64,000 nt of DNA from Pseudomonadota bacterium (lineage in GTDB: Bacteria; Pseudomonadota; Alphaproteobacteria; Sphingomonadales; Sphingomonadaceae), in contig JAIUPN010000014.1 of assembly GCA_020160755.1 (NCBI GenBank), forward strand, positions 1 through 64,000, given 5' to 3'. The translations under genes were made by a program, and so were the position numbers. A model generated the notes under the pieces. That model had not been told where the DNA came from. It was given only the letters and a program-made list of their open reading frames with translations, and made no database searches. How positions within the stretch are numbered: position 1 is the first letter of the stretch; every line of letters starts with the position of its first letter. Below, one piece after another: positions 1 through 64,000 of this stretch.

Positions 1-145
1 GGGTCTAGCAGGACTGGCCCATTTTTAATCCGGTGCTACCGGCCGATCCGTGGCCCCTTTTATTCCCGGTGTTCTCAGGCGAACGCCCTGCCTCTGTCTG
101 CTTATGAAGGCCGCGATGGTCGCGGTTCAGACAGGGAGAAAAATC

Positions 146-358
146 ATGTCACAATTCATCGCCCCCAACGAACTGCACGGCATGAGCGAACAAGAACTGC
201 GCGCGCTGCGTGGCCGCATCATGGCCGATCTGCGCAGCATGGGTCAGTCGGTCTTTCTCAACCCACATATTTACGCTTCACTGCAAAACATCGACGCTGC
301 TATCCAGCGTCTGCAACAGCAGCCCAAGCCGCGTGGACCGAAGCCGCCGGGGTTCTAA
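146..358 (+). CDS. small hypothetical protein (70 aa)
   Basis: I do not recognise this family. The ATG at 146 has a purine-rich AGGGAGAA just upstream, which favours it over an in-frame upstream start at 50. The 70-residue product is mostly helical by composition, with a MSEQELRALRGRIMADL segment and a proline-rich tail (QQPKPRGPKPPGF). It has no signal peptide or membrane segment. It lies upstream of the MntA/HepT pair on the same strand, inside the region that looks like the end of an integrated element. Function is unknown. Confidence 0.55.
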   Translation: MSQFIAPNELHGMSEQELRALRGRIMADLRSMGQSVFLNPHIYASLQNIDAAIQRLQQQPKPRGPKPPGF

Positions 359-481
359 GGGGTGCGCTGGTTCTCGCTGGCATTCTTGATCCAAACAAAA
401 GTCGTTTACTATCAATTAGATAGAGTAAGGAGCGTGGCGAGCCACCTTGCCTTCGAAGCCACTCTGTGCCAGAATTAAGAT

Positions 482-778
482 ATGGAACGAGAGGTAGCAT
501 TGGCCCGATTGAGGCCGTTGGAACAAAGGCTGCGCCAGCAAGGCGTTTCGGCCTTGTATCTCTTTGGCTCCACTGCACGCGGCGAGGCGGACGATAAATC
601 GGACCTCGACCTGCTTTTTGAATATGTGCCTGATCGTGGGTTTAGTTTGTTCGATCAGGCTGGGCTTCAAGTCGAGCTTTCAGAGCTACTGAACACGAAG
701 GTGGATTTCATCCCCCGCAGAGGATTACGCGATAGGGTCAGGCAGCGCGTAGAAGCTGACATGGTTCAGGTTTTTTAA
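482..778 (+). CDS. mntA: MntA-type nucleotidyltransferase antitoxin
   Basis: This is a minimal nucleotidyltransferase of the MNT family, 98 aa. Residues 29-43 carry the family signature GSTARGEADDKSDLD, which supplies the Gly-Ser nucleotide-binding pair and the metal-binding aspartates; a third acidic residue sits in VDFIPRR near residue 75. In characterised MntA/HepT modules the antitoxin transfers AMP from ATP to a tyrosine of the HEPN toxin and silences it. The stop overlaps the start of the next gene by one base (TAATG), so the two are translationally coupled. No strong ribosome-binding site is visible before the ATG at 482. Confidence 0.9.
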   Translation: MEREVALARLRPLEQRLRQQGVSALYLFGSTARGEADDKSDLDLLFEYVPDRGFSLFDQAGLQVELSELLNTKVDFIPRRGLRDRVRQRVEADMVQVF

Positions 779-1152
779 TGAGCCGCGACATAAGCGATTA
801 CCTCGATAATCTCCAAGTGCTGATTCAACGCATAGAGGATGGTTTGAAGGATAGGTCCTATGAGGACTATCTGAATGACCAAGACCTCCAAGATGCCACC
901 ACATATCGCCTGTCAATGCTTGGCGAAATATCGGGCAAGCTGCCTGACGACGTGAAAGAGCGACACCCAGACATACCTTGGAATAAGATACGCGGTTTAA
1001 GGAACGTCGCCAGCCACGACTATTTCAGCATCATGCCTGATATGGTTTGGGAAGGAACACGGTCGCTCGAACCTATCAAGCAAATGATCCACGAGGAACT
1101 AGCGCGCATTGAAGCGGAGCAACGCGAGCGCGACGGTGGCCGCAGGCGCTGA
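778..1152 (+). CDS. hepT: HepT-like HEPN RNase toxin (DUF86)
   Basis: This is a 124-aa HEPN-fold protein of the HepT/DUF86 type. The conserved Rx4HxY motif is R75-NVAS-H80-D-Y82; in the family Arg and His form the RNase site and the Tyr is the AMPylation target of the partner. The N-terminal half is the usual helical dimerisation part. The C-terminus is charged (EQRERDGGRRR). It is coupled to mntA through a one-base overlap. The expected role is a tRNA- or RNA-cleaving toxin held in check by MntA, stabilising the element or acting in phage defence. The pairing is seen directly; the role is known from the family. Confidence 0.9.
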   Translation: MSRDISDYLDNLQVLIQRIEDGLKDRSYEDYLNDQDLQDATTYRLSMLGEISGKLPDDVKERHPDIPWNKIRGLRNVASHDYFSIMPDMVWEGTRSLEPIKQMIHEELARIEAEQRERDGGRRR

Positions 1153-1194
1153 CGGATTTCCGATGCGCCCCGTGGAGGCGCGGAACAGGACAGC

Positions 1195-1566
1195 ATGGAG
1201 CAATGGATAGAGGACCAAGACTTCATCGCCGCTGACGTGATCCGGTGGAAAGAAGGCGTCTTTCACAACCGACGCAAAGGCAAGGCGCTTCGCATAGGCG
1301 AGCGGCAGGTTGCCGCTGAAGTGCTGGAACGTGGTGAAGATGGTTGGATAAAACTGCTCGTGCGGGGCTGCATCGTTACAAAAGATGAGGCCGCCGGAAA
1401 GACTGTCCAGACGCTCAAGGCAGGCGAACAGATACGGCGGGCAATCAAAACCGTCCTGCGTGGCAAGGTCGAGCGATTGCTATGGGACGATGAGACCGCT
1501 CGGGCGGCGGTGCTGGCGAGCAAGCCCGCCACTTCACGATTCACGGACATTCCAAATGACGAATAG
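1195..1566 (+). CDS. hypothetical protein (123 aa)
   Basis: I do not recognise the family. The ATG at 1195 follows AGGA by six bases. The product is soluble, rich in Lys/Arg and Glu, with a central segment (RGCIVTKDEAAGKTVQTLK) that looks like beta strands. No catalytic motif, signal peptide or membrane helix is seen. It follows hepT by about 40 bases on the same strand and could be co-transcribed with the toxin-antitoxin pair. It belongs to the presumed mobile segment by position. Confidence 0.55.
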   Translation: MEQWIEDQDFIAADVIRWKEGVFHNRRKGKALRIGERQVAAEVLERGEDGWIKLLVRGCIVTKDEAAGKTVQTLKAGEQIRRAIKTVLRGKVERLLWDDETARAAVLASKPATSRFTDIPNDE

Positions 1567-1608
1567 GCATAAGCCATAAGCGGGGCGCACCGCGCCCCGC
1601 TCGCGGCG

Positions 1609-1971
1609 TCACCACCAAGAGTCGTAATAGACGGTCTTGCCTTGCGCGATGGCTTCGCGGGCCTTGGCGACGAAGGCCAGATCGTCGGCGATTTCCGTGC
1701 CATCGGATGATCCGAAGAAAAAACCACTGGTCTGCGGCAGGTTGCCAGCGCGAATGTCGGCCTCAAGGCGGTTAAGGTCGTCGGCAGTCAGCTCGACGGG
1801 CACGCAGTTGAACTCCTGGGCACCGCCCTTCTCGAAATAAAGGGTTTCCATCCAGCCATGCAGGTTCGGGTGTTTGCGCCAGTAGTGTAGCTCCGTGGCG
1901 TCAGCCACCTTGAAGTCAACCGGGCTGTCCGGCAGCGTGGTTGTGACCATTGCATACATATCGAGTCCCAT
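1609..1971 (-). CDS. MGLDMYA-type conserved protein
   Basis: The product is about 120 aa and begins MGLDMYAMVTTT, an N-terminus I recall from a conserved family of small proteins in mobile and phage-related DNA; databases sometimes carry it under unreliable names. The ATG at 1971 is preceded by AGGAGCG at good spacing, so the longer frame starting at 2148 is rejected. Other visible features are ELHYWRKHPNLHGWME, typical of the family, and a C-terminal VYYDSWW. It has no signal peptide. The role is unknown. It is on the opposite strand to the toxin-antitoxin pair and in the same direction as the protease-like gene and integrase. Confidence 0.6.
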   Translation of the reverse strand: MGLDMYAMVTTTLPDSPVDFKVADATELHYWRKHPNLHGWMETLYFEKGGAQEFNCVPVELTADDLNRLEADIRAGNLPQTSGFFFGSSDGTEIADDLAFVAKAREAIAQGKTVYYDSWW

Positions 1972-2253
1972 GTTTTCGCTCCTATGGATTGGGGTTGATC
2001 GTCCCGAAGGACGCGGACCCGGAAGCGGCGGGATCGAGCTGCGGCTGTCATGGCCAACCCGGCCCGAAGGGGTGGTGCGGGCAGGCCATTGACGGCAAAG
2101 CGCCCGACGCAAATGTCGCGTCAATGATGCGAGGGCGATCAATTCCAAGCGGAGCGATCTGCGGACTCTTTTTCCGCAATGGTCACGGATGCAGCCGGAT
2201 TGTGGAGCAAAGGCTGTGACGGAGAATGCTACCGTGAAGGTGCTATGCAGCGC

Positions 2254-3072
2254 CTACGGAGATGGATTGGTTTTCACCCCCAAGAGAAAGCTGCGCAGAT
2301 ATTCAGCGCGGGTGGCGACCAGTAGCGCATTGCCGGATGGCCAACCCCATACTACGCCTGTCACCTTCGCCATGTCGGGCGACCACGGGACGCCTGCCAT
2401 TCTCGCCGCGACAAAGCCCGTATTCCAAACGGTCGAGCCGCTAAGTCCGTGAGGGTCAGGCAGGCCGTCGCGACCGATCACATCGGTTGCAAGGTCGGGG
2501 CGATATTCGATGCCAAAGTGAAAACGTGGCGAGAATTGATCGCTTTCGGGCAGCTCGGCTTCCCGTGCCGTGTAGCAGGTGCCTTGGGTCAGTAGGGTTC
2601 CGAAGCGGAACGACACCCGCTGACCGGCAAAGCCAGTGAAGGTTAGAATCTCACCCTCTACAGGATCGTGCGCAAGCGCGATCTGCTCGATCCCGATGGC
2701 CTGCGACAGATTGGACGGGTCAGCCCAAGCCGTCTGATTCACCGGCAACAAGGCCAAGTCCAGCGGATATGGGTATTCGACATGATTGCCGACGATCCGG
2801 CGAATGTCCTCTTGCCCGTCAAACTGGTGCGCCAGCACGCGGTTATCGGGGCGCACACAGGACACGTGCTCGTTCGTAAGAATGAAAACTTTATCGTCAA
2901 GCCGGAGATAGGAACCGCTGCCCCAGCCTGTTCCGTATTCTTCGTCACCTTCTGTGGCGGCGTGATGCTCATAGATCGAGGCACGATATGGCCGGAGATA
3001 GGCCGTCATGTCCGCGACCACTTTGGGCATCGCGGTGTTCCAGTCGTCCTCGGTGAATAGCAATTCGGTCAT
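2254..3072 (-). CDS. cytoplasmic trypsin-fold peptidase-like protein
   Basis: This protein resembles the trypsin/HtrA clan. A GSGSYLRL strand is followed by ILTNEHV with the candidate His (residue 71 in the long form), PLDLAL with the candidate Asp107, and HGLSGSTVW with the candidate Ser213 (counted from the ATG at 3078). The Ser motif is GLSGS rather than GDSGG. There is no signal peptide or PDZ domain, so it is probably cytoplasmic. Two starts are possible, at 3078 and 3072; GAAGG sits six bases before 3072, which I prefer. It lies beside the integrase, which suggests an accessory, possibly defence-related, role. No partner enzyme is seen next to it. Confidence 0.65.
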   Translation of the reverse strand: MTELLFTEDDWNTAMPKVVADMTAYLRPYRASIYEHHAATEGDEEYGTGWGSGSYLRLDDKVFILTNEHVSCVRPDNRVLAHQFDGQEDIRRIVGNHVEYPYPLDLALLPVNQTAWADPSNLSQAIGIEQIALAHDPVEGEILTFTGFAGQRVSFRFGTLLTQGTCYTAREAELPESDQFSPRFHFGIEYRPDLATDVIGRDGLPDPHGLSGSTVWNTGFVAARMAGVPWSPDMAKVTGVVWGWPSGNALLVATRAEYLRSFLLGVKTNPSP

Positions 3073-3197
3073 GGGCATCCTTCGGATGGTTCAGCTTGCA
3101 AGTCCTGCCCTCAAGATTGCCAGCGGCAACGGGCAGGCAGAAAGGCGGCATGGGGGCCGTGTCGAACTCGACACAGCTTGATTCCCCAAACCGCCAG

Positions 3198-3283
3198 CCG
3201 GTTCACAATCGAGAAGCGCCAGCGGCGCATTGTGAATCCGGCAGAACGCAAGGCTTGAAGCATCGGCAACCGGACCCGGTTGC
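3198..3283. repeat. two inverted repeats beside the integrase 3' end
   Basis: Bases 3198-3209 (CCGGTTCACAAT) pair with 3229-3241 (ATTGTGAATCCGG) with one bulge, and the enclosed loop holds a second stem, GCGCC (3216-3220) with GGCGC (3224-3228). A separate stem follows: GCAACCG (3266-3272) with CGGTTGC (3277-3283). There is no run of T after either, so they do not look like ordinary terminators. They fill the 220-bp gap between the integrase stop and the protease-like gene start, and could be recombination, regulatory or RNA structures. Confidence 0.5.
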
Positions 3284-3298
3284 TGGTTCGATACCCGC

Positions 3299-4594
3299 CT
3301 AGCGTTTGGGCCGCGACGGTTTATCCGTCTGCTTGGCCTTGATGGACTCAACAGCTTTCGCCTTAGCTTCCAGCTTGTCGATCTCCTCGTTCATTTCATT
3401 GTGCATGGCGTCCCATCCGCCAATGCCCATCAACACGCGGTCGGCGTGCTTGATGGTGTTCACATGCCCATAGTGCTGTTCGATCATTTTGACTGACGTG
3501 CCCATCTGCTGGGCGAGGATATAAACATCGACACCTGCGGACAGTCGCAGGGTGGCGTAGGTATGACGGAAACAATATGTCGTGCGGGGAATGCCGCTCG
3601 GCCCCTCTCGAAGGTCGGTATATTTTAGCAGTTCTTCGACAGTATCACGGTAGAGCCATTTGGCGGGTTTGCCGTTGATGATCGTGAATACGTGATCGTC
3701 CTGTTTGGTCGCCTTGGACAACTCCCGCACGCGATCAAGATATTTTCCGACGCTGATTGGAGCGATCAGTTTGCGGGTTTTGCCTTTACCCTGAACATAG
3801 AGGACAAGAATTTCCTGCCCGTCCTTGTCCTTGGCAGTTGTGATGTCCCGCCAGCGCAGGTTCTTCGCCTCGGGCGGGCGCATCCCTGTGTTGCACATGA
3901 TGAGAATGAAATTGTAGCAAATCTGGCGATACCAGACGCCCTGCGGCGTGGTCGCCTCCTTCATCCATTTGCGCCCCTTCGTGTGCAGCTTGCGGTATTC
4001 CTCAAGCGTGAACTCGTCGCGGCGGTTGGATTTCAGCTTTGGCATACCTTCAAAGCGGTGGTGCGCGGGCACATACCGCTTGCTGATAGCGAAATTCATA
4101 ATCGCAGCGAAAATGGTCATCTCAATACGGATGGTTGAATCGCTGATGACGCCTTTGCGACGGCCTTCGCCGTTTTCCCGTCGCCACAGCGGATAGTCGG
4201 CCCAGCGCTCCTGCGTCACCAGATGAATCTGTGTGCTGCCGACATAAGCCTTGAGCGGGCCGTCGATCTTGCTTCTGATATTTCGTGAGCGGGCTTTACT
4301 GACTTCCCCTGCGTTGGCGCGACGCTGCTGGGCATCGGCGTATTCCTCCGCCACCTGCGAGAAGGGGCGATTGAATACTGGAACGTCGTGTTTCACCCGA
4401 AACCGGATATCGGCATATTCGTCCAGTGCTCGGTCACGCGCCGCCTGCCTGTCAGCCGTGCGGAGCGAGATTGTCTTGTAGCGGTCCTCGTTCTGGATTC
4501 TGACCCGGCAATAGTAGTTGTCGTGCCCGACATCGCCACGTCGGAAGATAATGAGGCCCGGCTTGACCTGCTCTTTATCGAGGATGAAACTCAT
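3299..4594 (-). CDS. int: tyrosine-type site-specific integrase
   Basis: This is a 431-aa phage-type tyrosine recombinase. The catalytic domain shows the first Arg box (CNTGMRPPEAKNLRWRDI), the HxxR-type box (YCFRHTYATLRLSAG) and the nucleophile region (MIEQHYGHV). The N-terminal half carries an arm/core-binding region. Length is normal for element integrases. The ATG at 4594 has AGGAAG seven bases upstream. The C-terminus is a charged helix rich in Lys, Glu and Arg. The gene sits at the right edge of the putative element, pointing inward, with repeats immediately upstream. No intact tRNA target is seen next to it, so the attachment site is not identified. Confidence 0.95.
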   Translation of the reverse strand: MSFILDKEQVKPGLIIFRRGDVGHDNYYCRVRIQNEDRYKTISLRTADRQAARDRALDEYADIRFRVKHDVPVFNRPFSQVAEEYADAQQRRANAGEVSKARSRNIRSKIDGPLKAYVGSTQIHLVTQERWADYPLWRRENGEGRRKGVISDSTIRIEMTIFAAIMNFAISKRYVPAHHRFEGMPKLKSNRRDEFTLEEYRKLHTKGRKWMKEATTPQGVWYRQICYNFILIMCNTGMRPPEAKNLRWRDITTAKDKDGQEILVLYVQGKGKTRKLIAPISVGKYLDRVRELSKATKQDDHVFTIINGKPAKWLYRDTVEELLKYTDLREGPSGIPRTTYCFRHTYATLRLSAGVDVYILAQQMGTSVKMIEQHYGHVNTIKHADRVLMGIGGWDAMHNEMNEEIDKLEAKAKAVESIKAKQTDKPSRPKR

Positions 4595-4609
4595 TTCCCT
4601 GCTTCCTAC

Positions 4610-4681
4610 TGTGCAGAAACTGTGCAGAATAGCAGGGTAAGTGATTGATTCCCCGTGCCTGTGCAGGTTCTGTGTAGGCTA
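4610..4681. repeat. 11-bp phased TGTGCAG repeats upstream of int
   Basis: Four copies of an 11-bp unit beginning TGTGCAG (last copy TGTGTAG) occur as two tandem pairs: 4610-4620 and 4621-4631, then 4660-4670 and 4671-4681. The two pairs start exactly 50 bp apart. The 11-bp period is about one helical turn. This arrangement, directly upstream of int, fits arm-type integrase sites, excisionase sites or an int operator. Binding has not been shown; only the repeats are seen. Confidence 0.6.
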
Positions 4682-4769
4682 TTATAGCAAAAAATAGTGA
4701 ACAATTGTAGTGATTTATTGGAATACCTTCACCCGCTCCAGAATCCAGACATCGACAGAAAACTGCGAC

Positions 4770-4790
4770 GGACCGTCATCGTGACGGTCC
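4770..4790. repeat. perfect 9-bp inverted repeat
   Basis: GGACCGTCA (4770-4778) pairs perfectly with TGACGGTCC (4782-4790) around a TCG loop. It lies about 90 bases beyond the stop of the minus-strand MFS gene. There is no T tract right after the stem on that strand, so it is a weak candidate terminator. It also marks the boundary zone between the element end and the chromosome. Confidence 0.4.
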
Positions 4791-4881
4791 CATGCGTGTG
4801 TCGTTCCCGCAAAGCCGCTACAAACACGAATGGCGGGCAAGGCGACTGGCGGAAGAAGGATCGGACTGCTTTCGCAACCGT

Positions 4882-6075
4882 TCAACTATTCGCGAATTTG
4901 CCGTCTCCGGCGTCGCCGGCCAGAATCTCGGACGTGACAACGCTCACGAGCATCGCGATCATCAGCAGGCCGCACACTGTGCCGAGACCCGGCCATCCCC
5001 AGGCGGTCACGACCATTCCTCCCAACGGCGGCCCGATCAGCGCTCCGCCCGCGCCGAACTGCGTTATCAGCCCGTTGGCGGTCGCGATTCGTGGATCATA
5101 TGACGATCGTGCGTTGGCGAGCCGGGGCAAACGTGCGAACATCAGCGCAGGGACGATGCCGCTGATCGCGACCGCCGACATCGCCCACGCGCTGCGCGTC
5201 AGGAGGGCGTCGGCACCGCTCCGGTAGACCATGACGATCAGAGGTACGGTCACCAGCAGCGCTATGCTGGCCGTCCGGATCATGATCCTGTTGGGCAAAT
5301 CGCCGTCCCGCATCATTCTGATAGCCAAGGCCACGCCCGGAAGGCAGGCGAGCGACGTGAGCGCCGCAGCCAGGGCAGCTTGACCGAGCGTCGCGCCCGA
5401 TTGTTCGATCAGAAAGGTCGGCAGGAGCATCGTCACGATGCTGACGAATATGGTGTAGAGGCCGAAACCCAATGTCGAGATCCAGGCTGCCGCGGCGGGC
5501 AGGGCGACCCGCTGTCGGGGAGACTCGGCAAAGCGGATTCGCATCGCGACCGGTATCGCGATCGCGAGCAACGCCGCCCAGAGCAGCATTGCCCCGGACG
5601 CGTCCATCATGGCGAGCATGATCCCGGTCAGCCCCCCGCCTGCCGCGATGCCGACCGGCACGAAAGTGCTCCAGAGCGCAAGCGCGCGCGGGCGCGTCAT
5701 ATCGTCAGCGGTCGCCGCGATGGCGGTTGGCGCGGCAATAACGACCAGAAGATAACCGATGCCTTCGATCGCGCGCGCCATGAAGAGGATGGAGAGGTCG
5801 GACGTCAATCCTTCGACAGCGCTCGCAGCCGCCAGCATGCCGACGCCGATCAGCAGAAAGCGCCGCAATCCGGTCCAGGCCAGCGCGAAGCTGGCGATGA
5901 GGCCGAACAGGGCACCCCCGACCTCGAGCAGCGAGATGAGCCATCCGAGCTCGGATAGCGACAGCCCCCATTCGGTACGCAAAAGCGGCGCGACGATCGA
6001 CATCTTGGCGAATTGGGCGGCCGCCAGCACCCCAAGAAGCCAGAAGAGGATGATGCGGTACCATATGCGGTTCAT
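4882..6075 (-). CDS. MFS transporter
   Basis: This 397-aa protein has about twelve hydrophobic segments in two halves, as in the major facilitator superfamily. The first helix is IILFWLLGVLAAAQF, and MARAIEGIGYLLVVIAAPTAIA matches the conserved fourth/fifth helix region with its Arg and Gly residues. The substrate cannot be told from sequence. It lies 50 bases downstream of the XRE-type regulator on the same strand, so the regulator may control it. Export or uptake of a small organic compound is likely. The short gap and shared direction suggest co-transcription. Confidence 0.85.
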   Translation of the reverse strand: MNRIWYRIILFWLLGVLAAAQFAKMSIVAPLLRTEWGLSLSELGWLISLLEVGGALFGLIASFALAWTGLRRFLLIGVGMLAAASAVEGLTSDLSILFMARAIEGIGYLLVVIAAPTAIAATADDMTRPRALALWSTFVPVGIAAGGGLTGIMLAMMDASGAMLLWAALLAIAIPVAMRIRFAESPRQRVALPAAAAWISTLGFGLYTIFVSIVTMLLPTFLIEQSGATLGQAALAAALTSLACLPGVALAIRMMRDGDLPNRIMIRTASIALLVTVPLIVMVYRSGADALLTRSAWAMSAVAISGIVPALMFARLPRLANARSSYDPRIATANGLITQFGAGGALIGPPLGGMVVTAWGWPGLGTVCGLLMIAMLVSVVTSEILAGDAGDGKFANS

Positions 6076-6125
6076 GCCGCCGGGCTAGTCCGGGCGCGTT
6101 CTTCAAGCCACGTATAAATTATGCG

Positions 6126-6677
6126 TCAGGACCATCCGACCGTCGTGGTGATCCGGCCGACCCGGCCATCAGCCAGGGGCACGGTCTCCCAAAGCATCAC
6201 ACTCGGCTCGACCTTGATGATATCGCTTTCGTTTTCCCCCGTTCGGAAGCGAAGCTGCTTGAACGGCTGCTCGTACCAGCCGAGTGCCGCGAGGCTCGCC
6301 TCTGCCGATATGATTTCGCGGCTGGCGAAGCGCCAAAGCGACTTGCCGATAAACGCGTCGACGTTCGCTCCCCAGCTCGCCACGCGCGACGGCGAAGCGG
6401 CCAGCAATCTATGGGTTGCATCGCAGACCATGTGAACCGGCAGGGAGGACGTTTCGATCAACCGCTTCAGCGCAGCGTCCGCGGCGTTGCCGGAATGCGC
6501 CGCAACCATCGCGGCGATCGCCTCGCGGTGCTTCGCTTCGGGTTCCTGCGCGCCGCTTTCCCACCGCGAAATCGTGGCTTGCGAAACCTTGAAAAATTCG
6601 GCGGCGTGGCTTTGCTTGATCGCGTTCAGGCGACGAAAGCGGCGCAGCGCCCTGCCTATGGGTATGTCGTGAAGCAC
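6126..6677 (-). CDS. XRE-family transcriptional regulator with sensor-like C-terminus
   Basis: The protein opens with a helix-turn-helix: IGRALRRFRRLNAIKQSHAAEF is followed by FKVSQATISRWESG, the classic recognition helix of the Cro/CI-XRE family. The C-terminal part (about residues 75-183, with VHMVCDATHRLLAASP) looks like a PAS-type ligand domain, but this is tentative. I place the start at the GTG at 6677 because a promoter ends there; in-frame ATGs at 6737 and 6809 have no ribosome-binding site. It lies between a TonB receptor and an MFS transporter on the same strand, and may regulate one or both. Confidence 0.7.
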   Translation of the reverse strand: MLHDIPIGRALRRFRRLNAIKQSHAAEFFKVSQATISRWESGAQEPEAKHREAIAAMVAAHSGNAADAALKRLIETSSLPVHMVCDATHRLLAASPSRVASWGANVDAFIGKSLWRFASREIISAEASLAALGWYEQPFKQLRFRTGENESDIIKVEPSVMLWETVPLADGRVGRITTTVGWS

Positions 6678-6683
6678 ACGCCG

Positions 6684-6711
6684 ATTATAACGGAAAAGCC
6701 GTTTTCGTCCA
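6684..6711 (-). promoter_or_regulatory. sigma70-like promoter of the XRE gene
   Basis: On the minus strand a perfect TATAAT lies at 6689-6684, preceded with 16-bp spacing by TGGACG at 6711-6706 (four of six matches to TTGACA). Transcription would start near 6677, exactly at the GTG start of the regulator, which suggests a leaderless message. Confidence 0.45.
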
Positions 6712-6835
6712 CAGCCCGACCTTGCACCCGATGCCATTACAGTCGGTCTGCCTTTATGTCGACCGACTGGCTCGACCGCATCCGGCCCGACAGGCTCGTC
6801 AACTTCCAAAATATGCCGCGACAGGGCCGCGGGGC

Positions 6836-9010
6836 CTACCAGCTTCGTTTGTAGGCGACGGTCAACGTGGCGCCGTTGGCGGGAACACGGCTCGTGTTGG
6901 TGTTGCTGCGGAGCAGCTGGCTGTAGACCGGCAGATACTGGTTGTTCAGGAGATTCTCGATCCCGAGCGTCAGCTGATCCTTTTCGGTGACATGGTAACG
7001 CGCGATCAGGTCGACGAGCAGGTAGCTTTCGACTTCGCGCCGGCCGAAGCTGGCGACACCATTCAGGCGGTAGTCGCGGTCTCCCGAAAACAGCGTCTGG
7101 AGGCGGAGGTCCAGCCGGTCGGAAGGCGCATATTCGGCATAGGCGGTGACCTTGAGCGGGGGGATGCGATACCCGGTCATATTCTGCCAGCGGACTGCGG
7201 TTGCCGCCTTTTCACGGCCGCGCAAATAGGTGACGCTGCCGCCGAACCGCAACGTGTCGCCCGTATCGCCGAAGTCGAGCGATGCCTCGACGCCCTTGAT
7301 CCGCTCGGCCGTGCGCAGCAGGATCAGCCCGTTGTTGAAGCTTTGCACATCGCCGAGATCGGAGGTGGTGCGGAACAGCGCGACCGCGCCCTTCACCCTT
7401 CCGAAATCGCCGCGCCATCCCAGCTCATAGCTGTCGATCTGGACCGGCTTCAGGTCCGAATTGTCGATGCTGAACCCGGCATTGGCGTTGCGCAGCTGGA
7501 GCCCGATGTCGGGAAGCTGGAAGCCCTGCGAGAAGGACGCGTAGACGCTCTGGTTCGCGACCGGGGTCAGCGTCGCGCCGGCGTTGAAGGTCCAGCCGTC
7601 GAAGCTGATCGTGCCACCCTGAACCGCGACGGGGTTCGCCGCGCGATATTGCGAGAGCGGGGTGAAGGTGTCGAACGACGCCTCGGCGCGATCGTAGCGA
7701 ACGCCGCCCTCGATCGCGAGCAGGTCGGAAAAGCGATGCTGGAGCTGGACGAACGCTCCCTGCGTGTCGGTCGTGAGCTCGGGCATGTAGATGAGCGTGC
7801 CGGTGCGGTTGAAGATGAGCCCGCGGCTTGCGTCATACGCTGCGGGGTCGAAGATATCGAGCGGCATGTCGCTGACTTCGCGGCCGAGGTCGCCGCCCCA
7901 GCTGATCGCGGTTCGTTCGGCAACCGGCGTCTCGATGGTCAGCCGTGCGCCATAGGTCTGGCTGTTCTGGAAGACCTGGTCGACGTTGCGGCCGCGGGTG
8001 GCGACCCCGCGGGCGTCGAACGGGGTGAAGCGGACGAACATGTCGCGGTAATAGCCGAGCAGATCGACCTTGCTGCCGAAGAGGTCGCTGTTGCGGTAAC
8101 CGAAGGTCGCCACGAGGTTGCGTACCTGGTTCTGGTTGGCGAGTTCGAGCCCTTTGATCGGGCGCGCGAGCACGCTCCCCGCAGGCAGGCGGCCGGGCGC
8201 GGGATCGGCGGCATAATCGCTGTTCTGGTCGGCGCGATAATAGCTTGCCGAGGCGTGGAGATAGCCGGTGTCGCCGAGCCGGTGCCCCAGCTTCCCGCCG
8301 ACGTTCCAGACATCGCTGTCGATCAGGTCGCCCTGACTCGGTTCGGGCGCGCGGCGATTGCCATTGCCGTCGAAGCCCGCGCCGATGCTTTCATAACCAC
8401 CGTTGACCGCGAAATCGAGCGAACCCGCAGTCCCCGATACAAATTGCTGGAGCCGCATGCCGAGGCTGTCGTCGGTCAGCTTCGAAAGCGAGGTCACCGC
8501 CGAGAGGGTCGTCTCGACCCGCAAGGGACCGCCGGCCCGGCGCGTGTTGATCGAGATGATGCCGCCGGTCGCGCCGCTGCCATAGATCGCGCTGCCGCCG
8601 CGCAACACTTCCACGCTCTCGATATTGTTCGGATTGACGCTGATGAGGTTGCGCGAACTGTCGCGATTGGTGTTGTAGGGAACGCCGTCGACGAGCACCA
8701 GCGCACCGCGCCCGCGCAGCGTCTGCCCGTAATCGGTGATGGTACGGCTCGAATCGGCGAGACCAGGGACCGCCTTGGCGAGGATCGTCGAGAGCGTGTC
8801 CGAAGCGGCGCGTGCCGTCTCCAGCGCTTCGCGGTCGATCGTCGTGATCTGGTGGGTGGGTGCGACGATGCCCGAGCTCGTGCGCTGCGCGGTCACGACG
8901 ATTTCGCTGCCGGGGTTCTCTTCATTCTGTGCGAGAGCGGGCGCCGGAACGGCGGCGAGGGCGGCCGACAGGGTGAGGAAAGAAACCGGACGAACGCGCG
9001 AAAGGAACAT
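6836..9010 (-). CDS. TonB-dependent receptor, siderophore type
   Basis: This is a 724-aa outer-membrane receptor. A signal peptide ends at APALAQ. A TonB-box-like EIVVTAQ follows, then the plug domain with LRGRGALVLVDGVPYN and IESVEVLRGGSAIYGSGATGG, and a C-terminal beta barrel ending in aromatic residues (VAYKRSW). The plug resembles ferric-siderophore (IutA-like) receptors, but the ligand is not proven. It is active transport across the outer membrane driven by TonB-ExbBD. The XRE regulator and MFS transporter lie downstream on the same strand; the nap operon lies upstream, separated by about 140 bases. Confidence 0.88.
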   Translation of the reverse strand: MFLSRVRPVSFLTLSAALAAVPAPALAQNEENPGSEIVVTAQRTSSGIVAPTHQITTIDREALETARAASDTLSTILAKAVPGLADSSRTITDYGQTLRGRGALVLVDGVPYNTNRDSSRNLISVNPNNIESVEVLRGGSAIYGSGATGGIISINTRRAGGPLRVETTLSAVTSLSKLTDDSLGMRLQQFVSGTAGSLDFAVNGGYESIGAGFDGNGNRRAPEPSQGDLIDSDVWNVGGKLGHRLGDTGYLHASASYYRADQNSDYAADPAPGRLPAGSVLARPIKGLELANQNQVRNLVATFGYRNSDLFGSKVDLLGYYRDMFVRFTPFDARGVATRGRNVDQVFQNSQTYGARLTIETPVAERTAISWGGDLGREVSDMPLDIFDPAAYDASRGLIFNRTGTLIYMPELTTDTQGAFVQLQHRFSDLLAIEGGVRYDRAEASFDTFTPLSQYRAANPVAVQGGTISFDGWTFNAGATLTPVANQSVYASFSQGFQLPDIGLQLRNANAGFSIDNSDLKPVQIDSYELGWRGDFGRVKGAVALFRTTSDLGDVQSFNNGLILLRTAERIKGVEASLDFGDTGDTLRFGGSVTYLRGREKAATAVRWQNMTGYRIPPLKVTAYAEYAPSDRLDLRLQTLFSGDRDYRLNGVASFGRREVESYLLVDLIARYHVTEKDQLTLGIENLLNNQYLPVYSQLLRSNTNTSRVPANGATLTVAYKRSW

Positions 9011-9149
9011 GCAGGCACCTGAAAGCTGGGAGAGGAGGGTGCCCTTAATCGCAACTGCGAGTGAATTGCAAGAATCCGCCGGCGACGGGATTGAGCGACA
9101 CCGCGCCTTCGAGGGATGAGGCGCTATTCGGAATCCTGCGTGGTTGTCG

Positions 9150-9773
9150 TCAACCCTGCGGGATGCCCTTCATATCGGGCAGATGGTGCGCGATGCCCTT
9201 GTGGCAGTCGATGCATGTCTTCTGGCCGGTGCCCAGATATTGCTGGTGGATCTGCCCGGCGCGCGGCGACTGACGGGTGAGGTCCATCGAATCATATTGA
9301 TGGCAGTTGCGGCATTCGAGCGAGTCATTCGCTTTCAGGCGCGCCCATTCATGCTTGGCGAGTTCGAGCCGTTTATCGAGGAATTTCTCGCGCGATTCGA
9401 TCGACCCGAAAATCTTGCCCCACACCTCCTTCGACGCCTGCATCTTGCGGCCCATCTTGTCGGTCCAGTTGTGCGGGACATGGCAGTCCGAGCAGACCGC
9501 GCGCACGCCCGAGCGGTTGTTGTAGTGGATCGTCGTCTTCAGCTCGGCGAAGACATTGTCGTTCATTTCGTGACAGCTGGTGCAGAATGCCTCGGTATTG
9601 GTCGCCTCCATCGCGGTGTTGAAACCGCCCCAGAAGATGATCCCGGCGATGAAGCCGCCGAGGGTCAGGAACCCCATGCTGAAATGCAGGCTGGGCCGCC
9701 ACACCGTGGTCCAGAAGGGTTTGATCCAGCCCCAGACGCGCAGCCAGATCGTGCGAAGCCGCCCCCGGATCAT
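9150..9773 (-). CDS. napC: NapC tetraheme quinol dehydrogenase
   Basis: NapC passes electrons from membrane quinol to the periplasmic NapAB nitrate reductase. The 207-aa protein has one N-terminal membrane anchor (about residues 32-50) and four heme c sites, CxxCH, at residues 64-68, 94-98, 154-158 and 187-191. This matches the NapC/NirT family. The ATG at 9773 overlaps the napB stop (ATGA), so the gene is translationally coupled as the last gene of napEFDABC. The longer frame to 9860 is inside napB and rejected. Confidence 0.95.
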
Positions 9774-10288
9774 TGCTTCTCCTCCTTCGCCAATGTGGTG
9801 TTGAGGCCTTCGTACCGGTTCGCGACCAGCGGCTCGGCGTCGGTCTGGACGACGTGGCACTGGACGCAGAAATAGCGGCGCGACGAAATTTCCTCGAGAA
9901 CCTTGCCGTCGCGCGTCAGATAATGCGCGTCGCTGACCGGCGGTGCCTGAAATTTCTTCGCATTCGACCGCGTGTGGCAGAGCATGCAGCGATTGGTGTT
10001 CACGGTGAGCTGGTAATTGTCGATCGCGTGCGGGATCGTCGGCGGCTGCATCTCGTAATTCACCGGGCGGACGCGGTCGAAATTCTCGACGCGCGCCATC
10101 GGCAGCGGCGAGGCTTCCTTGTCGATCGGGACACCGCGGCGGATCGCGTCGATCTGTTGCCCGGCATTCGTGATGACCACCGGGGCGCTCGGCGCCTTGC
10201 GCGGCGTTTCCTCATGCTTCGACCCGCACGCGGCGAGGCTCGCGGCGGCGATCAACGGCAACAGCGCGCGCGTCAGAAGCCCGCTCAT
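9770..10288 (-). CDS. napB: NapB diheme cytochrome c subunit, with lipobox
   Basis: NapB is the small electron-transfer subunit of periplasmic nitrate reductase. Two heme sites are seen, CMLCH and CVQCH, with downstream His ligands. The 172-aa protein starts [12 protein letters not shown] and has LAAC at residues 18-21, a good lipobox, so this NapB may be a lipoprotein rather than a free periplasmic protein. Its start overlaps the napA stop and its stop overlaps the napC start, both as ATGA. The long upstream extension of the frame lies within napA and is not used. Confidence 0.93.
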
Positions 10289-12777
10289 GCCATCACCACC
10301 TTGACCGCGCATTTCTTGAAATCGGTCTGCTTGGAAATCGGGCAGGTCGCGTCGAGCGTCGTCTTGTTGATGAGCTGCGCGGCGTCGAACCAGGGCACGA
10401 AGACCAGCCCGACCGGCACGCGGTTGCGCCCGCGCGTCTCGACCCGGCTGCGCATCTCGCCGCGGCGCGAGATCACCTTGACCTCGTCGCCGCGCTTCAG
10501 CCCGCGTGCCTTGGCGTCGTCGGGGTTCATGAAGACGACCGCCGAAGGAAAGGCCTTGTAGAGTTCGGGAACGCGCATCGTCATCGATCCCGAATGCCAA
10601 TGTTCGAGCACGCGCCCGGTCGCGAGCCACAGATCATAATCGGCGTCGGGCGATTCGGCGGGCGGCTCGTAAGGCAGCGCCCAGATCACCGCGCGCCCGT
10701 CCTTGTTGCCGTAAAATTGCCAGTCGGTTCCGGGCTTCACATAGGGGTCGGTGCCTTCCTTGTAGCGCCAGCGCGTTTCCTTGCCGTTCACCACCGGCCA
10801 GCGCAGCCCGCGCGCCTTGTGATAGTCGTCGAAGGGCGCCAGGTCATGGCCGTGGCCGCGCCCGAATTCGGCATATTCCTCGAACAGGCCCTTTTGCGGA
10901 TAAAAGCCGAACGCCGCGGCCTCGTCATTGGCATAGCCGGCTTCGACCTCGCCCGGCGCGAAGCGGTCGACCTTGCCGTTGCGGTACAGCACCTCGAACA
11001 ACGTCTTGCCCTTATACGCCGGATTGGCGGCGAGCAGGTCGGCGGGCCAGCATTCGTCGGTGGTGAAGCGTTTGGAAAACTCCATGAGCTGCCACAGGTC
11101 CGACCGTGCCTCGCCCGGCGCCTCGACCAGCTGGTGCCAGAATTGCGTACGGCGCTCGGCATTGCCGTAGGCGCCTTCCTTTTCGACCCACATCGCGGTC
11201 GGCAGGATCAGGTCGGCGGCCTGCGCGGTGACCGTCGGATACGGGTCGGAGACGACGATGAAATTGTCGGGATTACGATAACCCGGATAACCTTCATTCT
11301 CGAGGTTCGCACCGGCCTGCATATTGTTGTTCGCCATCACCCAATAGGCGTTGAGCTTGCCGTCCTTCAGCATCCGGTTCTGTTCGACGATATGATAGCC
11401 GGCCTTGTCGACGATCAGTCCGTCGGGGAGTTTCCAGATTTCCTCGGCATGCTTGCGGTGTTCGGGATTGGTGACGACGAGGTCGGCCGGCAGGCGGTGC
11501 GAGAAGGTGCCGACCTCGCGCGCGGTGCCGCAGGCCGAGGGCTGGCCAGTGAGCGAGAAGGGGCTGTTGCCCGGCGTCGCGATCTTCCCCGTGAGCAAGT
11601 GGATATTATAGACCATATTATTGGCCCAGGTGCCGCGGGTGTGCTGGTTGAAGCCCATCGTCCACAGCGACATGACCTTGACCTTGGGGGCGGCGTAAAG
11701 TTCGGCGAGCTGCTTGAGCCAGCCCTTCTCGACCCCGCTGAGTTCGGCGGCATAGTCGAGCGTATAGGGCTCGACGAACGCCTTGAACGCGTCGAAGTCG
11801 ATCGGGGTGCTGCCGGTCGGATCCTTCGCATTCTTCGCCTTGAGCTCGAGCGGATTGTCGGGACGCAGCCCGTAGCCGATGTCGTCATTGCCGCGCTTGA
11901 AGCTGACATGCTTGCGTACGAAATCCTCGTTCACGCGGCCGGTCTGGATGATGTGGTTCGCGATATAGTTGAGGATCGCGAGGTCGGTCTGCGGCTTGAA
12001 GATGATCGGGATGTCGGCGAGATCGAAGCTGCGATGCTCGAAGGTCGAGAGCACCGCGACCTTCACATGATCGTGCGACAGCCGCCGGTCGGTGATCCGC
12101 GTCCACAGGATCGGGTGCATCTCCGCCATGTTCGAGCCCCAGAGCACGAAGGCGTCGGCGGCCTCGAAATCATCGTAGCAGCCCATCGGCTCGTCCATGC
12201 CGAAGGTGCGCATGAAACCGGTGACGGCGGAGGCCATGCAGTGCCGCGCATTGGGATCGATATGGTTCGACCGGAACCCCGCCTTCATCAGCTTGTTCGC
12301 TGCATAGCCTTCCCAGACGGTCCATTGGCCCGACCCCGCCATGCCGATCCCGGTGCCGCCCTTCGCCTTCAGCACGCGCTTGAACTGCGCCGCCATCACG
12401 TCGAACGCCTCGTCCCAGCTGACGGGTTCGAAATCGCCGTCCTTGGAAAACTGCCCGTCCTTCTTCCGCAGCAGCGGCGTCGTCAGCCGGTCGGCGCCGT
12501 ACATGATCTTCGAAAGGAAATAGCCCTTCACGCAGTTGAGCCCGCGATTGACCTCGGCATCGGCGTCGCCGTGGGTCGCGACGACGCGCCCCGACTGCAC
12601 CGCGACCTGCACCCCGCAACCGGTGCCGCAGAAACGGCACGGCGCTTTGGACCATTTGACGTCGGCGGGCGCCGCGGTCGTCGCCGTTTCGGCAAAGCTC
12701 GCGGGAACCGCGATGCCGGCGGCCGATGCCGCGGCGCCCACCGCGCTGGCCCGGATGAAATCACGGCGCGTCGTCAT
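10285..12777 (-). CDS. napA: NapA periplasmic nitrate reductase catalytic subunit
   Basis: NapA reduces nitrate to nitrite in the periplasm using molybdo-bis-MGD and a [4Fe-4S] cluster. The 830-aa protein begins with a twin-arginine signal ([10 protein letters not shown]). The cluster cysteines are C47, C50, C54 and C82 (Cx2Cx3Cx27C). The molybdenum ligand is C180 in [14 protein letters not shown]. The C-terminal segment ends [17 protein letters not shown], typical of NapA. The length matches the family. It is coupled by four-base overlaps to napD upstream and napB downstream. Confidence 0.98.
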
Positions 12778-13067
12778 AAACGGCTCCCCTGTTCGGCGCC
12801 GGGCTGGACGATGTCGCCCAGCCTGCTGCGCGGTTCGGCATGATGATAGACAAGGCTGACGCCGACGACCCCGGCGAGCGCCTGCACGGCGTCCATGCAG
12901 GCGAGCAGCTCGCGCGTTCCGCCGCCCTCGTGAAGCAGGATGGCGCGCCCCGCCTCGCGCGCCGCAATCTCGGCGCCGGGCATCGTTGCGGCGAGATGCT
13001 CGATCGAAGCGAGCGCATCGGGCCGGTGGTGGACGATGAAGCTTGCGATATGGACTTCGTCATCCAT
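12774..13067 (-). CDS. napD: NapD chaperone for the NapA Tat signal
   Basis: NapD is a small cytoplasmic protein that binds the twin-arginine signal of NapA during cofactor loading. The 97-aa product starts [17 protein letters not shown], matching the beta-alpha ferredoxin-like NapD fold, and has a conserved small-residue region [10 protein letters not shown]. The start at 13067 lies inside the end of napF (8-base overlap), and the stop overlaps napA. Position directly before napA supports the call. Confidence 0.93.
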
Positions 13068-13566
13068 GGACCTGCTCCGGGTTCGCCAGCGAGATCGCCG
13101 CGACGGGGCAGACCCCGACGCACGCGCCGCAGCCGGTACAGCGTGCGGCATCGAGTTCGGGAAGCGCGCCGCCGACGGCGGGGCGAAAGCGGATCGCCGC
13201 CTCGCCGCACGCATCGCGACAGCTGAAACAGGTCACGCCATTCTGCGCGAGACAGGCGGAGGCGATGCCAGCCTTGATCGTCCATGGGCCGGGCAGCCGC
13301 CCGTCGAGCGCGCCGGTGTCGCACGCCTGGACGCATTTTTCGCAGAACAGGCATTCGCCGTGCCGCGGGTCGAACAGTGGATAGCCCCCGTCGCCGCGGA
13401 CCAGCACCTGTTCGGGGCAGGCGGTGATACAATCGTCGCAGCCGGTGCAGAGATCGACGAAGCGCGCCTCGCCCAGAGCCCATGGCGGGCGCAGCGGGGA
13501 TGGCGCGGCTGGCTGCCCGCGCAGAAAGGCGCGACGGTCGGACGAAAAGGCCGCCGTGCCGGTCAC
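13060..13566 (-). CDS. napF: NapF iron-sulfur ferredoxin-type protein
   Basis: NapF carries four [4Fe-4S] motifs: CTGCDDCITAC, CLFCEKCVQAC, CFSCRDAC and CTGCGACVGVC. It is cytoplasmic and thought to help NapA maturation or iron-sulfur loading. The frame opens with an ATG at 13596, but a GTG at 13566 overlaps the napE stop as GTGA, in the same style as the other junctions of this operon, so I prefer the GTG. Neither start has a strong Shine-Dalgarno. From the ATG the product would be 178 aa, from the GTG 168 aa. Confidence 0.9.
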   Translation of the reverse strand: MTGTAAFSSDRRAFLRGQPAAPSPLRPPWALGEARFVDLCTGCDDCITACPEQVLVRGDGGYPLFDPRHGECLFCEKCVQACDTGALDGRLPGPWTIKAGIASACLAQNGVTCFSCRDACGEAAIRFRPAVGGALPELDAARCTGCGACVGVCPVAAISLANPEQVHG

Positions 13567-13721
13567 ACCCCCGGTGGGCCGTTGAGGAGTTGCCACATCC
13601 AGACGAGGAAGCCGTAAGCGGCGACGGTGAGGACCGCGAGCACCGGAAACAGCACCACGGTCATAAAGAGGAAGAGGCGCAGTTCCCTTTTTCTCGTCCC
13701 TGTATCAGCATTTTGACTCAT
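13563..13721 (-). CDS. napE: NapE small membrane protein (52 aa)
   Basis: This short gene codes for 52 residues. After KRELRLFLFM there is a single transmembrane helix (VVLFPVLAVLTVAAYGFLVW) and the end is MWQLLNGPPGV. The pattern of RxExxLF, the helix with a central YGF, and a terminal GPPG matches NapE, a small inner-membrane protein of unknown exact role in nap operons. The ATG has GGGGGA upstream. It is the first gene of napEFDABC. Confidence 0.88.
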   Translation of the reverse strand: MSQNADTGTRKRELRLFLFMTVVLFPVLAVLTVAAYGFLVWMWQLLNGPPGV

Positions 13722-13900
13722 CGACGGTTTCCCCCGTTCATATGCTCAAGCTGTTGTTGAACCTTAACAGACCCTTCGTCGTTTTTCCATGCCGGCCGGC
13801 CGACTATCCGCCTGTTTCGAGGCCTCCCTTCGTCGCGATCGCGGCTTTGACCCGCAGAGTGTCATGATCCGGCACATCGGCGCGCTTTGCCGCATCGCGG

Positions 13901-14626
13901 CTAGTCGCCGACGACCACGACGTCGGGAATCTCGTACCGTTCGGTTCCAATCGAGATCAGGTTGAGGTCGGCGTCGCGTCGCGATTTGAGCTGTGCCTTC
14001 GCCGAACCGTCGGCCTGGCTGGCGTCGAAGCCGATCGGCTTGCCCGCCGTGTCGAAGAAGATCGCACGCTGTCCGCCGCCTGGCCAGAAGATCGTGACCG
14101 TCGCGCTCCCGTCGGCCGCACGCACGACCCCGAAACGGCATTCGGTGGTCGGTTGCCCGGCATTGCGCGCGCATGGCACGGTCCCCGTCGCGTTGAAGTT
14201 CGTTCCGGCGACGAGCGCGTCCCCGCGCTCGTCGCTTACCTCGTCGGCGGGCGCAGGAACCGGCGGGGTCATGCCGGGCGCGGCGTTGTGCGCGGCCGGG
14301 ACGGAAATCAGCGTGATGCCGTCGACTTCGTCCACGACCTGGCCGGCAATCGTCGTGATCGCGGTGGCGGCCGGATCGCCGGGACGGCCGGGACAGCCCA
14401 CGAGCGTCGCCGAATCGTCGAGAAAATTGGAGGTCGCCGCCGATTCGCCGACGCGGCGGCACGGCGCGCCGGGGGCCGGATAGCCGTCGCCGACGGTGAC
14501 AAAAGATGCGGGCCAGACAAATTCGTTCGCGGATTTCTTCGCGTCGGGGCTGCCCGACCCGCAGGCGGACAAGGATGCGATGGCGCAGGCTGCGAGAAAG
14601 GGCAGGAAGGATTTCCGGACGATCAT
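13901..14626 (-). CDS. hypothetical lipoprotein
   Basis: The start at 14626 is six bases after GAGGAGG; an adjacent ATG at 14629 is closer than ideal. The N-terminus is a lipoprotein signal (FLAACAIASLSAC) with LSAC as lipobox. The mature part, about 220 aa, has several Cys residues (APCRRVGES, LVGCPG, VPCARNAGQ, TTECRFG), so disulfides are likely in the periplasm, and it ends in a beta-rich segment. I do not recognise the family. It is divergent from the lysozyme-inhibitor-like gene at 14851, with a shared 224-bp control region. Confidence 0.65.
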   Translation of the reverse strand: MIVRKSFLPFLAACAIASLSACGSGSPDAKKSANEFVWPASFVTVGDGYPAPGAPCRRVGESAATSNFLDDSATLVGCPGRPGDPAATAITTIAGQVVDEVDGITLISVPAAHNAAPGMTPPVPAPADEVSDERGDALVAGTNFNATGTVPCARNAGQPTTECRFGVVRAADGSATVTIFWPGGGQRAIFFDTAGKPIGFDASQADGSAKAQLKSRRDADLNLISIGTERYEIPDVVVVGD

Positions 14627-14850
14627 CATTGTCCTCCTCGAAACGCGATCAGGCAACATAGGAACAGCGGACAAGGTCGGGAAAAGCGATGTTTTCGTTC
14701 CCTGTGCTCCCATGTTCATCGCTTTTGCAAGTTTCGATTCAATGATACATGGATGGAAACCGGTTGCAAGTTCAAACCCGGCCCCAACTATACTGAATCT
14801 GTTCGCACGGACTGCATTTCTTGCCGGTCCCGATTCGAGGAGCAAAGGTG

Positions 14851-15249
14851 ATGAGGAAGATCCTGATGGCCGCCGTTCTGGTGGCCGCGCTCGCCGTGCC
14901 GTCGCTGGCGCAGGCGCCGATCCGTACCGAACGCGTGCAATTTGCCAAAGGCGCTTCGTCCAAGGCGATCAAGGCGTCGATCAAGGGGTATCAGACGGTC
15001 GACTATGCGCTCGGCGTGCGCGCCGGCCAGACGATGACTGTTTCGCTGACGACGAGCAATGCCTCAGCCTATTTCAACATCATCGCGCCGGGCGCCGACG
15101 CCGCGTTGTTTACCGGATCGATCGACGGAAACCGTGCCAGCGTCCAGATCCCGTCGAGCGGCGATTACAAGGTCCGCGTTTACCTGATGCGCAACGCTGC
15201 GCGCCGGAACGAGACCGCCAACTACACGCTGACCATCGGTGTAAGGTGA
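14851..15249 (+). CDS. PliG-like g-type lysozyme inhibitor
   Basis: The protein is about 132 aa, secreted (signal MRKILMAAVLVAALAVPSLA). The mature part has IKGYQTVDYALGVRAGQTM, a phrase of the PliG periplasmic lysozyme-inhibitor fold, and ends DYKVRVYLMRNAARRNETA, also typical of that family. PliG proteins bind and block g-type lysozymes in the periplasm. The ATG at 14851 follows GAGGAG by eight bases; the frame upstream to 14821 is not needed. An L,D-transpeptidase and an LprI-like gene follow on the same strand. The family call rests on remembered motif similarity, not a search. Confidence 0.7.
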   Translation: MRKILMAAVLVAALAVPSLAQAPIRTERVQFAKGASSKAIKASIKGYQTVDYALGVRAGQTMTVSLTTSNASAYFNIIAPGADAALFTGSIDGNRASVQIPSSGDYKVRVYLMRNAARRNETANYTLTIGVR

Positions 15250-15297
15250 TCGTCTTTCGCGCGCTCGCGGCTCCCGGTCTTTAGGAGGAAGACGGTT

Positions 15298-16296
15298 TTG
15301 ACGCTGCACCTGATTCCGTTCGGCCTGTTTGCGCTGTCGGTCGCCCTCCCGGCGAGCGCGCTCGCGCAGGGCGCGCATACGACATCGGCGGTCGAACTGG
15401 CGCGTGAGGCCGGGCGGCTGCAACCCGGACAGTGGGTCTGGGCGCCCGAAATTTCGCCCAGGGGTCCGGTCCTCGTCGTCGTCGACCTGTCGACGCAGGT
15501 CGCGACCGTCTATCGCAACGGCGTGCGGATCGGGGTCTCGACGGTGTCGAGCGGGAAGCCGGGGCATGAAACGCCGACGGGGGTGTTCACGATCCTCCAG
15601 AAGGACCCGCGCCATCGGTCGAGCACCTATAACAACGCCCCGATGCCCTATCAGGAACGGCTGACGTGGGACGGCGTCGCGCTTCATGCCGGCGGGCTGC
15701 CGGGCTACCCTGAAAGCCATGGCTGCGTGCACCTGCCGCTCGAATTTTCCAGATTGTTGTTTGGGACGACCCAGCTTGGCGGCACGGTGATCGTCAGCGG
15801 GCGGGCGGGCGAGCCGATCGCGGGCGTTTCGCCGGGCGTCTTCAGCCCGGCGGGCGAACGGCGCGGGACGCATGTGCCGCTCGCCCCCGACGAGAGTTAT
15901 CGCTGGCAACCCGAACTGTCGCCGACGGGGCCGCTGACGATCATCCTGTCGCGCAGCGACGGGCGCGCGATCGTGATGCGCAACGGGATCGAAATCGGCC
16001 GCGCGCGCGTCGAACTGCCCGACCAGAATTTCGAAACGCACGTGCTGAGCTATATCGCGGGCGCGGGCGGCGCCGGGGGGCATTGGGCCTATGTCGCGGT
16101 TCCGGGGCACGACGGCGATCAGGGGCGGCCGCTCGATATGAGCATTGCCGACAAGGCGCGGATTCCGGAAGCGTTTCGCAAGGCGGTGCTGGGCGCGGTC
16201 GCGCCGGGGACGACGATGCTGGTGACGCAGGCGCCGGTGCTGCCCGCGTCGACCGGGGGCAAGCTGACCGTGCTGGCGAGCGAGGAAGCGAAATGA
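15298..16296 (+). CDS. L,D-transpeptidase (YkuD domain)
   Basis: The enzyme cross-links peptidoglycan stems (3-3 links) or attaches proteins to them, using a catalytic cysteine in the periplasm. The 332-aa protein has a signal peptide (ALPASALAQ) and the YkuD motif HAGGLPGYPESHGCVHLP, with His130, His141 and Cys143. It starts at TTG 15298, supported by AGGAGG nine bases upstream; no better ATG fits the signal peptide. The region after about residue 165 is an extension with RGxHVPLAPDESYRW-like repeats of the first domain, possibly a second, inactive lobe. The stop overlaps the next gene (ATGA). Confidence 0.9.
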   Translation: MTLHLIPFGLFALSVALPASALAQGAHTTSAVELAREAGRLQPGQWVWAPEISPRGPVLVVVDLSTQVATVYRNGVRIGVSTVSSGKPGHETPTGVFTILQKDPRHRSSTYNNAPMPYQERLTWDGVALHAGGLPGYPESHGCVHLPLEFSRLLFGTTQLGGTVIVSGRAGEPIAGVSPGVFSPAGERRGTHVPLAPDESYRWQPELSPTGPLTIILSRSDGRAIVMRNGIEIGRARVELPDQNFETHVLSYIAGAGGAGGHWAYVAVPGHDGDQGRPLDMSIADKARIPEAFRKAVLGAVAPGTTMLVTQAPVLPASTGGKLTVLASEEAK

Positions 16297-16895
16297 CGCG
16301 CGCGCCGCGCATCGCGGGCCTCGCGCTGATCTTGCTGGCGGCGTTGCCGGCGCATGGACAGCCGGCCGCGGTGCCGCCGCCGCCCGACCAGCCGGTCATC
16401 GATTGCGCGCGACCCGTCTATGCGATCGACACGATGATCTGCGACGATCGCGATCTGGGCGCGGCGAATGCCGAAATGAACGGCCTGTTGGCGGGCCTGT
16501 CCTTCGCCGGGCTCGATCCCGACCGGATCGAACCGCAGGCCGACTGGGTGCGGCGCCGCGCGCTCTGTGCGTTTCAGCCCGACGGGCGCGCCTGCGTCGC
16601 CGGCGCCTTCGCCGAACGCCTTGCGATATTGCGGGCGCTGCGCGGTCCCGGCGCGGCGAAGGCCGTGAAGGCGCAGTGCCGCGGTGCGGGCGAAACCGGG
16701 GATCTGACGGTCGAGCGCTACCCGCCCGCAATCGTGCTGCGCGACACCGAAGGCCGTGTGCGCCTTGTCGCCGTGGCGCCGGGGGCCTCGTCGTGGCGTC
16801 CCTTCGTCGCCGTCGAACGCGACGCGGGCCGCCAGCTTGCGATGAAGGCGAAGACCGCGCAGGTCAGCTGCAAGATCGTTTCGCGCGGGCGATAG
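16293..16895 (+). CDS. LprI-like (DUF1311) secreted protein
   Basis: This 200-aa secreted protein (signal ending PAHGQPA) has the DUF1311/LprI pattern: DCARPVYAIDTMICDDRDLGAAN followed by WVRRRALC, with conserved cysteines. Some members of that family inhibit lysozyme, as described for mycobacterial LprI. The C-terminal half (about residues 120-200) is not recognised. The start overlaps the L,D-transpeptidase stop by four bases, so expression is coupled. It runs convergently toward cobU with a 13-base gap. Confidence 0.68.
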   Translation: MTRAPRIAGLALILLAALPAHGQPAAVPPPPDQPVIDCARPVYAIDTMICDDRDLGAANAEMNGLLAGLSFAGLDPDRIEPQADWVRRRALCAFQPDGRACVAGAFAERLAILRALRGPGAAKAVKAQCRGAGETGDLTVERYPPAIVLRDTEGRVRLVAVAPGASSWRPFVAVERDAGRQLAMKAKTAQVSCKIVSRGR

Positions 16896-16908
16896 GCAAG
16901 ACTGCGAC

Positions 16909-17424
16909 CTATCCGGATGCTTTCAGCGTGAGCGGCAGTCCGGCGGCGAGCAGCACAACCTCGTGTGCCGACGCGGCGACCGCCTGGTTGAGCTGTCCTG
17001 CCGCGTCGCGGAACCGCCGGGCGAGCGCATTGTCGGGGACGATGCCCAGCCCGACTTCGTTGGCGACGAGGATCAACGATCCCTTGAACCGGTCGATCGC
17101 GGCGCACAGCCCGGCCGTCGCGGCGGGGATGTCGGCATCGGCGAGCAGCAGGTTCGACGCCCAGAGCGTGAGGCAATCGACGAGCACCACCGCCCCGCTG
17201 CCGTTCAGCGCATCGATCGCGGCGGGCAGGTCGCGTGGCGCCTCGACGGTGCGCCAGCGTGCGTCGCGGTCGGCGCGGTGTTGCGCAATCCGCGCGCGCA
17301 TCTCGTCGTCGAACGCCTCGGCGGTCGCGACGAAGACGGGGTTTTCCCCCGCCGCCTCGGCCCGGGCTTGCGCATAGCGGCTCTTCCCCGAGCGCGCGCC
17401 GCCGATCACGAACAGCGCGGTCAT
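16909..17424 (-). CDS. cobU: adenosylcobinamide kinase / guanylyltransferase
   Basis: CobU/CobP phosphorylates adenosylcobinamide and then transfers GMP from GTP to form adenosylcobinamide-GDP, a late step of cobalamin assembly. The 171-aa product has the P-loop [12 protein letters not shown] near the N-terminus and [13 protein letters not shown] and [17 protein letters not shown], all typical. The start at 17424 overlaps the cobQ stop (ATGA). It is the last gene of the ten-gene operon. Confidence 0.95.
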
Positions 17425-18878
17425 GGGCCCGCCTCCGCGACCCGCAGCAGCGCGTCGATATCGGCGTGCGCGGCAAATTCGGCCGCGATTTCGTCGAGCG
17501 CGGCGTCGACGTCGGCGGCATAGCCGCGCCCGCCGCCCGCCACGCCGATCCTCGCGAGCCATGCCTGTCGCAGGTCGGACGATGCGAACAGGCCGTGCAG
17601 ATAGGATCCTATCACATTGCCGCCGGGATTGACCGCGCCGTCGTGGGTGCCGTCGTCGAGCCGTGCGAAAGGCCGTTCGATGCCGGGGCCAGAGGTTTCG
17701 CCCATATGCATTTCATATCCCTCCATCGCGGCGCCGAGCGCGGTGCCGCTCACATGGCGCAGCGTCTTCGCCGGCGAGAGCGTCGTTTCGACGTCGAGCA
17801 GGCCGAGCCCCTCGACCTCTGCGGGCGGCCCTTCAATCCCGAGCGGGTCGGCGATCCGGCGCCCGAGCATCTGATACCCCCCGCACAGCCCGACGATCAG
17901 ACCGCCGCGCCGGTGATGCGCGGCGATGTCGATATCCCAGCCCTCGGCGCGCAGCGCGGCCATGTCGGCGATCGTCGCTTTCGAGCCCGGCAGGACGATG
18001 ACCGCGGCTTCGGCAGGGATGGGCCGGCCCGGCGGCACCATGACGAGTTCGACCCCGGGTTCGAGCTTGAGCGGGTCGAGGTCGTCGAAGTTCGAGATGC
18101 GCGGCACGATCGGGCAGGCGATCAGCTTGCGGCCCTCGCGCGGATCGGCGGGGCGTTCGAGGATTACCGCATCCTCGCTCGGCAGGCGCGAGGCGGCCTT
18201 CAGCCAGGGGATGACGCCGAATCCCGGCCAGCCGCTGCGCGCTTCGATCGCGCGATAACCGTCCTCGAACAGCGCGGGATCGCCGCGGAACTTGTTGATC
18301 AGAAAGCCGCGGATCATCGCGGCGTCTTCGGGCTCGATCACCGCGCGCGTCCCGACGAGCGAGGCGATTACGCCGCCGCGGTCGATATCGCCAATCAGTA
18401 CGACGGGGACGTTCGCGGCGCGCGCGAAGCCCATGTTCGCGATATCGCCCGCGCGCAAATTGATCTCGGCGGGCGACCCGGCGCCCTCGACGATCACGAT
18501 ATCGCATTCGGCGCGCAGCCGGTTGTAGCTTTCGAGCACTTCGCGCATCAGCGCGCCGCGCGCTTCGCGGAAATTGCCGCTGCCGAGCGTGCCGCGCACG
18601 CGGCCGTGGACGATCAGCTGCGAGCTACGGTCGGCCTGCGGTTTCAGCAGCACCGGGTTCATGTCGCTGTGCGCCTCGGTCCGACACGCGATCGCCTGGA
18701 GCGCCTGCGCGCGCCCGATCTCGCCGCCGTCGGTGGTGACCGCGGCATTGTTTGACATATTCTGCGGCTTGAACGGGCGGACGCGAAGGCCGCGATGGGT
18801 GAGGGCACGGCACAGCGCGGCGACGAGCACCGACTTGCCGACGTCGGACCCGGTGCCCTGCAACATCAGCGCAGCCAT
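17421..18878 (-). CDS. cobQ: cobyric acid synthase
   Basis: CobQ amidates adenosylcobyrinic acid a,c-diamide at four positions using glutamine and ATP, giving cobyric acid. The 485-aa protein starts [16 protein letters not shown], the N-terminal ATP-binding P-loop of the family, and its C-terminal glutaminase half has the Cys nucleophile motif [11 protein letters not shown] and [10 protein letters not shown] with the catalytic His. GGAGGGG lies upstream of the ATG. It overlaps cobD by 13 bases and cobU by four. Confidence 0.96.
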
Positions 18879-19804
18879 AGCGCCCCTCCCGCGATCAGCC
18901 ACAGGAGCAGACAGGCGCGCACATAGATGGCGAGCGCGCGGTCGATTTCCTCGCCGCCCGCATCGCTGTCACCGCCGCCGATCCATGGCTTGTCGTGCAT
19001 CACTCCGTCATAGGCGATCGGCCCCGCGAGCCGAAGTCCCAGCGCGCCTGCGATCGCGGCTTCGGGCCAGCCGGCGTTGGGCGAGGCATGTTTGCGTGCG
19101 TCACGCCGCAGGATGCGCCAACCGCCCCCGCCCGCAAGGCACAGCAGGGCTCCCGACAGGCGTGCGGGAATCCAGTTGGCGAGGTCGTCGGTCCGCGCCG
19201 CCGCCCAGCCGAAGGCGCGCCAGCGGGGCTCGCGGTGGCCGATCAGGCTGTCGGCGGTGTTCACCGCCTTATACGCCCACACCCCGGGCAGGCCGAGGAG
19301 GAGCAGCCAGAAGAGCGGCGCCGCGACGCCATCGCAATAGCTTTCGGCGAGGCTTTCGATCGCCGCGCGCGAGACGCCGGCTTCGTCGAGCGCGGCGGTG
19401 TCGCGGCCGACGATCATGCCGACGGCCGAGCGCGCGCCGGGCAGGTCGCCCGCGTCGATCCGCTCGCCGACCGCACGGACATGGTCGAACAGGCTGCGCT
19501 GCGCGAGCGCCGGCCAGGCGAGGAGTGCGACACCGATCCAGCCCCACACGCCGAACGCGGCGAGCAGCAGATATTGCGCGGCCCACCCCGCTCCTCCGGC
19601 GACGAGCAGCAGGATGAGCAGCGTCACAATGCCGAGCGCGCGCCGCGTCGCGAAGCGATAGGCGCGCCGGTTCCACCGTGCTTCGCAGGCGCCGATGATG
19701 CGCGCGAACAGCCCGACCGGGTGGCCGATGCGGTCGTAGAACGGCCTCGGCCAGCCGAGCGCGGCGTCGAGTGCGAGCGCAGTGAGTGCGATCGGCTCAG
19801 CCAT
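18866..19804 (-). CDS. cobD: adenosylcobinamide-phosphate synthase CobD/CbiB
   Basis: This membrane enzyme attaches the aminopropanol linker (or its phosphate) to cobyric acid. The 312-aa protein is hydrophobic with several helices ([27 protein letters not shown]) and the family motifs IVGRDT and [17 protein letters not shown]. The ATG at 19804 is chosen over 19810 (MPM); both lie within the end of cobC, an overlap of eight bases. The gene name follows the Pseudomonas scheme, in which CobD equals CbiB. Confidence 0.94.
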
Positions 19805-20771
19805 CGGCAAGCGCCGCTTCGAGCCGCGCGGAGGCGTCCGCGCAGGAGGGCAGGCCGATTCGCAGCCAGCGGGGCTGGTCGGCGAAAGGCCGCGTCAGGA
19901 TCGCGCGCTGCGCGAGCTGTTCGAACAGCGCCTGTGCATCGTCGACTTCGATCAGGCGAAAGAGCGGGCAGTCGCCGACAGGCCGATGGCCCCGGCGCGC
20001 CAGCAGCACATCCAGCGCGGCGGCTTCGGCGGGCAGCCGCCGCCGCGTGGCGGCGATCCAGTCGTGGTCGGCATAGGCGGCGGAGCCGATCGCAATCGAT
20101 GCGGCCGACAGTGGCCATGCGCCGAGCCGCTCGCGCAGGGCCGTGACGATGGCTTGCGGTGCGAGTACGAAGCCAAGCCGCACGCCTGCAAGACCGAAGA
20201 ATTTGCCGAAGGAACGAAAGACGATCAGCTTTTGGCGGTCGTTGACGAGACCCGCGATACTCGCGGCCGGATCGACATCGGCAAAGGCCTCGTCGACGAG
20301 CAACCAGCCATCGTCGCCGCGTCGCTCCAGCAGCGTCCGCATCGCCGCTGCTCCGTTCACGCGCCCATCAGGGTTGTTGGGGTTGGCGAGGATCAATGTG
20401 CCGTCATGGCCTCGTGCCGCTTCGGGGTCGATGGGCGCGGAGTCCGCGACCATTTCGCCATGCGTGCGATAGCTCGGCGCAATATGTCGGGTGCGGTCAC
20501 CCACCAATGCCCCGGCCAAGCGCAGACCGATCTCGCTTCCCGGCACCGCGCAGACATGACGGGCATCGACGCCGAAACAGGACGCGGCAACGGCTTCGAG
20601 CCGCGAAAGCGCTTCGGGATCGGGAAGGCGCTGCCAGTCGTATGACATCGCGGCGTCGATCGGCCACGGGTGCGGATTGATGCCGGTCGACAGGTCGATC
20701 CAGTCACCGGAACCGAAATGACGTCTCGCCGCCTCGATCCCGCCGCCATGCCAGGTCCAGCGCGTATTCAC
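19797..20771 (-). CDS. cobC: threonine-phosphate decarboxylase-like aminotransferase CobC
   Basis: This PLP enzyme of aminotransferase fold I makes the aminopropanol phosphate side chain from L-threonine phosphate. The 324-aa product opens VNTRWTWHGGGIEAARRHFG and shows INPHPWP, LANPNNPDG and the PLP-lysine region FRSFGKFFGLAGVRLGF. A GTG start at 20771 overlaps the cobS stop as GTGA. It sits between cobS and cobD. The name is by the Pseudomonas convention. Confidence 0.93.
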   Translation of the reverse strand: MNTRWTWHGGGIEAARRHFGSGDWIDLSTGINPHPWPIDAAMSYDWQRLPDPEALSRLEAVAASCFGVDARHVCAVPGSEIGLRLAGALVGDRTRHIAPSYRTHGEMVADSAPIDPEAARGHDGTLILANPNNPDGRVNGAAAMRTLLERRGDDGWLLVDEAFADVDPAASIAGLVNDRQKLIVFRSFGKFFGLAGVRLGFVLAPQAIVTALRERLGAWPLSAASIAIGSAAYADHDWIAATRRRLPAEAAALDVLLARRGHRPVGDCPLFRLIEVDDAQALFEQLAQRAILTRPFADQPRWLRIGLPSCADASARLEAALADG

Positions 20772-21487
20772 AGTATTTGCGCCAGCAGCAGCGCTGCGGC
20801 GAGGAGCAGGCTTTCGCCGATCTCGATCCCCGCGCCGTGCCCGTCGCCCGAAATCCCGCCAATCTTGCGCGAGAGCCACCAGCCCCAGAGGAGGAAGGCG
20901 AGCGGTGCGGCCAGCAGCGACGGCGACGCCCATGCCGCCGCGAACAGCAGGGCGGCCCAGATCGCGAAATCGACCGGGCGCACCGCGTTGCGGAACCGCG
21001 AGCCGAGTCCGGCGTGGAGATCGGGCAGCGCGCGCGACCATACCAGCGGGCCGATCCGCGCGGCAAAGGGTATGAGCGCGACGGCGACGAACGCCTGCCG
21101 GTCGAGCAGCGCGTGGAGCAGCACGAGCTTGGTCGTCAATTGCAGGACAATCGCGACCACCGCGAAGCTTCCGACATGCGGGTCGCCGAGCGCCGCGAGC
21201 AAGCGCCCGCGGTCCTTGTGCGCCGCGCCGCTCGCGTCGGCGATATCGCCGAGCCCGTCGAGATGGAGCGCGCCGGTCACCGCAACCCACAGGAGCAGCG
21301 CGGCGAGTGCGCCCGTCCACGGATCGATCCGCGCGCCCGCCCAGCCCGCGCCGGCGACGAGCGCGCCGATGATCAGCCCGACGGCGGGAAACCAGCGCAT
21401 CGACGCCGCGAACTCGTCGCTCGACACCGTCACGCGCGGCGTTGGTAGGCGCGTCAGGAACTGGATCGCGACGATCAGCCCTTTCAT
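20768..21487 (-). CDS. cobS: adenosylcobinamide-GDP ribazoletransferase CobS
   Basis: CobS joins adenosylcobinamide-GDP to alpha-ribazole (phosphate) to finish cobalamin, in the inner membrane. The 239-aa protein has six or so helices, the diagnostic acidic motif HLDGLGDIADA, and the start MKGLIVAIQFLTRLP, which is typical. Start at 21487 overlaps the phosphatase gene stop (ATGA). It is followed by cobC with a GTGA overlap. Confidence 0.96.
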   Translation of the reverse strand: MKGLIVAIQFLTRLPTPRVTVSSDEFAASMRWFPAVGLIIGALVAGAGWAGARIDPWTGALAALLLWVAVTGALHLDGLGDIADASGAAHKDRGRLLAALGDPHVGSFAVVAIVLQLTTKLVLLHALLDRQAFVAVALIPFAARIGPLVWSRALPDLHAGLGSRFRNAVRPVDFAIWAALLFAAAWASPSLLAAPLAFLLWGWWLSRKIGGISGDGHGAGIEIGESLLLAAALLLAQIL

Positions 21488-22053
21488 GGGAAAAGCCCCG
21501 CAATCTGCGCGCCCGGCCGTTCGCCCGGCCAGATACGGAGCGAAAGCCGCGACGCATAAGGAAGGTCGAACGTCCAAAGCTGGCGCTGGTCGAACCCGCA
21601 CAGCATGTGGAGCGCGGCACGCATCGCGCCGCCATGGGTGACGATGAGCGTCGGGACGGGGGAAAGGTCGGCGATGGCGGCGGAGACGCGCGCGGTGAGC
21701 GCCGACCAGCGCTCGCCACCCGGCGGCGGGTTCGCGTCGGGATCGTCCCAGAAGCGACCGAGTGCGCCGGGATCGAGCGTGCTTGCCGCCTTGCCGTCCC
21801 AGTCGCCGAAATCGAGTTCGCGCCAGCGCGGATCGACCGAAAGCACGGCGCCCGTCGCGGCGCCGATCGCTTCGCCGGCGGCGCGGCTGCGCCGAAGATC
21901 CGAGGCGACGAGTTTTTCGATGCCGAGATCGGCGGCTTGCGCGACGCAGGCCGCGATGCCTTCCGGCGTTGGCACTCCGTCGGTGCGGCCCATCAATAAT
22001 CCGGGCGTTTCGGGCGCGCCGTGCCGCAGCAGGTGGAGCGCGAAGGCGGTCAC
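21484..22053 (-). CDS. histidine phosphatase, probable alpha-ribazole phosphatase
   Basis: The 189-aa protein has the histidine-phosphatase signature LHLLRHGAPE near the N-terminus, ELDFGDWDG, and the second histidine motif LIVTHGGAMRAAL. Position between cobT and cobS indicates removal of phosphate from alpha-ribazole-phosphate or cobalamin-5'-phosphate. The start is a GTG at 22053 overlapping the cobT stop (GTGA). Enterobacterial alpha-ribazole phosphatase is called CobC, which here would clash with the decarboxylase name, so I give no symbol. Confidence 0.88.
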   Translation of the reverse strand: MTAFALHLLRHGAPETPGLLMGRTDGVPTPEGIAACVAQAADLGIEKLVASDLRRSRAAGEAIGAATGAVLSVDPRWRELDFGDWDGKAASTLDPGALGRFWDDPDANPPPGGERWSALTARVSAAIADLSPVPTLIVTHGGAMRAALHMLCGFDQRQLWTFDLPYASRLSLRIWPGERPGAQIAGLFP

Positions 22054-23066
22054 AGCGACGCCGAAACCGCGGCCTCGGTGAAGGTCGCCATCTGGTCGTG
22101 CGCGGCGAGCGCGCTGCGGACGATGTTTGTGGCGACCGCCGCGCCGCTGCCTTCGCCGAGCCGCATGTCGAGCGCCAGCAGCGGGTCGAGGTCGAGGCGA
22201 CCCAGCAGGCGCTTGTGCCCCGGCTCGGCCGAGCAATGACCCGCAAGGCAATGGTCCGCGATCGCAGGATTGTCGGCGGCGAGCGGCGCGATCGCCGAGG
22301 TGCAGATGAAGCCGTCGAGCAGCACCGGAATGCCGAGCTGGCGCGCGCGCAGGATCGCGCCGGCGATCGCCGCGATCTCGCGTCCGCCGACGCGGCGCAG
22401 CGTCTCGAACGCCGTGCGCGGGGCGTCGACATGGAAGGCGATCGCCCGGTCGATCACCGCGGCCTTGCGCGCGACGCCATGGCCGTCGATCCCGGTGCCC
22501 GGTCCAGCCCAATCGGCCGCGCCGCCGCCAAAGCTGCGCGCGCAGAGCGCGGCCGCGGCGGTCGAATTGCCGATGCCCATCTCGCCCAGCACGATGAGGT
22601 CGAGGTCGGTGTCGACGACCGCCGCGCCGCGGTTCAGCGCATCGAGGCATTCGGCTTCGCTCATCGCCGCATCGCCGGTGAAATCGGCGGTCGGCCGGTC
22701 GAGGTCGAGCGCGACGACGGTGAGTTCCAGCCCCGCCGCCCCTGACAAGGCGTTGATCGCGGCGCCGCCGGCCGCGAAATTGGCAACCATCTGCGTGGTG
22801 ACGCTTGGCGGAAAGGCGCTGACGCCATGGACGGTGACGCCATGGTTGCCCGCGAAGATCGCGGCGCGAGCGCGTGCGATCTGCGGCCGCGCGCGGCCCT
22901 GCCATCCGGCAAAGAAGATCGCGAGCTCCTCGAGCCGCCCCAGCGAGCCGGCGGGTTTGGTCAGCTCGCCCTGTCTGATGCGCGCGTCGCTGGCGGCGTC
23001 GTCATCGGCATCGCGCAAATTCGCGAGCGCGACCTCGAAAGCTTGGACGGAGGCAAAGCTGGTCAT
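22050..23066 (-). CDS. cobT: nicotinate-nucleotide:DMB phosphoribosyltransferase
   Basis: CobT makes alpha-ribazole-5'-phosphate from dimethylbenzimidazole and nicotinate mononucleotide. The 338-aa product shows KPAGSLGRLEELA, FAGNHGVTVHGVSAFP, LGEMGIGNSTAAAAL and the C-terminal AEPGHKRLL, all characteristic. The start at 23066 overlaps the DUF1636 gene stop (ATGA). No bluB is seen in the window, so the DMB source is not evident here. Confidence 0.97.
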   Translation of the reverse strand: MTSFASVQAFEVALANLRDADDDAASDARIRQGELTKPAGSLGRLEELAIFFAGWQGRARPQIARARAAIFAGNHGVTVHGVSAFPPSVTTQMVANFAAGGAAINALSGAAGLELTVVALDLDRPTADFTGDAAMSEAECLDALNRGAAVVDTDLDLIVLGEMGIGNSTAAAALCARSFGGGAADWAGPGTGIDGHGVARKAAVIDRAIAFHVDAPRTAFETLRRVGGREIAAIAGAILRARQLGIPVLLDGFICTSAIAPLAADNPAIADHCLAGHCSAEPGHKRLLGRLDLDPLLALDMRLGEGSGAAVATNIVRSALAAHDQMATFTEAAVSASL

Positions 23067-23470
23067 TCGGCGACGAATCCTGGTGGCGGGGTACGTGTGA
23101 TGAAATGCCCTTTGACGCCTTCGGGCCAAAGCGAAAAAGGGACGCGGCCATGCTCGCTCGCGGCATAGTGGACGGCATAGTCGAGGATCGCGGCCGCCGA
23201 TGCTTCGTCGCCCGTGAAGCGGCCGAGCACATAGCCGACCTTGCCGGGTGCGCGCAGGTGAACGGTGCAATGGTCCTGACATGCGAAGAGGCACGCCATT
23301 TCCTGCACGTCGATGCCCGCGTAGCGCGGCTCGTCTTCCTTGAGGCGTTTCAATGCCTCGACGAGCCGCGCGCCACCGCGCATGCCTGTCGCGTCGTCCC
23401 GGGACGTGCGGCTGTGGCGACAGGTGTTGCACACCACCACCGCCGGACCCGGGTCGACGCGCGTCAGCAT
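23063..23470 (-). CDS. DUF1636 cysteine-rich protein of the cobalamin operon
   Basis: This 135-aa soluble protein has cysteines in CNTCRHSR and CLFACQDHC, spaced like thioredoxin-fold [2Fe-2S] ferredoxins, which is why DUF1636 is taken as a metal-binding family. The rest contains KVGYVLGRF and HFITRTPPPG. Such genes are recurrently found with cobalamin genes in alphaproteobacteria; the function is not known. It overlaps the membrane gene by one base (TAATG) and cobT by four. Confidence 0.8.
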   Translation of the reverse strand: MLTRVDPGPAVVVCNTCRHSRTSRDDATGMRGGARLVEALKRLKEDEPRYAGIDVQEMACLFACQDHCTVHLRAPGKVGYVLGRFTGDEASAAAILDYAVHYAASEHGRVPFSLWPEGVKGHFITRTPPPGFVAE

Positions 23471-24012
23471 TATGCCGCCGTCGCTTGCGAAGGCGCCGGA
23501 ACGCCTGCCGCGACCAGCGCCCGATAGAGGGCATAGAGCCCGATCAGGATTGCGCCGTTGCGCACGAACTGCTCGGCGAGCAGGTCGGGCGCCATCGCGG
23601 TGTGCAGCCCGCCGAGGAAAAGCGCCCAGCCGAGGATGATCGCCTTGAACGCCGTGAACCCCGCCGCATAGGCGAGGCCGAGCCGCGCCGCGACCGAGCG
23701 GTATGGGAGCGCCCGCAACGCCGCATAGCTTGCGAGCGCCGAGCCCACCGCCGCGGTGCCGATCCCGGCGCCCCACGCGAGCGTGCTTCCGTCGCGCGGA
23801 TAACCGAGCAGGAAGAAGCCGACGAGCTGGCTCGCCGCCCACGCCAGAAGCATCAGCGCGATGCCGCCCCGGCGGTGCATATGCACCGCTGCAAGCGCCG
23901 CGAGCGACGGAAACGGCGTTGCGCAGCCAAGCGCGAGCGTTGTCACCGTGCTTGCTGCGGTGAGCAACGACACCCAGAGCGCCGACGCGCCGCGCTGCGA
24001 CAACGCGGTCAT
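23470..24012 (-). CDS. membrane protein of the cobalamin operon, unassigned
   Basis: The 180-aa protein has about five hydrophobic segments (SLAALAAVHM, MLLAWAASQLVGFFLL, AAVGSALASYAALRAL, GLAYAAGFTAFKAIILGWALFLG, AILIGLYALYRAL). I cannot match it confidently to a named family. In a B12-riboswitch operon, between btuB and a metal-binding protein gene, it may take part in cobalt or corrinoid uptake, like the candidate CbtA-type cobalt permeases, but no diagnostic His-rich loop is present beyond HMHRRGG. Start overlaps the btuB stop (TGATG). Confidence 0.7.
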   Translation of the reverse strand: MTALSQRGASALWVSLLTAASTVTTLALGCATPFPSLAALAAVHMHRRGGIALMLLAWAASQLVGFFLLGYPRDGSTLAWGAGIGTAAVGSALASYAALRALPYRSVAARLGLAYAAGFTAFKAIILGWALFLGGLHTAMAPDLLAEQFVRNGAILIGLYALYRALVAAGVPAPSQATAA

Positions 24013-25970
24013 CAGAAGCGCCCTCTTATGCCGGCATAGATGCTGCGGCCCAGCGAGCCATAACGGAACGCGGTCATATATTGTTCGTCGAAGATATTCT
24101 CGGCGCGCGTGAACAGCTTCACCTCGTCGGACAGCGCGAACTCGGCGCGCAGGTCGACGAGCGTGTAGTCGTCGAGTCGCTGGGCGTTGCTCGCATTGTC
24201 GTAGCTTTTGCCCGACCAGCGCACCGCCGCGCCGAGTTCGAGCCCGAAATCGAAGCCGTAGCTTGCCGAGGCATTGGCGGTATTGCGCGGACGGCGCGGT
24301 AGCCATTTGCCGAAATTGGCGGTGCCCGGCGACCGATCCTCGGCGACGATCCAGCTGTAATTGCCGTCGAGCTTCAGGCCACCGAGGGCAAGTGCGGCGG
24401 TGGCTTCGACGCCGTGCGCCTCGCTGCGTGCGACGTTGGAATAATAGCCGAAGCGCCGCGTCGCTGGATCGCCCGGCACGAAACACATCGGGTTGGTCGT
24501 GGTCGACGAACAGCTGTTATAGATGATCTGGTTTTTCGTCTCGCGGTCGAACCAGGTCGCGCCGACGACAAGCTTGCGGTCGAACAGATATTGCTCGATG
24601 CCCGCTTCCCAGCCATGCGCTTCTTCGGGGTCGAGCCCGACATTCCCATATTCGCTGAACTGCTGGTAGAGCGACGGCGCCTTGAAGCCCTCGCCATAGC
24701 TCGCACGCAGCACCGTTCCGGTCGACAACCGCCACACGCCGCCCGCAGCGAATAGCGTCTGGCTGCCAAAGCTGTCGTGATCGTCGTAGCGGACGCCGCC
24801 GTTGAGCGTCAGCCCGTCCACCGGCTCGATGCCGAGCTGGCCATAGACGCTCGTCAGCTCGGCCTTGCCGCGCGCGAAGGCGGGCAGCGGCGTGGCGAGC
24901 GAGGCGGCAGGCGAGCGGCTGCGGAAATCCGACCGCTCATTCTCCGCCCCGAAGATCGCGGTGATGCGGTCGGTAAAATCGAAGCTGCCCTGATATTCCC
25001 AGCGCTTGTTCTTGCCGTCGGCCTCGAAGCTCCGCGGACGCGCGCGGTCGGGGTTGAAATTGTCGCGGTTGGTGTCGGTATAGGCGTAAGCGACGCGGTT
25101 GCGGAAACGCCCGCCCATGAGGTCGAAATTGAGCCCCGCGTAGCCGACAAACTCCTTGTTGAGACCATAGTCGTTGCTGTCGACGTTGAACCCGTCGAAT
25201 TCGACCCGGCCGCTCGAATAATGGCCGCGCACATCGACGCTGACATTGTCGGCGAGCGCCAGTTCGGTACGGCCCGACACGCTATGGTTGCGATAGCCGT
25301 CGCGCTCGATCCCGCCGAAGGCCTTTGCGTGCGACGAAATGCCGTCGGTGGTGAAGCGCTGGCCGCCGATGCGCCAGCTCAAGGGCCCGGTGCGGCCGCC
25401 GATGGCGGCGCGCGCGTTCACGGTCTCGCGCGATCCGGCTTCGAGATCGAAGCTGCCTTCGAGGCTCTTTTCGGGCGAAGCGGTCACGACGTTGACCACG
25501 CCGCCGATCGCCTGACTGCCCCACAGGATCGACTGCGGCCCGCGTAGCACCTCGATCCGGGCAATGTCGCCGGCGAGCAAATTGGTGAAGTTGAAGCCGC
25601 CACCCGTCGACGACGGGTCGTTGAGTTTCACCCCGTCGATGACGACGACGCTATGATCGGATTCGGCGCCGCGGATGCGCAGCGAGGTCGACGTGCCATA
25701 ACCGCCGTTGCGCGAAATGCTGATGCCGGGGGTGCGGAGCAGGAGTTCGGTGACGCCGATATCCTGCGCGCGGTCGATCGCCGCCTTGTCGAGCACGGCA
25801 ATCGACGACGGCACTTCGTCGAGCGTCAGCGGCGCGCGCGTCGCGGTGACGATGATGCTGTCGCCGTCGGCAGCGACGGCGTGCGCGGTCGCTGCTTCGC
25901 CGGCGGCCGCGGCGGAGGAGGCCGCAACGGCGGCAAGGCAGATCGAACTTCGGAAAATCACTTTGAACAT
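24012..25970 (-). CDS. btuB: BtuB vitamin B12 TonB-dependent receptor
   Basis: BtuB imports cobalamin across the outer membrane using TonB energy. The 652-aa protein has a signal peptide (MFKVIFRSSICLAAVAAS...), a TonB box (DSIIVTATRAP), a plug with LRIRGAESDHSVVVIDGVK and IEVLRGPQSILWGSQAIGG, and a barrel ending YAGIRGRF. The BtuB/colicin-like plug and its place directly behind a cobalamin riboswitch make the ligand convincing. I place the start at 25970; an alternative ATG at 25982 (MGYP) is possible. First gene of the ten-gene operon. Confidence 0.95.
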   Translation of the reverse strand: MFKVIFRSSICLAAVAASSAAAAGEAATAHAVAADGDSIIVTATRAPLTLDEVPSSIAVLDKAAIDRAQDIGVTELLLRTPGISISRNGGYGTSTSLRIRGAESDHSVVVIDGVKLNDPSSTGGGFNFTNLLAGDIARIEVLRGPQSILWGSQAIGGVVNVVTASPEKSLEGSFDLEAGSRETVNARAAIGGRTGPLSWRIGGQRFTTDGISSHAKAFGGIERDGYRNHSVSGRTELALADNVSVDVRGHYSSGRVEFDGFNVDSNDYGLNKEFVGYAGLNFDLMGGRFRNRVAYAYTDTNRDNFNPDRARPRSFEADGKNKRWEYQGSFDFTDRITAIFGAENERSDFRSRSPAASLATPLPAFARGKAELTSVYGQLGIEPVDGLTLNGGVRYDDHDSFGSQTLFAAGGVWRLSTGTVLRASYGEGFKAPSLYQQFSEYGNVGLDPEEAHGWEAGIEQYLFDRKLVVGATWFDRETKNQIIYNSCSSTTTNPMCFVPGDPATRRFGYYSNVARSEAHGVEATAALALGGLKLDGNYSWIVAEDRSPGTANFGKWLPRRPRNTANASASYGFDFGLELGAAVRWSGKSYDNASNAQRLDDYTLVDLRAEFALSDEVKLFTRAENIFDEQYMTAFRYGSLGRSIYAGIRGRF

Positions 25971-26121
25971 TGGGTACCCCATCGACAAGGCCGCCCACGC
26001 GCACGGTCGATGCGGTTGTCCCGGGGACGCACGACATCGCCCGCGCCCATGCGCAGCCGCTTTTGTCGTCATGCGGGTTCACCCCCGTCCGCCCGGCACA
26101 CCCTGTCCGGTCGAAAGACGA

Positions 26122-26285
26122 CGGCGACGGGCAGGTCTCCTGGCTTGCGGGTCAGCGCCGGTCGGCCGCCTTCTCGGGACCGGAATCCCAATGGCAAGTG
26201 GCCGATGGCTCGCCGCGTACAGTTGCAGGGGCAGCCGGGGTTTTCCCGTTCCCTCTTAGTCCCCGTCGCCGGGGAACCTGTCGCT
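26122..26285 (-). ncRNA. cobalamin riboswitch
   Basis: On the minus strand the conserved core is seen in order: AAGAGGGAA, then GGGAAAACCCCGGCTGCC, CCTGCAACTGT, a GCCACTT-type segment, and the B12 box GCAAGCCAGGAGACCTGCC. This is the cobalamin (AdoCbl) riboswitch aptamer. It lies about 150 bases before the btuB start, and the operon codes for B12 uptake and late synthesis. High cobalamin would switch the operon off. No clear terminator hairpin is visible in the expression platform, so control of ribosome binding is more likely. Confidence 0.95.
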
Positions 26286-26294
26286 TGCCGCGGC

Positions 26295-26323
26295 CGTTAG
26301 CCCGATTTTCGGGGCGCGGTCAA
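26295..26323 (-). promoter_or_regulatory. candidate promoter of the cobalamin operon
   Basis: On the minus strand TTGACC lies at 26323-26318, a 17-bp spacer follows, and CTAACG at 26300-26295 is a weak -10. Transcription would begin near 26288, immediately before the riboswitch core, which supports the call. Confidence 0.45.
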
Positions 26324-26348
26324 TTGCTGCAATGCGGGACGGCGTTCG

Positions 26349-27812
26349 TCAGAACAGCCCCGGCAGGTCACGTTGCGCTGCGCTTGGTCGGTCGGCCATC
26401 AGCATTTCGGGCCGCTCCGGCGCCAGCGATCGGCTGCTGCGCGCCGCCGCGCCGGTGCTCGCGTCGGCGATGCGCGTGGTGCAGGCGGTCCCCGAAAGGA
26501 AACCGATCGCCGCGCGCACCGAAGCTTCGCGGGGGTCGCCGAGCGGCAGGCTCAAATCGTCGTTCGCGGCGCAGCTGTTCGTGATCTTCGGCGCCAGCCC
26601 GTCATAATAGGCGCTCGCGCCTGCCGAGTTCGCGGTCGCGAAGGCGATCACGCGCATCCGGTCGTCGCACTCGGCGCGGTCGAGCGCGATCTGGCCGACG
26701 GGTTTGCCATAGGTATTGGCGCCGACGAGCGTCATATTGGTGCCGAGATAAGGCAGCATCGAATTGATCACGAGCTCGCTCGCCGATGCGGTCGATCCGG
26801 TGCCGATGAAGGCGATGCGCGTCGGGGCGATCGATTCGGGCTGCGCCGTGAAATAGCGCGTTTCGTTGTTTGCCGAGGCCTTCGACGGCCGGAAGACCAT
26901 CTGCGAGAAAACCTCGCTCGACGTGCGATTGCGCCCGAGCAGGTCGCCCATCAACCCGGCGGTCGAAACGAGCCCGCCGCCATTGTAGCGGAAGTCGATG
27001 ATGACGTCGGTCACGCCCTGGTTCCTGAAATTCAGGAATGCCGTCCGAAGCTGCGGGTCGGCCGACGAGATGAAGCTGCGCAGGTTGATATAGCCATAAT
27101 TGCGCCCGCCCTCGCTGATGATCTTTGCGCCATAGCGGTCGGAAACGGGGTCGAGCGAATAGTCGGCCTTGGCCACGGTGACGTCGCGCGTGCCGGCGGC
27201 GTCGGTGATGCGCAGCACGCGGCTCACGCCCGGGTCGTTGGGGCCGAGCGCATTGGTCAGCCCCGCGGTCCCTTCGGACGCGACGATGCTGGCAACGGTG
27301 CGTACATTGCCGGCGGTCGTGCCGATCCCGACGATTGCAGTTCCGCGATCGATGCCCGCGGCAAAGGCGGGGGCGCCTTCATATGCTTCGGCGATGACGA
27401 TCCGCTGGTTCGCTGCGTCATAGGCGAGGCGGACGCCGAAACCGGCGCTCGATCCGCTGGCATAGAAGGCGTTCTCCTCGGCGATTGAGGTGATGTAGGT
27501 GAAGAAACGGTCCTTGTTCAGCGCCCGCGCCGGCGCGACCAGCGCGTCGATATAGGACTGGACGGTGCCGTGGCTTGCCGGATTGACGCCACTCGCGACG
27601 TCGTTCGGGAACATATACCATTCGTCGATCACCGCCTTGGCGAAGGACTGGCGGGCGGAGAGGCTGCAGTTGGCGGTCGGTGTCGGCGTCGGCGTGGGAG
27701 GAGCGGTAACCGAACCACCGCTTCCGGAGGTGCCTTCGCCGCCTCCGCCGCACGATGCCAGCATCAGCGCCGCCAGCGTCACGGCCGCGACCGACTGCCT
27801 CGACTTACCCAT
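26349..27812 (-). CDS. S41-family peptidase lipoprotein
   Basis: The 487-aa protein has a lipoprotein signal (LAALMLASCGGGG) and a Gly/Ser/Thr-Pro linker (TPTPTPTAN). A PDZ-like region (about residues 110-180) precedes the S41 domain, which shows VIIDFRYNGGG, the Ser region GTGSTASASELVINSML and the Lys region VGANTYGKPVGQI. S41 enzymes cut proteins at C-terminal ends with a Ser-Lys dyad. It would be anchored to a membrane facing the periplasm. The ATG at 27812 has GGGGGAGAG upstream. Substrate unknown. Confidence 0.85.
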   Translation of the reverse strand: MGKSRQSVAAVTLAALMLASCGGGGEGTSGSGGSVTAPPTPTPTPTANCSLSARQSFAKAVIDEWYMFPNDVASGVNPASHGTVQSYIDALVAPARALNKDRFFTYITSIAEENAFYASGSSAGFGVRLAYDAANQRIVIAEAYEGAPAFAAGIDRGTAIVGIGTTAGNVRTVASIVASEGTAGLTNALGPNDPGVSRVLRITDAAGTRDVTVAKADYSLDPVSDRYGAKIISEGGRNYGYINLRSFISSADPQLRTAFLNFRNQGVTDVIIDFRYNGGGLVSTAGLMGDLLGRNRTSSEVFSQMVFRPSKASANNETRYFTAQPESIAPTRIAFIGTGSTASASELVINSMLPYLGTNMTLVGANTYGKPVGQIALDRAECDDRMRVIAFATANSAGASAYYDGLAPKITNSCAANDDLSLPLGDPREASVRAAIGFLSGTACTTRIADASTGAAARSSRSLAPERPEMLMADRPSAAQRDLPGLF

Positions 27813-27849
27813 CAATATTCTCTCCCCCGGATGCGACCCATTCGCGTGT

Positions 27850-28554
27850 CTATTCTGTTTCCACCCCGCCGCCGCGACCCTTGAAGCCCTGCGCGATGAC
27901 ATAAAGTTCGGGCGACCCCTTGCGGCTCGCCGGCGGCTTGGCGTGCTTTACCGTCGAAAAATGACGTTTGAGCAAAGTCAAAAGTTCGCGATCGGCGCCG
28001 CCCGCGAAGACCTTGGCGACGAAGGCGCCGCCGGGCAGCAAATTCTGCACCGCGAAATCGGCGGCGGTTTCGGCCAGCCCGATCGTGCGCAGATGGTCAG
28101 TCTGCGGATGGCCGACGGTGTTTGCCGCCATGTCCGAAATCACGAGGTCGGGGGCGCTGCCGAGCGCCTCGATCAGCGCGTCGGGCGCCGCATCGTCCAT
28201 GAAATCCATCTCGAGGATCGCCACGCCCTCGATCGGCTCGCACGCGAGCAGGTCGATGCCCGCGACGCGCGCGCGCGGGTTCGCCTTGCGCACGACCTGC
28301 GACCAGCCGCCCGGCGTGATCCCAAGGTCGACGACCGCGCGCGCTTTCTTGAGGAAGCCGAACTTGTCGTCGAGTTCGATCAGCTTGTACGCGGCGCGCG
28401 AACGATAACCTTCGGCCTGCGCGCGCCGGACATAGGGGTCGTTGAGCTGGCGTTGCAGCCAGCGTGTCGACGACACGCTGCGCTTGCGCGCGGTCTTGAC
28501 CCGCACGTGCAAGCCGCCTCGGCCGCTTCCGCCTTTCCCGCCGGCCCCGCTCAT
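27850..28554 (-). CDS. rlmE: 23S rRNA (uridine-2'-O)-methyltransferase RlmE
   Basis: RlmE (FtsJ/RrmJ) methylates U2552 of 23S rRNA. The 234-aa protein has the SAM motif as [13 protein letters not shown] (usually DLGAAPGGWSQ), [11 protein letters not shown] with catalytic Asp, GGAFVAKVF with catalytic Lys, and [11 protein letters not shown] with catalytic Glu. A basic, Gly-rich N-terminus ([13 protein letters not shown]) precedes it. The start at 28554 overlaps the ppx stop (ATGA), so ppx and rlmE are coupled. Confidence 0.95.
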
Positions 28555-29642
28555 TTGCGATACTCGCGGCGGGTAACGGGGATGTCGCGGCCCTGCATCG
28601 CGAGGCAGCGCAAGATGCCCTCGCGAATCCCGCGGTCGGCGACGCCGACGCGCGCGGCGGGCCACAGGTCGATGATGCTTTCGAGGATCGCGCAGCCGGC
28701 GACGACCAGATCGGCGCGCTCGCGGCCGATGCACGCAATCTCGGCGCGGTCGGCGATGCTCGCATCGGCGAGGCGGCGGCTGATGTCGCGCATCGCGTCG
28801 GACGGGACGACGAGCCCGTCGACCGCACGGCGGTCATAGCGCGGCAGGTCGAGGAAAACGCTGGCGAGCGTGGTCACCGTGCCGCTGGTGCCGAGCAGGC
28901 GGAGCGGCTGGCCCGCGAAGCGTTCGGCGCGCCCGGCGAAGGCGGAAAAGGCATCACGCGTGACTTCGCGCATATGCGCATAGGCGGCCTGTCGGCCCGC
29001 AAGGCTGTCTTCGGGCAGCGGGGCGTGCTCGGTCAGGGATACGACGCCCCACGGCACGCTGATCCAGTCGTGGATCCTGACATCCTGATCGGACACATCG
29101 ACGTGCATCAGTTCGGTCGAGCCGCCGCCGATGTCGAAGATCAGCGCGGGGCCGTCGCCGGGCTCCATGAGGTTATGGCAGCCGAGCACGGCAAGACGCG
29201 CCTCTTCGGCGGCCGAGATAATGTCGAGGACGATGCCCGTTTCGCGGCGGACGCGGTCTGCGAGTTCTTCGCCGTTGGTCGCGCGGCGGCACGCTTCGGT
29301 CGCGACCGCGCGCGACAGCGAGACGTGACGGCGGCGAAGCTTGTCGGCGCAGATCGCCAGCGCCGCGACGGTGCGATCCATCGCCGCATCGCTGATCTTT
29401 CCGGTGCCGTGCAGGCCTTCACCGAGCCGGACGATGCGCGAAAAAGCGTCGATGACGACGAGCTCGCCATTTTGCGGGCGCGCGATCAAAAGCCGGCAAT
29501 TGTTGGTGCCAAGGTCGATCGCGGCATAGCTGCGCGGCCGGGTGACCGGCATCGGGCGCGGATCGCCACCCGCCTTGTTTCGTCCTTTTACCGCCGGGCC
29601 GGGCCGCGGCGGTCGCCTCGATGGCGCTGCCATTTGCCGCAT
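28551..29642 (-). CDS. ppx: Ppx/GppA-family exopolyphosphatase
   Basis: This actin-fold phosphatase releases phosphate from polyphosphate or from pppGpp. Motifs are [51 protein letters not shown] and [14 protein letters not shown]. The start is uncertain: ATGs at 29642, 29633 and 29555 are all in frame, and the catalytic domain begins just after the last. I use 29642 because CAGG lies upstream; the shortest form would still be complete. It is coupled to rlmE. Confidence 0.9.
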
Positions 29643-29757
29643 GGCTATTATTACCTGTCTGCTCACGCGCCCGCAAAACCGCGAGCGTGCACTTGGCAGC
29701 AAACCTAGGCTTCCCCGGCCTTTATGGCAAGCTTCTCCTCCCGCGGCGGCACGGCGC

Positions 29758-29792
29758 AAAGAAAACCCCGCCCGGCACGGGGCCGGACGGGG
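29758..29792 (-). terminator. rho-independent terminator of the glycine-zipper gene
   Basis: CCCCGCCCGGC (29766-29776) pairs with GCCGGACGGGG (29782-29792) with one mismatch around a five-base loop. On the minus strand the stem is followed by TTTTCTTT. It lies about 40 bases after the stop of the minus-strand gene at 29833. Confidence 0.75.
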
Positions 29793-29832
29793 TGAAAGGG
29801 GGAGAGGAATTATTGGAGGTCGGGACTGCCCC

Positions 29833-30234
29833 TTAACGGCAGCCGTCATTCCCCTTGTCGATCGCGCGGCCGGCGATGGCGCCGACGGCGCCGCCGATGA
29901 TCGTGCCGACCGTGCGGTCGCCGCGGCCGGCGATTTCATGACCGGCAAGGCCGCCTGCGATCGCACCGATCACGGTGCCGCCGGTGCCCTTGTCGCACTG
30001 GCGATAATTGCGGCGGTCGCCACGATAATAGCGGCGGTCGTTGCGGTAATCGCGGCGGTTGTCGCGGCGATAGTCGCGGCGGTCATAGCGACGGTCGTCG
30101 CGATCATAGCCGCTGTAATAGCTCGAATAGCCATCACGGTCGTAATAGCCGTTCTGCGCTGCGGCGGGAGCCGCCATGCCCAGCGTCGCAGCGGACATCA
30201 GGGCGGCGATCGAGAGGGTCACCATCTTTTTCAT
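29833..30234 (-). CDS. secreted glycine-zipper 2TM protein
   Basis: The 133-aa protein has a signal peptide (IAALMSAATLGMAAPAAAQ), then a low-complexity stretch of Asp, Arg and Tyr (RDDRRYDRRDYRRDNRRDYR), then a glycine zipper (VIGAIAGGLAGHEIAG and VGTIIGGAVGAIAGRAID), as in the 17-kDa surface-antigen family. It is probably inserted in or attached to the outer membrane. The D/R/Y-rich tract may interact with nucleic acid or polyanions, but that is a guess. A terminator follows. Confidence 0.82.
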   Translation of the reverse strand: MKKMVTLSIAALMSAATLGMAAPAAAQNGYYDRDGYSSYYSGYDRDDRRYDRRDYRRDNRRDYRNDRRYYRGDRRNYRQCDKGTGGTVIGAIAGGLAGHEIAGRGDRTVGTIIGGAVGAIAGRAIDKGNDGCR

Positions 30235-30395
30235 TGTCGTTCTCCTTCGTCGTCATTGGCCCGACCGGGCTTTGTCGATGAAACAGTTTTGCCCGATTCG
30301 CATTGAGCGAAGCCTGAACATGGTTGTTGGCCAATGTTCAGCTTTCTGCGGTGAACCGCTTTCCTTTCCGGCAGCGGCGCCTTAACCCCGCGGCG

Positions 30396-31409
30396 ATGCG
30401 CCGCCTGCTCCTCGCCGCCCTGATTTTCCTTGCCGTCGGGCCGGTGCCCGGCGCCGTGATGCGCTATCCGCAGGAAGATCTGACCCAGCGCGCCGCGGCG
30501 CGCCCGCTGATCTTCGCGCCCGAAGAAGGTGGTGGCATGCGCTTTGTACGCGGTTGGCATCTCGTCAGTCCGCACAGCCGTTTCGGGGGTTTCTCGGCGA
30601 TTGCCCGGACCGCGCCGGGGCAGTTTCTGCTGATCGGCGACAATGGCTATTCGACCCGCCTGTCGCTCGATTCGCGCGGCGCGGTGGCGGCGGTCCGGGT
30701 CCGGGCGCTGCCGACGATCGATGGCCGTCCGGCACGCAAGGCGGCGGCCGATACCGAGGCGATGCTCATCGACGCGGCCAGCGGCAAGGTCTGGGTCGCG
30801 CTCGAAGGCGTCAACGAGATATGGCGGCTCGATCCGGGGCTTGCCCAGATCGAATCGCGCCGCAAGCTCCCTCGACCGCGCTGGCCCGCGAATCGCGGGC
30901 CAGAAGCGATGGCGCGGCTCGCAGACGGGCGGACGGTGGTATTTTCGGAGGATGCCGACGACGATCCGCGCGGGCGCGCGGCGCTGATCTACAGTGGCGA
31001 TCCCGCCGCACCGGGGCCGGCACCCGTCCGCTTCTTTTATGATTCGGCCGGGCGTGGACTGGTCAGCGATGCAGCGGCGCTGCCCGACGGGCGGATATTG
31101 CTTGTCCACCGGCGGCTTGGCTTCAACCCCGTTTTTACGACGATCGTGGCGATCGTCGACCCGGCCGACATCAGGGAGGGTGCCGTTGTGCGCGCGCGGA
31201 CGATCGGTCGTGTTCCCCGGCCGCTCGCCGAAAATTACGAAGGCGCGGCGATCTCGGTCGAGCAGGGGCGCACCTGGCTGTGGCTTGTCGCCGATGATAA
31301 TTTCAATGTGTGGCAGCGCAGCCTGCTGCTCCAGTTCGAGCTGGTTGACCTGCCGCCCAAAAAGGTACCGGACAGCAAAAAGGCGGCCCGGGCTAACCCG
31401 GCCGCCTGA
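30396..31409 (+). CDS. esterase-like phytase-family protein
   Basis: The 337-aa secreted protein (signal LLLAALIFLAVGPVPGAV) matches the phytase-like propeller family (PF13449 pattern): GFSAIARTAPGQFLLIGDNG, NRGPEAMARLADGR and ENYEGAAI. The function is probably hydrolysis of phosphate esters or another beta-propeller role outside the cytoplasm. The ATG at 30396 is preferred over 30324 because it begins the signal peptide. The gene's 3' end contains the terminator of the convergent rpmB gene. Confidence 0.8.
   Translation: MRRLLLAALIFLAVGPVPGAVMRYPQEDLTQRAAARPLIFAPEEGGGMRFVRGWHLVSPHSRFGGFSAIARTAPGQFLLIGDNGYSTRLSLDSRGAVAAVRVRALPTIDGRPARKAAADTEAMLIDAASGKVWVALEGVNEIWRLDPGLAQIESRRKLPRPRWPANRGPEAMARLADGRTVVFSEDADDDPRGRAALIYSGDPAAPGPAPVRFFYDSAGRGLVSDAAALPDGRILLVHRRLGFNPVFTTIVAIVDPADIREGAVVRARTIGRVPRPLAENYEGAAISVEQGRTWLWLVADDNFNVWQRSLLLQFELVDLPPKKVPDSKKAARANPAA
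31376..31407 (-). terminator. rpmB terminator inside the convergent gene's 3' end
   Basis: AGGCGGC (31381-31387) pairs with GCCGCCT (31401-31407), and CGGG (31389-31392) with CCCG (31397-31400), around a CTAA loop with one bulged base. On the minus strand the stem is followed by TTTTT (31380-31376). It ends rpmB but lies in the last codons of the phytase-like gene. Confidence 0.8.
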
Positions 31410-31432
31410 TTGCTTCAGCGATTCGAAAGCGC

Positions 31433-31726
31433 TTAAGCGGCCTTTTCGGCCAGCTTCTTTGCGACTTCCTTCTTCACCTTGCGGGCCGAGGCCGACAGCT
31501 GGTCGTCGCCGGCCTTGAGCAGCCAGTTGTCGAGGCCGCCATTATGTTCGACCGTGCGCAGGCCGTGGGTCGACACGCGCAGCTTCACGCCCTTGCCGAG
31601 CGCGTCCGACAGCAACGTCACATTCTGCAGGTTCGGCAGGAAAGTGCGCTTGGTCTTGTTGTTGGCGTGGCTGACATTGTGGCCAACCTGGCGGCCCTTG
31701 CCGGTCAGTTCGCAGATGCGCGACAT
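31433..31726 (-). CDS. rpmB: 50S ribosomal protein L28
   Basis: The 97-aa protein begins [23 protein letters not shown], the L28 signature, followed by [13 protein letters not shown], and ends in a Lys/Ala-rich tail ([13 protein letters not shown]), longer than in E. coli as in other alphaproteobacteria. The start at 31726 gives MSRICEL; an upstream ATG at 31744 would add six residues and is not needed. Confidence 0.98.
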
Positions 31727-31865
31727 GGTCTTCGTCCTCGTCAAAAAATTTCGGATCGGCGTCCGGGCACTTCCCGCAAAACGGGTAGAACAGGACCGGA
31801 GTGAGCCGGGAAAGGCGCGCGCTTATCGGCTTGCCGGAGATTCGTCAAGCGAATAGGGCGCTTTT

Positions 31866-32321
31866 ATGCCCTCGTTTCCGCTTCCCGAACCCATGCGCCG
31901 CGCGCTCGATCTCGCGCGTATCGCCGCCGAATGGGGCGAAGTGCCGGTGGGCGCGGTGATCGTCAAGGATGGAGCGATTATCGCAGAGGGGCATAACCGC
32001 CCACGCGAATCGCACGATCCGACCGCGCATGCCGAAATCGTCGCGATTCGCGTCGCAGCAGCAAAGCTCGGCAACGAACGGCTCGACGGCTGCGATCTCT
32101 ATGTCACGCTCGAACCCTGCACGATGTGCGCGGGTGCGATCGCCCACGCCCGAATCGCGCGCCTCTATTATGGCGCCGACGATCCGAAGGGCGGCGCGGT
32201 CGTTCACGGTCCGCGCACCTTTGCGCAGCCGACGATCCACCACCGGCCCGAAATCTACGACGGCATCGGCGACGCGGAAGCGGCCGCGCTCCTTCGCGAC
32301 TTCTTCGCGTCGCGCCGCTAG
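31866..32321 (+). CDS. tadA: tRNA-specific adenosine deaminase
   Basis: TadA deaminates adenosine 34 of tRNA-Arg(ACG) to inosine. The 151-aa protein has the zinc motifs HAEIVAIR and PCTMCAGAIAHARI, and ends FFASRR. It is divergent from rpmB and convergent with the sirtuin gene; the two stops abut without a gap. Confidence 0.96.
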   Translation: MPSFPLPEPMRRALDLARIAAEWGEVPVGAVIVKDGAIIAEGHNRPRESHDPTAHAEIVAIRVAAAKLGNERLDGCDLYVTLEPCTMCAGAIAHARIARLYYGADDPKGGAVVHGPRTFAQPTIHHRPEIYDGIGDAEAAALLRDFFASRR

Positions 32322-33023
32322 CTAGCCTGTCATTTCATCGACCCATTGCGGCACCAGCCGCGTCGCCGGGCCGTGTCGCGCTTCGTCGAACCAGTGGCTG
32401 CCCTGGCTCGGCTCCATGTTGAGCTCGAGCGTGCGCGCGCCCGCTGCGCGCGCCTCACGCACGAACCCCGCAGCAGGATAGACCGCGCCCGAGGTGCCGA
32501 TCGACACGAACAGGTCAGCGCGGTTCAGCGCATGATAAATGTCCTCCATCCGGTACGGCATCTCGCCGAACCAGACGATGTCGGGACGCAGCGTGCCCAC
32601 CGCGCCGCACGCCGGACACGCCGGCCGATCGAGCAGCGGCCCGGTCCATGGAATCCGCGCGTCGCACGCGGTGCACCACGCGTTCAGATGCTCGCCGTGC
32701 ATATGGATCAGCCGCTTCGCCCCCGCACGCTCGTGCAGGTCGTCGACATTCTGCGTGACGATCAGCAGCTCGCCCGGCCATGCGGCGTCGAGCCGTGCGA
32801 GCGCTTCGTGCGCGGCATTCGGCGCCTTCGTCTGGATCGCCTCGCGCCGCATGTCATAAAATCGCAGGACAAGGTCGGGATCGCGCGCAAAGGCTTCGGG
32901 CGTCGCGACATCCTCGACGCGGTGCTGTTCCCAAAGGCCGCCGGCGTCGCGAAACGTATCGATGCCGCTTTCGGCCGAAACCCCGGCGCCGGTCAGGATG
33001 ACGATATTCTGGATCGGGGACAT
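32322..33023 (-). CDS. cobB: Sir2-family NAD-dependent deacylase
   Basis: This 233-aa sirtuin removes acyl groups from protein lysines using NAD. Motifs are LTGAGVSAESGIDTFRD, IVTQNVDDLHERAG, the catalytic-His HMHGE, and a zinc site CTAC / CPAC. The gene name cobB is used for bacterial sirtuins and is unrelated to the cobalamin operon here. It is divergent from dapB. Confidence 0.95.
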   Translation of the reverse strand: MSPIQNIVILTGAGVSAESGIDTFRDAGGLWEQHRVEDVATPEAFARDPDLVLRFYDMRREAIQTKAPNAAHEALARLDAAWPGELLIVTQNVDDLHERAGAKRLIHMHGEHLNAWCTACDARIPWTGPLLDRPACPACGAVGTLRPDIVWFGEMPYRMEDIYHALNRADLFVSIGTSGAVYPAAGFVREARAAGARTLELNMEPSQGSHWFDEARHGPATRLVPQWVDEMTG

Positions 33024-33115
33024 GCTATCCTGTTCTTCTTGATTCGAGGGCCGCAGCCGTTAGGCGGGCGGGGGCTGAACGCGCTTCAGCATGACGGGGG
33101 CAGGAAAGGCAAGCC

Positions 33116-33841
33116 ATGACCAGCATCGGTATTATCGGCAGCGAAGGGCGGATGGGCGTCGCGCTGGCCGCCGCCATATCCGAAGCCGGGCAGCGCTATT
33201 GCGGCGTCGACCGCGGCGGCAATGTCGTGAAGCTCGCGAGCGAGAGCGACGTGCTCGTCGACTTCTCGTCGCCCGCTGCGCTCGAAGCGACGCTCGACGC
33301 CTGCGTCGCGGCACGCAAGCCGATCGTCATCGGCACGACGGGGCTCGAGGAGCGTCATCATTATCTGATCGACGACGCGGCGCGCGATATCGCGGTGCTC
33401 CAGACGGGCAACACCTCGCTTGGGGTCACCCTGCTCGCACATCTCGTGCGCGAGGCGGCGGCGCGGCTCGACCCCGAATATGATATCGAGATCGTCGAGA
33501 TGCATCACCGGATGAAGGTCGACGCGCCGAGCGGTACCGCGCTGCTGTTGGGGCAGGCGGCGGCCGAGGGGCGCGGGATCAACCTTGCGACCTGCTCCGA
33601 ACGCGGCCGCGACGGCCTCACCGGTGCACGCGGGCATGGCAAGATCGGCTTTGCAAGTCTGCGCGGCGGCACCGTCGCGGGCGACCATGACGTGATCTTC
33701 GCCGGGCCCGAGGAAATGATCACCCTCGCGCACCGCGCCGAAAACCGCATGATCTTCGCGCGCGGCGCGGTGCGTGCGGCGCTGTGGTTGCTCCGCCAGA
33801 AACCCGAACGCTATACGATGCCGCAGGTGTTGGGGCTGTAG
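33116..33841 (+). CDS. dapB: 4-hydroxy-tetrahydrodipicolinate reductase
   Basis: DapB reduces hydroxytetrahydrodipicolinate in lysine and meso-diaminopimelate synthesis. The 241-aa protein has GIIGSEGRMG (Rossmann), VIGTTGL, the active-site EMHHRMKVDAPSGTAL, and the C-terminal HRAENRMIFARGAVRAA. Length is a little shorter than E. coli DapB, as in relatives. It is followed by the Mrr-like gene with only two bases between. Confidence 0.97.
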   Translation: MTSIGIIGSEGRMGVALAAAISEAGQRYCGVDRGGNVVKLASESDVLVDFSSPAALEATLDACVAARKPIVIGTTGLEERHHYLIDDAARDIAVLQTGNTSLGVTLLAHLVREAAARLDPEYDIEIVEMHHRMKVDAPSGTALLLGQAAAEGRGINLATCSERGRDGLTGARGHGKIGFASLRGGTVAGDHDVIFAGPEEMITLAHRAENRMIFARGAVRAALWLLRQKPERYTMPQVLGL

Positions 33842-33843
33842 CG

Positions 33844-34758
33844 ATGCCGGGGGAAGAGAAAATGCGGAGACGATTTCAGATCGGCGCTGACGGCCTGCCG
33901 GATTTGCCGGGCATGATGCTGGTAACGATTGAGGCATTGAGAGACCTCGGCGGATCGGCCACCATCCAGGAGCTTGATGAGCGAGTTATCGAATTGGAGG
34001 GTGTCTCCGAAGAAGAGCAATCGTTCGCCATGCCGCGCGACGAAAATCGCCCGAGAGTGAACTACTATCTTGCTTGGGCAAGAACATATTTGAAGCGTGG
34101 TGGCGCGCTGGAAAACTCTGCGAGAGCCGTGTGGGCGTTGACTGAGGCTGGCTCGTCCATTGTCACTATTGAAGAAACGCGCGCTATTTATGAGCTTGTA
34201 AATTTGGAGGAGAGAGCTCGCGCCAAGGCGAAGCGTGGCGCGGCCAAGTCGACTGGCATTGAAGTGGAAGAGGCCGTCGATACAGAGTCGGGGGATACGG
34301 AAGACTGGAAGTCTCAGCTACTTGGCGTGCTGGTTTCTATGGCGCCGGATGCATTCGAGCGTTTATCGCAGCGTTTGCTTCGAGAAGCCGGATTTACGAA
34401 GGTCGAGGTTCGAGGGAAATCTGGCGATGGCGGGATAGACGGCCTTGGAGTGTTGCGCGTCAATCTCGTGTCATTTCAAGTCTATTTCCAGTGTAAACGG
34501 TGGAAAGGCAGCGTTGGATCAAAAGAAATAAGGGACTTTCGAGGCGCGCTGCAAGGCAGAGCCGACAAGGGGCTTTTCATAACAACTGGACATTTCACGA
34601 GCCAGGCATCCGATGAAGCAACGCGCGACGGAGCGATCGCGATTGATTTGATCGATGGAGACCGCCTCTGCGATCTCCTGAAAGAGAATAAGCTAGGCGT
34701 CGAAACGAAAATGATCGAACGTATTAAGGTCGATACGCATTGGTTCGATGGCATTTGA
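33844..34758 (+). CDS. mrr: Mrr-type restriction endonuclease
   Basis: The 304-aa protein has a winged-helix N-terminal domain (about residues 10-110, YYLAWARTYLKRGGALENS) and an Mrr catalytic domain (about residues 170-295): FERLSQRLLREAGFTKVEV, then GKSGDGGIDG and QCKRW, which form the PD-(D/E)xK site. Mrr cuts foreign or modified DNA (type IV restriction). Base composition is visibly lower in G+C than dapB and nth, with AT-rich codons, which suggests horizontal gain. The start is at 33844, right after the dapB stop. Confidence 0.88.
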   Translation: MPGEEKMRRRFQIGADGLPDLPGMMLVTIEALRDLGGSATIQELDERVIELEGVSEEEQSFAMPRDENRPRVNYYLAWARTYLKRGGALENSARAVWALTEAGSSIVTIEETRAIYELVNLEERARAKAKRGAAKSTGIEVEEAVDTESGDTEDWKSQLLGVLVSMAPDAFERLSQRLLREAGFTKVEVRGKSGDGGIDGLGVLRVNLVSFQVYFQCKRWKGSVGSKEIRDFRGALQGRADKGLFITTGHFTSQASDEATRDGAIAIDLIDGDRLCDLLKENKLGVETKMIERIKVDTHWFDGI

Positions 34759-34765
34759 CCGTATA

Positions 34766-35425
34766 ATGAAGAAAGCCGATATTTTCGAATTCTACCGCCG
34801 TCTCGCCGAGCTCAATCCGGGTCCGGAGACCGAGCTGGAGTTCGGCAACACCTATCAGCTGCTCGTGGCGGTCGTGCTGTCGGCGCAGGCGACCGACGTC
34901 GGCGTGAACAAGGCGACGCGGCTGCTGTTTCAGGACGTGAAGACGCCGCAGGCGATGGTCGACCTCGGCGAGGAGGGGCTGAAGCAGCACATCAAGACGA
35001 TCGGGCTGTTCAATGCCAAGGCGAAGAATGTCATCGCATTGAGCGAAATCCTCGTCCGCGATTTCGGCGGCGAGGTGCCCGCCGACCGCGACACGCTCGT
35101 CGAATTGCCGGGCGTCGGCCGCAAGACCGCCAATGTCGTGATGAACTGCGCCTTCGGGGCCGAGACCTTTGCGGTCGACACGCATATCTTCCGCGTCGGC
35201 AACCGCACCGGGCTCGCGCCGGGCAAGACGGTGCTCGCGGTCGAAAAGAAGCTGGAGAAGGAGACGCCCGCGCCCTTCCGCGTCGGCGCGCACCACTGGC
35301 TGATCCTCCACGGCCGCTACATCTGCAAGGCGCGCACGCCCGAATGCTGGCGCTGTCCGGTCGATGACCTGTGCCGCTACAAGCCGAAGACCCCGGCGCC
35401 GAAGGCCAAAAGAGTGGCGGCCTGA
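34766..35425 (+). CDS. nth: endonuclease III
   Basis: Nth removes oxidised pyrimidines and nicks AP sites in base excision repair. The 219-aa protein has the helix-hairpin-helix LPGVGRKTANVV with catalytic Lys, the catalytic Asp in VDTHIFRVGNRT, and the [4Fe-4S] cysteines in CKARTPECWRCPVDDLC. The start is taken at 34766 (MKKADIFEF); an ATG at 34748 would overlap the Mrr gene end. Confidence 0.97.
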   Translation: MKKADIFEFYRRLAELNPGPETELEFGNTYQLLVAVVLSAQATDVGVNKATRLLFQDVKTPQAMVDLGEEGLKQHIKTIGLFNAKAKNVIALSEILVRDFGGEVPADRDTLVELPGVGRKTANVVMNCAFGAETFAVDTHIFRVGNRTGLAPGKTVLAVEKKLEKETPAPFRVGAHHWLILHGRYICKARTPECWRCPVDDLCRYKPKTPAPKAKRVAA

Positions 35426-35491
35426 AATTCCGCTCGACAAGCGCGGCGCGAACCGATTGAACACAGCCGTTCCAAAAAGAGGGTCGAAGAT

Positions 35492-36862
35492 ATGCGCCTT
35501 GTTTCCGCTTTTCTTGCTTCCGCCGCGTTGCTCGCAGCTGCGCCCGTCCACGCCAGGCCCGCCGATACCGAGACGGCGAAGAAAATCCTGAAGGACAGCA
35601 TCGCGATCCCGACCGTCGAGGGGCGCGGGCAGGTGCCGAAGCTCGCGGCCTATTATGCGAGCGTGCTCAAGGCGGCGGGCTATGCCGACAGCGATATCGA
35701 GATCACGCCGATCGGCGAAACCGCGACCTTTGCCGCGACGCTCGCCGGAACCGGCAAGGGCAAGCCGATCGTGCTGCTCGGCCATATGGACGTCGTCGAG
35801 GCCGATCCCAAGGACTGGACGCGCGACCCCTTCGTGCCGGTCGAGGAAAATGGTTACATCTTTGGCCGCGGGTCGGAGGATAACAAGTTCGACGTGTCGA
35901 TGATGGTCGCGACGATGGCGCAGCTCAAGAAGGACGGCTTCAAGCCCAGGCGCTCGATCATCCTGCTGCTGTCGGGCGACGAGGAAACGTCGATGATGAC
36001 GACGCGCGCGCTCGCCGCCAAATATAAGGGCGCCGAATTCGCCTTGAACGGCGACGGCGGCGGCGGAACGATCGGCGAGGACGGCAAGCCCAAATATTAC
36101 GGGCTGCAGGCGGGTGAGAAAACCTATGCCGATTTCACGCTCGAGGTCACCAACCCCGGCGGGCACAGCTCGCGCCCGTCGGACACCAATGCAATCGTCC
36201 AGCTGTCGACAGCGCTCGCGAAGGTCGGCGCTTATCGCTTCAAGCCGCAGCAGAATGAGCTGACGAAGATCGGTATGCCGATTGTTGCCGACCAGGTCGG
36301 CGGCGATATCGGCGCGGCGCTCAAGGCCTTCGCCGCCAATCCCGCCGATCCGGCGGCGATCGCGAAGATCCGTTCCGACCCCGAATATGTCGGACAGATC
36401 GGCACCACCTGTGTGCCGACATTGGTCAAGGGCGGCCACGCTGAAAACGCGCTGCCACAGCGCGCCACCGCGAACATCAATTGCCGCATCTTCCCCGGCG
36501 TCGCGGTCGAAACGGTGCGCGCCGAACTCGAAAAAGTCATCGCCGACCCCGCAATCAAGGTGAACACCGATCCCGACGCGAGCGCGAGCGACGCCTCGCC
36601 GCTGCGACCCGACGTCATGGCGGCGGTGACCAAGGCGGTCCATGCGCGCGCGCCGGGCCTGCCGATCATCCCGTCGATGAGCGCGGGGGCGACCGACAGC
36701 TATCATTTCCGTATTCAGGGCGTGCCGAGCTATGGCGTCGCGGGCCTGTTTTCAAAGGCAAGCGACAGCTTCGCGCACGGGCTTAACGAGCGCGCGCCGG
36801 TCGATGCGATCGCTCCGGCGCTCGCGCATTGGGACAGCTTGCTGCGCGACCTGTCGAAATGA
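35492..36862 (+). CDS. secreted M20-family metallopeptidase
   Basis: The 456-aa protein has a signal peptide (LASAALLAAAPVHARP) and the M20/M28 metal site: VLLGHMDVVEAD, the second zinc ligand region GSEDNKFDVS, LLSGDEET and NGDGGGG. Members hydrolyse dipeptides or N-acyl amino acids in the periplasm. A dimerisation domain occupies the middle. SD GAGGG lies before the ATG. Its stop abuts the stop of the convergent TetR gene. Confidence 0.88.
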   Translation: MRLVSAFLASAALLAAAPVHARPADTETAKKILKDSIAIPTVEGRGQVPKLAAYYASVLKAAGYADSDIEITPIGETATFAATLAGTGKGKPIVLLGHMDVVEADPKDWTRDPFVPVEENGYIFGRGSEDNKFDVSMMVATMAQLKKDGFKPRRSIILLLSGDEETSMMTTRALAAKYKGAEFALNGDGGGGTIGEDGKPKYYGLQAGEKTYADFTLEVTNPGGHSSRPSDTNAIVQLSTALAKVGAYRFKPQQNELTKIGMPIVADQVGGDIGAALKAFAANPADPAAIAKIRSDPEYVGQIGTTCVPTLVKGGHAENALPQRATANINCRIFPGVAVETVRAELEKVIADPAIKVNTDPDASASDASPLRPDVMAAVTKAVHARAPGLPIIPSMSAGATDSYHFRIQGVPSYGVAGLFSKASDSFAHGLNERAPVDAIAPALAHWDSLLRDLSK

Positions 36863-37453
36863 TCAGATGAGGGCGCCGACCGCGCGCTCGACCATCTGGA
36901 TTGCCGCATCGGCGCCGAAGCTTTCGGCGTCGAGCGACAGTTCGAGCCAGAGCCCGTCGACCATCGCGGTCAGCATGATCGCGAGCCGCCTGGCATCGGC
37001 AGCGCCGCACGCATCGAGCAGCTCTCCGAGCCGTTCGCGATAGCCAGCGTAGCTTGTCGCATGGATCGCGGCCATCCGGGCATCGCTGCGGGCCAATGCC
37101 CAAAAGGCGGTCCATGCGCCGAGCAGTTCGGGGTCGGTCACCGGCGGGCGGAAGCTCGCGGTGAGGTACGCCATCAGCCGTGCGCGCGGGTCGGACCCCG
37201 CGCCCTCGACCGCCGCAGCGAAAATCGCATCCATCCGGTCGCTCGTCGCCGCGTAAGTGGCCGCGACCAGATCGTCGATTCCCGCAAAATAGTGCCGCAA
37301 AAGGCCGGGTGATACGCCTGCTTTCGCGCAGATCGCGCGGACGTTCGTCCCCGCCAGCCCCTGCTCGGCGAGCACCGCCGCGGTCGCCTCGATCAGGTCT
37401 GCCCGGCGGGCGTCGGCGCTTTCGCGCGTAAAGGCTTGGCGAGCGGCGGTCAT
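36863..37453 (-). CDS. TetR-family repressor of the Rieske operon
   Basis: The 196-aa regulator has a TetR-type helix-turn-helix: RRADLIEATAAVLAEQGLAG, then VRAICAKAGVSPGLLRHYFAGIDDL. It resembles BetI-type members. It is divergent from the Rieske operon with 33 bp between, and a perfect inverted repeat fills that gap, so it very likely represses both the operon and itself. The ligand is probably a substrate of the operon. Confidence 0.9.
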   Translation of the reverse strand: MTAARQAFTRESADARRADLIEATAAVLAEQGLAGTNVRAICAKAGVSPGLLRHYFAGIDDLVAATYAATSDRMDAIFAAAVEGAGSDPRARLMAYLTASFRPPVTDPELLGAWTAFWALARSDARMAAIHATSYAGYRERLGELLDACGAADARRLAIMLTAMVDGLWLELSLDAESFGADAAIQMVERAVGALI

Positions 37454-37477
37454 CTTGTTATACGTGTGTATAACAAG
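37454..37477. promoter_or_regulatory. TetR operator, perfect inverted repeat
   Basis: CTTGTTATAC (37454-37463) and GTATAACAAG (37468-37477) are perfect inverted repeats separated by GTGT. They occupy most of the 33-bp gap between the divergent TetR and Rieske genes. The size and symmetry match a TetR dimer site; it overlaps any promoter there. Confidence 0.85.
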
Positions 37478-37486
37478 GACGAGAAT

Positions 37487-38653
37487 ATGGCAACTGCACC
37501 GCTTCGCGATTCGAATATCGACCCGCTCGACGGCTGGTCGCTGCCGGCGTGGACCTACAGCGATCCCGATTTCTACGCGGCGGAAATGGAACGGATCTTC
37601 CGCCCGAGCTGGCAGGTCGTCTGCCACGACAGCGATATCCCGAACGTCGGCGACTGGCACAGCATCGACTATTGCGGCGAAAGCGTGATCCTCGTCCGCG
37701 GCACCGACCGGAATGTCCGCGCCTTCACCAATGTCTGCCGCCATCGCGGCTCGCGGCTCGTCGACGGCGCGGTCGGCTGCGCGAAAAAGCTCGTCTGCCC
37801 CTATCATGCGTGGACCTACGAGCTTGACGGCCGCCTGACCGGCGTGCCCGATAGCGCGAGCTATCCGACGCTCGACAAGAGCAGGGCGGGGCTCGTCCCG
37901 GTCGGGCTCGAACAATGGCGCGGTTTCTGGTTCGTGCGGCTCGAGGACGATGGCGGCCCCTCGGTCGCGAGCATGATGGCGCCCTATGAGGCGCAGGTCG
38001 CGCCCTACCGCTTCGAGGAGCTCGGCGCGCTCGGCCGCGTGACGCTGCGCCCGCGCGAGGTGAACTGGAAGAATGTCGGCGACAATTATTCGGACGGCCT
38101 CCACATCCCCGTCGCGCACCCCGGACTCACGCGTCTGTTCGGCAAAAGCTATGGCGTCGAGGCGGAGGAGCGCGTCGACCGCATGTGGGGCGATTTGATC
38201 GACCGGCCGTCGGTGAACTGGTCCGAGCGCATGTACCAGCGGCTGTTGCCTTCGGTGCCGCACCTTCCGCAAGCGAACCAGCGGCATTGGCTCTATTTCA
38301 AGCTGTGGCCGAACGTCGCCTTCGATATCTATCCCGATCAGGTCGACTTCATGCAGTGGCTGCCGACCGGGCCGACGACATGCCTGATCCGCGAAATCAG
38401 CTACGTGCTGCCCGATGAGCGCCGCGAGATGAAGGCCGCACGCTACCTCAACTGGCGCATCAACCGTCAGGTGAACGCCGAGGACACCGAACTCATCACG
38501 CGCGTCCAGCAAGGGATGCAGTCGAAAAGCTTCACCATGGGGCCGCTCAGCGACAAGGAAGTCTGCCTCAAGCATTTCTGTTCGCGGATGCGCGACATCA
38601 TCCCCGAGGCGCGCCTTGAGTATGCGCCCGCCGCGGGGTGGAGCCACCGTTGA
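37487..38653 (+). CDS. Rieske aromatic-ring-hydroxylating-type oxygenase, alpha subunit
   Basis: The 388-aa protein has the Rieske cluster (C84, H86, C104, H107 in CRHRG and CPYHAW) and mononuclear-iron ligands H206 and H211 in DNYSDGLHIPVAH. It would hydroxylate or demethylate an aromatic or quaternary-amine substrate using O2. The single-subunit look resembles glycine-betaine/carnitine-type oxygenases, but the substrate is not known. A reductase partner is not next to it; the FAD proteins follow. The ATG at 37487 follows AAGGA by eight bases. Confidence 0.88.
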   Translation: MATAPLRDSNIDPLDGWSLPAWTYSDPDFYAAEMERIFRPSWQVVCHDSDIPNVGDWHSIDYCGESVILVRGTDRNVRAFTNVCRHRGSRLVDGAVGCAKKLVCPYHAWTYELDGRLTGVPDSASYPTLDKSRAGLVPVGLEQWRGFWFVRLEDDGGPSVASMMAPYEAQVAPYRFEELGALGRVTLRPREVNWKNVGDNYSDGLHIPVAHPGLTRLFGKSYGVEAEERVDRMWGDLIDRPSVNWSERMYQRLLPSVPHLPQANQRHWLYFKLWPNVAFDIYPDQVDFMQWLPTGPTTCLIREISYVLPDERREMKAARYLNWRINRQVNAEDTELITRVQQGMQSKSFTMGPLSDKEVCLKHFCSRMRDIIPEARLEYAPAAGWSHR

Positions 38654-39870
38654 GCGTCGATGCACCCGTGGTGATCGTTGGCGGTGGCCCCGCCGGCATG
38701 GTCGCGGGGCTGCTCTTTGCGCGTGCCGGAGTGCGCGTCACCGTGCTCGAAAAACACGCCGACTTCCTCCGCGATTTCCGCGGCGATACGGTGCATCCCT
38801 CCACGCTGGAACTGTTCAACGAGATCGGGCTGCTGGGCGAACTGCTCAAGGAACCGCACGCCGCGATCGATACGATGACGCTCAACCTGCTCGGGCAGCG
38901 CTATACGATCGCGACGATGAAGCATCTGCCCGTTGCGGCGCGCTTCGTCGCGATGATGCCGCAATGGGATCTGCTCGATTTCATCGCCGGGCAGGGGCGG
39001 CGCTACCCGACCTTCGACCTGCGCATGTCGAGCGAGGCGACCGGACTGACCTGTGACGATACCGGCCGCGTCAGTGGCGTGACGCTGGCGAACGGCGAGA
39101 CCCTGCCCGCGCGGCTCGTCATCGCCGCCGACGGGCGCCGCTCGGTGCTGCGCGATGCCGCCGAATTGCCGCTCGAAGATCTCGGCGCGCCGATGGACGT
39201 GCTGTGGTTCCGCATCCCGGTGCCCGCGGGCATGGATATGTCCGAAGTCGCGCTCGGCACGATCGACAGGGGCGGGATGGTCGTCGCCATCCCCCGCGGC
39301 GATTATTGGCAATGCGCGCAGATCATCGAAAAGGGCGGCTTTGCGCCGATCGAGGCGCGCGGGATCGCCGCTTTTCGCGACCGGATCGTCGCGATCGCGC
39401 CCGGCCTCGCCGCCGGTATCGACGCGATCCAAAGCTTCGACGATGTGAAATTGCTCTCGGTCGTGCTCGACCGGCTGACGCGCTGGTCGCGTCCCGGCCT
39501 GCTCGCGATCGGTGACGCCGCGCACGCGATGTCGCCTGTCGGAGGCGTCGGGATCAACCTCGCGGTGCAGGACGCCGTCGCGGCGGCGAACATTCTCGCC
39601 GCGCCGCTCGCCGCGGGCGCCGACCCCGATCCGCTGCTCGCCAGGGTGCAGGAACGTCGCTGGAAACCCACAACGCGGATGCAGGGGCTTCAGCGTTTCG
39701 CGCATCGGCGCGTGATCGAACCGATGCTGCTTGGGCAGATCACGCGCGTGCCCTTCGCGGTGCGCCTGCTCGACACCATTCCGCTGCTGCGCCGGATACC
39801 GGGCCGCGTTCTCGGCCTCGGCTTCGGCCGCCAGCATGTCCAATCCCCGCTTGCGAAAGAGTTTTCATGA
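38638..39870 (+). CDS. FAD-dependent monooxygenase (UbiH/PheA-like)
   Basis: The 410-aa flavoprotein has the FAD motif VVIVGGGPAGMVAGLLFARAG, the DG motif AADGRRS and the second FAD motif LLAIGDAAHAMSPVGGVGIN. It belongs to the aromatic hydroxylase/UbiH family and would hydroxylate an aromatic substrate with NAD(P)H and O2. Two non-ATG starts are possible: GTG at 38638 and TTG at 38650, the latter overlapping the Rieske stop (TTGA). The stop overlaps the next gene (ATGA). Confidence 0.87.
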   Translation: MEPPLSVDAPVVIVGGGPAGMVAGLLFARAGVRVTVLEKHADFLRDFRGDTVHPSTLELFNEIGLLGELLKEPHAAIDTMTLNLLGQRYTIATMKHLPVAARFVAMMPQWDLLDFIAGQGRRYPTFDLRMSSEATGLTCDDTGRVSGVTLANGETLPARLVIAADGRRSVLRDAAELPLEDLGAPMDVLWFRIPVPAGMDMSEVALGTIDRGGMVVAIPRGDYWQCAQIIEKGGFAPIEARGIAAFRDRIVAIAPGLAAGIDAIQSFDDVKLLSVVLDRLTRWSRPGLLAIGDAAHAMSPVGGVGINLAVQDAVAAANILAAPLAAGADPDPLLARVQERRWKPTTRMQGLQRFAHRRVIEPMLLGQITRVPFAVRLLDTIPLLRRIPGRVLGLGFGRQHVQSPLAKEFS

Positions 39871-41471
39871 CCAAAGCCTATGACGCGCTGATTATCGGCG
39901 CCGGCCACAACGGCCTCGTCTGCGCCTTCTATCTCGCGAAGGCGGGGCTGAAAGTGCGTATCGTCGAGGCGCGCGACGTCGTCGGCGGCGCCGCGGTGAC
40001 CGAGGAATTCGCGCCGGGCTTTCGTAATTCGGTCGCGAGCTACACGGTCAGCCTGCTCCAGCCGAAGGTGATCGCCGACATGAAACTCGCTGATCATGGC
40101 TACCGCGTGATCGAGCGGCCGATCAGCAATTTCCTGCCACAGGAAGATGGCGGTTACCTCAAGCTCGGCGGCGGGCTCGAGCGCACGCAGGCGGAGTTTC
40201 GCAAGTTCAGCGCGCGCGATGCCGAGGTGCTGCCGCAATATTATGACGCGCTCGAAAACGTCGCCGAACTGCTCCGCGACCTCGCGCTGCGCGTTCCGCC
40301 CAATGTCGGTGAGGGGCTGCGAACGCTTCTGGATGGCGCACGGCAGGGGCGGCGCTTTGCGGGGCTCAGCCTCGAACAGCAGCGCGACGTGCTCGACCTG
40401 TTCACGAAATCGGCGCGCACGATGCTCGACAGCTGGTTCGAGAGCGAGGCGGTCAAGGCCGCCTTCGGCTTCGACGCCGTCGTCGGTAATTATGCCAGCC
40501 CCGACACCCCGGGCAGTGCCTATGTCCTGCTCCACCATGTCTTCGGCGAGGTGAATGGCAAGAAGGGCGCGTGGGGCCACAGCGTCGGCGGGATGGGCAA
40601 GATCACCGAGATCATGGCGAAGGTGTGCCGCGACCTCGGCGTCGAGATCAGCCTCGAAAGCCCGGTCGACAAGGTGCTCGTCGACGGCGGCAAGGCGGTC
40701 GGGGTCAAGCTCGTCGGCGGCGAAGAGATCGCCGCCGCGCGCGTGATCGCGAACGTCGGGCCGAAGCTGCTCTACGAGCGGATGATGGACGCGAGCGACC
40801 TGCCCGCGGGCTACGAACGCCGGATCAAGGGTTTCAAGGCGGGCAGCGGCACCTTCCGCATGAATGTCGCGCTTTCGGAACTCCCCAAATTCACCTGCCT
40901 CCCCGAACCGGGCGAGCATCATCAGTCGGGGATTATCCTTGCCCCGACGCTCGACTATATGGACCGCGCCTTCCTCGACGCGAAACAGCATGGCTGGTCG
41001 AAGGCGCCGATCGTCGAGATGCTGATCCCCTCGACCGTCGACGACAGCCTTGCACCGCCGGGCCAGCATGTCGCCAGCCTCTTCTGCCAGCAGTTCGCGC
41101 CCGAGCTGCCCGATGGCCGCGACTGGGACGACGAGGAAGAGGCCGCTGCCGACTGCATCATCGACACGGTCGAGCAGCACGCACCCGGCTTCCGCGCGAG
41201 CATCATCGCGCAGACGCGCCTCTCGCCCAAGGGGCTCGAGCGCAAGTTCGGCCTCGTCGGCGGCGACATCATGCACGGCAATATGAGCCTCGACCAGCTC
41301 TGGGCCGCGCGCCCGGTGCTCGGCAACGGCGGTTATCGCGGGCCGGTCAAGGGCCTCTATATGTGCGGTGCGGGGACACACCCCGGCGGCGGCGTGACCG
41401 GCGCGCCGGGGCACAATGCGGCCGAGGTGATCCTACGCGACCGGGGTTTCTTCGCGCCCCGGTGGCGTTAG
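39867..41471 (+). CDS. phytoene-desaturase-like FAD oxidoreductase
   Basis: The 534-aa protein begins with a Rossmann motif (LIIGAGHNGLVCAFYLAKAG) and VVEARDVVGGAA-type FAD binding, and ends with LYMCGAGTHPGGGVTGAPGHNAA, which is the hallmark of the carotene-desaturase / PYROXD2-type family. It would oxidise or dehydrogenate an intermediate. It is coupled to the FAD monooxygenase by a four-base overlap, so the three enzymes are one operon. Its 3' end overlaps the convergent AAA gene by 39 bases. Confidence 0.87.
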   Translation: MTKAYDALIIGAGHNGLVCAFYLAKAGLKVRIVEARDVVGGAAVTEEFAPGFRNSVASYTVSLLQPKVIADMKLADHGYRVIERPISNFLPQEDGGYLKLGGGLERTQAEFRKFSARDAEVLPQYYDALENVAELLRDLALRVPPNVGEGLRTLLDGARQGRRFAGLSLEQQRDVLDLFTKSARTMLDSWFESEAVKAAFGFDAVVGNYASPDTPGSAYVLLHHVFGEVNGKKGAWGHSVGGMGKITEIMAKVCRDLGVEISLESPVDKVLVDGGKAVGVKLVGGEEIAAARVIANVGPKLLYERMMDASDLPAGYERRIKGFKAGSGTFRMNVALSELPKFTCLPEPGEHHQSGIILAPTLDYMDRAFLDAKQHGWSKAPIVEMLIPSTVDDSLAPPGQHVASLFCQQFAPELPDGRDWDDEEEAAADCIIDTVEQHAPGFRASIIAQTRLSPKGLERKFGLVGGDIMHGNMSLDQLWAARPVLGNGGYRGPVKGLYMCGAGTHPGGGVTGAPGHNAAEVILRDRGFFAPRWR

Positions 41472-43433
41472 CGCCGGCGCCGCGCCGAAACCGATCGCCT
41501 GCGGTATCGCGGGACGCGCTGCCCGCTCGCGCCGCAGCCGGTCGAGCAGTGCCGCGTCGTCGAGTGCGCCGAGGAAACGCGCCTGACGCGCGACGACCGC
41601 GAAGTCGCCGAGCGTCAGCCCGTCGAGCCGGTCGAGCGCCACCGGGGCGTCGTGCCCGAAGAAATGCGCGAATGCTCGCCGCGCCCGCGTCTCGTCGAGC
41701 CGCCGCATCGCGACCTTGAAGACGAAGCGCCGCGCCGACGCCGGGTCGAGCTTTGCCGCATGGTTGGTCGCGGCGGCGAAGGGCAGCGGATGATCCTCCA
41801 TCCACGTCAGCAGTTCGTTGACCTGACTCACTTCCCAGCCGCGCGTCGCGCTCCCGCGGTCGGCGAGGAGCGAGTCGACCTCGTCGAAGAAGAGCATCGC
41901 CCCCTGCCGCTTTGCGTCGGCAAAGGCCGCGGCGATCGCCTTCTCGGTCTCGCCCACCCATTTCGACATCAGGTCCGACGCGCGCTTGACGTGCAGCGGC
42001 CGCCCGAGCCGGCGCGCGAGCGCCTGCACCGCCTCGGTCTTGCCCGTCCCGGGCGGTCCGGTGAGGAGCAGAGAGAAATCAGCGGGCGCGTCCGCCTTCG
42101 CGAGCCTGGCGAACAGCGCGGGGAGGTCGGTGTCGGCGGCGAGCAGGCTCTCGTCGAACGCGCGCGGCGCGCGCGCCTCGACCGCCTCGCCGCGCATCGC
42201 GCCGAGGATCGAACCCGCAAAGCGGTTCGCGGCTTCGGGATCGCCGGCAAGCGCCGCCGCGCGCGCCGCGACGCGGAACAGCGACGCGGTTTCGGGCGCG
42301 CGCGCCGCGAGCGCCTGCAGCGCGGGGTCGACCGCAACCTGCTCCTCGGCACTGACGCGCGCGAGCATCGCCGGGCTGTGACCCTGACCGGGGAAATCCA
42401 TGCGGATCGACAGGCTGAAGCGGCGCAGGATCGCGGGGTCGAGGTCGGCGATGCAGTTCGAGGTCCAGATCACGGGGACGACATTGTCCTCGATCAGCCG
42501 GTTGACGAACAGCTTCGACCCCGCGCGCCGGCGCACGCGGCCGCCCTGCTCGACGCGCGCGTCGCCGAGCATATCCTCCATCTCGTCGAACAGCAGCAGC
42601 GCGCGCCCGCGCTTTTCGAGCGTGCGCAGCGCCAGCCGCAGCGCGGCGAGACGGTCGAAGCGGCTCGGCTCTTCGCCGTCGCTGTCGGCTTCGCCCACCG
42701 CGTGCAGCGGTTCGCCGAGCGTCGCGGCGAGCGTGCGCGCCAGTTCGGTCTTGCCCGTGCCGGGCGGTCCGTGGATCAGGATGTTGATCCCGCGCGCGCC
42801 GTTCGCGAGCGCGCCGCCGAGCAGGGCGAGCGCCAGCTCGGCGTCGCGCTGCTGCGCGGGGAAGGCAGCGAGCGCGTGGCGCGCCGTCTGGCGACGGCCG
42901 AGCAGGCCGTCGATCAGGCTTTCATGTTGCCCCGGTCGCGCGTCGAGCAGGCGCTCGAACGCCCAGCAGAGGCCGAATTCGACCTTGCCTTCCTTGTTCG
43001 TCCAGCGCCCGACAAGATCGAGCCGCACCACTTCGGCGCCGCGGATCGCGTGCGGCGCGAAGCCGGTGAGCGCGCTCACCAGCGTCTCCATGTCGAGTGC
43101 TTCGCTCTCGACGAGTTTGGCGAGGCTGCGCGTCAGCGGCCCGCGCTCCATCGCCGTCGCGAGCAATAGCAGCGCACGCTCGTCAGCGGCGAGGTCGAGC
43201 GCGTCGGCCAGCCGGTTCGCCTTCACAAGGCTGTCTTCTTCGACCGCGCCTTCGGGTGCCGCTTGCGGACCCGCAAGCAACATGGCGCGATCGACCTCTT
43301 TCTCCGTCAGGGCGAACTGGCTTGCGCGCGTGCGGGCCCAGCCGAGCAGCGCGCGCCCGGCCTTGCTTCTGCCCGGATGATCGAGCGCGATAGCCCGCGC
43401 GAGTGCGCGAGCCCAATGACTGTCGTGCAACAT
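41433..43433 (-). CDS. double-AAA+ ATPase
   Basis: The 666-aa protein has an uncharacterised helical N-terminal domain (residues 1 to about 200) and two AAA+ modules. Walker A is GPPGTGKT at 222-229 and again at about 459-466; Walker B is LLLFDEM at about 280 and MLFFDEVD at about 513-520. A sensor-like TSNCIADLD is in the first. It looks like a remodelling ATPase of unknown substrate. The start at 43433 (MLHDSHWARAL) is taken over 43466. The 3' end overlaps the oxidoreductase gene convergently. Confidence 0.85.
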   Translation of the reverse strand: MLHDSHWARALARAIALDHPGRSKAGRALLGWARTRASQFALTEKEVDRAMLLAGPQAAPEGAVEEDSLVKANRLADALDLAADERALLLLATAMERGPLTRSLAKLVESEALDMETLVSALTGFAPHAIRGAEVVRLDLVGRWTNKEGKVEFGLCWAFERLLDARPGQHESLIDGLLGRRQTARHALAAFPAQQRDAELALALLGGALANGARGINILIHGPPGTGKTELARTLAATLGEPLHAVGEADSDGEEPSRFDRLAALRLALRTLEKRGRALLLFDEMEDMLGDARVEQGGRVRRRAGSKLFVNRLIEDNVVPVIWTSNCIADLDPAILRRFSLSIRMDFPGQGHSPAMLARVSAEEQVAVDPALQALAARAPETASLFRVAARAAALAGDPEAANRFAGSILGAMRGEAVEARAPRAFDESLLAADTDLPALFARLAKADAPADFSLLLTGPPGTGKTEAVQALARRLGRPLHVKRASDLMSKWVGETEKAIAAAFADAKRQGAMLFFDEVDSLLADRGSATRGWEVSQVNELLTWMEDHPLPFAAATNHAAKLDPASARRFVFKVAMRRLDETRARRAFAHFFGHDAPVALDRLDGLTLGDFAVVARQARFLGALDDAALLDRLRRERAARPAIPQAIGFGAAPALTPPGREETPVA

Positions 43434-43682
43434 GAATATCTGCCTGCGGCCGGCGCGCAGACGCACTGCGCCTGCCGGCGAAAATCAATATGGGGGATTG
43501 AGGGGGGCGGCGCCGCCAGCAGGCGCACCGCGTCAGGAAAAACGCGCTACGACAGCGGGCGGACGCCGCAGGGGTTCAATCCCTGATAGGTCTGGCGTTC
43601 CGACACGTTACGTCTCCGATAAGCCCGAATCCGGGCAGGTGGGTGCGGCCGTTAGGCGATTTTGCGCCATTTCGCAAGGCCG

Positions 43683-45011
43683 TCAGGCGGCCGCCACGCG
43701 TTGCCGCCGCATCGCGAAATAGATCGGCAGCCCCGCTGCGGTCATCGCGAGGCTCCACAGGCTGGCCTCGAGCCCGGCGCCGTAAAAGGCCCAGCAGCTA
43801 TAAACGAAGCCGACGATCGTTGCCGCGGCGAAGCCCGCCGAGACCTTGATCGTACCCTGCCGCTCGAGGATCAGCGCCGCCGCTGCCCCGACAATATAGA
43901 GGATGATCGCGGTCGATGTGGTCACCTTGACCATGAAGGCGAACAGGTCGGCGAGCCCGCGCGAGTAATTGGCGTAAACGATCACGCTGGCGAGCCCGCT
44001 CGACACGATCTGGGTGATCCACGGCGACGCGAACTTGTTGTCGCGGGCGAAGGCTGCCGGAAGCAGGCGTCGGTGCGCAAGGTCGCGCGGAATGTCGCCT
44101 TGCAACAGCACGAAGCCGTTGAGCGCGCCGAGCGCCGCGATCGCCGCGAAGAGCGCCACGACGTCACCGGCGGCCGGGCTGACGAGGCGTCCGAAGAAGG
44201 TGGCATAAGCGGCGTTCGACTGGTGCAGCACGTCGAGCGGCACCATCAGCGTCACCATCGTGCACGACAGCAGGTAGAGCAGGCCGACCGCCGCGGCCGC
44301 GATCACCGTCGCGCGCGGGATCGTGCGTTCGGGGTCTTTGACGCGGTCGCTGACGACGCACGCGCTTTCGAAGCCGAGCAGCGCGAACAGTGTCAGCGTC
44401 GCGGCCGCGCTGACCCCCGACAGGCTGACGGGTTCGGTTCCCGCCATCGTCGGCGGCGGCGCCGCGCCGGTACCGAGCGCCCAGATCCCGACGAGCACCG
44501 CACCGACCACCGGGATCAGCTTGAGCCCGAGAGTCAGGAGCTGCGCGCCGCCGGCGCGGCGGACGCCGAACAGATTGACCAAGGTGAAGAACCAGATGCA
44601 GCCGATCGCGATCCATGCGGGCAGGGCGCCCTTGTCCGCGAGCCATGGCATCAGGATCGACATATTGCTGATCGCGGCGACCGCGAGCGTCGCGACGACG
44701 GTCCAGCAGCTGATCCAGTAACTCCATGCGACGATGAAGCCGGTGCCGGGGCCGAAAGCCGCGGCGCCATAGGTGAAGGCCGCGCACCCTTCAGGCAGCC
44801 TTTTCGCGAGCCGCGCAAACACCACCGCAAGGCAGAGCGTGCCTGCGATCGACACACCCCAGCCGATAATCGCATTCCAGCCGAGCGGCGCGAGGTCGCG
44901 CGGGAGCAGGAAAACCCCCGACCCGATCATATTGCCCATGCCGAGCGCGATGCACATCAAAAGGCCGAGCTTTTGGCCCGGCCTTTCGTTGCTGGTCGTC
45001 AAATCGGTCAC
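43683..45011 (-). CDS. APC-superfamily amino-acid permease
   Basis: The 442-aa protein has about twelve helices and the APC signature near the N-terminus (CIALGMGNMIGSGVFLLP), with FALLGFESACVVSDRVKDPERTIPRA. It resembles the basic-amino-acid/agmatine antiporter group, but the substrate is uncertain. The start is a GTG at 45011. It lies four bases after the TonB receptor stop on the same strand, so the two probably form a transport pair. Confidence 0.88.
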   Translation of the reverse strand: MTDLTTSNERPGQKLGLLMCIALGMGNMIGSGVFLLPRDLAPLGWNAIIGWGVSIAGTLCLAVVFARLAKRLPEGCAAFTYGAAAFGPGTGFIVAWSYWISCWTVVATLAVAAISNMSILMPWLADKGALPAWIAIGCIWFFTLVNLFGVRRAGGAQLLTLGLKLIPVVGAVLVGIWALGTGAAPPPTMAGTEPVSLSGVSAAATLTLFALLGFESACVVSDRVKDPERTIPRATVIAAAAVGLLYLLSCTMVTLMVPLDVLHQSNAAYATFFGRLVSPAAGDVVALFAAIAALGALNGFVLLQGDIPRDLAHRRLLPAAFARDNKFASPWITQIVSSGLASVIVYANYSRGLADLFAFMVKVTTSTAIILYIVGAAAALILERQGTIKVSAGFAAATIVGFVYSCWAFYGAGLEASLWSLAMTAAGLPIYFAMRRQRVAAA

Positions 45012-45015
45012 CCGG

Positions 45016-47490
45016 TCAGAATTCCTTGCTGACCTTGATCCCGATCAGCCGGGGCCGCACGACCGTGTCGTAGAAGACACCGCCGTTCGGGGTCACGCCG
45101 TCGGGATCGCCGCACGTGGTTTCGAGGCACTGGACGCCGGCATTGATCGTGCCGTTGCTGTCGAACAAATTGGTCGCGAAGACCTCCGCCTTCCAGCTTT
45201 CGCCCTTCACCCCGACGCTGACGTCGGCGGTCGTATAGGCGTCGAACATGCCCTTGATGCCGTTTTCCTGCGTGCGAAGATCGCTGCGCCGCTTGCCGAT
45301 ATGATTGACCGCAAACTGGACATGCGCGTTGAGGTCGCCGACCGGGAATTCATAGCGCGCGACGATATTGCCCTTGAACTTCGGCGTGACGGGCAGGCTG
45401 GTGCCCTTCGGCGCCAGCGTCGCGTTGATTTCGCTGTCATCGTCGATCGCGCCGCTTCCGTCGAGGTCGGCGTTGATCGAGCAATCGAACTCGGGATTGG
45501 CGATGGCACAGAAATCGCGGCGGATCTCGGCATCATTATAGCTCATACCGGCGTTGATCGAGAAGCCGTTCTGCCGGTAACCGAGGTCGAGTTCGATGCC
45601 GCGAATGCGCGCGACGCCCGCGTTGCGGATTTCGCTGAGCCCGTTGAGCCCGAGGAATGAGAGCTGGATGTCGTTCCAGTCCTGCTGATAGATCGCGCCG
45701 TTGAAGCGCACCGGTCCCCAGCTCGTTTTCCACCCGAATTCGTAATTGTCGAGCGTATCCGACCCGTAGGGCGGCAGCGAGCCGCGACGGTTGATCCCGC
45801 CGGGGCGGAAACCGCGCGACCAGGTCGCATAGACGAGCGCATCGTCGCTGAACTTGTAGGTGAGGTTGAGCTTGTGGATGAAGTCGGTCTTCTTCGTCCT
45901 TTTGTCGAGGTTGGTGCAGGGTGACCCGTCGACCACCGGAGGGCCCTGGCAAGCATAGACCGGATTGCTGCTGAAACCGGGGTTGTTGTACCCGAAAAAG
46001 CCGACGAGGCTGTTGTCGAACTTGTACACGCGGCCGCCGCCGGTCAGCGTCAGCTTGTCGGTGATGTCGAAGCTGACTTCGCCGAACGCCGCATAGTCGC
46101 GGTCGACGCGGATTTGCTTGGTCAGCCAGATATTGTCGACGGTGCCGGGGACCTGCAAGTCGTCGGACAGGTCGTCGATGATATAATGCTGTTCGATATT
46201 ATGTTTCTGACGTTGCCAGAAGACGCCGCCGATGAAGCGGATGCGGGCGTCGGCCGGCGAGGCGACGCGCGCCTCGAAGAAATTGCGGCGGTACCGGTCG
46301 ATGCCCCTGATATACTGGTTCGGGCTGATCTGGTCGCCGGCATTGTCATAGAGATAGACCGCCGATCCGGCGAGCGCGTCGTAGAAATAGGCGTAATCCG
46401 AATAGTCGCTCTCGACATCGGTCTTGCGGCGGAGGTGCCCGCCGGTAACGGTCAGATCCCAGTTGCCGAGCTTGCCCTCGATCGTCAGCGCGGCCTGCAG
46501 CCATTTGTCCTTCGACGATTCGGGATTGTACTGGACGGTCTGCAGCTTGCCGGTGACCGAATTCGACCGCTCCTGCGCGAAGCTGCCGTTGGTCTTCTGG
46601 ATCTGGCCCATGATCGTCGGGCGGAGTGTCCAGTCGTCGTCGAGATCGATGCCGAGCGCGAGGCGCGCGCCATAGGTATCGGCGTCGTTGTAATTCTTCT
46701 TCGCCAGATCGGCGTTGGTCTGGGTGATGTCGTCGCCCGGTGCATCGACGAGCGTGTCATTCTTGCCATCGCCGTCGGTGTCGGTCGGCTGCCAGATGCG
46801 ATAGGTGCGGCTGCCCGGAATATTGTCGATATAACCCGCGTCGTGGCGGTACCAGCCGACGAGGCGCAGCGCCGCGCGCTCGCCGAGCGGGGCGTTGATG
46901 AAACCCTCGACGACGCCGCCGAAATCGCCGTGCGCGACATTGTTGAGCTCGACCCCGACTTCGCCATAGGTGCCGCTGGTGTCGGGCTGGTTGGTAACGA
47001 GCTTGATCGTGCCCGCCATCGAGCTCGCGCCGTAGAGCGTGCCCTGCGGTCCCGCGAGCGCCTCGACGCGCGCGAGGTCATAGGCGTGGATATCGAGCGC
47101 GCCCTGAATGGTCGTGATCGGCATTTCGTCGAGATAGGTGCCGACGGTCGGTAGCGACGCCGAATGGTTGGCGTTCTCGCCCGACGCGACGCCGCGGAAA
47201 TAGACCTGGCTGAATCCGGGCGCGGCGGTCTGGATCGTCACCGACGGCAGGAATTTGACGACGTCCTGGAATTCTTTCACTTGCAGTTCGTCGAGCCGCT
47301 CGGTCCCGATCGCGGTGATCGCAAGCGGCACATCCTGCAGATTCTGTTCGCGCTTCGACGCGGTGACGACAATGTCCCGGTCGTCGTTGGTGTTGCTTTG
47401 CTGGGCCAGCGCGGTTCCCGATGTGCACAGGATCGTGCTGCCGAGCAGGAAGGCGCCGCTTTTGGTCAATGCTGCCGATAGTTTCCGCAT
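45016..47490 (-). CDS. TonB-dependent receptor
   Basis: The 824-aa receptor has a signal peptide (STILCTSGTALAQ), a TonB-box-like DIVVTASKREQNLQDVPLAI, a plug with YFRGVASGEN and VEALAGPQGTLYGASSMAGT, and a barrel ending in VVRPRLIGIKVSKEF. This is the large sphingomonad type (LQDVPxAI) used for complex nutrients. GGGGGA lies before the ATG. Downstream is the permease, upstream a TPR-sulfotransferase. The imported substrate is unknown. Confidence 0.92.
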   Translation of the reverse strand: MRKLSAALTKSGAFLLGSTILCTSGTALAQQSNTNDDRDIVVTASKREQNLQDVPLAITAIGTERLDELQVKEFQDVVKFLPSVTIQTAAPGFSQVYFRGVASGENANHSASLPTVGTYLDEMPITTIQGALDIHAYDLARVEALAGPQGTLYGASSMAGTIKLVTNQPDTSGTYGEVGVELNNVAHGDFGGVVEGFINAPLGERAALRLVGWYRHDAGYIDNIPGSRTYRIWQPTDTDGDGKNDTLVDAPGDDITQTNADLAKKNYNDADTYGARLALGIDLDDDWTLRPTIMGQIQKTNGSFAQERSNSVTGKLQTVQYNPESSKDKWLQAALTIEGKLGNWDLTVTGGHLRRKTDVESDYSDYAYFYDALAGSAVYLYDNAGDQISPNQYIRGIDRYRRNFFEARVASPADARIRFIGGVFWQRQKHNIEQHYIIDDLSDDLQVPGTVDNIWLTKQIRVDRDYAAFGEVSFDITDKLTLTGGGRVYKFDNSLVGFFGYNNPGFSSNPVYACQGPPVVDGSPCTNLDKRTKKTDFIHKLNLTYKFSDDALVYATWSRGFRPGGINRRGSLPPYGSDTLDNYEFGWKTSWGPVRFNGAIYQQDWNDIQLSFLGLNGLSEIRNAGVARIRGIELDLGYRQNGFSINAGMSYNDAEIRRDFCAIANPEFDCSINADLDGSGAIDDDSEINATLAPKGTSLPVTPKFKGNIVARYEFPVGDLNAHVQFAVNHIGKRRSDLRTQENGIKGMFDAYTTADVSVGVKGESWKAEVFATNLFDSNGTINAGVQCLETTCGDPDGVTPNGGVFYDTVVRPRLIGIKVSKEF

Positions 47491-47630
47491 GGAATCCCCC
47501 TGACATGACAGTCCTGTGACGGAGCATGACGCGGCATCGCGCAAGCGCAAGCATTGTTGGTGCGGGACGGTAGTCGCTGGTCGAAAATGTCGTTCGCTGT
47601 TGCCCAAAGGCCACGTTTTGTCGTGGGGCT

Positions 47631-49445
47631 TCAGCCGAAATCGGCGGGGCTGGCCGGATAGGCGTCGAGGACGGGGCCGAGCGCCTGTTTCAGCGGGTCG
47701 AGCCAGCCTGCATAGGGCTGCCACTGGCCGACGCCGTCGCGATTGATCGGGCGGCGCACCTGCTCGCTCGACGCGGTGCGGACCGCGCGCGCATTGCTGT
47801 GAAAGGCCAAACACGCGTCCTCGAAGGGCAGGTCCAGAAAGGCCAGCATCGCGCGCACCTCGGCCTCGGGATCGTCGAGCAGCGCCTCGTGGATCACGCG
47901 GTGGACGCGGCCCGGCTGCACGGCGTCGATATGCGCCATCAGGCGGACATAGTCGCGGTAATAGGCCCCGACGTCGGCGAGGCCGTAGCTGAACGCCTGC
48001 CCCCTCGCATAATGCTGGCGGAAGTTCGAAAAACAGCAATCGAGCGGATGGCGCCGCGCGTCGATGATCTTCGCATTCGGCAGGATCAGGCGGATGAAGG
48101 CGGTGTAGAGCCAGTTGTTCGGCAGCTTGTCGATGTAGAAGGGCTTGGCGGTCTTCCGCTGCACCGCGGTGCGCTGGAGGAACGCCGTGCCCAGTTCGGC
48201 GAGCCGCGCGGGCGGCGTTTCGGCCAGCGCCTCGATCCAGCGGCGCCCGTCGCCATATGCCTCGCGGCCGAGCCCGAGCGCGAGCGCGGGAATATCGGGC
48301 AGCTCCATCGTCCCCTCGATCGCCGAGTGGCAGCTGAGGATCTGTTCGATCAGCGTCGATCCGGCGCGCGGCATGCCGAGGATGAAGACCGGATCGGGCG
48401 CGGGATCGCCCGCGCCGGCGCGGGCGGCAAAGAATTCGGGGGTGCAGGCGGCAATGATCGCGTCGACCGCGGCGCGCGTTTCGGCGGCGCGATAGCCGAG
48501 CTGGGCCGAGCGGATCGCATTGCCCGCAGCATAATGGCGAAACGCCGGCTCGTGCCCGGCCACATCATCATATGCCTTGCCGAGCGCGAAATGCAGGTGC
48601 AGCCGGTCGTCGGCGCGCGCGTCGCTGTCGGGCTCGGCGGCGACAAGCGCATCCTCCATCGCGGCGCGGTCGCCTTCGTCGAAGCGGATCGTCTTGAGGT
48701 TCGCGAGGCTCCACCAGATTTCGCCAAGCCCGGGGTCGGCGGCGAGCGCGCGGCGATAGGCGGCGACGCTGTCGTCCTGTCGTCCGACCGTTTTCAGCAT
48801 ATGGCCATGGCTCATCCACAGCTTCGCATGATCGGGAAAGCGGCGCGTCAGCTCTTCGTAGAGCGCGAGCGCCTCGTCATAGCCGCCGATGCGGCCGAGC
48901 GCGGCGGCGCGCAGGTTCACGTGCGCGGGGTTGTCGGGATCGTCGCCGAGCACCGCTTCGAGCGTCTCGGCCGCCTCGGCGAAGCGGTTCTGCTTGTAAT
49001 AGACCGTCGCAAGATTGGCGCGCGCGGCGCCGAAACCGGGGGCGAGCTGGAGCGCGCGCGCCAATAATTTTTCGGCATCGTCATAGCGTCCGATGCGTCC
49101 CGCAACCTCGGCGAGCATGCGGATCGCCGCGACGTCGGTCGCATCCTCGCGGAGGCGCTGGCGGAGCGCACCCTCGGCGTCGGGGAGCCGGTCCTCGGCG
49201 AGCGCAAGCGCCGCGTCGACCATCGCTTCGTCGTGAATTGTCGCCCCGACCGCGGCAAGCGAGGCGGCCTGTGCCTCCTCCTCGCGGCCCAGCGTACGCA
49301 AGGCATGGGCGGCGAGGCGGTGCGCGGCCGCCGATGTCGGGACGGCTTCGATGATCGCCTGCGCCTGCGCGAGCGCCGCGCCGGGCTCTCCGCTCAACAG
49401 GCGGCGGGCGTTGGCGAGCGCTTCATCGTGCGAGACGGTCGCCAT
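47631..49445 (-). CDS. TPR-containing sulfotransferase
   Basis: The 604-aa protein has N-terminal tetratricopeptide repeats (about residues 20-280, e.g. YDDAEKLLARALQLAPGFG and NRFAEAAETLEAVLGDDP) and a C-terminal sulfotransferase domain with the PAPS 5'-phosphosulfate loop ILGMPRAGSTLIEQIL and the 3'-phosphate region IDARRHPLDCCFSNF. It would transfer sulfate from PAPS to a carbohydrate, peptide or amine. It is followed by the TonB receptor, a pairing I recall as common in sphingomonads. Eleven bases separate it from the DsbA-like gene upstream. Confidence 0.9.
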   Translation of the reverse strand: MATVSHDEALANARRLLSGEPGAALAQAQAIIEAVPTSAAAHRLAAHALRTLGREEEAQAASLAAVGATIHDEAMVDAALALAEDRLPDAEGALRQRLREDATDVAAIRMLAEVAGRIGRYDDAEKLLARALQLAPGFGAARANLATVYYKQNRFAEAAETLEAVLGDDPDNPAHVNLRAAALGRIGGYDEALALYEELTRRFPDHAKLWMSHGHMLKTVGRQDDSVAAYRRALAADPGLGEIWWSLANLKTIRFDEGDRAAMEDALVAAEPDSDARADDRLHLHFALGKAYDDVAGHEPAFRHYAAGNAIRSAQLGYRAAETRAAVDAIIAACTPEFFAARAGAGDPAPDPVFILGMPRAGSTLIEQILSCHSAIEGTMELPDIPALALGLGREAYGDGRRWIEALAETPPARLAELGTAFLQRTAVQRKTAKPFYIDKLPNNWLYTAFIRLILPNAKIIDARRHPLDCCFSNFRQHYARGQAFSYGLADVGAYYRDYVRLMAHIDAVQPGRVHRVIHEALLDDPEAEVRAMLAFLDLPFEDACLAFHSNARAVRTASSEQVRRPINRDGVGQWQPYAGWLDPLKQALGPVLDAYPASPADFG

Positions 49446-49456
49446 GCCCGCGCCGT

Positions 49457-51079
49457 TCAGCTTTTCGCCGCGCGGGCTTTCGCGACGGCTTGCTTCAACC
49501 CGTCGTAACCGATCTGTCCCTGGAACAGCTGGTTGCCCACGATCCACGTCGGGGTGGCGTTGAGCTGCAACTGGGTGGCGATCGCGAGGTTGCTGTCGAG
49601 TTCGCGCTGGAAAAGCGCCTCGTTCGCGGTCGCATCGGCGGTGCCGTCGGTGACCACACCCACCTTCGCCGCCGCCGCGGCGATCGCCGCCTTGTCGAGC
49701 GAGCCCGCGGCGAACATCGCGTGGTGGAAAGCGTCATATTTGCCCTGCCGCGCGGCGGCGAGCGCCATGATCGCGGCGTCGCGGCTTTGCGGCGCGATAA
49801 TCGGCAGTTCGCGGAACACGACCTTCAGCCTCTTGTCCTCGCGGATCAGCCGGTCGACGTCGGGCACGCTCGCGCGGCAGAAACCGCACGCATAGTCGGT
49901 AAATACCACCAGCGTGACGTCGCCGTCGGCATTGCCCGCCCACGCCCCGGCATAGGGTTTTTCGAGCGCGGGGCGGATCGCGTCGATCGCCTTGGCGACT
50001 TCGCGCCCGCGCTGCGCTTCGAGCGCCTCGGGAATGAGCTGCGGGTTCGCCTTGATATAATCGGCGACGATGGTCTCGACCTCGCTCTTGCTCATGCCGC
50101 CGCCGAGGCGGCCGCCGAGCCAGAAGACGGCGGCGAGCAGTATCAGGCCACCGATGGCAAGCCCCCATTTTTGCGTAGAAACGCCTTCCATCCCGGTCCC
50201 CTCGATGCGTGGCAGGCGCTGCGACGCCATGGCTTTGGCGCCCGCGGTTTTTTTCGGCGGCTGCGTGACGGGCGAACGGTCGTCGCCTTCCATGGCATTC
50301 GTACCGCCCGCTGCCGCGGGCCTCGCCACGGCCGGGATCGCGGCATCGCCCGCGAACAGCGGCAGATCCGGTGCGGCGCTTGCGACCGCGGCCGCTTTCG
50401 CCTCCGCCTCTTCGCGTGCGAGCAATTGTTCGAGTCCCGAGGGCGGCGGTGCCAGTTCCTCGCGCGGCGCGGGGCGCAGCTTGCTTGCGGCATCGCCGAT
50501 GCCGTCGCGCAGGCTTTCGCTGCTGGCCTTGGCGATATCGACGACCCCCGCCTTGGTCTTTTCGGCGACTTCGCCGAGCCCGCGGCCGGCTTCGCTCGAT
50601 AGCTTTCGCGCCTTGTCGCCGAGTGCCATCTTGTCCCACGCCTCGCTGCTCGCTTTGGCTGCAGCGCGGCCGGCCTGCGCCGATCCGCGCCCCGCAGCGC
50701 GTGCGGTACGCGCGGTCAGGGCGCCGGTTTTCGCGGCCAGTTCGCGCGAGCGGCGCGGAATTTCCATGGCCTCGACGCGCGCGGGGATGTCGGCGCGTTC
50801 GCCGATGCGGATCGTCCATTCGGCAAAGCTGCTGCTGCCGTCGCGCAGCGCGCGCCATAGCCCGGCAGCGCCCGACCTGAGCTGGTCCGACGTGACCATG
50901 GGTTTGCGCGCGGGCGCGTCATGCGCGGGATAGCGCGACACGTCGATGCCGATGGGGGGCGTTTCGCGCGGTTTCGCCAATCCCTCGTCGGGCGCCGCGG
51001 GCGGCGTCGGCGCTGCCCCCGGCGTCGGCGCGGGATCGCGCAGCCATGGCTGGTAATAATCGTCTTTTCTATCAGTCAC
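49457..51079 (-). CDS. membrane-anchored DsbA-family protein with long N-terminal region
   Basis: The 540-aa protein has a thioredoxin-fold DsbA domain at the C-terminus with the active site CGFC (C398, C401) and a cis-Pro NATPTWIVGN. A single membrane helix is at about residues 305-323, and the first 300 residues are charged, Ala/Lys-rich, low-complexity cytoplasmic sequence. Ordinary DsbA proteins are about 200-250 aa. The periplasmic part would act on disulfides; the cytoplasmic part has no recognised domain. It lies between the M48 peptidase and the TPR-sulfotransferase. Confidence 0.85.
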   Translation of the reverse strand: MTDRKDDYYQPWLRDPAPTPGAAPTPPAAPDEGLAKPRETPPIGIDVSRYPAHDAPARKPMVTSDQLRSGAAGLWRALRDGSSSFAEWTIRIGERADIPARVEAMEIPRRSRELAAKTGALTARTARAAGRGSAQAGRAAAKASSEAWDKMALGDKARKLSSEAGRGLGEVAEKTKAGVVDIAKASSESLRDGIGDAASKLRPAPREELAPPPSGLEQLLAREEAEAKAAAVASAAPDLPLFAGDAAIPAVARPAAAGGTNAMEGDDRSPVTQPPKKTAGAKAMASQRLPRIEGTGMEGVSTQKWGLAIGGLILLAAVFWLGGRLGGGMSKSEVETIVADYIKANPQLIPEALEAQRGREVAKAIDAIRPALEKPYAGAWAGNADGDVTLVVFTDYACGFCRASVPDVDRLIREDKRLKVVFRELPIIAPQSRDAAIMALAAARQGKYDAFHHAMFAAGSLDKAAIAAAAAKVGVVTDGTADATANEALFQRELDSNLAIATQLQLNATPTWIVGNQLFQGQIGYDGLKQAVAKARAAKS

Positions 51080-51133
51080 TTGTTGCCCTTGCGCATCATT
51101 GGCGATGCGGTTCCCGCTTTATCTCGATTGAAT

Positions 51134-52537
51134 CTAACGCCGTTTGCGCTCGCGTTCCACCTCGGCGCGAGCGACCAGCGAAATATCCTGTGCACGGATC
51201 CAGTCGGGCGACCCTTGGGGCAGGCCCTGCATCGCGGCTTCGGCATTACGCAGCGCGAGCCCCGACTGTCCACCCTCCAAACTGTAGCGTTCCGCCGAGG
51301 CGAGCGCCGCGCGCGCCTGATCGCCCTTGTTCGCATAGACGATCCCGAGCTGGTACCAGGCGAACGGGTTCTGATTGTCGAGCGCCACCGCTGTTTTCAG
51401 AACATCTTCGGCTTCGGCGAAATTGGCCGGATCCTCGGTCGCGATCAGCGCATGGCCGAGCGTCGCGCTGATCAGCGGCTGCGATCGCGATTGGGCGACC
51501 GCCTTGCGCAGCGCGGGGATCGCCTCCTTGGGGCGCCCCGATTCGAGCAGAACCTGGCCTTCGAGTTCGAGGAAATAGGGGTCGTTCGGATTGGTCGCGA
51601 GCAGCCCTTCGACCTCCGCCAGCGCTTTTTGCGGATAGGCGCTCTTGTGCCAGGCATAGGCGCGGGCATAGCGCGCCGGAATGCTGGTGTTGCTTTCGGG
51701 AAATTTGCGCAGCGTCCGTTCGGGCTCGGTCATATAACCCGACAGCTTTGCCTTGATGCGCTGGAATCGCTTTTCGATCCCGGGGTCGGCGGGTTTGGCC
51801 CACGCCGGGTCGATCACATAGACCTCGCGCAGCGCCTGGATACGGTCGCCCGACATCGGGTGGGTGCGGCCATAGGCCTGATCGTCGTCCTGCTTCACGG
51901 CATAGCGGAATTCGAGATTCTGCAGTTTCTTGAAGAAAGCCAGGCTGCCGCGGCCGCTGATCCCCGCCTTTGACAGATATTGCGCGCCCGCGGCATCGGC
52001 GGTCGATTCCTGCACGCGCGAAAAGGCGAGGAACTTGCCGAGCGCGGCCTGCTGGCCCGCCATCATCACGCCCATGCCGGCCTCGCCCGCGCCCGCCGCG
52101 ATCGCCGCCGCGCCGAGCAGCAGGCTGAGCAGCGAGATGCCGGTCGCGGTCTTGGCGCCCTCGTTCACGCGGATCGCGTGGCCGCCCATCACATGGCCGA
52201 GTTCGTGCGCGAGCACGCCCTGTACCTCTTCGGCGCTATCGGCGGCCTCGATCAGCCCGCTGAAGACGTAAATGTCCTGGCTGCCCGCGACAAAGGCGTT
52301 GATGCTGCGATCGCCGAGCAGGTGAACGCGCACCTGTCCGGGCTGGAGCCCCGCGGCGACGAGCAGCGGATCCATCATGTCCTGGAACAGCGCCTCGGTT
52401 TCGGCGTCGCGCAGGATCGACTGCGCCATCGCCGGGCGCATAGCGATGGCGAACATCGCGAGCAATGTCAGAAGGATACGGAAAATCGGGCGCAGCCTTT
52501 GCGCCCCGGGCACGGGCTGCGGCGGGAAAGCGGTCAT
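51134..52537 (-). CDS. M48-family metallopeptidase with TPR (BepA-like)
   Basis: The 467-aa periplasmic protein (signal LLAMFAIAMRPAMAQ) has the zinc motif HELGH (residues 111-115), a later Glu ligand (ESTADAAG), and C-terminal TPR-like repeats (KALAEVEGLLATNPNDPYFLE, KEAIPALRKAV). This is the BepA/LoiP arrangement, which helps outer-membrane protein assembly and quality control. The start at 52537 (MTAFPPQ) is chosen over 52582. Confidence 0.9.
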   Translation of the reverse strand: MTAFPPQPVPGAQRLRPIFRILLTLLAMFAIAMRPAMAQSILRDAETEALFQDMMDPLLVAAGLQPGQVRVHLLGDRSINAFVAGSQDIYVFSGLIEAADSAEEVQGVLAHELGHVMGGHAIRVNEGAKTATGISLLSLLLGAAAIAAGAGEAGMGVMMAGQQAALGKFLAFSRVQESTADAAGAQYLSKAGISGRGSLAFFKKLQNLEFRYAVKQDDDQAYGRTHPMSGDRIQALREVYVIDPAWAKPADPGIEKRFQRIKAKLSGYMTEPERTLRKFPESNTSIPARYARAYAWHKSAYPQKALAEVEGLLATNPNDPYFLELEGQVLLESGRPKEAIPALRKAVAQSRSQPLISATLGHALIATEDPANFAEAEDVLKTAVALDNQNPFAWYQLGIVYANKGDQARAALASAERYSLEGGQSGLALRNAEAAMQGLPQGSPDWIRAQDISLVARAEVERERKRR

Positions 52538-52652
52538 CCCCGCCTCTCTTGCGCCGCGCGCCTGAACCCCAAGTGAAGCCATGTGGGCTTATTGGGGGTC
52601 AGTGCGCGCGGACGCAAGGTCAGCCTGCAATTTCTGCGACGGGTGGCTGCCA

Positions 52653-52723
52653 ATCAGTTGCCACCCGATCGACGTGCACGATCAATTGCCGCCCGATCGG
52701 CTCGGCCGATCAATTGCCGAACG
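52653..52723. repeat. three 28-bp tandem repeats covering the rne stop
   Basis: Units begin at 52653, 52681 and 52709, exactly 28 bp apart, each starting ATCA(A/G)TTGCC and the first two sharing a CCCGATCG motif. The third overlaps the rne stop codon (52710-52712), so the repeat looks like a duplication of the gene's 3' end. Within it GATCGGC (52695-52701) pairs with GCCGATC (52705-52711) around TCG. Purpose unknown; it may form a 3' RNA structure. Confidence 0.6.
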
Positions 52724-55394
52724 TGCGCTGCCACCAGCCGCGGCGCGGTTCGCCGTCGGGGCCTTCGCTTTCGTCATCGCCGTTGGCGGCAACCGGTTCG
52801 GCCTCGCGCGTGGCGGCGGCTTCCGGGGCGGCTTCGGCAGCGACGGCCTTTTTCGCCCGGCTTGCGCGCTTCTTCGGCGCGGGCTTGGCGGGTTCGGCTT
52901 CGGGCTCGGCGACGGCGGTTTCGACCGGAGCAGCTTCGACCGGGGCCGGGGCTTCGGCCGCTTCGGCGGCTGCCTTGGCGGCTTCGGTCTCGGCTTTGGT
53001 CTTGCGCGGTGCGCGTTTGCGCTTCGGCTTTTCCTCGGCGGCGGGTGCTTCTTCGGCAACCGCTTCGACGGCTTCGACCACCTCTACCGGTGCCGTGTCT
53101 GCCTCGGCTGCGACCTCGTCGGCGTTCTCCACCGCATCGGCCTTCTTGCGGCCGCGTCCACCACGGCGGCGGCGCGGCTTGGCTTCGGCTTCGTCGGCGT
53201 CCGCCTCGGGCGCAGCCTCAACGGTCTCGACCGGTGCGGCTTCGCTTTCATCGGCGTCGGCACTGTCGCCTTCGCGCTCGGACTCGCCTTCGCCTTCGCT
53301 ACCTTCGGCGATTTCATTGCCTTCGTCGTCACGGCGGCCACGACGGCCACGGCGGCGGCGGCGGCGGCGCTTGCGGCCCTCACCATCGCCTTCGCCGTCT
53401 TCGCGCGCACCTTCTTCGCGGTCACGCGAACGTGCAGGACGCTCTTCGGCGGCCTCTTCTTCGGCTTCTTCTTCCTCGTCCTCGGGATAATCGTCGTCGT
53501 CATCGTCCTCGATCGGTGCGATCGGGGCGAAGCTGCGGCGTGCGATCGGCGGCGGACCGCTGACCTCGACCGCCATGCGCGCGCCCTCGGTTTCGCCATC
53601 GGGCAGGATTTCGACCGTGACGCCGTAAAGCTCCTCGATCTCGCGCAGTTCGCGGCGCTTTTCGTTGAGGAGGTAGAAGGTCGCTTCCTGGCTCGCGCGC
53701 AGGGTGATCTTGTTGCCCTTGCCGCGCGCGGCTTCCTCTTCGATCAGGCGCAGCGCGCTGAGCCCCGCCGACGAGGCGGTGCGGACGAGGCCGGTGCCTT
53801 CGCAATGCGGACACGGGCGCGTCGAGGCTTCGAGCACGCCGGTGCGCAGGCGCTGGCGGCTCATCTCCATCAGGCCGAAGCCCGAGATGCGGCCGACCTG
53901 AATGCGCGCGCGGTCGTTCTTGAGCGCATCCTTCATCGCGCGCTCGACCTTGCGGACGTTCGAGCCATGATCCATGTCGATGAAGTCGATCACGACGAGC
54001 CCGGCCATGTCGCGCAGGCGGAGCTGGCGGGCGATTTCGTGCGCAGCCTCAAGGTTGGTGCTGACCGCGGTCTGCTCGATATTATGCTCGCGCGTCGAGC
54101 GGCCCGAGTTGATGTCGATCGACACCAGGGCCTCGGTCGGATTGATCACCAGATAGCCGCCCGATTTCAGCTGGACGACGGGATTGAGCATCCCCGCGAG
54201 CTGATCCTCGACGCCGTATCGCTGATAGAGCGAGACGGGATCGGCATATTGCTTCACGCGGCGCGCATGGCTCGGCATCAGCAGCTTCATGAACTGCTTC
54301 GCCGCCTTGTAGCCCTCGTCGCCTTCGACGAGCACTTCCTCGATATCCTTGTGATAGATATCGCGGATCGCGCGTTTGACCAGATCGCTGTCCGAATGGA
54401 CCAGCGCCGGTGCGCTCGATTCGAGCGTCTTTTGGCGAATTTCGTCCCACAGGCGCGCGAGATAGTCGAAGTCGCGCTTGATCTCGACCTTCGTGCGGCT
54501 CATCCCCGCGGTACGGACGATGCAGCCCATCGTCGGCGGCAGTGCGAGTTCGTCGATCATCGCTTTCAGCTTGCGGCGATCGGCACCGTTCGAAATCTTG
54601 CGGCTGATCCCGCCACCATGCATCGTGTTCGGCATCAGCACGCAATAGCGGCCGGCGAGCGACAGATAGGTGGTGAGCGCGGCGCCCTTGTTGCCACGTT
54701 CTTCCTTGACGACCTGGACCAGCATCACCTGACGGCGGCGGATGACGTCCTGAATCTTGTAGCGGCGGCGCAGCGACATACGGTTTTCACCGTCTTCGTC
54801 GTCGTTGCGGCGGCTGCGTCCGCGGCCACCCTTGCGATTGTTGTTGCCACGTCCACGTCCGCGACCCCGGCGATCGCCGCGGCCGTCCCCGGTTCCTTCC
54901 GAACCTTCTTCGGTACCGTCTTCGCTTTCGCCGTCCCCGGCATCGCCATTTTCGGCGTCGCCATCCTCGTCGCCGTCACCGTCTTCGCCGATGGTTTCGG
55001 GGGCGGGCGCGTCGCCATTTTCGTCTTCGTCGTGATATTCGACGTCGGCGACATCGCCTTCGAGCTCGTCGAGGTCTTCCTCGGCGCGCTGCGCGGCGGC
55101 GGCGGCATGCTCGGCCTCTTCGCGCAGCAGCGCGTCGCGGTCTTCCTTCGGAATCTGGTAATAGTCGGGGTGGATTTCGCTGAACGCGAGGAAGCCGTGG
55201 CGATTGCCGCCATATTCGACGAACGCCGCCTGCAGCGACGGTTCGACACGGGTTACCTTGGCCAGATAGATATTGCCCTTGAGCTGCTTGTGCTCGGCGG
55301 ACTCGAAATCAAACTCCTCGATGCGGTTTCCCTTGGTGACGGCGACCCGGGTTTCTTCCCGGTGCCGCGCGTCGATCAACATGCGCGTGGTCAT
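52710..55394 (-). CDS. rne: ribonuclease E
   Basis: RNase E cleaves single-stranded AU-rich RNA and organises the degradosome. The 894-aa protein has an S1 domain (residues 35-240) split by a large insert at about residues 85-212, first acidic (Asp/Glu runs) then RG-rich (RGDRRGRGRGRG). The catalytic DNase-I-like part has SIDINSGR and VIDFIDMD, and the Zn-link CPHCEGTG. The C-terminal third is low-complexity, Glu/Ala/Lys-rich, the scaffold region. The ATG at 55394 has TTGGAG upstream. Such inserts occur in other alphaproteobacteria. Confidence 0.96.
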   Translation of the reverse strand: MTTRMLIDARHREETRVAVTKGNRIEEFDFESAEHKQLKGNIYLAKVTRVEPSLQAAFVEYGGNRHGFLAFSEIHPDYYQIPKEDRDALLREEAEHAAAAAQRAEEDLDELEGDVADVEYHDEDENGDAPAPETIGEDGDGDEDGDAENGDAGDGESEDGTEEGSEGTGDGRGDRRGRGRGRGNNNRKGGRGRSRRNDDEDGENRMSLRRRYKIQDVIRRRQVMLVQVVKEERGNKGAALTTYLSLAGRYCVLMPNTMHGGGISRKISNGADRRKLKAMIDELALPPTMGCIVRTAGMSRTKVEIKRDFDYLARLWDEIRQKTLESSAPALVHSDSDLVKRAIRDIYHKDIEEVLVEGDEGYKAAKQFMKLLMPSHARRVKQYADPVSLYQRYGVEDQLAGMLNPVVQLKSGGYLVINPTEALVSIDINSGRSTREHNIEQTAVSTNLEAAHEIARQLRLRDMAGLVVIDFIDMDHGSNVRKVERAMKDALKNDRARIQVGRISGFGLMEMSRQRLRTGVLEASTRPCPHCEGTGLVRTASSAGLSALRLIEEEAARGKGNKITLRASQEATFYLLNEKRRELREIEELYGVTVEILPDGETEGARMAVEVSGPPPIARRSFAPIAPIEDDDDDDYPEDEEEEAEEEAAEERPARSRDREEGAREDGEGDGEGRKRRRRRRRGRRGRRDDEGNEIAEGSEGEGESEREGDSADADESEAAPVETVEAAPEADADEAEAKPRRRRGGRGRKKADAVENADEVAAEADTAPVEVVEAVEAVAEEAPAAEEKPKRKRAPRKTKAETEAAKAAAEAAEAPAPVEAAPVETAVAEPEAEPAKPAPKKRASRAKKAVAAEAAPEAAATREAEPVAANGDDESEGPDGEPRRGWWQRTFGN

Positions 55395-56052
55395 TAGATA
55401 CACTCCAAGCGCGCCTCGGCGCGCCCTCAAAAAATCCCGCGACCCTTCCCGAGGAAAAGCCGCGGCGGATACGGGTGAAAGGATAAAAGACGTTATTGCC
55501 GAAAAGGGCCTGCGTCCGGTCGTGGACGCGCATGCGGTCTTCAAATCCGGCGACGGCCGGGGCGAAAGCGCCCGCGTCGGGATTCAAAGAGGGCATGGCA
55601 AGCCTCATGCGGCATCAACCTGTTACGGGATGAGCGGGCGGGCAGGGCGGGCGCCAAGCGAACGCCCCGACTGTCCGGTCAACCGGGTGGACTGACGGCA
55701 GGTCGCCCTTCCCCGTATGTCCGGCGCCAAGGCGGCCATGTTCCGCAACTTTGCGGAGCAGGCCTTCCCCTCAAAAGGCCGGACGGCACCGGGAACGACA
55801 CCGTCAGTGTGGGCGTGCTAGCATCGGCACGGGCCGACGGCAACCACAACCACGGTGCAAAGATGGGATGGCGGCGCGCTGTTGCAAGAATGTCATCATC
55901 GTGAAACCGATTGAATCGCGGGCGAAGCTTGCCCGTCGGCCGGCCGCCGCGCGCGGTGGCTAATGCATGGTTCACGACATTCTGCCGCCGCGGCGCGGGT
56001 GTTTTTCAATAAGCGCTGGACCATCGCGCATCGCGGGCGGCATAGACGCCGC
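55395..56052. other. long control region between rne and the amidase
   Basis: No convincing gene is present in these roughly 660 bases. It should hold the rne 5' leader on the minus strand and the amidase promoter on the plus strand. I see two small stems: CCGCAA (55746-55751) with TTGCGG (55754-55759), and GGCCTT (55762-55767) with AAGGCC (55776-55781). E. coli rne is autoregulated through such a leader; that is only an analogy here. Confidence 0.4.
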
Positions 56053-57021
56053 ATGGGCCACCTGCTTGTCCTGCTTGGCATGATCGGGATTCCGTCGGCG
56101 GCGCTGGCGGGACCGGTCGCGGCGCGCGATTCGGGCGGCGAAGTCCGCCTTCTGGCTACCGGTTCGGCGGATGCGTTCGAACGCGCCACGCGCGGCGCGC
56201 GCGCCGAACGCCAGCCGTCTGCGGGTTTTCGCGCGAAGCGGCCTGGGAAACGCTACAGCGTCACCGTCCCGATCGGGAAGCCCAGACCGTCGGTGACGCT
56301 GCCGCGGATCGAAGGGCCGGCGGACGGCCGCCTGCCGCTCGTCGTGATCGATGCCGGGCATGGCGGGCACGATCCCGGCGCGATCAGCCCGCACAGCGGT
56401 GCCCGCGAAAAGGACATCACGCTGGCGCTCGCCCGCGCGATCCGGGCCGACCTGCTTGCTTCGGGGCGCGTGCGCGTCGCTTTGACCCGCGCCGATGATC
56501 GCTTCCTCGTGCTCGAAGAGCGCTTCGGCATCGCGCGGCGGTTGAAGGCGGACCTGTTCATTTCGGTGCACGCCGACGCCGCCGAGAACCGCGAAGCGAG
56601 CGGGGCGTCGGTGTACACGCTGTCCGAAGTCGCCTCGGACCGCGAGGCGGCGCGGCTCGCGGCGCGCGAGAACAAGGCGAATATCATCAACGGCGTCGAC
56701 CTTGGCGCGCACAGCGGCGATGTGTCGTCGATCCTGCTCGACCTGACCCAGCGCGAGACGATGAACACCGCGTCCGATTTTGCCCGGCTGCTCCAGCGCG
56801 AAGCGGGCGAAGCGGTGAAGTTCCGCACCCATGCGCACCGTTTCGCGTCCTTCGTGGTACTGAAAGCGCCCGATACGCCGTCGGTCCTGTTCGAAACGGG
56901 CTTCATCTCGAACAAGGGCGACGCCGAGTTTCTTGCGTCGCCGGCGGGGCAGAAAAAGCTCGCGCGCGGGGTCCGCGACGCGGTGCAGATCCACTTTGCG
57001 CGACGAATCGCGACGCGCTGA
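56053..57021 (+). CDS. amiC: N-acetylmuramoyl-L-alanine amidase
   Basis: The enzyme cleaves stem peptides from glycan strands to separate daughter cells. The zinc-dependent amidase_3 domain has VVIDAGHGGHDPGA, the metal-ligand Glu in REKDITLALA, FISVHADAA and FETGFISN. A signal peptide is present (HLLVLLGMIGIPSAALAG). The start at 56053 gives a normal signal; an upstream ATG at 55963 would add thirty residues without clear purpose. The AMIN domain of E. coli AmiC is not obvious, so the exact AmiC label is tentative. Confidence 0.85.
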   Translation: MGHLLVLLGMIGIPSAALAGPVAARDSGGEVRLLATGSADAFERATRGARAERQPSAGFRAKRPGKRYSVTVPIGKPRPSVTLPRIEGPADGRLPLVVIDAGHGGHDPGAISPHSGAREKDITLALARAIRADLLASGRVRVALTRADDRFLVLEERFGIARRLKADLFISVHADAAENREASGASVYTLSEVASDREAARLAARENKANIINGVDLGAHSGDVSSILLDLTQRETMNTASDFARLLQREAGEAVKFRTHAHRFASFVVLKAPDTPSVLFETGFISNKGDAEFLASPAGQKKLARGVRDAVQIHFARRIATR

Positions 57022-57042
57022 AACCGCGCCCGCATGAATATA

Positions 57043-57054
57043 TAGTCTTGACTA
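57043..57054. promoter_or_regulatory. palindrome upstream of the ALO-type operon, possible TetR site
   Basis: TAGTC (57043-57047) and GACTA (57050-57054) are inverted around TT in an AT-rich stretch 40 bases before the ALO-type start. It may be the operator for the TetR gene at the operon's end. The half-sites are short, so this is only a candidate. Confidence 0.35.
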
Positions 57055-57096
57055 ACTTTTTGTGTGGCGACAGCTTTGCCGACCAGGGAGAGCGGC

Positions 57097-58350
57097 ATGG
57101 CGTGGAGCAACTGGTCAGGAAGCGTCACGGCAAACGCCGCGGTCGCGCGCCCGCAAAGCGTCGATGAACTGGCCGCGCTCATTTGCAGCGCGAACAGGCT
57201 GCGCGTCACCGGCGCGGGGCACAGTTTCATGCCTTTGTGCGAATCGGGCGAGCTGATTGTCAGCCTCGACGACATGGTGGGCACGATTCATATCGCCGCC
57301 GATCGCCGGACCGCGCGCATTCCCGCGGGGTGGAGCATCCGCCGGCTGACTGCGGCGCTGTGGGAGGAGGGATTGGCGCTCGCGAATCAGGGCGACGTCA
57401 ACCCGCAGTCGCTAGCCGGGGCGATGGCGACGGGCACGCATGGCACCGGCGTCGATCTTGGTTCACTCGCGACCTTTGCGCGCGGGTTCGAGCTTGTCGG
57501 GGCCGATGGCGAAACGCGCTGGTGCGATGCGGCGACGAACCCCGACCTCTATCAGGCGCAGCGCCTGTCGCTGGGGCTGTTCGGCGTCGCGACCGAGATC
57601 GAGGTCGCGGTCGTTCCCGCCTTTCACCTCGCCGAACGCATCGAAAAGCGCCGCTGGGCCGAAGTCCGCGAGAGTTACGACGAACTGGCGCAGCAGCACC
57701 GGCATATTGAATTCTGGTTTTTCCCGTACAGCGACGATGTGATCCTGAAAACGCTCGATCCGTGCGATCCTTGCGACCCGCCGCCGACGACGACCGACAT
57801 GGAGGAAGCGAGTTTTCGCCGTATCCTCGATATCTCCGCGCGGCTGCCGTTCCTGACGCCCTTCCTCCAGCGGCTGATGATGAAAAGCGGCATTTCGGGC
57901 CGTCGCCGCGGCCCCGCGCACAGCATCTTCCCGTCCGACCGCACCCTCCGCTTCGAGGAGATGGAATATGAAATGCCCCGCAGCATCGGGCTTGAGGCGT
58001 TGGCAGAGGTCGTCGGCTGGATCCGGCGGAAACGCCTGCCCGTGACGTTCCCCTTCGAATATCGCACCGTTGCCGCCGACGATATCTGGATGAGCCCGAT
58101 GAACGCGGGGCCGGTCGCGGCGATTTCGATGCATCAATATGCGAAAATGCCGTGGACGGCGCTGTTCGCCGATGCCGAAGCCATCTTCCGCGGCGCGGGC
58201 GGGCGTCCGCACTGGGCGAAGCGGCACACATTGGGCCGCGCCGACGTCGCCGCGCTCTATCCGATGGCGGGGCGCTATGTCGCGGTGCGCCGCGCCGCCG
58301 ATCCGCACGGCAAATTCCTCAACACGCATATGGAGAGCCTGTTCGCATGA
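57097..58350 (+). CDS. FAD-linked D-arabinono/aldonolactone-oxidase-like enzyme
   Basis: The 417-aa flavoprotein resembles the ALO/GULO group of vanillyl-alcohol-oxidase-fold enzymes: RVTGAGHSFMPLCESG in the FAD domain, GAMATGTHGTG, and the C-terminal HWAKRH, which is the family's His-Trp-x-Lys-x-His-type motif. It would oxidise an aldonolactone or related alcohol with O2. The ATG at 57097 follows GGGAGAG; a GTG at 57064 is an alternative. It overlaps the next gene by ATGA. Confidence 0.85.
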   Translation: MAWSNWSGSVTANAAVARPQSVDELAALICSANRLRVTGAGHSFMPLCESGELIVSLDDMVGTIHIAADRRTARIPAGWSIRRLTAALWEEGLALANQGDVNPQSLAGAMATGTHGTGVDLGSLATFARGFELVGADGETRWCDAATNPDLYQAQRLSLGLFGVATEIEVAVVPAFHLAERIEKRRWAEVRESYDELAQQHRHIEFWFFPYSDDVILKTLDPCDPCDPPPTTTDMEEASFRRILDISARLPFLTPFLQRLMMKSGISGRRRGPAHSIFPSDRTLRFEEMEYEMPRSIGLEALAEVVGWIRRKRLPVTFPFEYRTVAADDIWMSPMNAGPVAAISMHQYAKMPWTALFADAEAIFRGAGGRPHWAKRHTLGRADVAALYPMAGRYVAVRRAADPHGKFLNTHMESLFA

Positions 58351-59492
58351 CCACCGACCGTGAATTGCACGACCATCTGATCGGCCGGCAGGGCTCGCGC
58401 GCCGACCTTAACACGCCGGTGCTCGTGCTCGACGTCGACGCGCTCGACCGCAATATCGCGGCGATGGCGGCGCTCGCCGCAGGGCACGGCGTCGCGCTCC
58501 GCCCCCACGCCAAAACGCACAAGAGTGTCGATATCGCCCGGCGCCAGCTCGCCGCGGGGGCGGTGGGTGTGTGCTGCGCCAAGATCGGCGAGGCCGAGGC
58601 GCTGGCCGGGGGCGGCGTGACCGGCATCCTCATCACCTCGCCCGTCGCGGCGCCCGCCGCGGTCGATCGTCTCGCCAAGCTCGCGGCAACCGCGCAGGGC
58701 TTGATGGCGGTTGTCGACCATCCCGGCGTTGCCGCGCGGATCGACGCGGCGCTGGCGGCGGCCGGGGCAAGGCTCGACGTGATCATCGACATCGACCCCG
58801 GCATCGCGCGCACCGGCGTCGCGTCGGCGGAGGCCGCGGTCGCGCTGGCGCGCGCAATTTCGGACGCGCGGAACCTAGCATATCGCGGTGTGCAATATTA
58901 TTGCGGATCGCAGCAGCATATCGAAAGCTACGCCGATCGCCGCGCCGCGATTGTCGAGCGCACCGCCTATTTGCAGGAGGTGATCGCCGCGCTCTCCGCT
59001 GCGGGCTTCGCGCCCGGCCTCGTTACCGGATCGGGCACCGGCACCCACCGGATCGACCTCGACCTTGGCGTCTTCACCGAATTGCAGGCGGGTAGCTATG
59101 TCTTCATGGACAAGCAATATCTCGACTGCGACATCGCGGGCGGTGGCGAGGTGCCCTTCGAGGTGTCGCTTAGCGTCGACGCGCGCGTCGTCAGCGCCAA
59201 CCATAGCGGGCTCGTCACCATCGATTCGGGCTATAAATCGCTCTCGACCGACGGCGGCGTCGCGGTGGTGCAGCGCGGGGCGCCCGAAAGCGCCTTCTTC
59301 GCCTTCATGGGCGACGAACATGCCGCGCTGATCGCGCCGGGCATCGGGAACGAACTTCAGCCTGGCGATCCGGTCAGCCTGACCGTGCCACACTGTGACC
59401 CCACGGTGAACCTCTACGACCATTACCATGTCGTCGCGGGCGATACGCTGGTCGATATCTGGCCGGTGAGCGCGCGCGGCGCCGCGCGGTGA
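58347..59492 (+). CDS. D-threonine-aldolase/DSD1-like PLP enzyme
   Basis: The 381-aa protein is of the alanine-racemase fold. RPHAKTHKSV carries the PLP lysine, and the C-terminal HCDPTVNLYDHYHVV gives the metal ligands of D-threonine aldolase and D-serine dehydratase (DSD1). It acts on a D-hydroxyamino acid. It is coupled by ATGA to the ALO-type enzyme and by GTGA to the TetR gene, forming a three-gene operon. Substrate unknown. Confidence 0.85.
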   Translation: MTTDRELHDHLIGRQGSRADLNTPVLVLDVDALDRNIAAMAALAAGHGVALRPHAKTHKSVDIARRQLAAGAVGVCCAKIGEAEALAGGGVTGILITSPVAAPAAVDRLAKLAATAQGLMAVVDHPGVAARIDAALAAAGARLDVIIDIDPGIARTGVASAEAAVALARAISDARNLAYRGVQYYCGSQQHIESYADRRAAIVERTAYLQEVIAALSAAGFAPGLVTGSGTGTHRIDLDLGVFTELQAGSYVFMDKQYLDCDIAGGGEVPFEVSLSVDARVVSANHSGLVTIDSGYKSLSTDGGVAVVQRGAPESAFFAFMGDEHAALIAPGIGNELQPGDPVSLTVPHCDPTVNLYDHYHVVAGDTLVDIWPVSARGAAR

Positions 59493-60112
59493 CGCTCGCC
59501 AGGCGCCGCCCGCCGCAGCAGGAACGCGCGCGCCAGACGCAGGGCCGCCTGCTCGACGTCGCGGGCGAATTGCTCGCCGAGGTCGGGGTCGAGCGCATCT
59601 CGACCAATATGATCGCGGCGCGCGCCGGGCTGAGCCCGCCGGCGCTCTACCGCTATTTCGGCGATAAATATGCGGTGCTCGAAGCGCTCGGGCGGCGGTT
59701 GATGGAGCGCCAGAACGCCGTGCTCGACGCCTGGCTCGCGCGCCATGCACCCGGCGGGATCGCGATGATGGCCGACCATATCGGCGACCTGTTGACCGAA
59801 AATGCCGCGGCGACGCGCGCCGAGCCGGGGGCGGTGTGGATCCTGCGCGCGCTCCACGCGTCGCCGCGCCTCGTCCATATCCGGCTCGAATCGCACCGCC
59901 ATGTCACCGGCCGGCTGGTCGATGCCTGTGCGCCGCACCTTCCCCGGATCGACCGCGAAACGCTGTGGCCGCGTCTGCGCCTCGCGGTCGAACTCGGCTT
60001 TGCGGCCGACGAGATGCTCTATGAAGAGGACCGGGTTTCGGCCGCTGCCGTGCTCGCCGAAGTTGCTTCGATGCTCCGCACGGCCTTGCTCGACCTGACC
60101 GCTACCGGCTAG
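59489..60112 (+). CDS. TetR-family regulator
   Basis: The 207-aa protein has a TetR helix-turn-helix: LLDVAGELLAEVGVERIST, then NMIAARAGLSPPALYRYFGDKYAVLEALG. The C-terminal ligand domain is of unknown specificity. It is the last gene of the operon, with a GTG start overlapping the aldolase-like stop. It may regulate the operon through the palindrome upstream of the ALO-type gene. Confidence 0.87.
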   Translation: MTLARRRPPQQERARQTQGRLLDVAGELLAEVGVERISTNMIAARAGLSPPALYRYFGDKYAVLEALGRRLMERQNAVLDAWLARHAPGGIAMMADHIGDLLTENAAATRAEPGAVWILRALHASPRLVHIRLESHRHVTGRLVDACAPHLPRIDRETLWPRLRLAVELGFAADEMLYEEDRVSAAAVLAEVASMLRTALLDLTATG

Positions 60113-60174
60113 TCGCGCACCTCGCCGCAACCATGCTTCCCTTTCGGCGAGTCAGGCTTTAGAGGCGGAGACAT

Positions 60175-62691
60175 ATGGCCGCCGACAGTCCGCCCGATTT
60201 CCGCCTTCGCCTCCGCCGCGACGGCAATGCCGTCATCGCCTGGGTCCGCGACATGTGGACGCGGCGCTGGTTCCGCTGGCTCGGCTATCTCGCGCTCGCG
60301 GGGCTTCTCGGCATCGCGTTGATCTGGGCGGTTTTTGCGCGCGACCTGCCGTCGGTCGACCAGCTTCGCGACTATGAACCGCCGCTGCCGACGATGGTCC
60401 GCGACGGCGAGGGCAAGCCGGTGCACAGCTATGCCCGCGAACGCCGCGTTCAGCTCGAATATAGCGAATATCCGCAGCTTTTGGTGCGATCCTTCCTCGC
60501 GGCCGAGGACAAGACCTTCTTCAGCCACGGCGGCATCGACTATCCGGGGATCGCCTCGGCGATCCTGACCAACCTGACGAACAGCGGCCGCCCCGTCGGC
60601 GCCTCGACGATCACCCAGCAGGTCGCAAAGAACCTGCTGCTGACGAACGAGCTCAGCTATCGCCGCAAGGTGCGCGAGGCGATCCTCGCGATGCGCATCG
60701 AGGATGCGCTGACCAAGGAACAGATCCTCGAACTCTATTTGAACGAAATCCCGCTCGGGCGCCGCAGCTTCGGGGTGCAGGCGGCGAGCCGCGCTTATTT
60801 CGACAAGGACGTCGACCAGCTTCAGCTCCACGAGATGGCCTTTCTCGCGATCCTGCCGAAGGCGCCCGAAAAATACGGCCGCGCGCGTAACGAGGCGGAG
60901 GCGCTCGCGCGGCGCAATTTCGTGCTCGGGTCGATGGAGAGCAATGGCTGGATCACGGCTGCGCAGCGCGACGCGGCGCGCGCGATGCCGCTCGGCCTTA
61001 CGAACACGGGCAACACCGCGATCGCACAGGTCGGCGGCTATTATATGGAAGAGGTGCGGCGCCAGCTGATCGCCCAGTTCGGCGAAACCGCCGAGGACGG
61101 CCCGCTGAGCGTCTATGCCGGCGGCCTCTGGGTGCGCACCCCCTATGACGGCAAGATGCAACAGGGCGCGACCATGGCGCTGCGCAAGGGGTTACAACGC
61201 TACGACGCGGGCAAGGGCTGGTCGGGTCCGATCGCGACGATCGAGGCCGACGATCAGTGGCAGAGCCGTCTCGCATCGAGCTTTATCGGTATCGACTATG
61301 ACAATTGGCGCATCGCCGCAGTGCTGTCGAAATCGGCCGGCGCCGCGCGCATCGGCTTTGCCAACGGCGACACCGGCACGCTGCCCGCGAGCGCGGCGAC
61401 GATGGGCTATCGCAAGACCGGCGGCAGCGCCTTTTCGGCGATGCGCCCCGGCGACCTGATCGCCGTCAAATCGAACGGCGGCAGCAGCTATGCGCTGCGC
61501 AACATCCCCGAAGTGTCGGGCGGCATGGTCGTCGAAAGCCCGCATTCGGGGCGCATCTATGCGATGCAGGGCGGCTTCGATGTCCGCCTCTCGCCGTTCA
61601 ACCGCGCGACGCAGGCCGAACGCCAGCCGGGTTCGACGATCAAGCCCTTCGTCTACGCCGCGGCGCTCGACAATGGCATGACCCCCGCGACGATGATCGT
61701 CGACGGGCCGTTCTGCGTCTATCAGGGCGCGCGCTTCGGCAACAAATGCTTCCGCAACTTCGGCGGTGCGGGCGGATCGGGCGAACATACGATGCGCTGG
61801 GGCCTCGAACAGTCGCGCAACCTGATGACGGTGCGCACCGCGAGCCAGGTCGGTATGGAACCGATTGTCGACACGATCCGGACGATGGGCATCGGCAAGC
61901 ACGAGCCTTATCTGTCGACCGCGCTCGGCGCCGGGTCGACGACGGTCGAAAAGATCACCAATGCCTATGCGATGCTCGCCAACCACGGCCGCGAGCTGAA
62001 ACCGCGCGTGATCGATTACGCGCAGGACCGCCGCGGCAAGGTGATCTTTCCGAAAAACTGGCGGCCGTGCGAAGGCTGCAACAAGAAGGATTGGGACGGT
62101 CGGCCGATGCCGCGCTTCGCGCGCTCGGGCAAGCAGCTGATGGACCCGATCACCGCCTATCAGGTCGTCCATATGCTCGAAGGCGTCGTCCAGCGCGGCA
62201 CCGCGGTGCGGCTGCGCGACCTCGATGTGCCGCTGTTCGGCAAGACGGGCACGACCTCGGGGCCGAACGACGTCTGGTTCGTCGGCGGCACCCCCGATGT
62301 GGTCGCGGGCATGTATATCGGCTTTGATCAGCCGCGCAGCATGGGCGGCTATGCCCAGGGCGGCAGCTATGCCGCGCCGATCTTCAAGGATTTCGCGCTC
62401 GCCGCGCTCGCCGACCGCCAGCCGATACCCTTTTCGGCGCCGAAGGGCGTGCGTATGGTGCGCATCGACCGCCAGTCGGGGCGCCGCGTCTATGGCGCAT
62501 GGCCGGGCACCGATCCCAAGGCGTCGATCATCTGGGAGGCGTTCAAGCCCGAAAGCGAACCGCGCCGGACGATCCGCGAAGACGAAATCAAACCGATCAA
62601 GGCGCCGAAGCGGCAGAGCGCACCGACGCAGAAGGGGTCGTCGGGACGGACCGACAGCGACTTCCTCGACGACCGCGGCGGCATTATCTGA
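60175..62691 (+). CDS. penicillin-binding protein 1A-type
   Basis: The 838-aa bifunctional enzyme polymerises glycan and cross-links it. A cytoplasmic tail and membrane helix (LALAGLLGIALIWAVF) come first. The transglycosylase domain has AAEDKTFFSHGGIDYPG (catalytic Glu), and the transpeptidase has QPGSTIKPFVYA (Ser-x-x-Lys), SRN and KTGTTSGPNDVW (KTG). The C-terminus is basic and disordered. This is a class A PBP (ponA/mrcA-like). Confidence 0.94.
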   Translation: MAADSPPDFRLRLRRDGNAVIAWVRDMWTRRWFRWLGYLALAGLLGIALIWAVFARDLPSVDQLRDYEPPLPTMVRDGEGKPVHSYARERRVQLEYSEYPQLLVRSFLAAEDKTFFSHGGIDYPGIASAILTNLTNSGRPVGASTITQQVAKNLLLTNELSYRRKVREAILAMRIEDALTKEQILELYLNEIPLGRRSFGVQAASRAYFDKDVDQLQLHEMAFLAILPKAPEKYGRARNEAEALARRNFVLGSMESNGWITAAQRDAARAMPLGLTNTGNTAIAQVGGYYMEEVRRQLIAQFGETAEDGPLSVYAGGLWVRTPYDGKMQQGATMALRKGLQRYDAGKGWSGPIATIEADDQWQSRLASSFIGIDYDNWRIAAVLSKSAGAARIGFANGDTGTLPASAATMGYRKTGGSAFSAMRPGDLIAVKSNGGSSYALRNIPEVSGGMVVESPHSGRIYAMQGGFDVRLSPFNRATQAERQPGSTIKPFVYAAALDNGMTPATMIVDGPFCVYQGARFGNKCFRNFGGAGGSGEHTMRWGLEQSRNLMTVRTASQVGMEPIVDTIRTMGIGKHEPYLSTALGAGSTTVEKITNAYAMLANHGRELKPRVIDYAQDRRGKVIFPKNWRPCEGCNKKDWDGRPMPRFARSGKQLMDPITAYQVVHMLEGVVQRGTAVRLRDLDVPLFGKTGTTSGPNDVWFVGGTPDVVAGMYIGFDQPRSMGGYAQGGSYAAPIFKDFALAALADRQPIPFSAPKGVRMVRIDRQSGRRVYGAWPGTDPKASIIWEAFKPESEPRRTIREDEIKPIKAPKRQSAPTQKGSSGRTDSDFLDDRGGII

Positions 62692-62763
62692 CGCCGCGCA
62701 CCGCCTTCCCTTGCGGCTCGCGAGGCCGTAAGGGCGGGACCAACATATTTCAGGAGCAAGGAC

Positions 62764-63891
62764 ATGCGCGCCGAAGCGCAGGATCATATCGACAAGATTG
62801 GCGCCGCGCTGGCGCTGTTGCGGCGTTTCCTCGACTGGGACCGCGCGGTGCGGCGCCTCGACGAACTGAACGCAAAGGTCGAAGACCCGACGCTGTGGAA
62901 CGATGCCAAGGCGGCGCAGGAGGTCATGCGCGAACGCCGCCGGCTCGACGAAGCAATCACCGCGACGCGCGCGATCGAAACCGAATGCGCCGACACCGCC
63001 GAGTTGATCGAGCTCGCCGAGATGGAAGGCGACGAGGCGATGGTCGACGAGGCCGTCGCGTCGCTCGCCGCGCTGGCCGAACGCGCCGAGGAAGACAAGA
63101 TCAAGGCGCTGCTCGCGGGCGAGGCCGACGCCAACGACTGCTACATCGAAGTCCATGCCGGCGCCGGCGGGACCGAGAGTCAGGATTGGGCCGAAATGCT
63201 TCAGCGCATGTATATGCGCTGGGCTGAAAAGCGCCGGATGAAGGTCGAGCTGGTCGAATATCAGGCCGGCGAACAGGCGGGAATCAAGTCGGCGACGATG
63301 CTGGTGAAGGGCGAGAATGCCTATGGTTATGCGAAGACCGAAAGCGGCGTCCACCGCCTCGTCCGCATCTCGCCCTACGACAGCTCGGCGCGGCGCCACA
63401 CCAGCTTCTCGTCGGTGTGGGTCTATCCGGTGATCGACGATAATATCGAGATCGAGATCAACGAAGGCGATCTCAAGATCGACACCTATCGCGCCTCGGG
63501 CGCGGGCGGGCAGCACGTCAACACGACCGATTCAGCGGTGCGCATCACGCACATCCCGACGGGCATCGTCGTCGCGAGCCAGAACGACCGGTCGCAGCAC
63601 AAGAACCGCGCGACCGCGATGGGGATGTTGAAGGCGCGGATGTACGAGGCCGAGCTGCAAAAGCGGGAGGCCGCGGCATCGGGCGAATATCAGGCAAAGA
63701 CCGAGATCGGCTGGGGCCACCAGATCCGCTCCTACGTCCTCCAGCCCTATCAGCTGGTGAAGGACCTGCGCACCGGGGTGACTTCGACCGCACCCGGCGA
63801 TGTACTCGACGGCGCGCTCGACCCCTTCATGGCGGCGGCGCTGTCGCAGAAGGTGACGGGCGAAAAGGTCGAGGTGGAGGATATCGATTGA
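62764..63891 (+). CDS. prfB: peptide chain release factor 2
   Basis: RF2 reads UAA and UGA and releases the peptide. The 375-aa protein has the GGQ motif (ASGAGGQHVN) and ISPYDSSARRHTSF, where SPY replaces the SPF specificity tripeptide of E. coli; I recall SPY as usual in alphaproteobacteria. The gene is one continuous frame: where E. coli has the CUUUGAC frameshift site, this gene has CTCGAC (Leu-Asp), so the programmed frameshift is absent. Ends with a one-base overlap to the next gene. Confidence 0.97.
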   Translation: MRAEAQDHIDKIGAALALLRRFLDWDRAVRRLDELNAKVEDPTLWNDAKAAQEVMRERRRLDEAITATRAIETECADTAELIELAEMEGDEAMVDEAVASLAALAERAEEDKIKALLAGEADANDCYIEVHAGAGGTESQDWAEMLQRMYMRWAEKRRMKVELVEYQAGEQAGIKSATMLVKGENAYGYAKTESGVHRLVRISPYDSSARRHTSFSSVWVYPVIDDNIEIEINEGDLKIDTYRASGAGGQHVNTTDSAVRITHIPTGIVVASQNDRSQHKNRATAMGMLKARMYEAELQKREAAASGEYQAKTEIGWGHQIRSYVLQPYQLVKDLRTGVTSTAPGDVLDGALDPFMAAALSQKVTGEKVEVEDID

Positions 63892-64000
63892 TGAAGCGCG
63901 CCGCCGTCGTCCTGCTGGCGCTTCTGCCGCTGCTCAATGGCTGCGACGCGCCGTGGGACGATGACAGCGACCGGACCGAGACCGCGCGCGACTTTCCGCC
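63891..64000 (+). CDS. partial lipoprotein-like gene, cut by window end
   Basis: The ATG at 63891 overlaps the prfB stop (TGATG). The visible 36 residues start MKRAAVVLLALLPLLNGC, a lipoprotein signal with LNGC, followed by DAPWDDDSDRTETAR, acidic. The rest is beyond the window, so the product cannot be named. Confidence 0.7.
   Translation, partial: MKRAAVVLLALLPLLNGCDAPWDDDSDRTETARDFP

Follow-up and report, generated by a model that had tools for sequence, protein, structure and literature searches.

Lysozyme inhibitors have mostly been studied as single genes in the pathogens and commensals of animals. In the case of the inhibitor of goose-type (g-type) lysozyme, E. coli PliG aids survival in mussel hemolymph, where g-type lysozyme occurs (PMC10609593), and also, according to a work cited in PMC3458809, in goose egg white. 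A further class of inhibitors, MliC/PliC, comprises lipoproteins recognized by the Pfam model PF09864, and an MliC domain also follows the LprI domain in M. tuberculosis LprI, a member of the LprI family (PF07007). Another protein with an LprI domain, Salmonella ScwA, plays no part in resistance to lysozyme; it controls the levels of the transglycosylase MltD (PMC7933661). A function against lysozyme therefore does not follow from the name LprI, and an LprI domain by itself is not a proven inhibitor of lysozyme. In a limited search of the open literature, no paper emerged that connects an operon for an L,D-transpeptidase with an inhibitor of lysozyme. The genus concerned here, Sphingopyxis, is mainly environmental and consists of water- and soil-type bacteria.

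The window, by which we mean the whole stretch of 64,000 nucleotides of sphingomonad DNA that was analyzed, contains between positions 14851 and 16895 three co-directional open reading frames on the forward strand, each for a predicted exported protein with a Sec-type signal peptide recognizable by eye at its N-terminus. These proteins are a PliG homologue, a YkuD-family L,D-transpeptidase and a third protein, referred to here as P3 (Table 1). The first-pass annotation, made from the letters of the DNA, had the coordinates, order and strand of the three frames right; it passed over the divergent lipoprotein gene and the adjoining nap genes. The stop codon of pliG lies 48 nt from the start of the transpeptidase gene on the same strand, and the orthologues of the transpeptidase could likewise start at a TTG in this position. 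The intergenic region between the lipoprotein gene and pliG is likely a site of their common regulation; no convincing promoter was found in it, and promoter and terminator scans gave nothing usable.

Table 1. Features of the locus and of its divergent flank, in window coordinates.
Feature	Coordinates	Strand	Description	Basis
nap (periplasmic nitrate reductase) block, napC to NapF-like gene	9148..13759	-	collinear in six Sphingopyxis genomes	
Two-domain lipoprotein ("Lipo")	13901..14629	-	lipobox LSAC; divergent to pliG	
Divergent intergenic region	14630..14850	.	shared by the lipoprotein gene and pliG	layout
PliG homologue	14851..15249	+	132 aa; Sec signal, then a single PliG domain, residues ~24-131	phmmer to solved PliGs, dN/dS
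Ribosome-binding site AGGAGG	15283..15288	+	precedes the TTG start of the transpeptidase	sequence
YkuD-family L,D-transpeptidase	15298..16296	+	332 aa; TTG start; HAGGLPGYPESHGCVH, C143	PF03734, NF004785, motif
ATGA stop-start overlap, transpeptidase/P3	16293..16296	+	kept in relatives	sequence
P3	16293..16895	+	exported, 200 aa; four-Cys helical LprI-like domain and seven-stranded beta domain ~125-195	AlphaFold, profile

The first protein matches PDB entry 4dzg over the full domain in phmmer searches (E 2.2e-20) and the solved PliGs of entries 4dy5, 4dy3 and 4dxz, the latter two from E. coli and Salmonella, over residues 24/28-131 (E ~1e-11), and its C-terminal block SG-x-Y...R-x-x-ARR aligns with the solved PliGs. 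The record of 4dzg itself names PliG, and we take the species to be A. hydrophila. No Pfam model reaches its threshold on this protein, so that annotation by Pfam only would overlook it. Like the PliGs of E. coli, Salmonella and Aeromonas hydrophila (4dxz, 4dy3, 4g9s, 4dzg), it is a small, stand-alone exported protein with a Sec signal and a full-length domain; it differs in its sphingomonad host, in its position upstream of a transpeptidase, and in that its gene faces that of a lipoprotein with two domains, the C-terminal one of which forms fusions with PliG in relatives. Between the window genome and genome G190, the homologue is 97% identical with a dS of 0.30, which is usual for the region, and its dN/dS of 0.05 (bootstrap 0.01-0.12) is the lowest among the genes compared (transpeptidase 0.16, NapF 0.29, P3 0.31), indicating strong purifying selection. 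A recent transfer of the single gene, suspected from protein identities of 97-99%, was ruled out by a dS that is the same as that of its neighbors. The protein is predicted to be exported to the periplasm and likely inhibits g-type lysozyme.

The second protein is recognized by PF03734 (1.9e-19; 71 bits against a cut-off of 23.4) and by the NCBIfam model PRK06132.1-2 (NF004785; 9.8e-111, above the subfamily cut-off). Its catalytic His...[ST]HGC motif is intact (HAGGLPGYPESHGCVH) and is the same in close orthologues, with V or I before the last H; the resulting signature ESHGC[VI]H sets the group apart from the commoner PASHGC[IV]R paralogues. The window genome encodes four further YkuD genes. 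Within the C-terminal half, the beginning of the YkuD domain recurs in degenerate form, devoid of the catalytic motif (E 1e-8). With other NF004785 enzymes the protein shares its size and the catalytic His/Cys motif, and it differs from them in this repeat and in its coupling to P3. By homology, it would act in L,D-cross-linking or in the attachment of proteins to the wall.

Direct sequence searches with P3 gave no match in Pfam, NCBIfam or the PDB, and PF07007 matches neither it nor its close relatives at E <= 1-5, which keeps them below the Pfam gathering score. Four cysteines of its N-terminal half (C38, C50, C92 and C101) are invariant in nine sequences, and its AlphaFold model (pLDDT 80, pTM 0.74) comprises a helical domain at residues 44-117 and a seven-stranded beta domain at residues 125-195. 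A profile made for the N-terminal domain from members that Pfam does not recognize, and with E-values that refer to a small local set, reaches a PF07007-like protein (L025, 6.5e-9), an LprI+MliC protein of genome G011 (L104, 5e-7) that is itself over the PF07007 cut-off, and, at marginal values, canonical LprI proteins. Because the profile reaches LprI proteins through these intermediates, transitive evidence places the helical domain in the LprI superfamily. Three weak hits of P3 itself (L026-L028) were unrelated frames or proteins and were dropped. As a profile-based assignment below the curated cut-off, the term LprI-like holds for the N-terminal domain only. The arrangement of a four-Cys helical domain followed by a second, beta domain is shared with the LprI family, to which M. 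tuberculosis LprI and Salmonella ScwA belong, while P3 differs in lying below the Pfam cut-off, in being no lipoprotein, and in a beta domain that is not tied to MliC. A dN/dS of ~0.3 marks it as a fast-evolving protein. The first-pass annotation was thus borne out in calling the first protein PliG-like and the second an L,D-transpeptidase, and half so in calling the third LprI-like, a description that stands for the N-terminal domain and leaves the beta domain uncovered. A reading of the locus as encoding two inhibitors of lysozyme is not supported, in view of ScwA (PMC7933661) and of a beta domain that could not be connected with MliC.

In order to define the distribution of the locus, 80 Sphingopyxis genomes were searched for the three genes. 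P3 orthologues (at least 74%) are present in five of the 80, namely the window genome, G190, G176, G169 and G217, all of them among the six genomes that have the nap block; the sixth, G208, has nap and neither transpeptidase nor P3. Four genomes have the coupled pair of P3 and an intact transpeptidase at the border of the nap block, PliG orthologues are found in three (window genome, G190 and G176), and all three genes are intact together in just two (window genome and G190). G169 and G217 carry the transpeptidase-P3 pair without PliG. In the case of G176 (L081 5869-6224), the transpeptidase is broken by an internal deletion and a change of frame, so that nothing but its two ends is left, each in another frame, between intact genes for PliG and P3. 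Each part can therefore live alone, and pliG is an optional add-on, not part of a fixed three-gene machine; the single conserved module that had been proposed for the three genes is not supported in the genus. The transpeptidase and P3, on the other hand, are inherited together: the ATGA coupling, already noted in the first-pass annotation, is kept in G169, G190 and G217 and in the divergent G197, and P3 is coupled to or located beside the transpeptidase or its remnant in all five orthologue-bearing genomes and in G197. A contig search with P3 retrieved two loci only, which look the same as those of G169 and G190.

The two halves of the cluster also differ in synonymous divergence, as dS between the window genome and G190 is ~0.6 for the transpeptidase and P3 and ~0.3 for NapF, the lipoprotein and PliG, which points to different recent histories. 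The distance from the end of the nap block to the transpeptidase is ~0.23 kb in G169 and G217 as against ~1.6 kb in the window. In all four of the relatives with nap in which P3 is retained, collinearity with the window ends at 16899, immediately past P3, and the genes beyond P3 differ where they were read (G169 and G190). As a side observation, the segment 9148-16899, with nap and the cluster together, keeps its collinearity across several Sphingopyxis genomes and loses it past that point, which gives it the look of a block that moves.

The lipoprotein that faces pliG is confined at this locus to the window genome and G190 and is absent from the same place in G176, G169 and G217; G176 lacks it here and nonetheless has PliG. 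Its AlphaFold model has two folded parts. G003, G098 and G114 encode in-frame fusions in which the C-terminal domain follows PliG, the N-terminal domain being in G003 a separate gene just upstream of the fusion, and G001 has genes for the lipoprotein and for PliG at a distance of ~1.5 kb. The case for the lipoprotein as a partner of PliG consequently has stronger evidence than that for the transpeptidase, and the PliG-fused domain is a new and concrete starting point for understanding the deployment of g-type inhibitors. Homology of this domain to PliC was considered, since Salmonella PliC (3oe3) is among the top Foldseek matches (E 0.05, probability 0.90), and is not claimed because Z is just 3.4. 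Elsewhere (G015, G059 and G079), the N-terminal domain has a gene to itself or is joined to a different C-terminal domain, and a PliG protein of G142 (C45; L087 4402-5121) has an extra C-terminal domain of ~75 residues with two cysteines.

Further out, inhibitor genes again lie near the transpeptidase or P3. G197 has, one after the other, genes for an M13 peptidase, an LprI+MliC lipoprotein (L084 4618-5256; PF09864 5.6e-16), the transpeptidase and P3, so that the lipoprotein stands directly upstream of the transpeptidase-P3 pair; in G219 an M13-peptidase-like gene comes first, then an LprI+MliC gene (L097 3859-4497) directly before P3, and there is no transpeptidase. The transpeptidase of G011 is followed within 3 kb by a regulator-like frame, a LipoC-type lipoprotein and an LprI+MliC gene (L104 6746-7606), and that of G012 has a PliG gene ~1.2 kb downstream. 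The LprI+MliC lipoproteins of G197, G219 and G011 have the architecture of M. tuberculosis LprI. PliG matches occur in 16 of 150 family genomes, and the frequency of inhibitor-type genes in these 150 genomes gives an expected rate of ~0.001 per locus within 4 kb. Among ten transpeptidase loci from outside the genus, two have such a gene at that distance or less, corresponding to P ~6e-5, a value that treats loci as independent and rests on a handful of events. The surroundings of the paralogues with HAG-x-LPG-x-PASHGC yielded no inhibitor-type gene. On these genomic grounds, the association of inhibitor genes with transpeptidase-P3 is still not random despite the lack of a fixed trio. The neighborhood, which the first-pass annotation had proposed to compare among relatives, accordingly gives a divided answer: the trio is not constant, and other inhibitor genes, LprI+MliC or PliG, lie beside transpeptidase or P3 orthologues.

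We lean, with moderate confidence, towards the view that the locus is an accessory, recombining, mix-and-match envelope cassette beside the nap block, directed against lysozyme or wall hydrolysis. A less likely alternative is that two unrelated units merely adjoin, a lipoprotein-PliG pair against lysozyme and a transpeptidase-P3 pair for wall remodelling, both lodged at the variable end of the nap block. The independent presence and absence of PliG and the lipoprotein relative to the transpeptidase pair, the difference in synonymous divergence between the halves, and the linkage or fusion of PliG and lipoprotein where there is no transpeptidase are all what this alternative would predict. It fits less well with the short same-strand gap between pliG and the transpeptidase, or with the recurrence of inhibitor genes beside the transpeptidase or P3, as LprI+MliC in G197, G219 and G011 and as PliG in G012.

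The target of the cassette may also lie within the cell: PliG and P3 could restrain lytic transglycosylases while the transpeptidase strengthens or edits the wall, which would amount to control of the cell's own wall enzymes and not to defense against animal lysozyme. Ivy and MliC have a partial inhibitory effect on lytic transglycosylases in vitro (PMC10139938), and the LprI-domain protein ScwA controls MltD levels without an effect on lysozyme resistance (PMC7933661). The same source, however, describes Ivy and MliC as weak transglycosylase inhibitors (PMC10139938), and control of a cell's own enzymes is expected to be general, whereas PliG is confined to three of 80 genus and 16 of 150 family genomes. 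Sphingopyxis being mainly an environmental genus speaks for this explanation, which we likewise regard as less likely. More improbable still is that P3 is a real lysozyme inhibitor of the M. tuberculosis LprI kind, with a diverged MliC-type domain in which a [ST][GS]WRP loop has replaced the SGxxY loop. The order of a four-Cys helical domain and a beta domain is that of the LprI+MliC proteins of G197 and G219, and a conserved [ST][GS]WRP loop connects strands 4 and 5 of the beta domain, whose first and last strands each contain a cysteine. Compared by hhalign with MliC, though, it gives a non-significant P of 0.14, in an alignment that is partial for many MliC members, and the best Foldseek and VIA-align matches are weak PH/PTB/FERM-like folds (Z ~6), with MliC not among the matches listed.

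For the mix-and-match cassette that we favor, the homologies of PliG and the transpeptidase, the coupling and co-inheritance of transpeptidase and P3, the selection on PliG and the exchange of the upstream inhibitor gene among relatives are observed; the division of labor that follows is proposed. PliG, exported to the periplasm, would most likely block g-type lysozyme as E. coli PliG does. As products of coupled genes, the transpeptidase and P3 would work on the peptidoglycan itself. The former would form L,D-cross-links or attach proteins to the wall, and the latter, a soluble LprI-domain protein of the periplasm, would be its partner or regulator and might have a beta domain of inhibitor type. 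The three genes probably shield the cell wall; the transpeptidase and P3 may contribute to lysozyme tolerance, and cooperation of all three is plausible. If the genes do act together, inhibitor defense would be linked to wall remodelling, and LprI domains, whose function is disputed, would gain a testable partner in the transpeptidase. The setting itself is of interest, in that the genus is environmental, the inhibitor has a wall cross-linking enzyme and a protein with an LprI domain as neighbors, and genes have been swapped among relatives. A bolder and improbable extension is a sphingomonad family of interchangeable envelope cassettes, in which a fixed transpeptidase-P3 pair is combined with varying inhibitors (PliG or LprI+MliC) and with the PliG-partner lipoprotein, and in which P3 is a new kind of inhibitor or a regulator of the transpeptidase; enzymatic wall reinforcement and lysozyme inhibitors would then be one regulated defense.

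Other inhibitor-type genes are present in the same genomes. MliC genes are common at other places in the Sphingopyxis genomes (50 of 80), a point against the cassette view. MliC/PliC lipoproteins (PF09864), which hold the place before transpeptidase-P3 in G197 and before P3 in G219, are absent from the window. The window genome (G000) has a separate MliC gene (C1:901267) and a canonical LprI gene (C1:344063), and PliG is therefore not its sole inhibitor-type gene.
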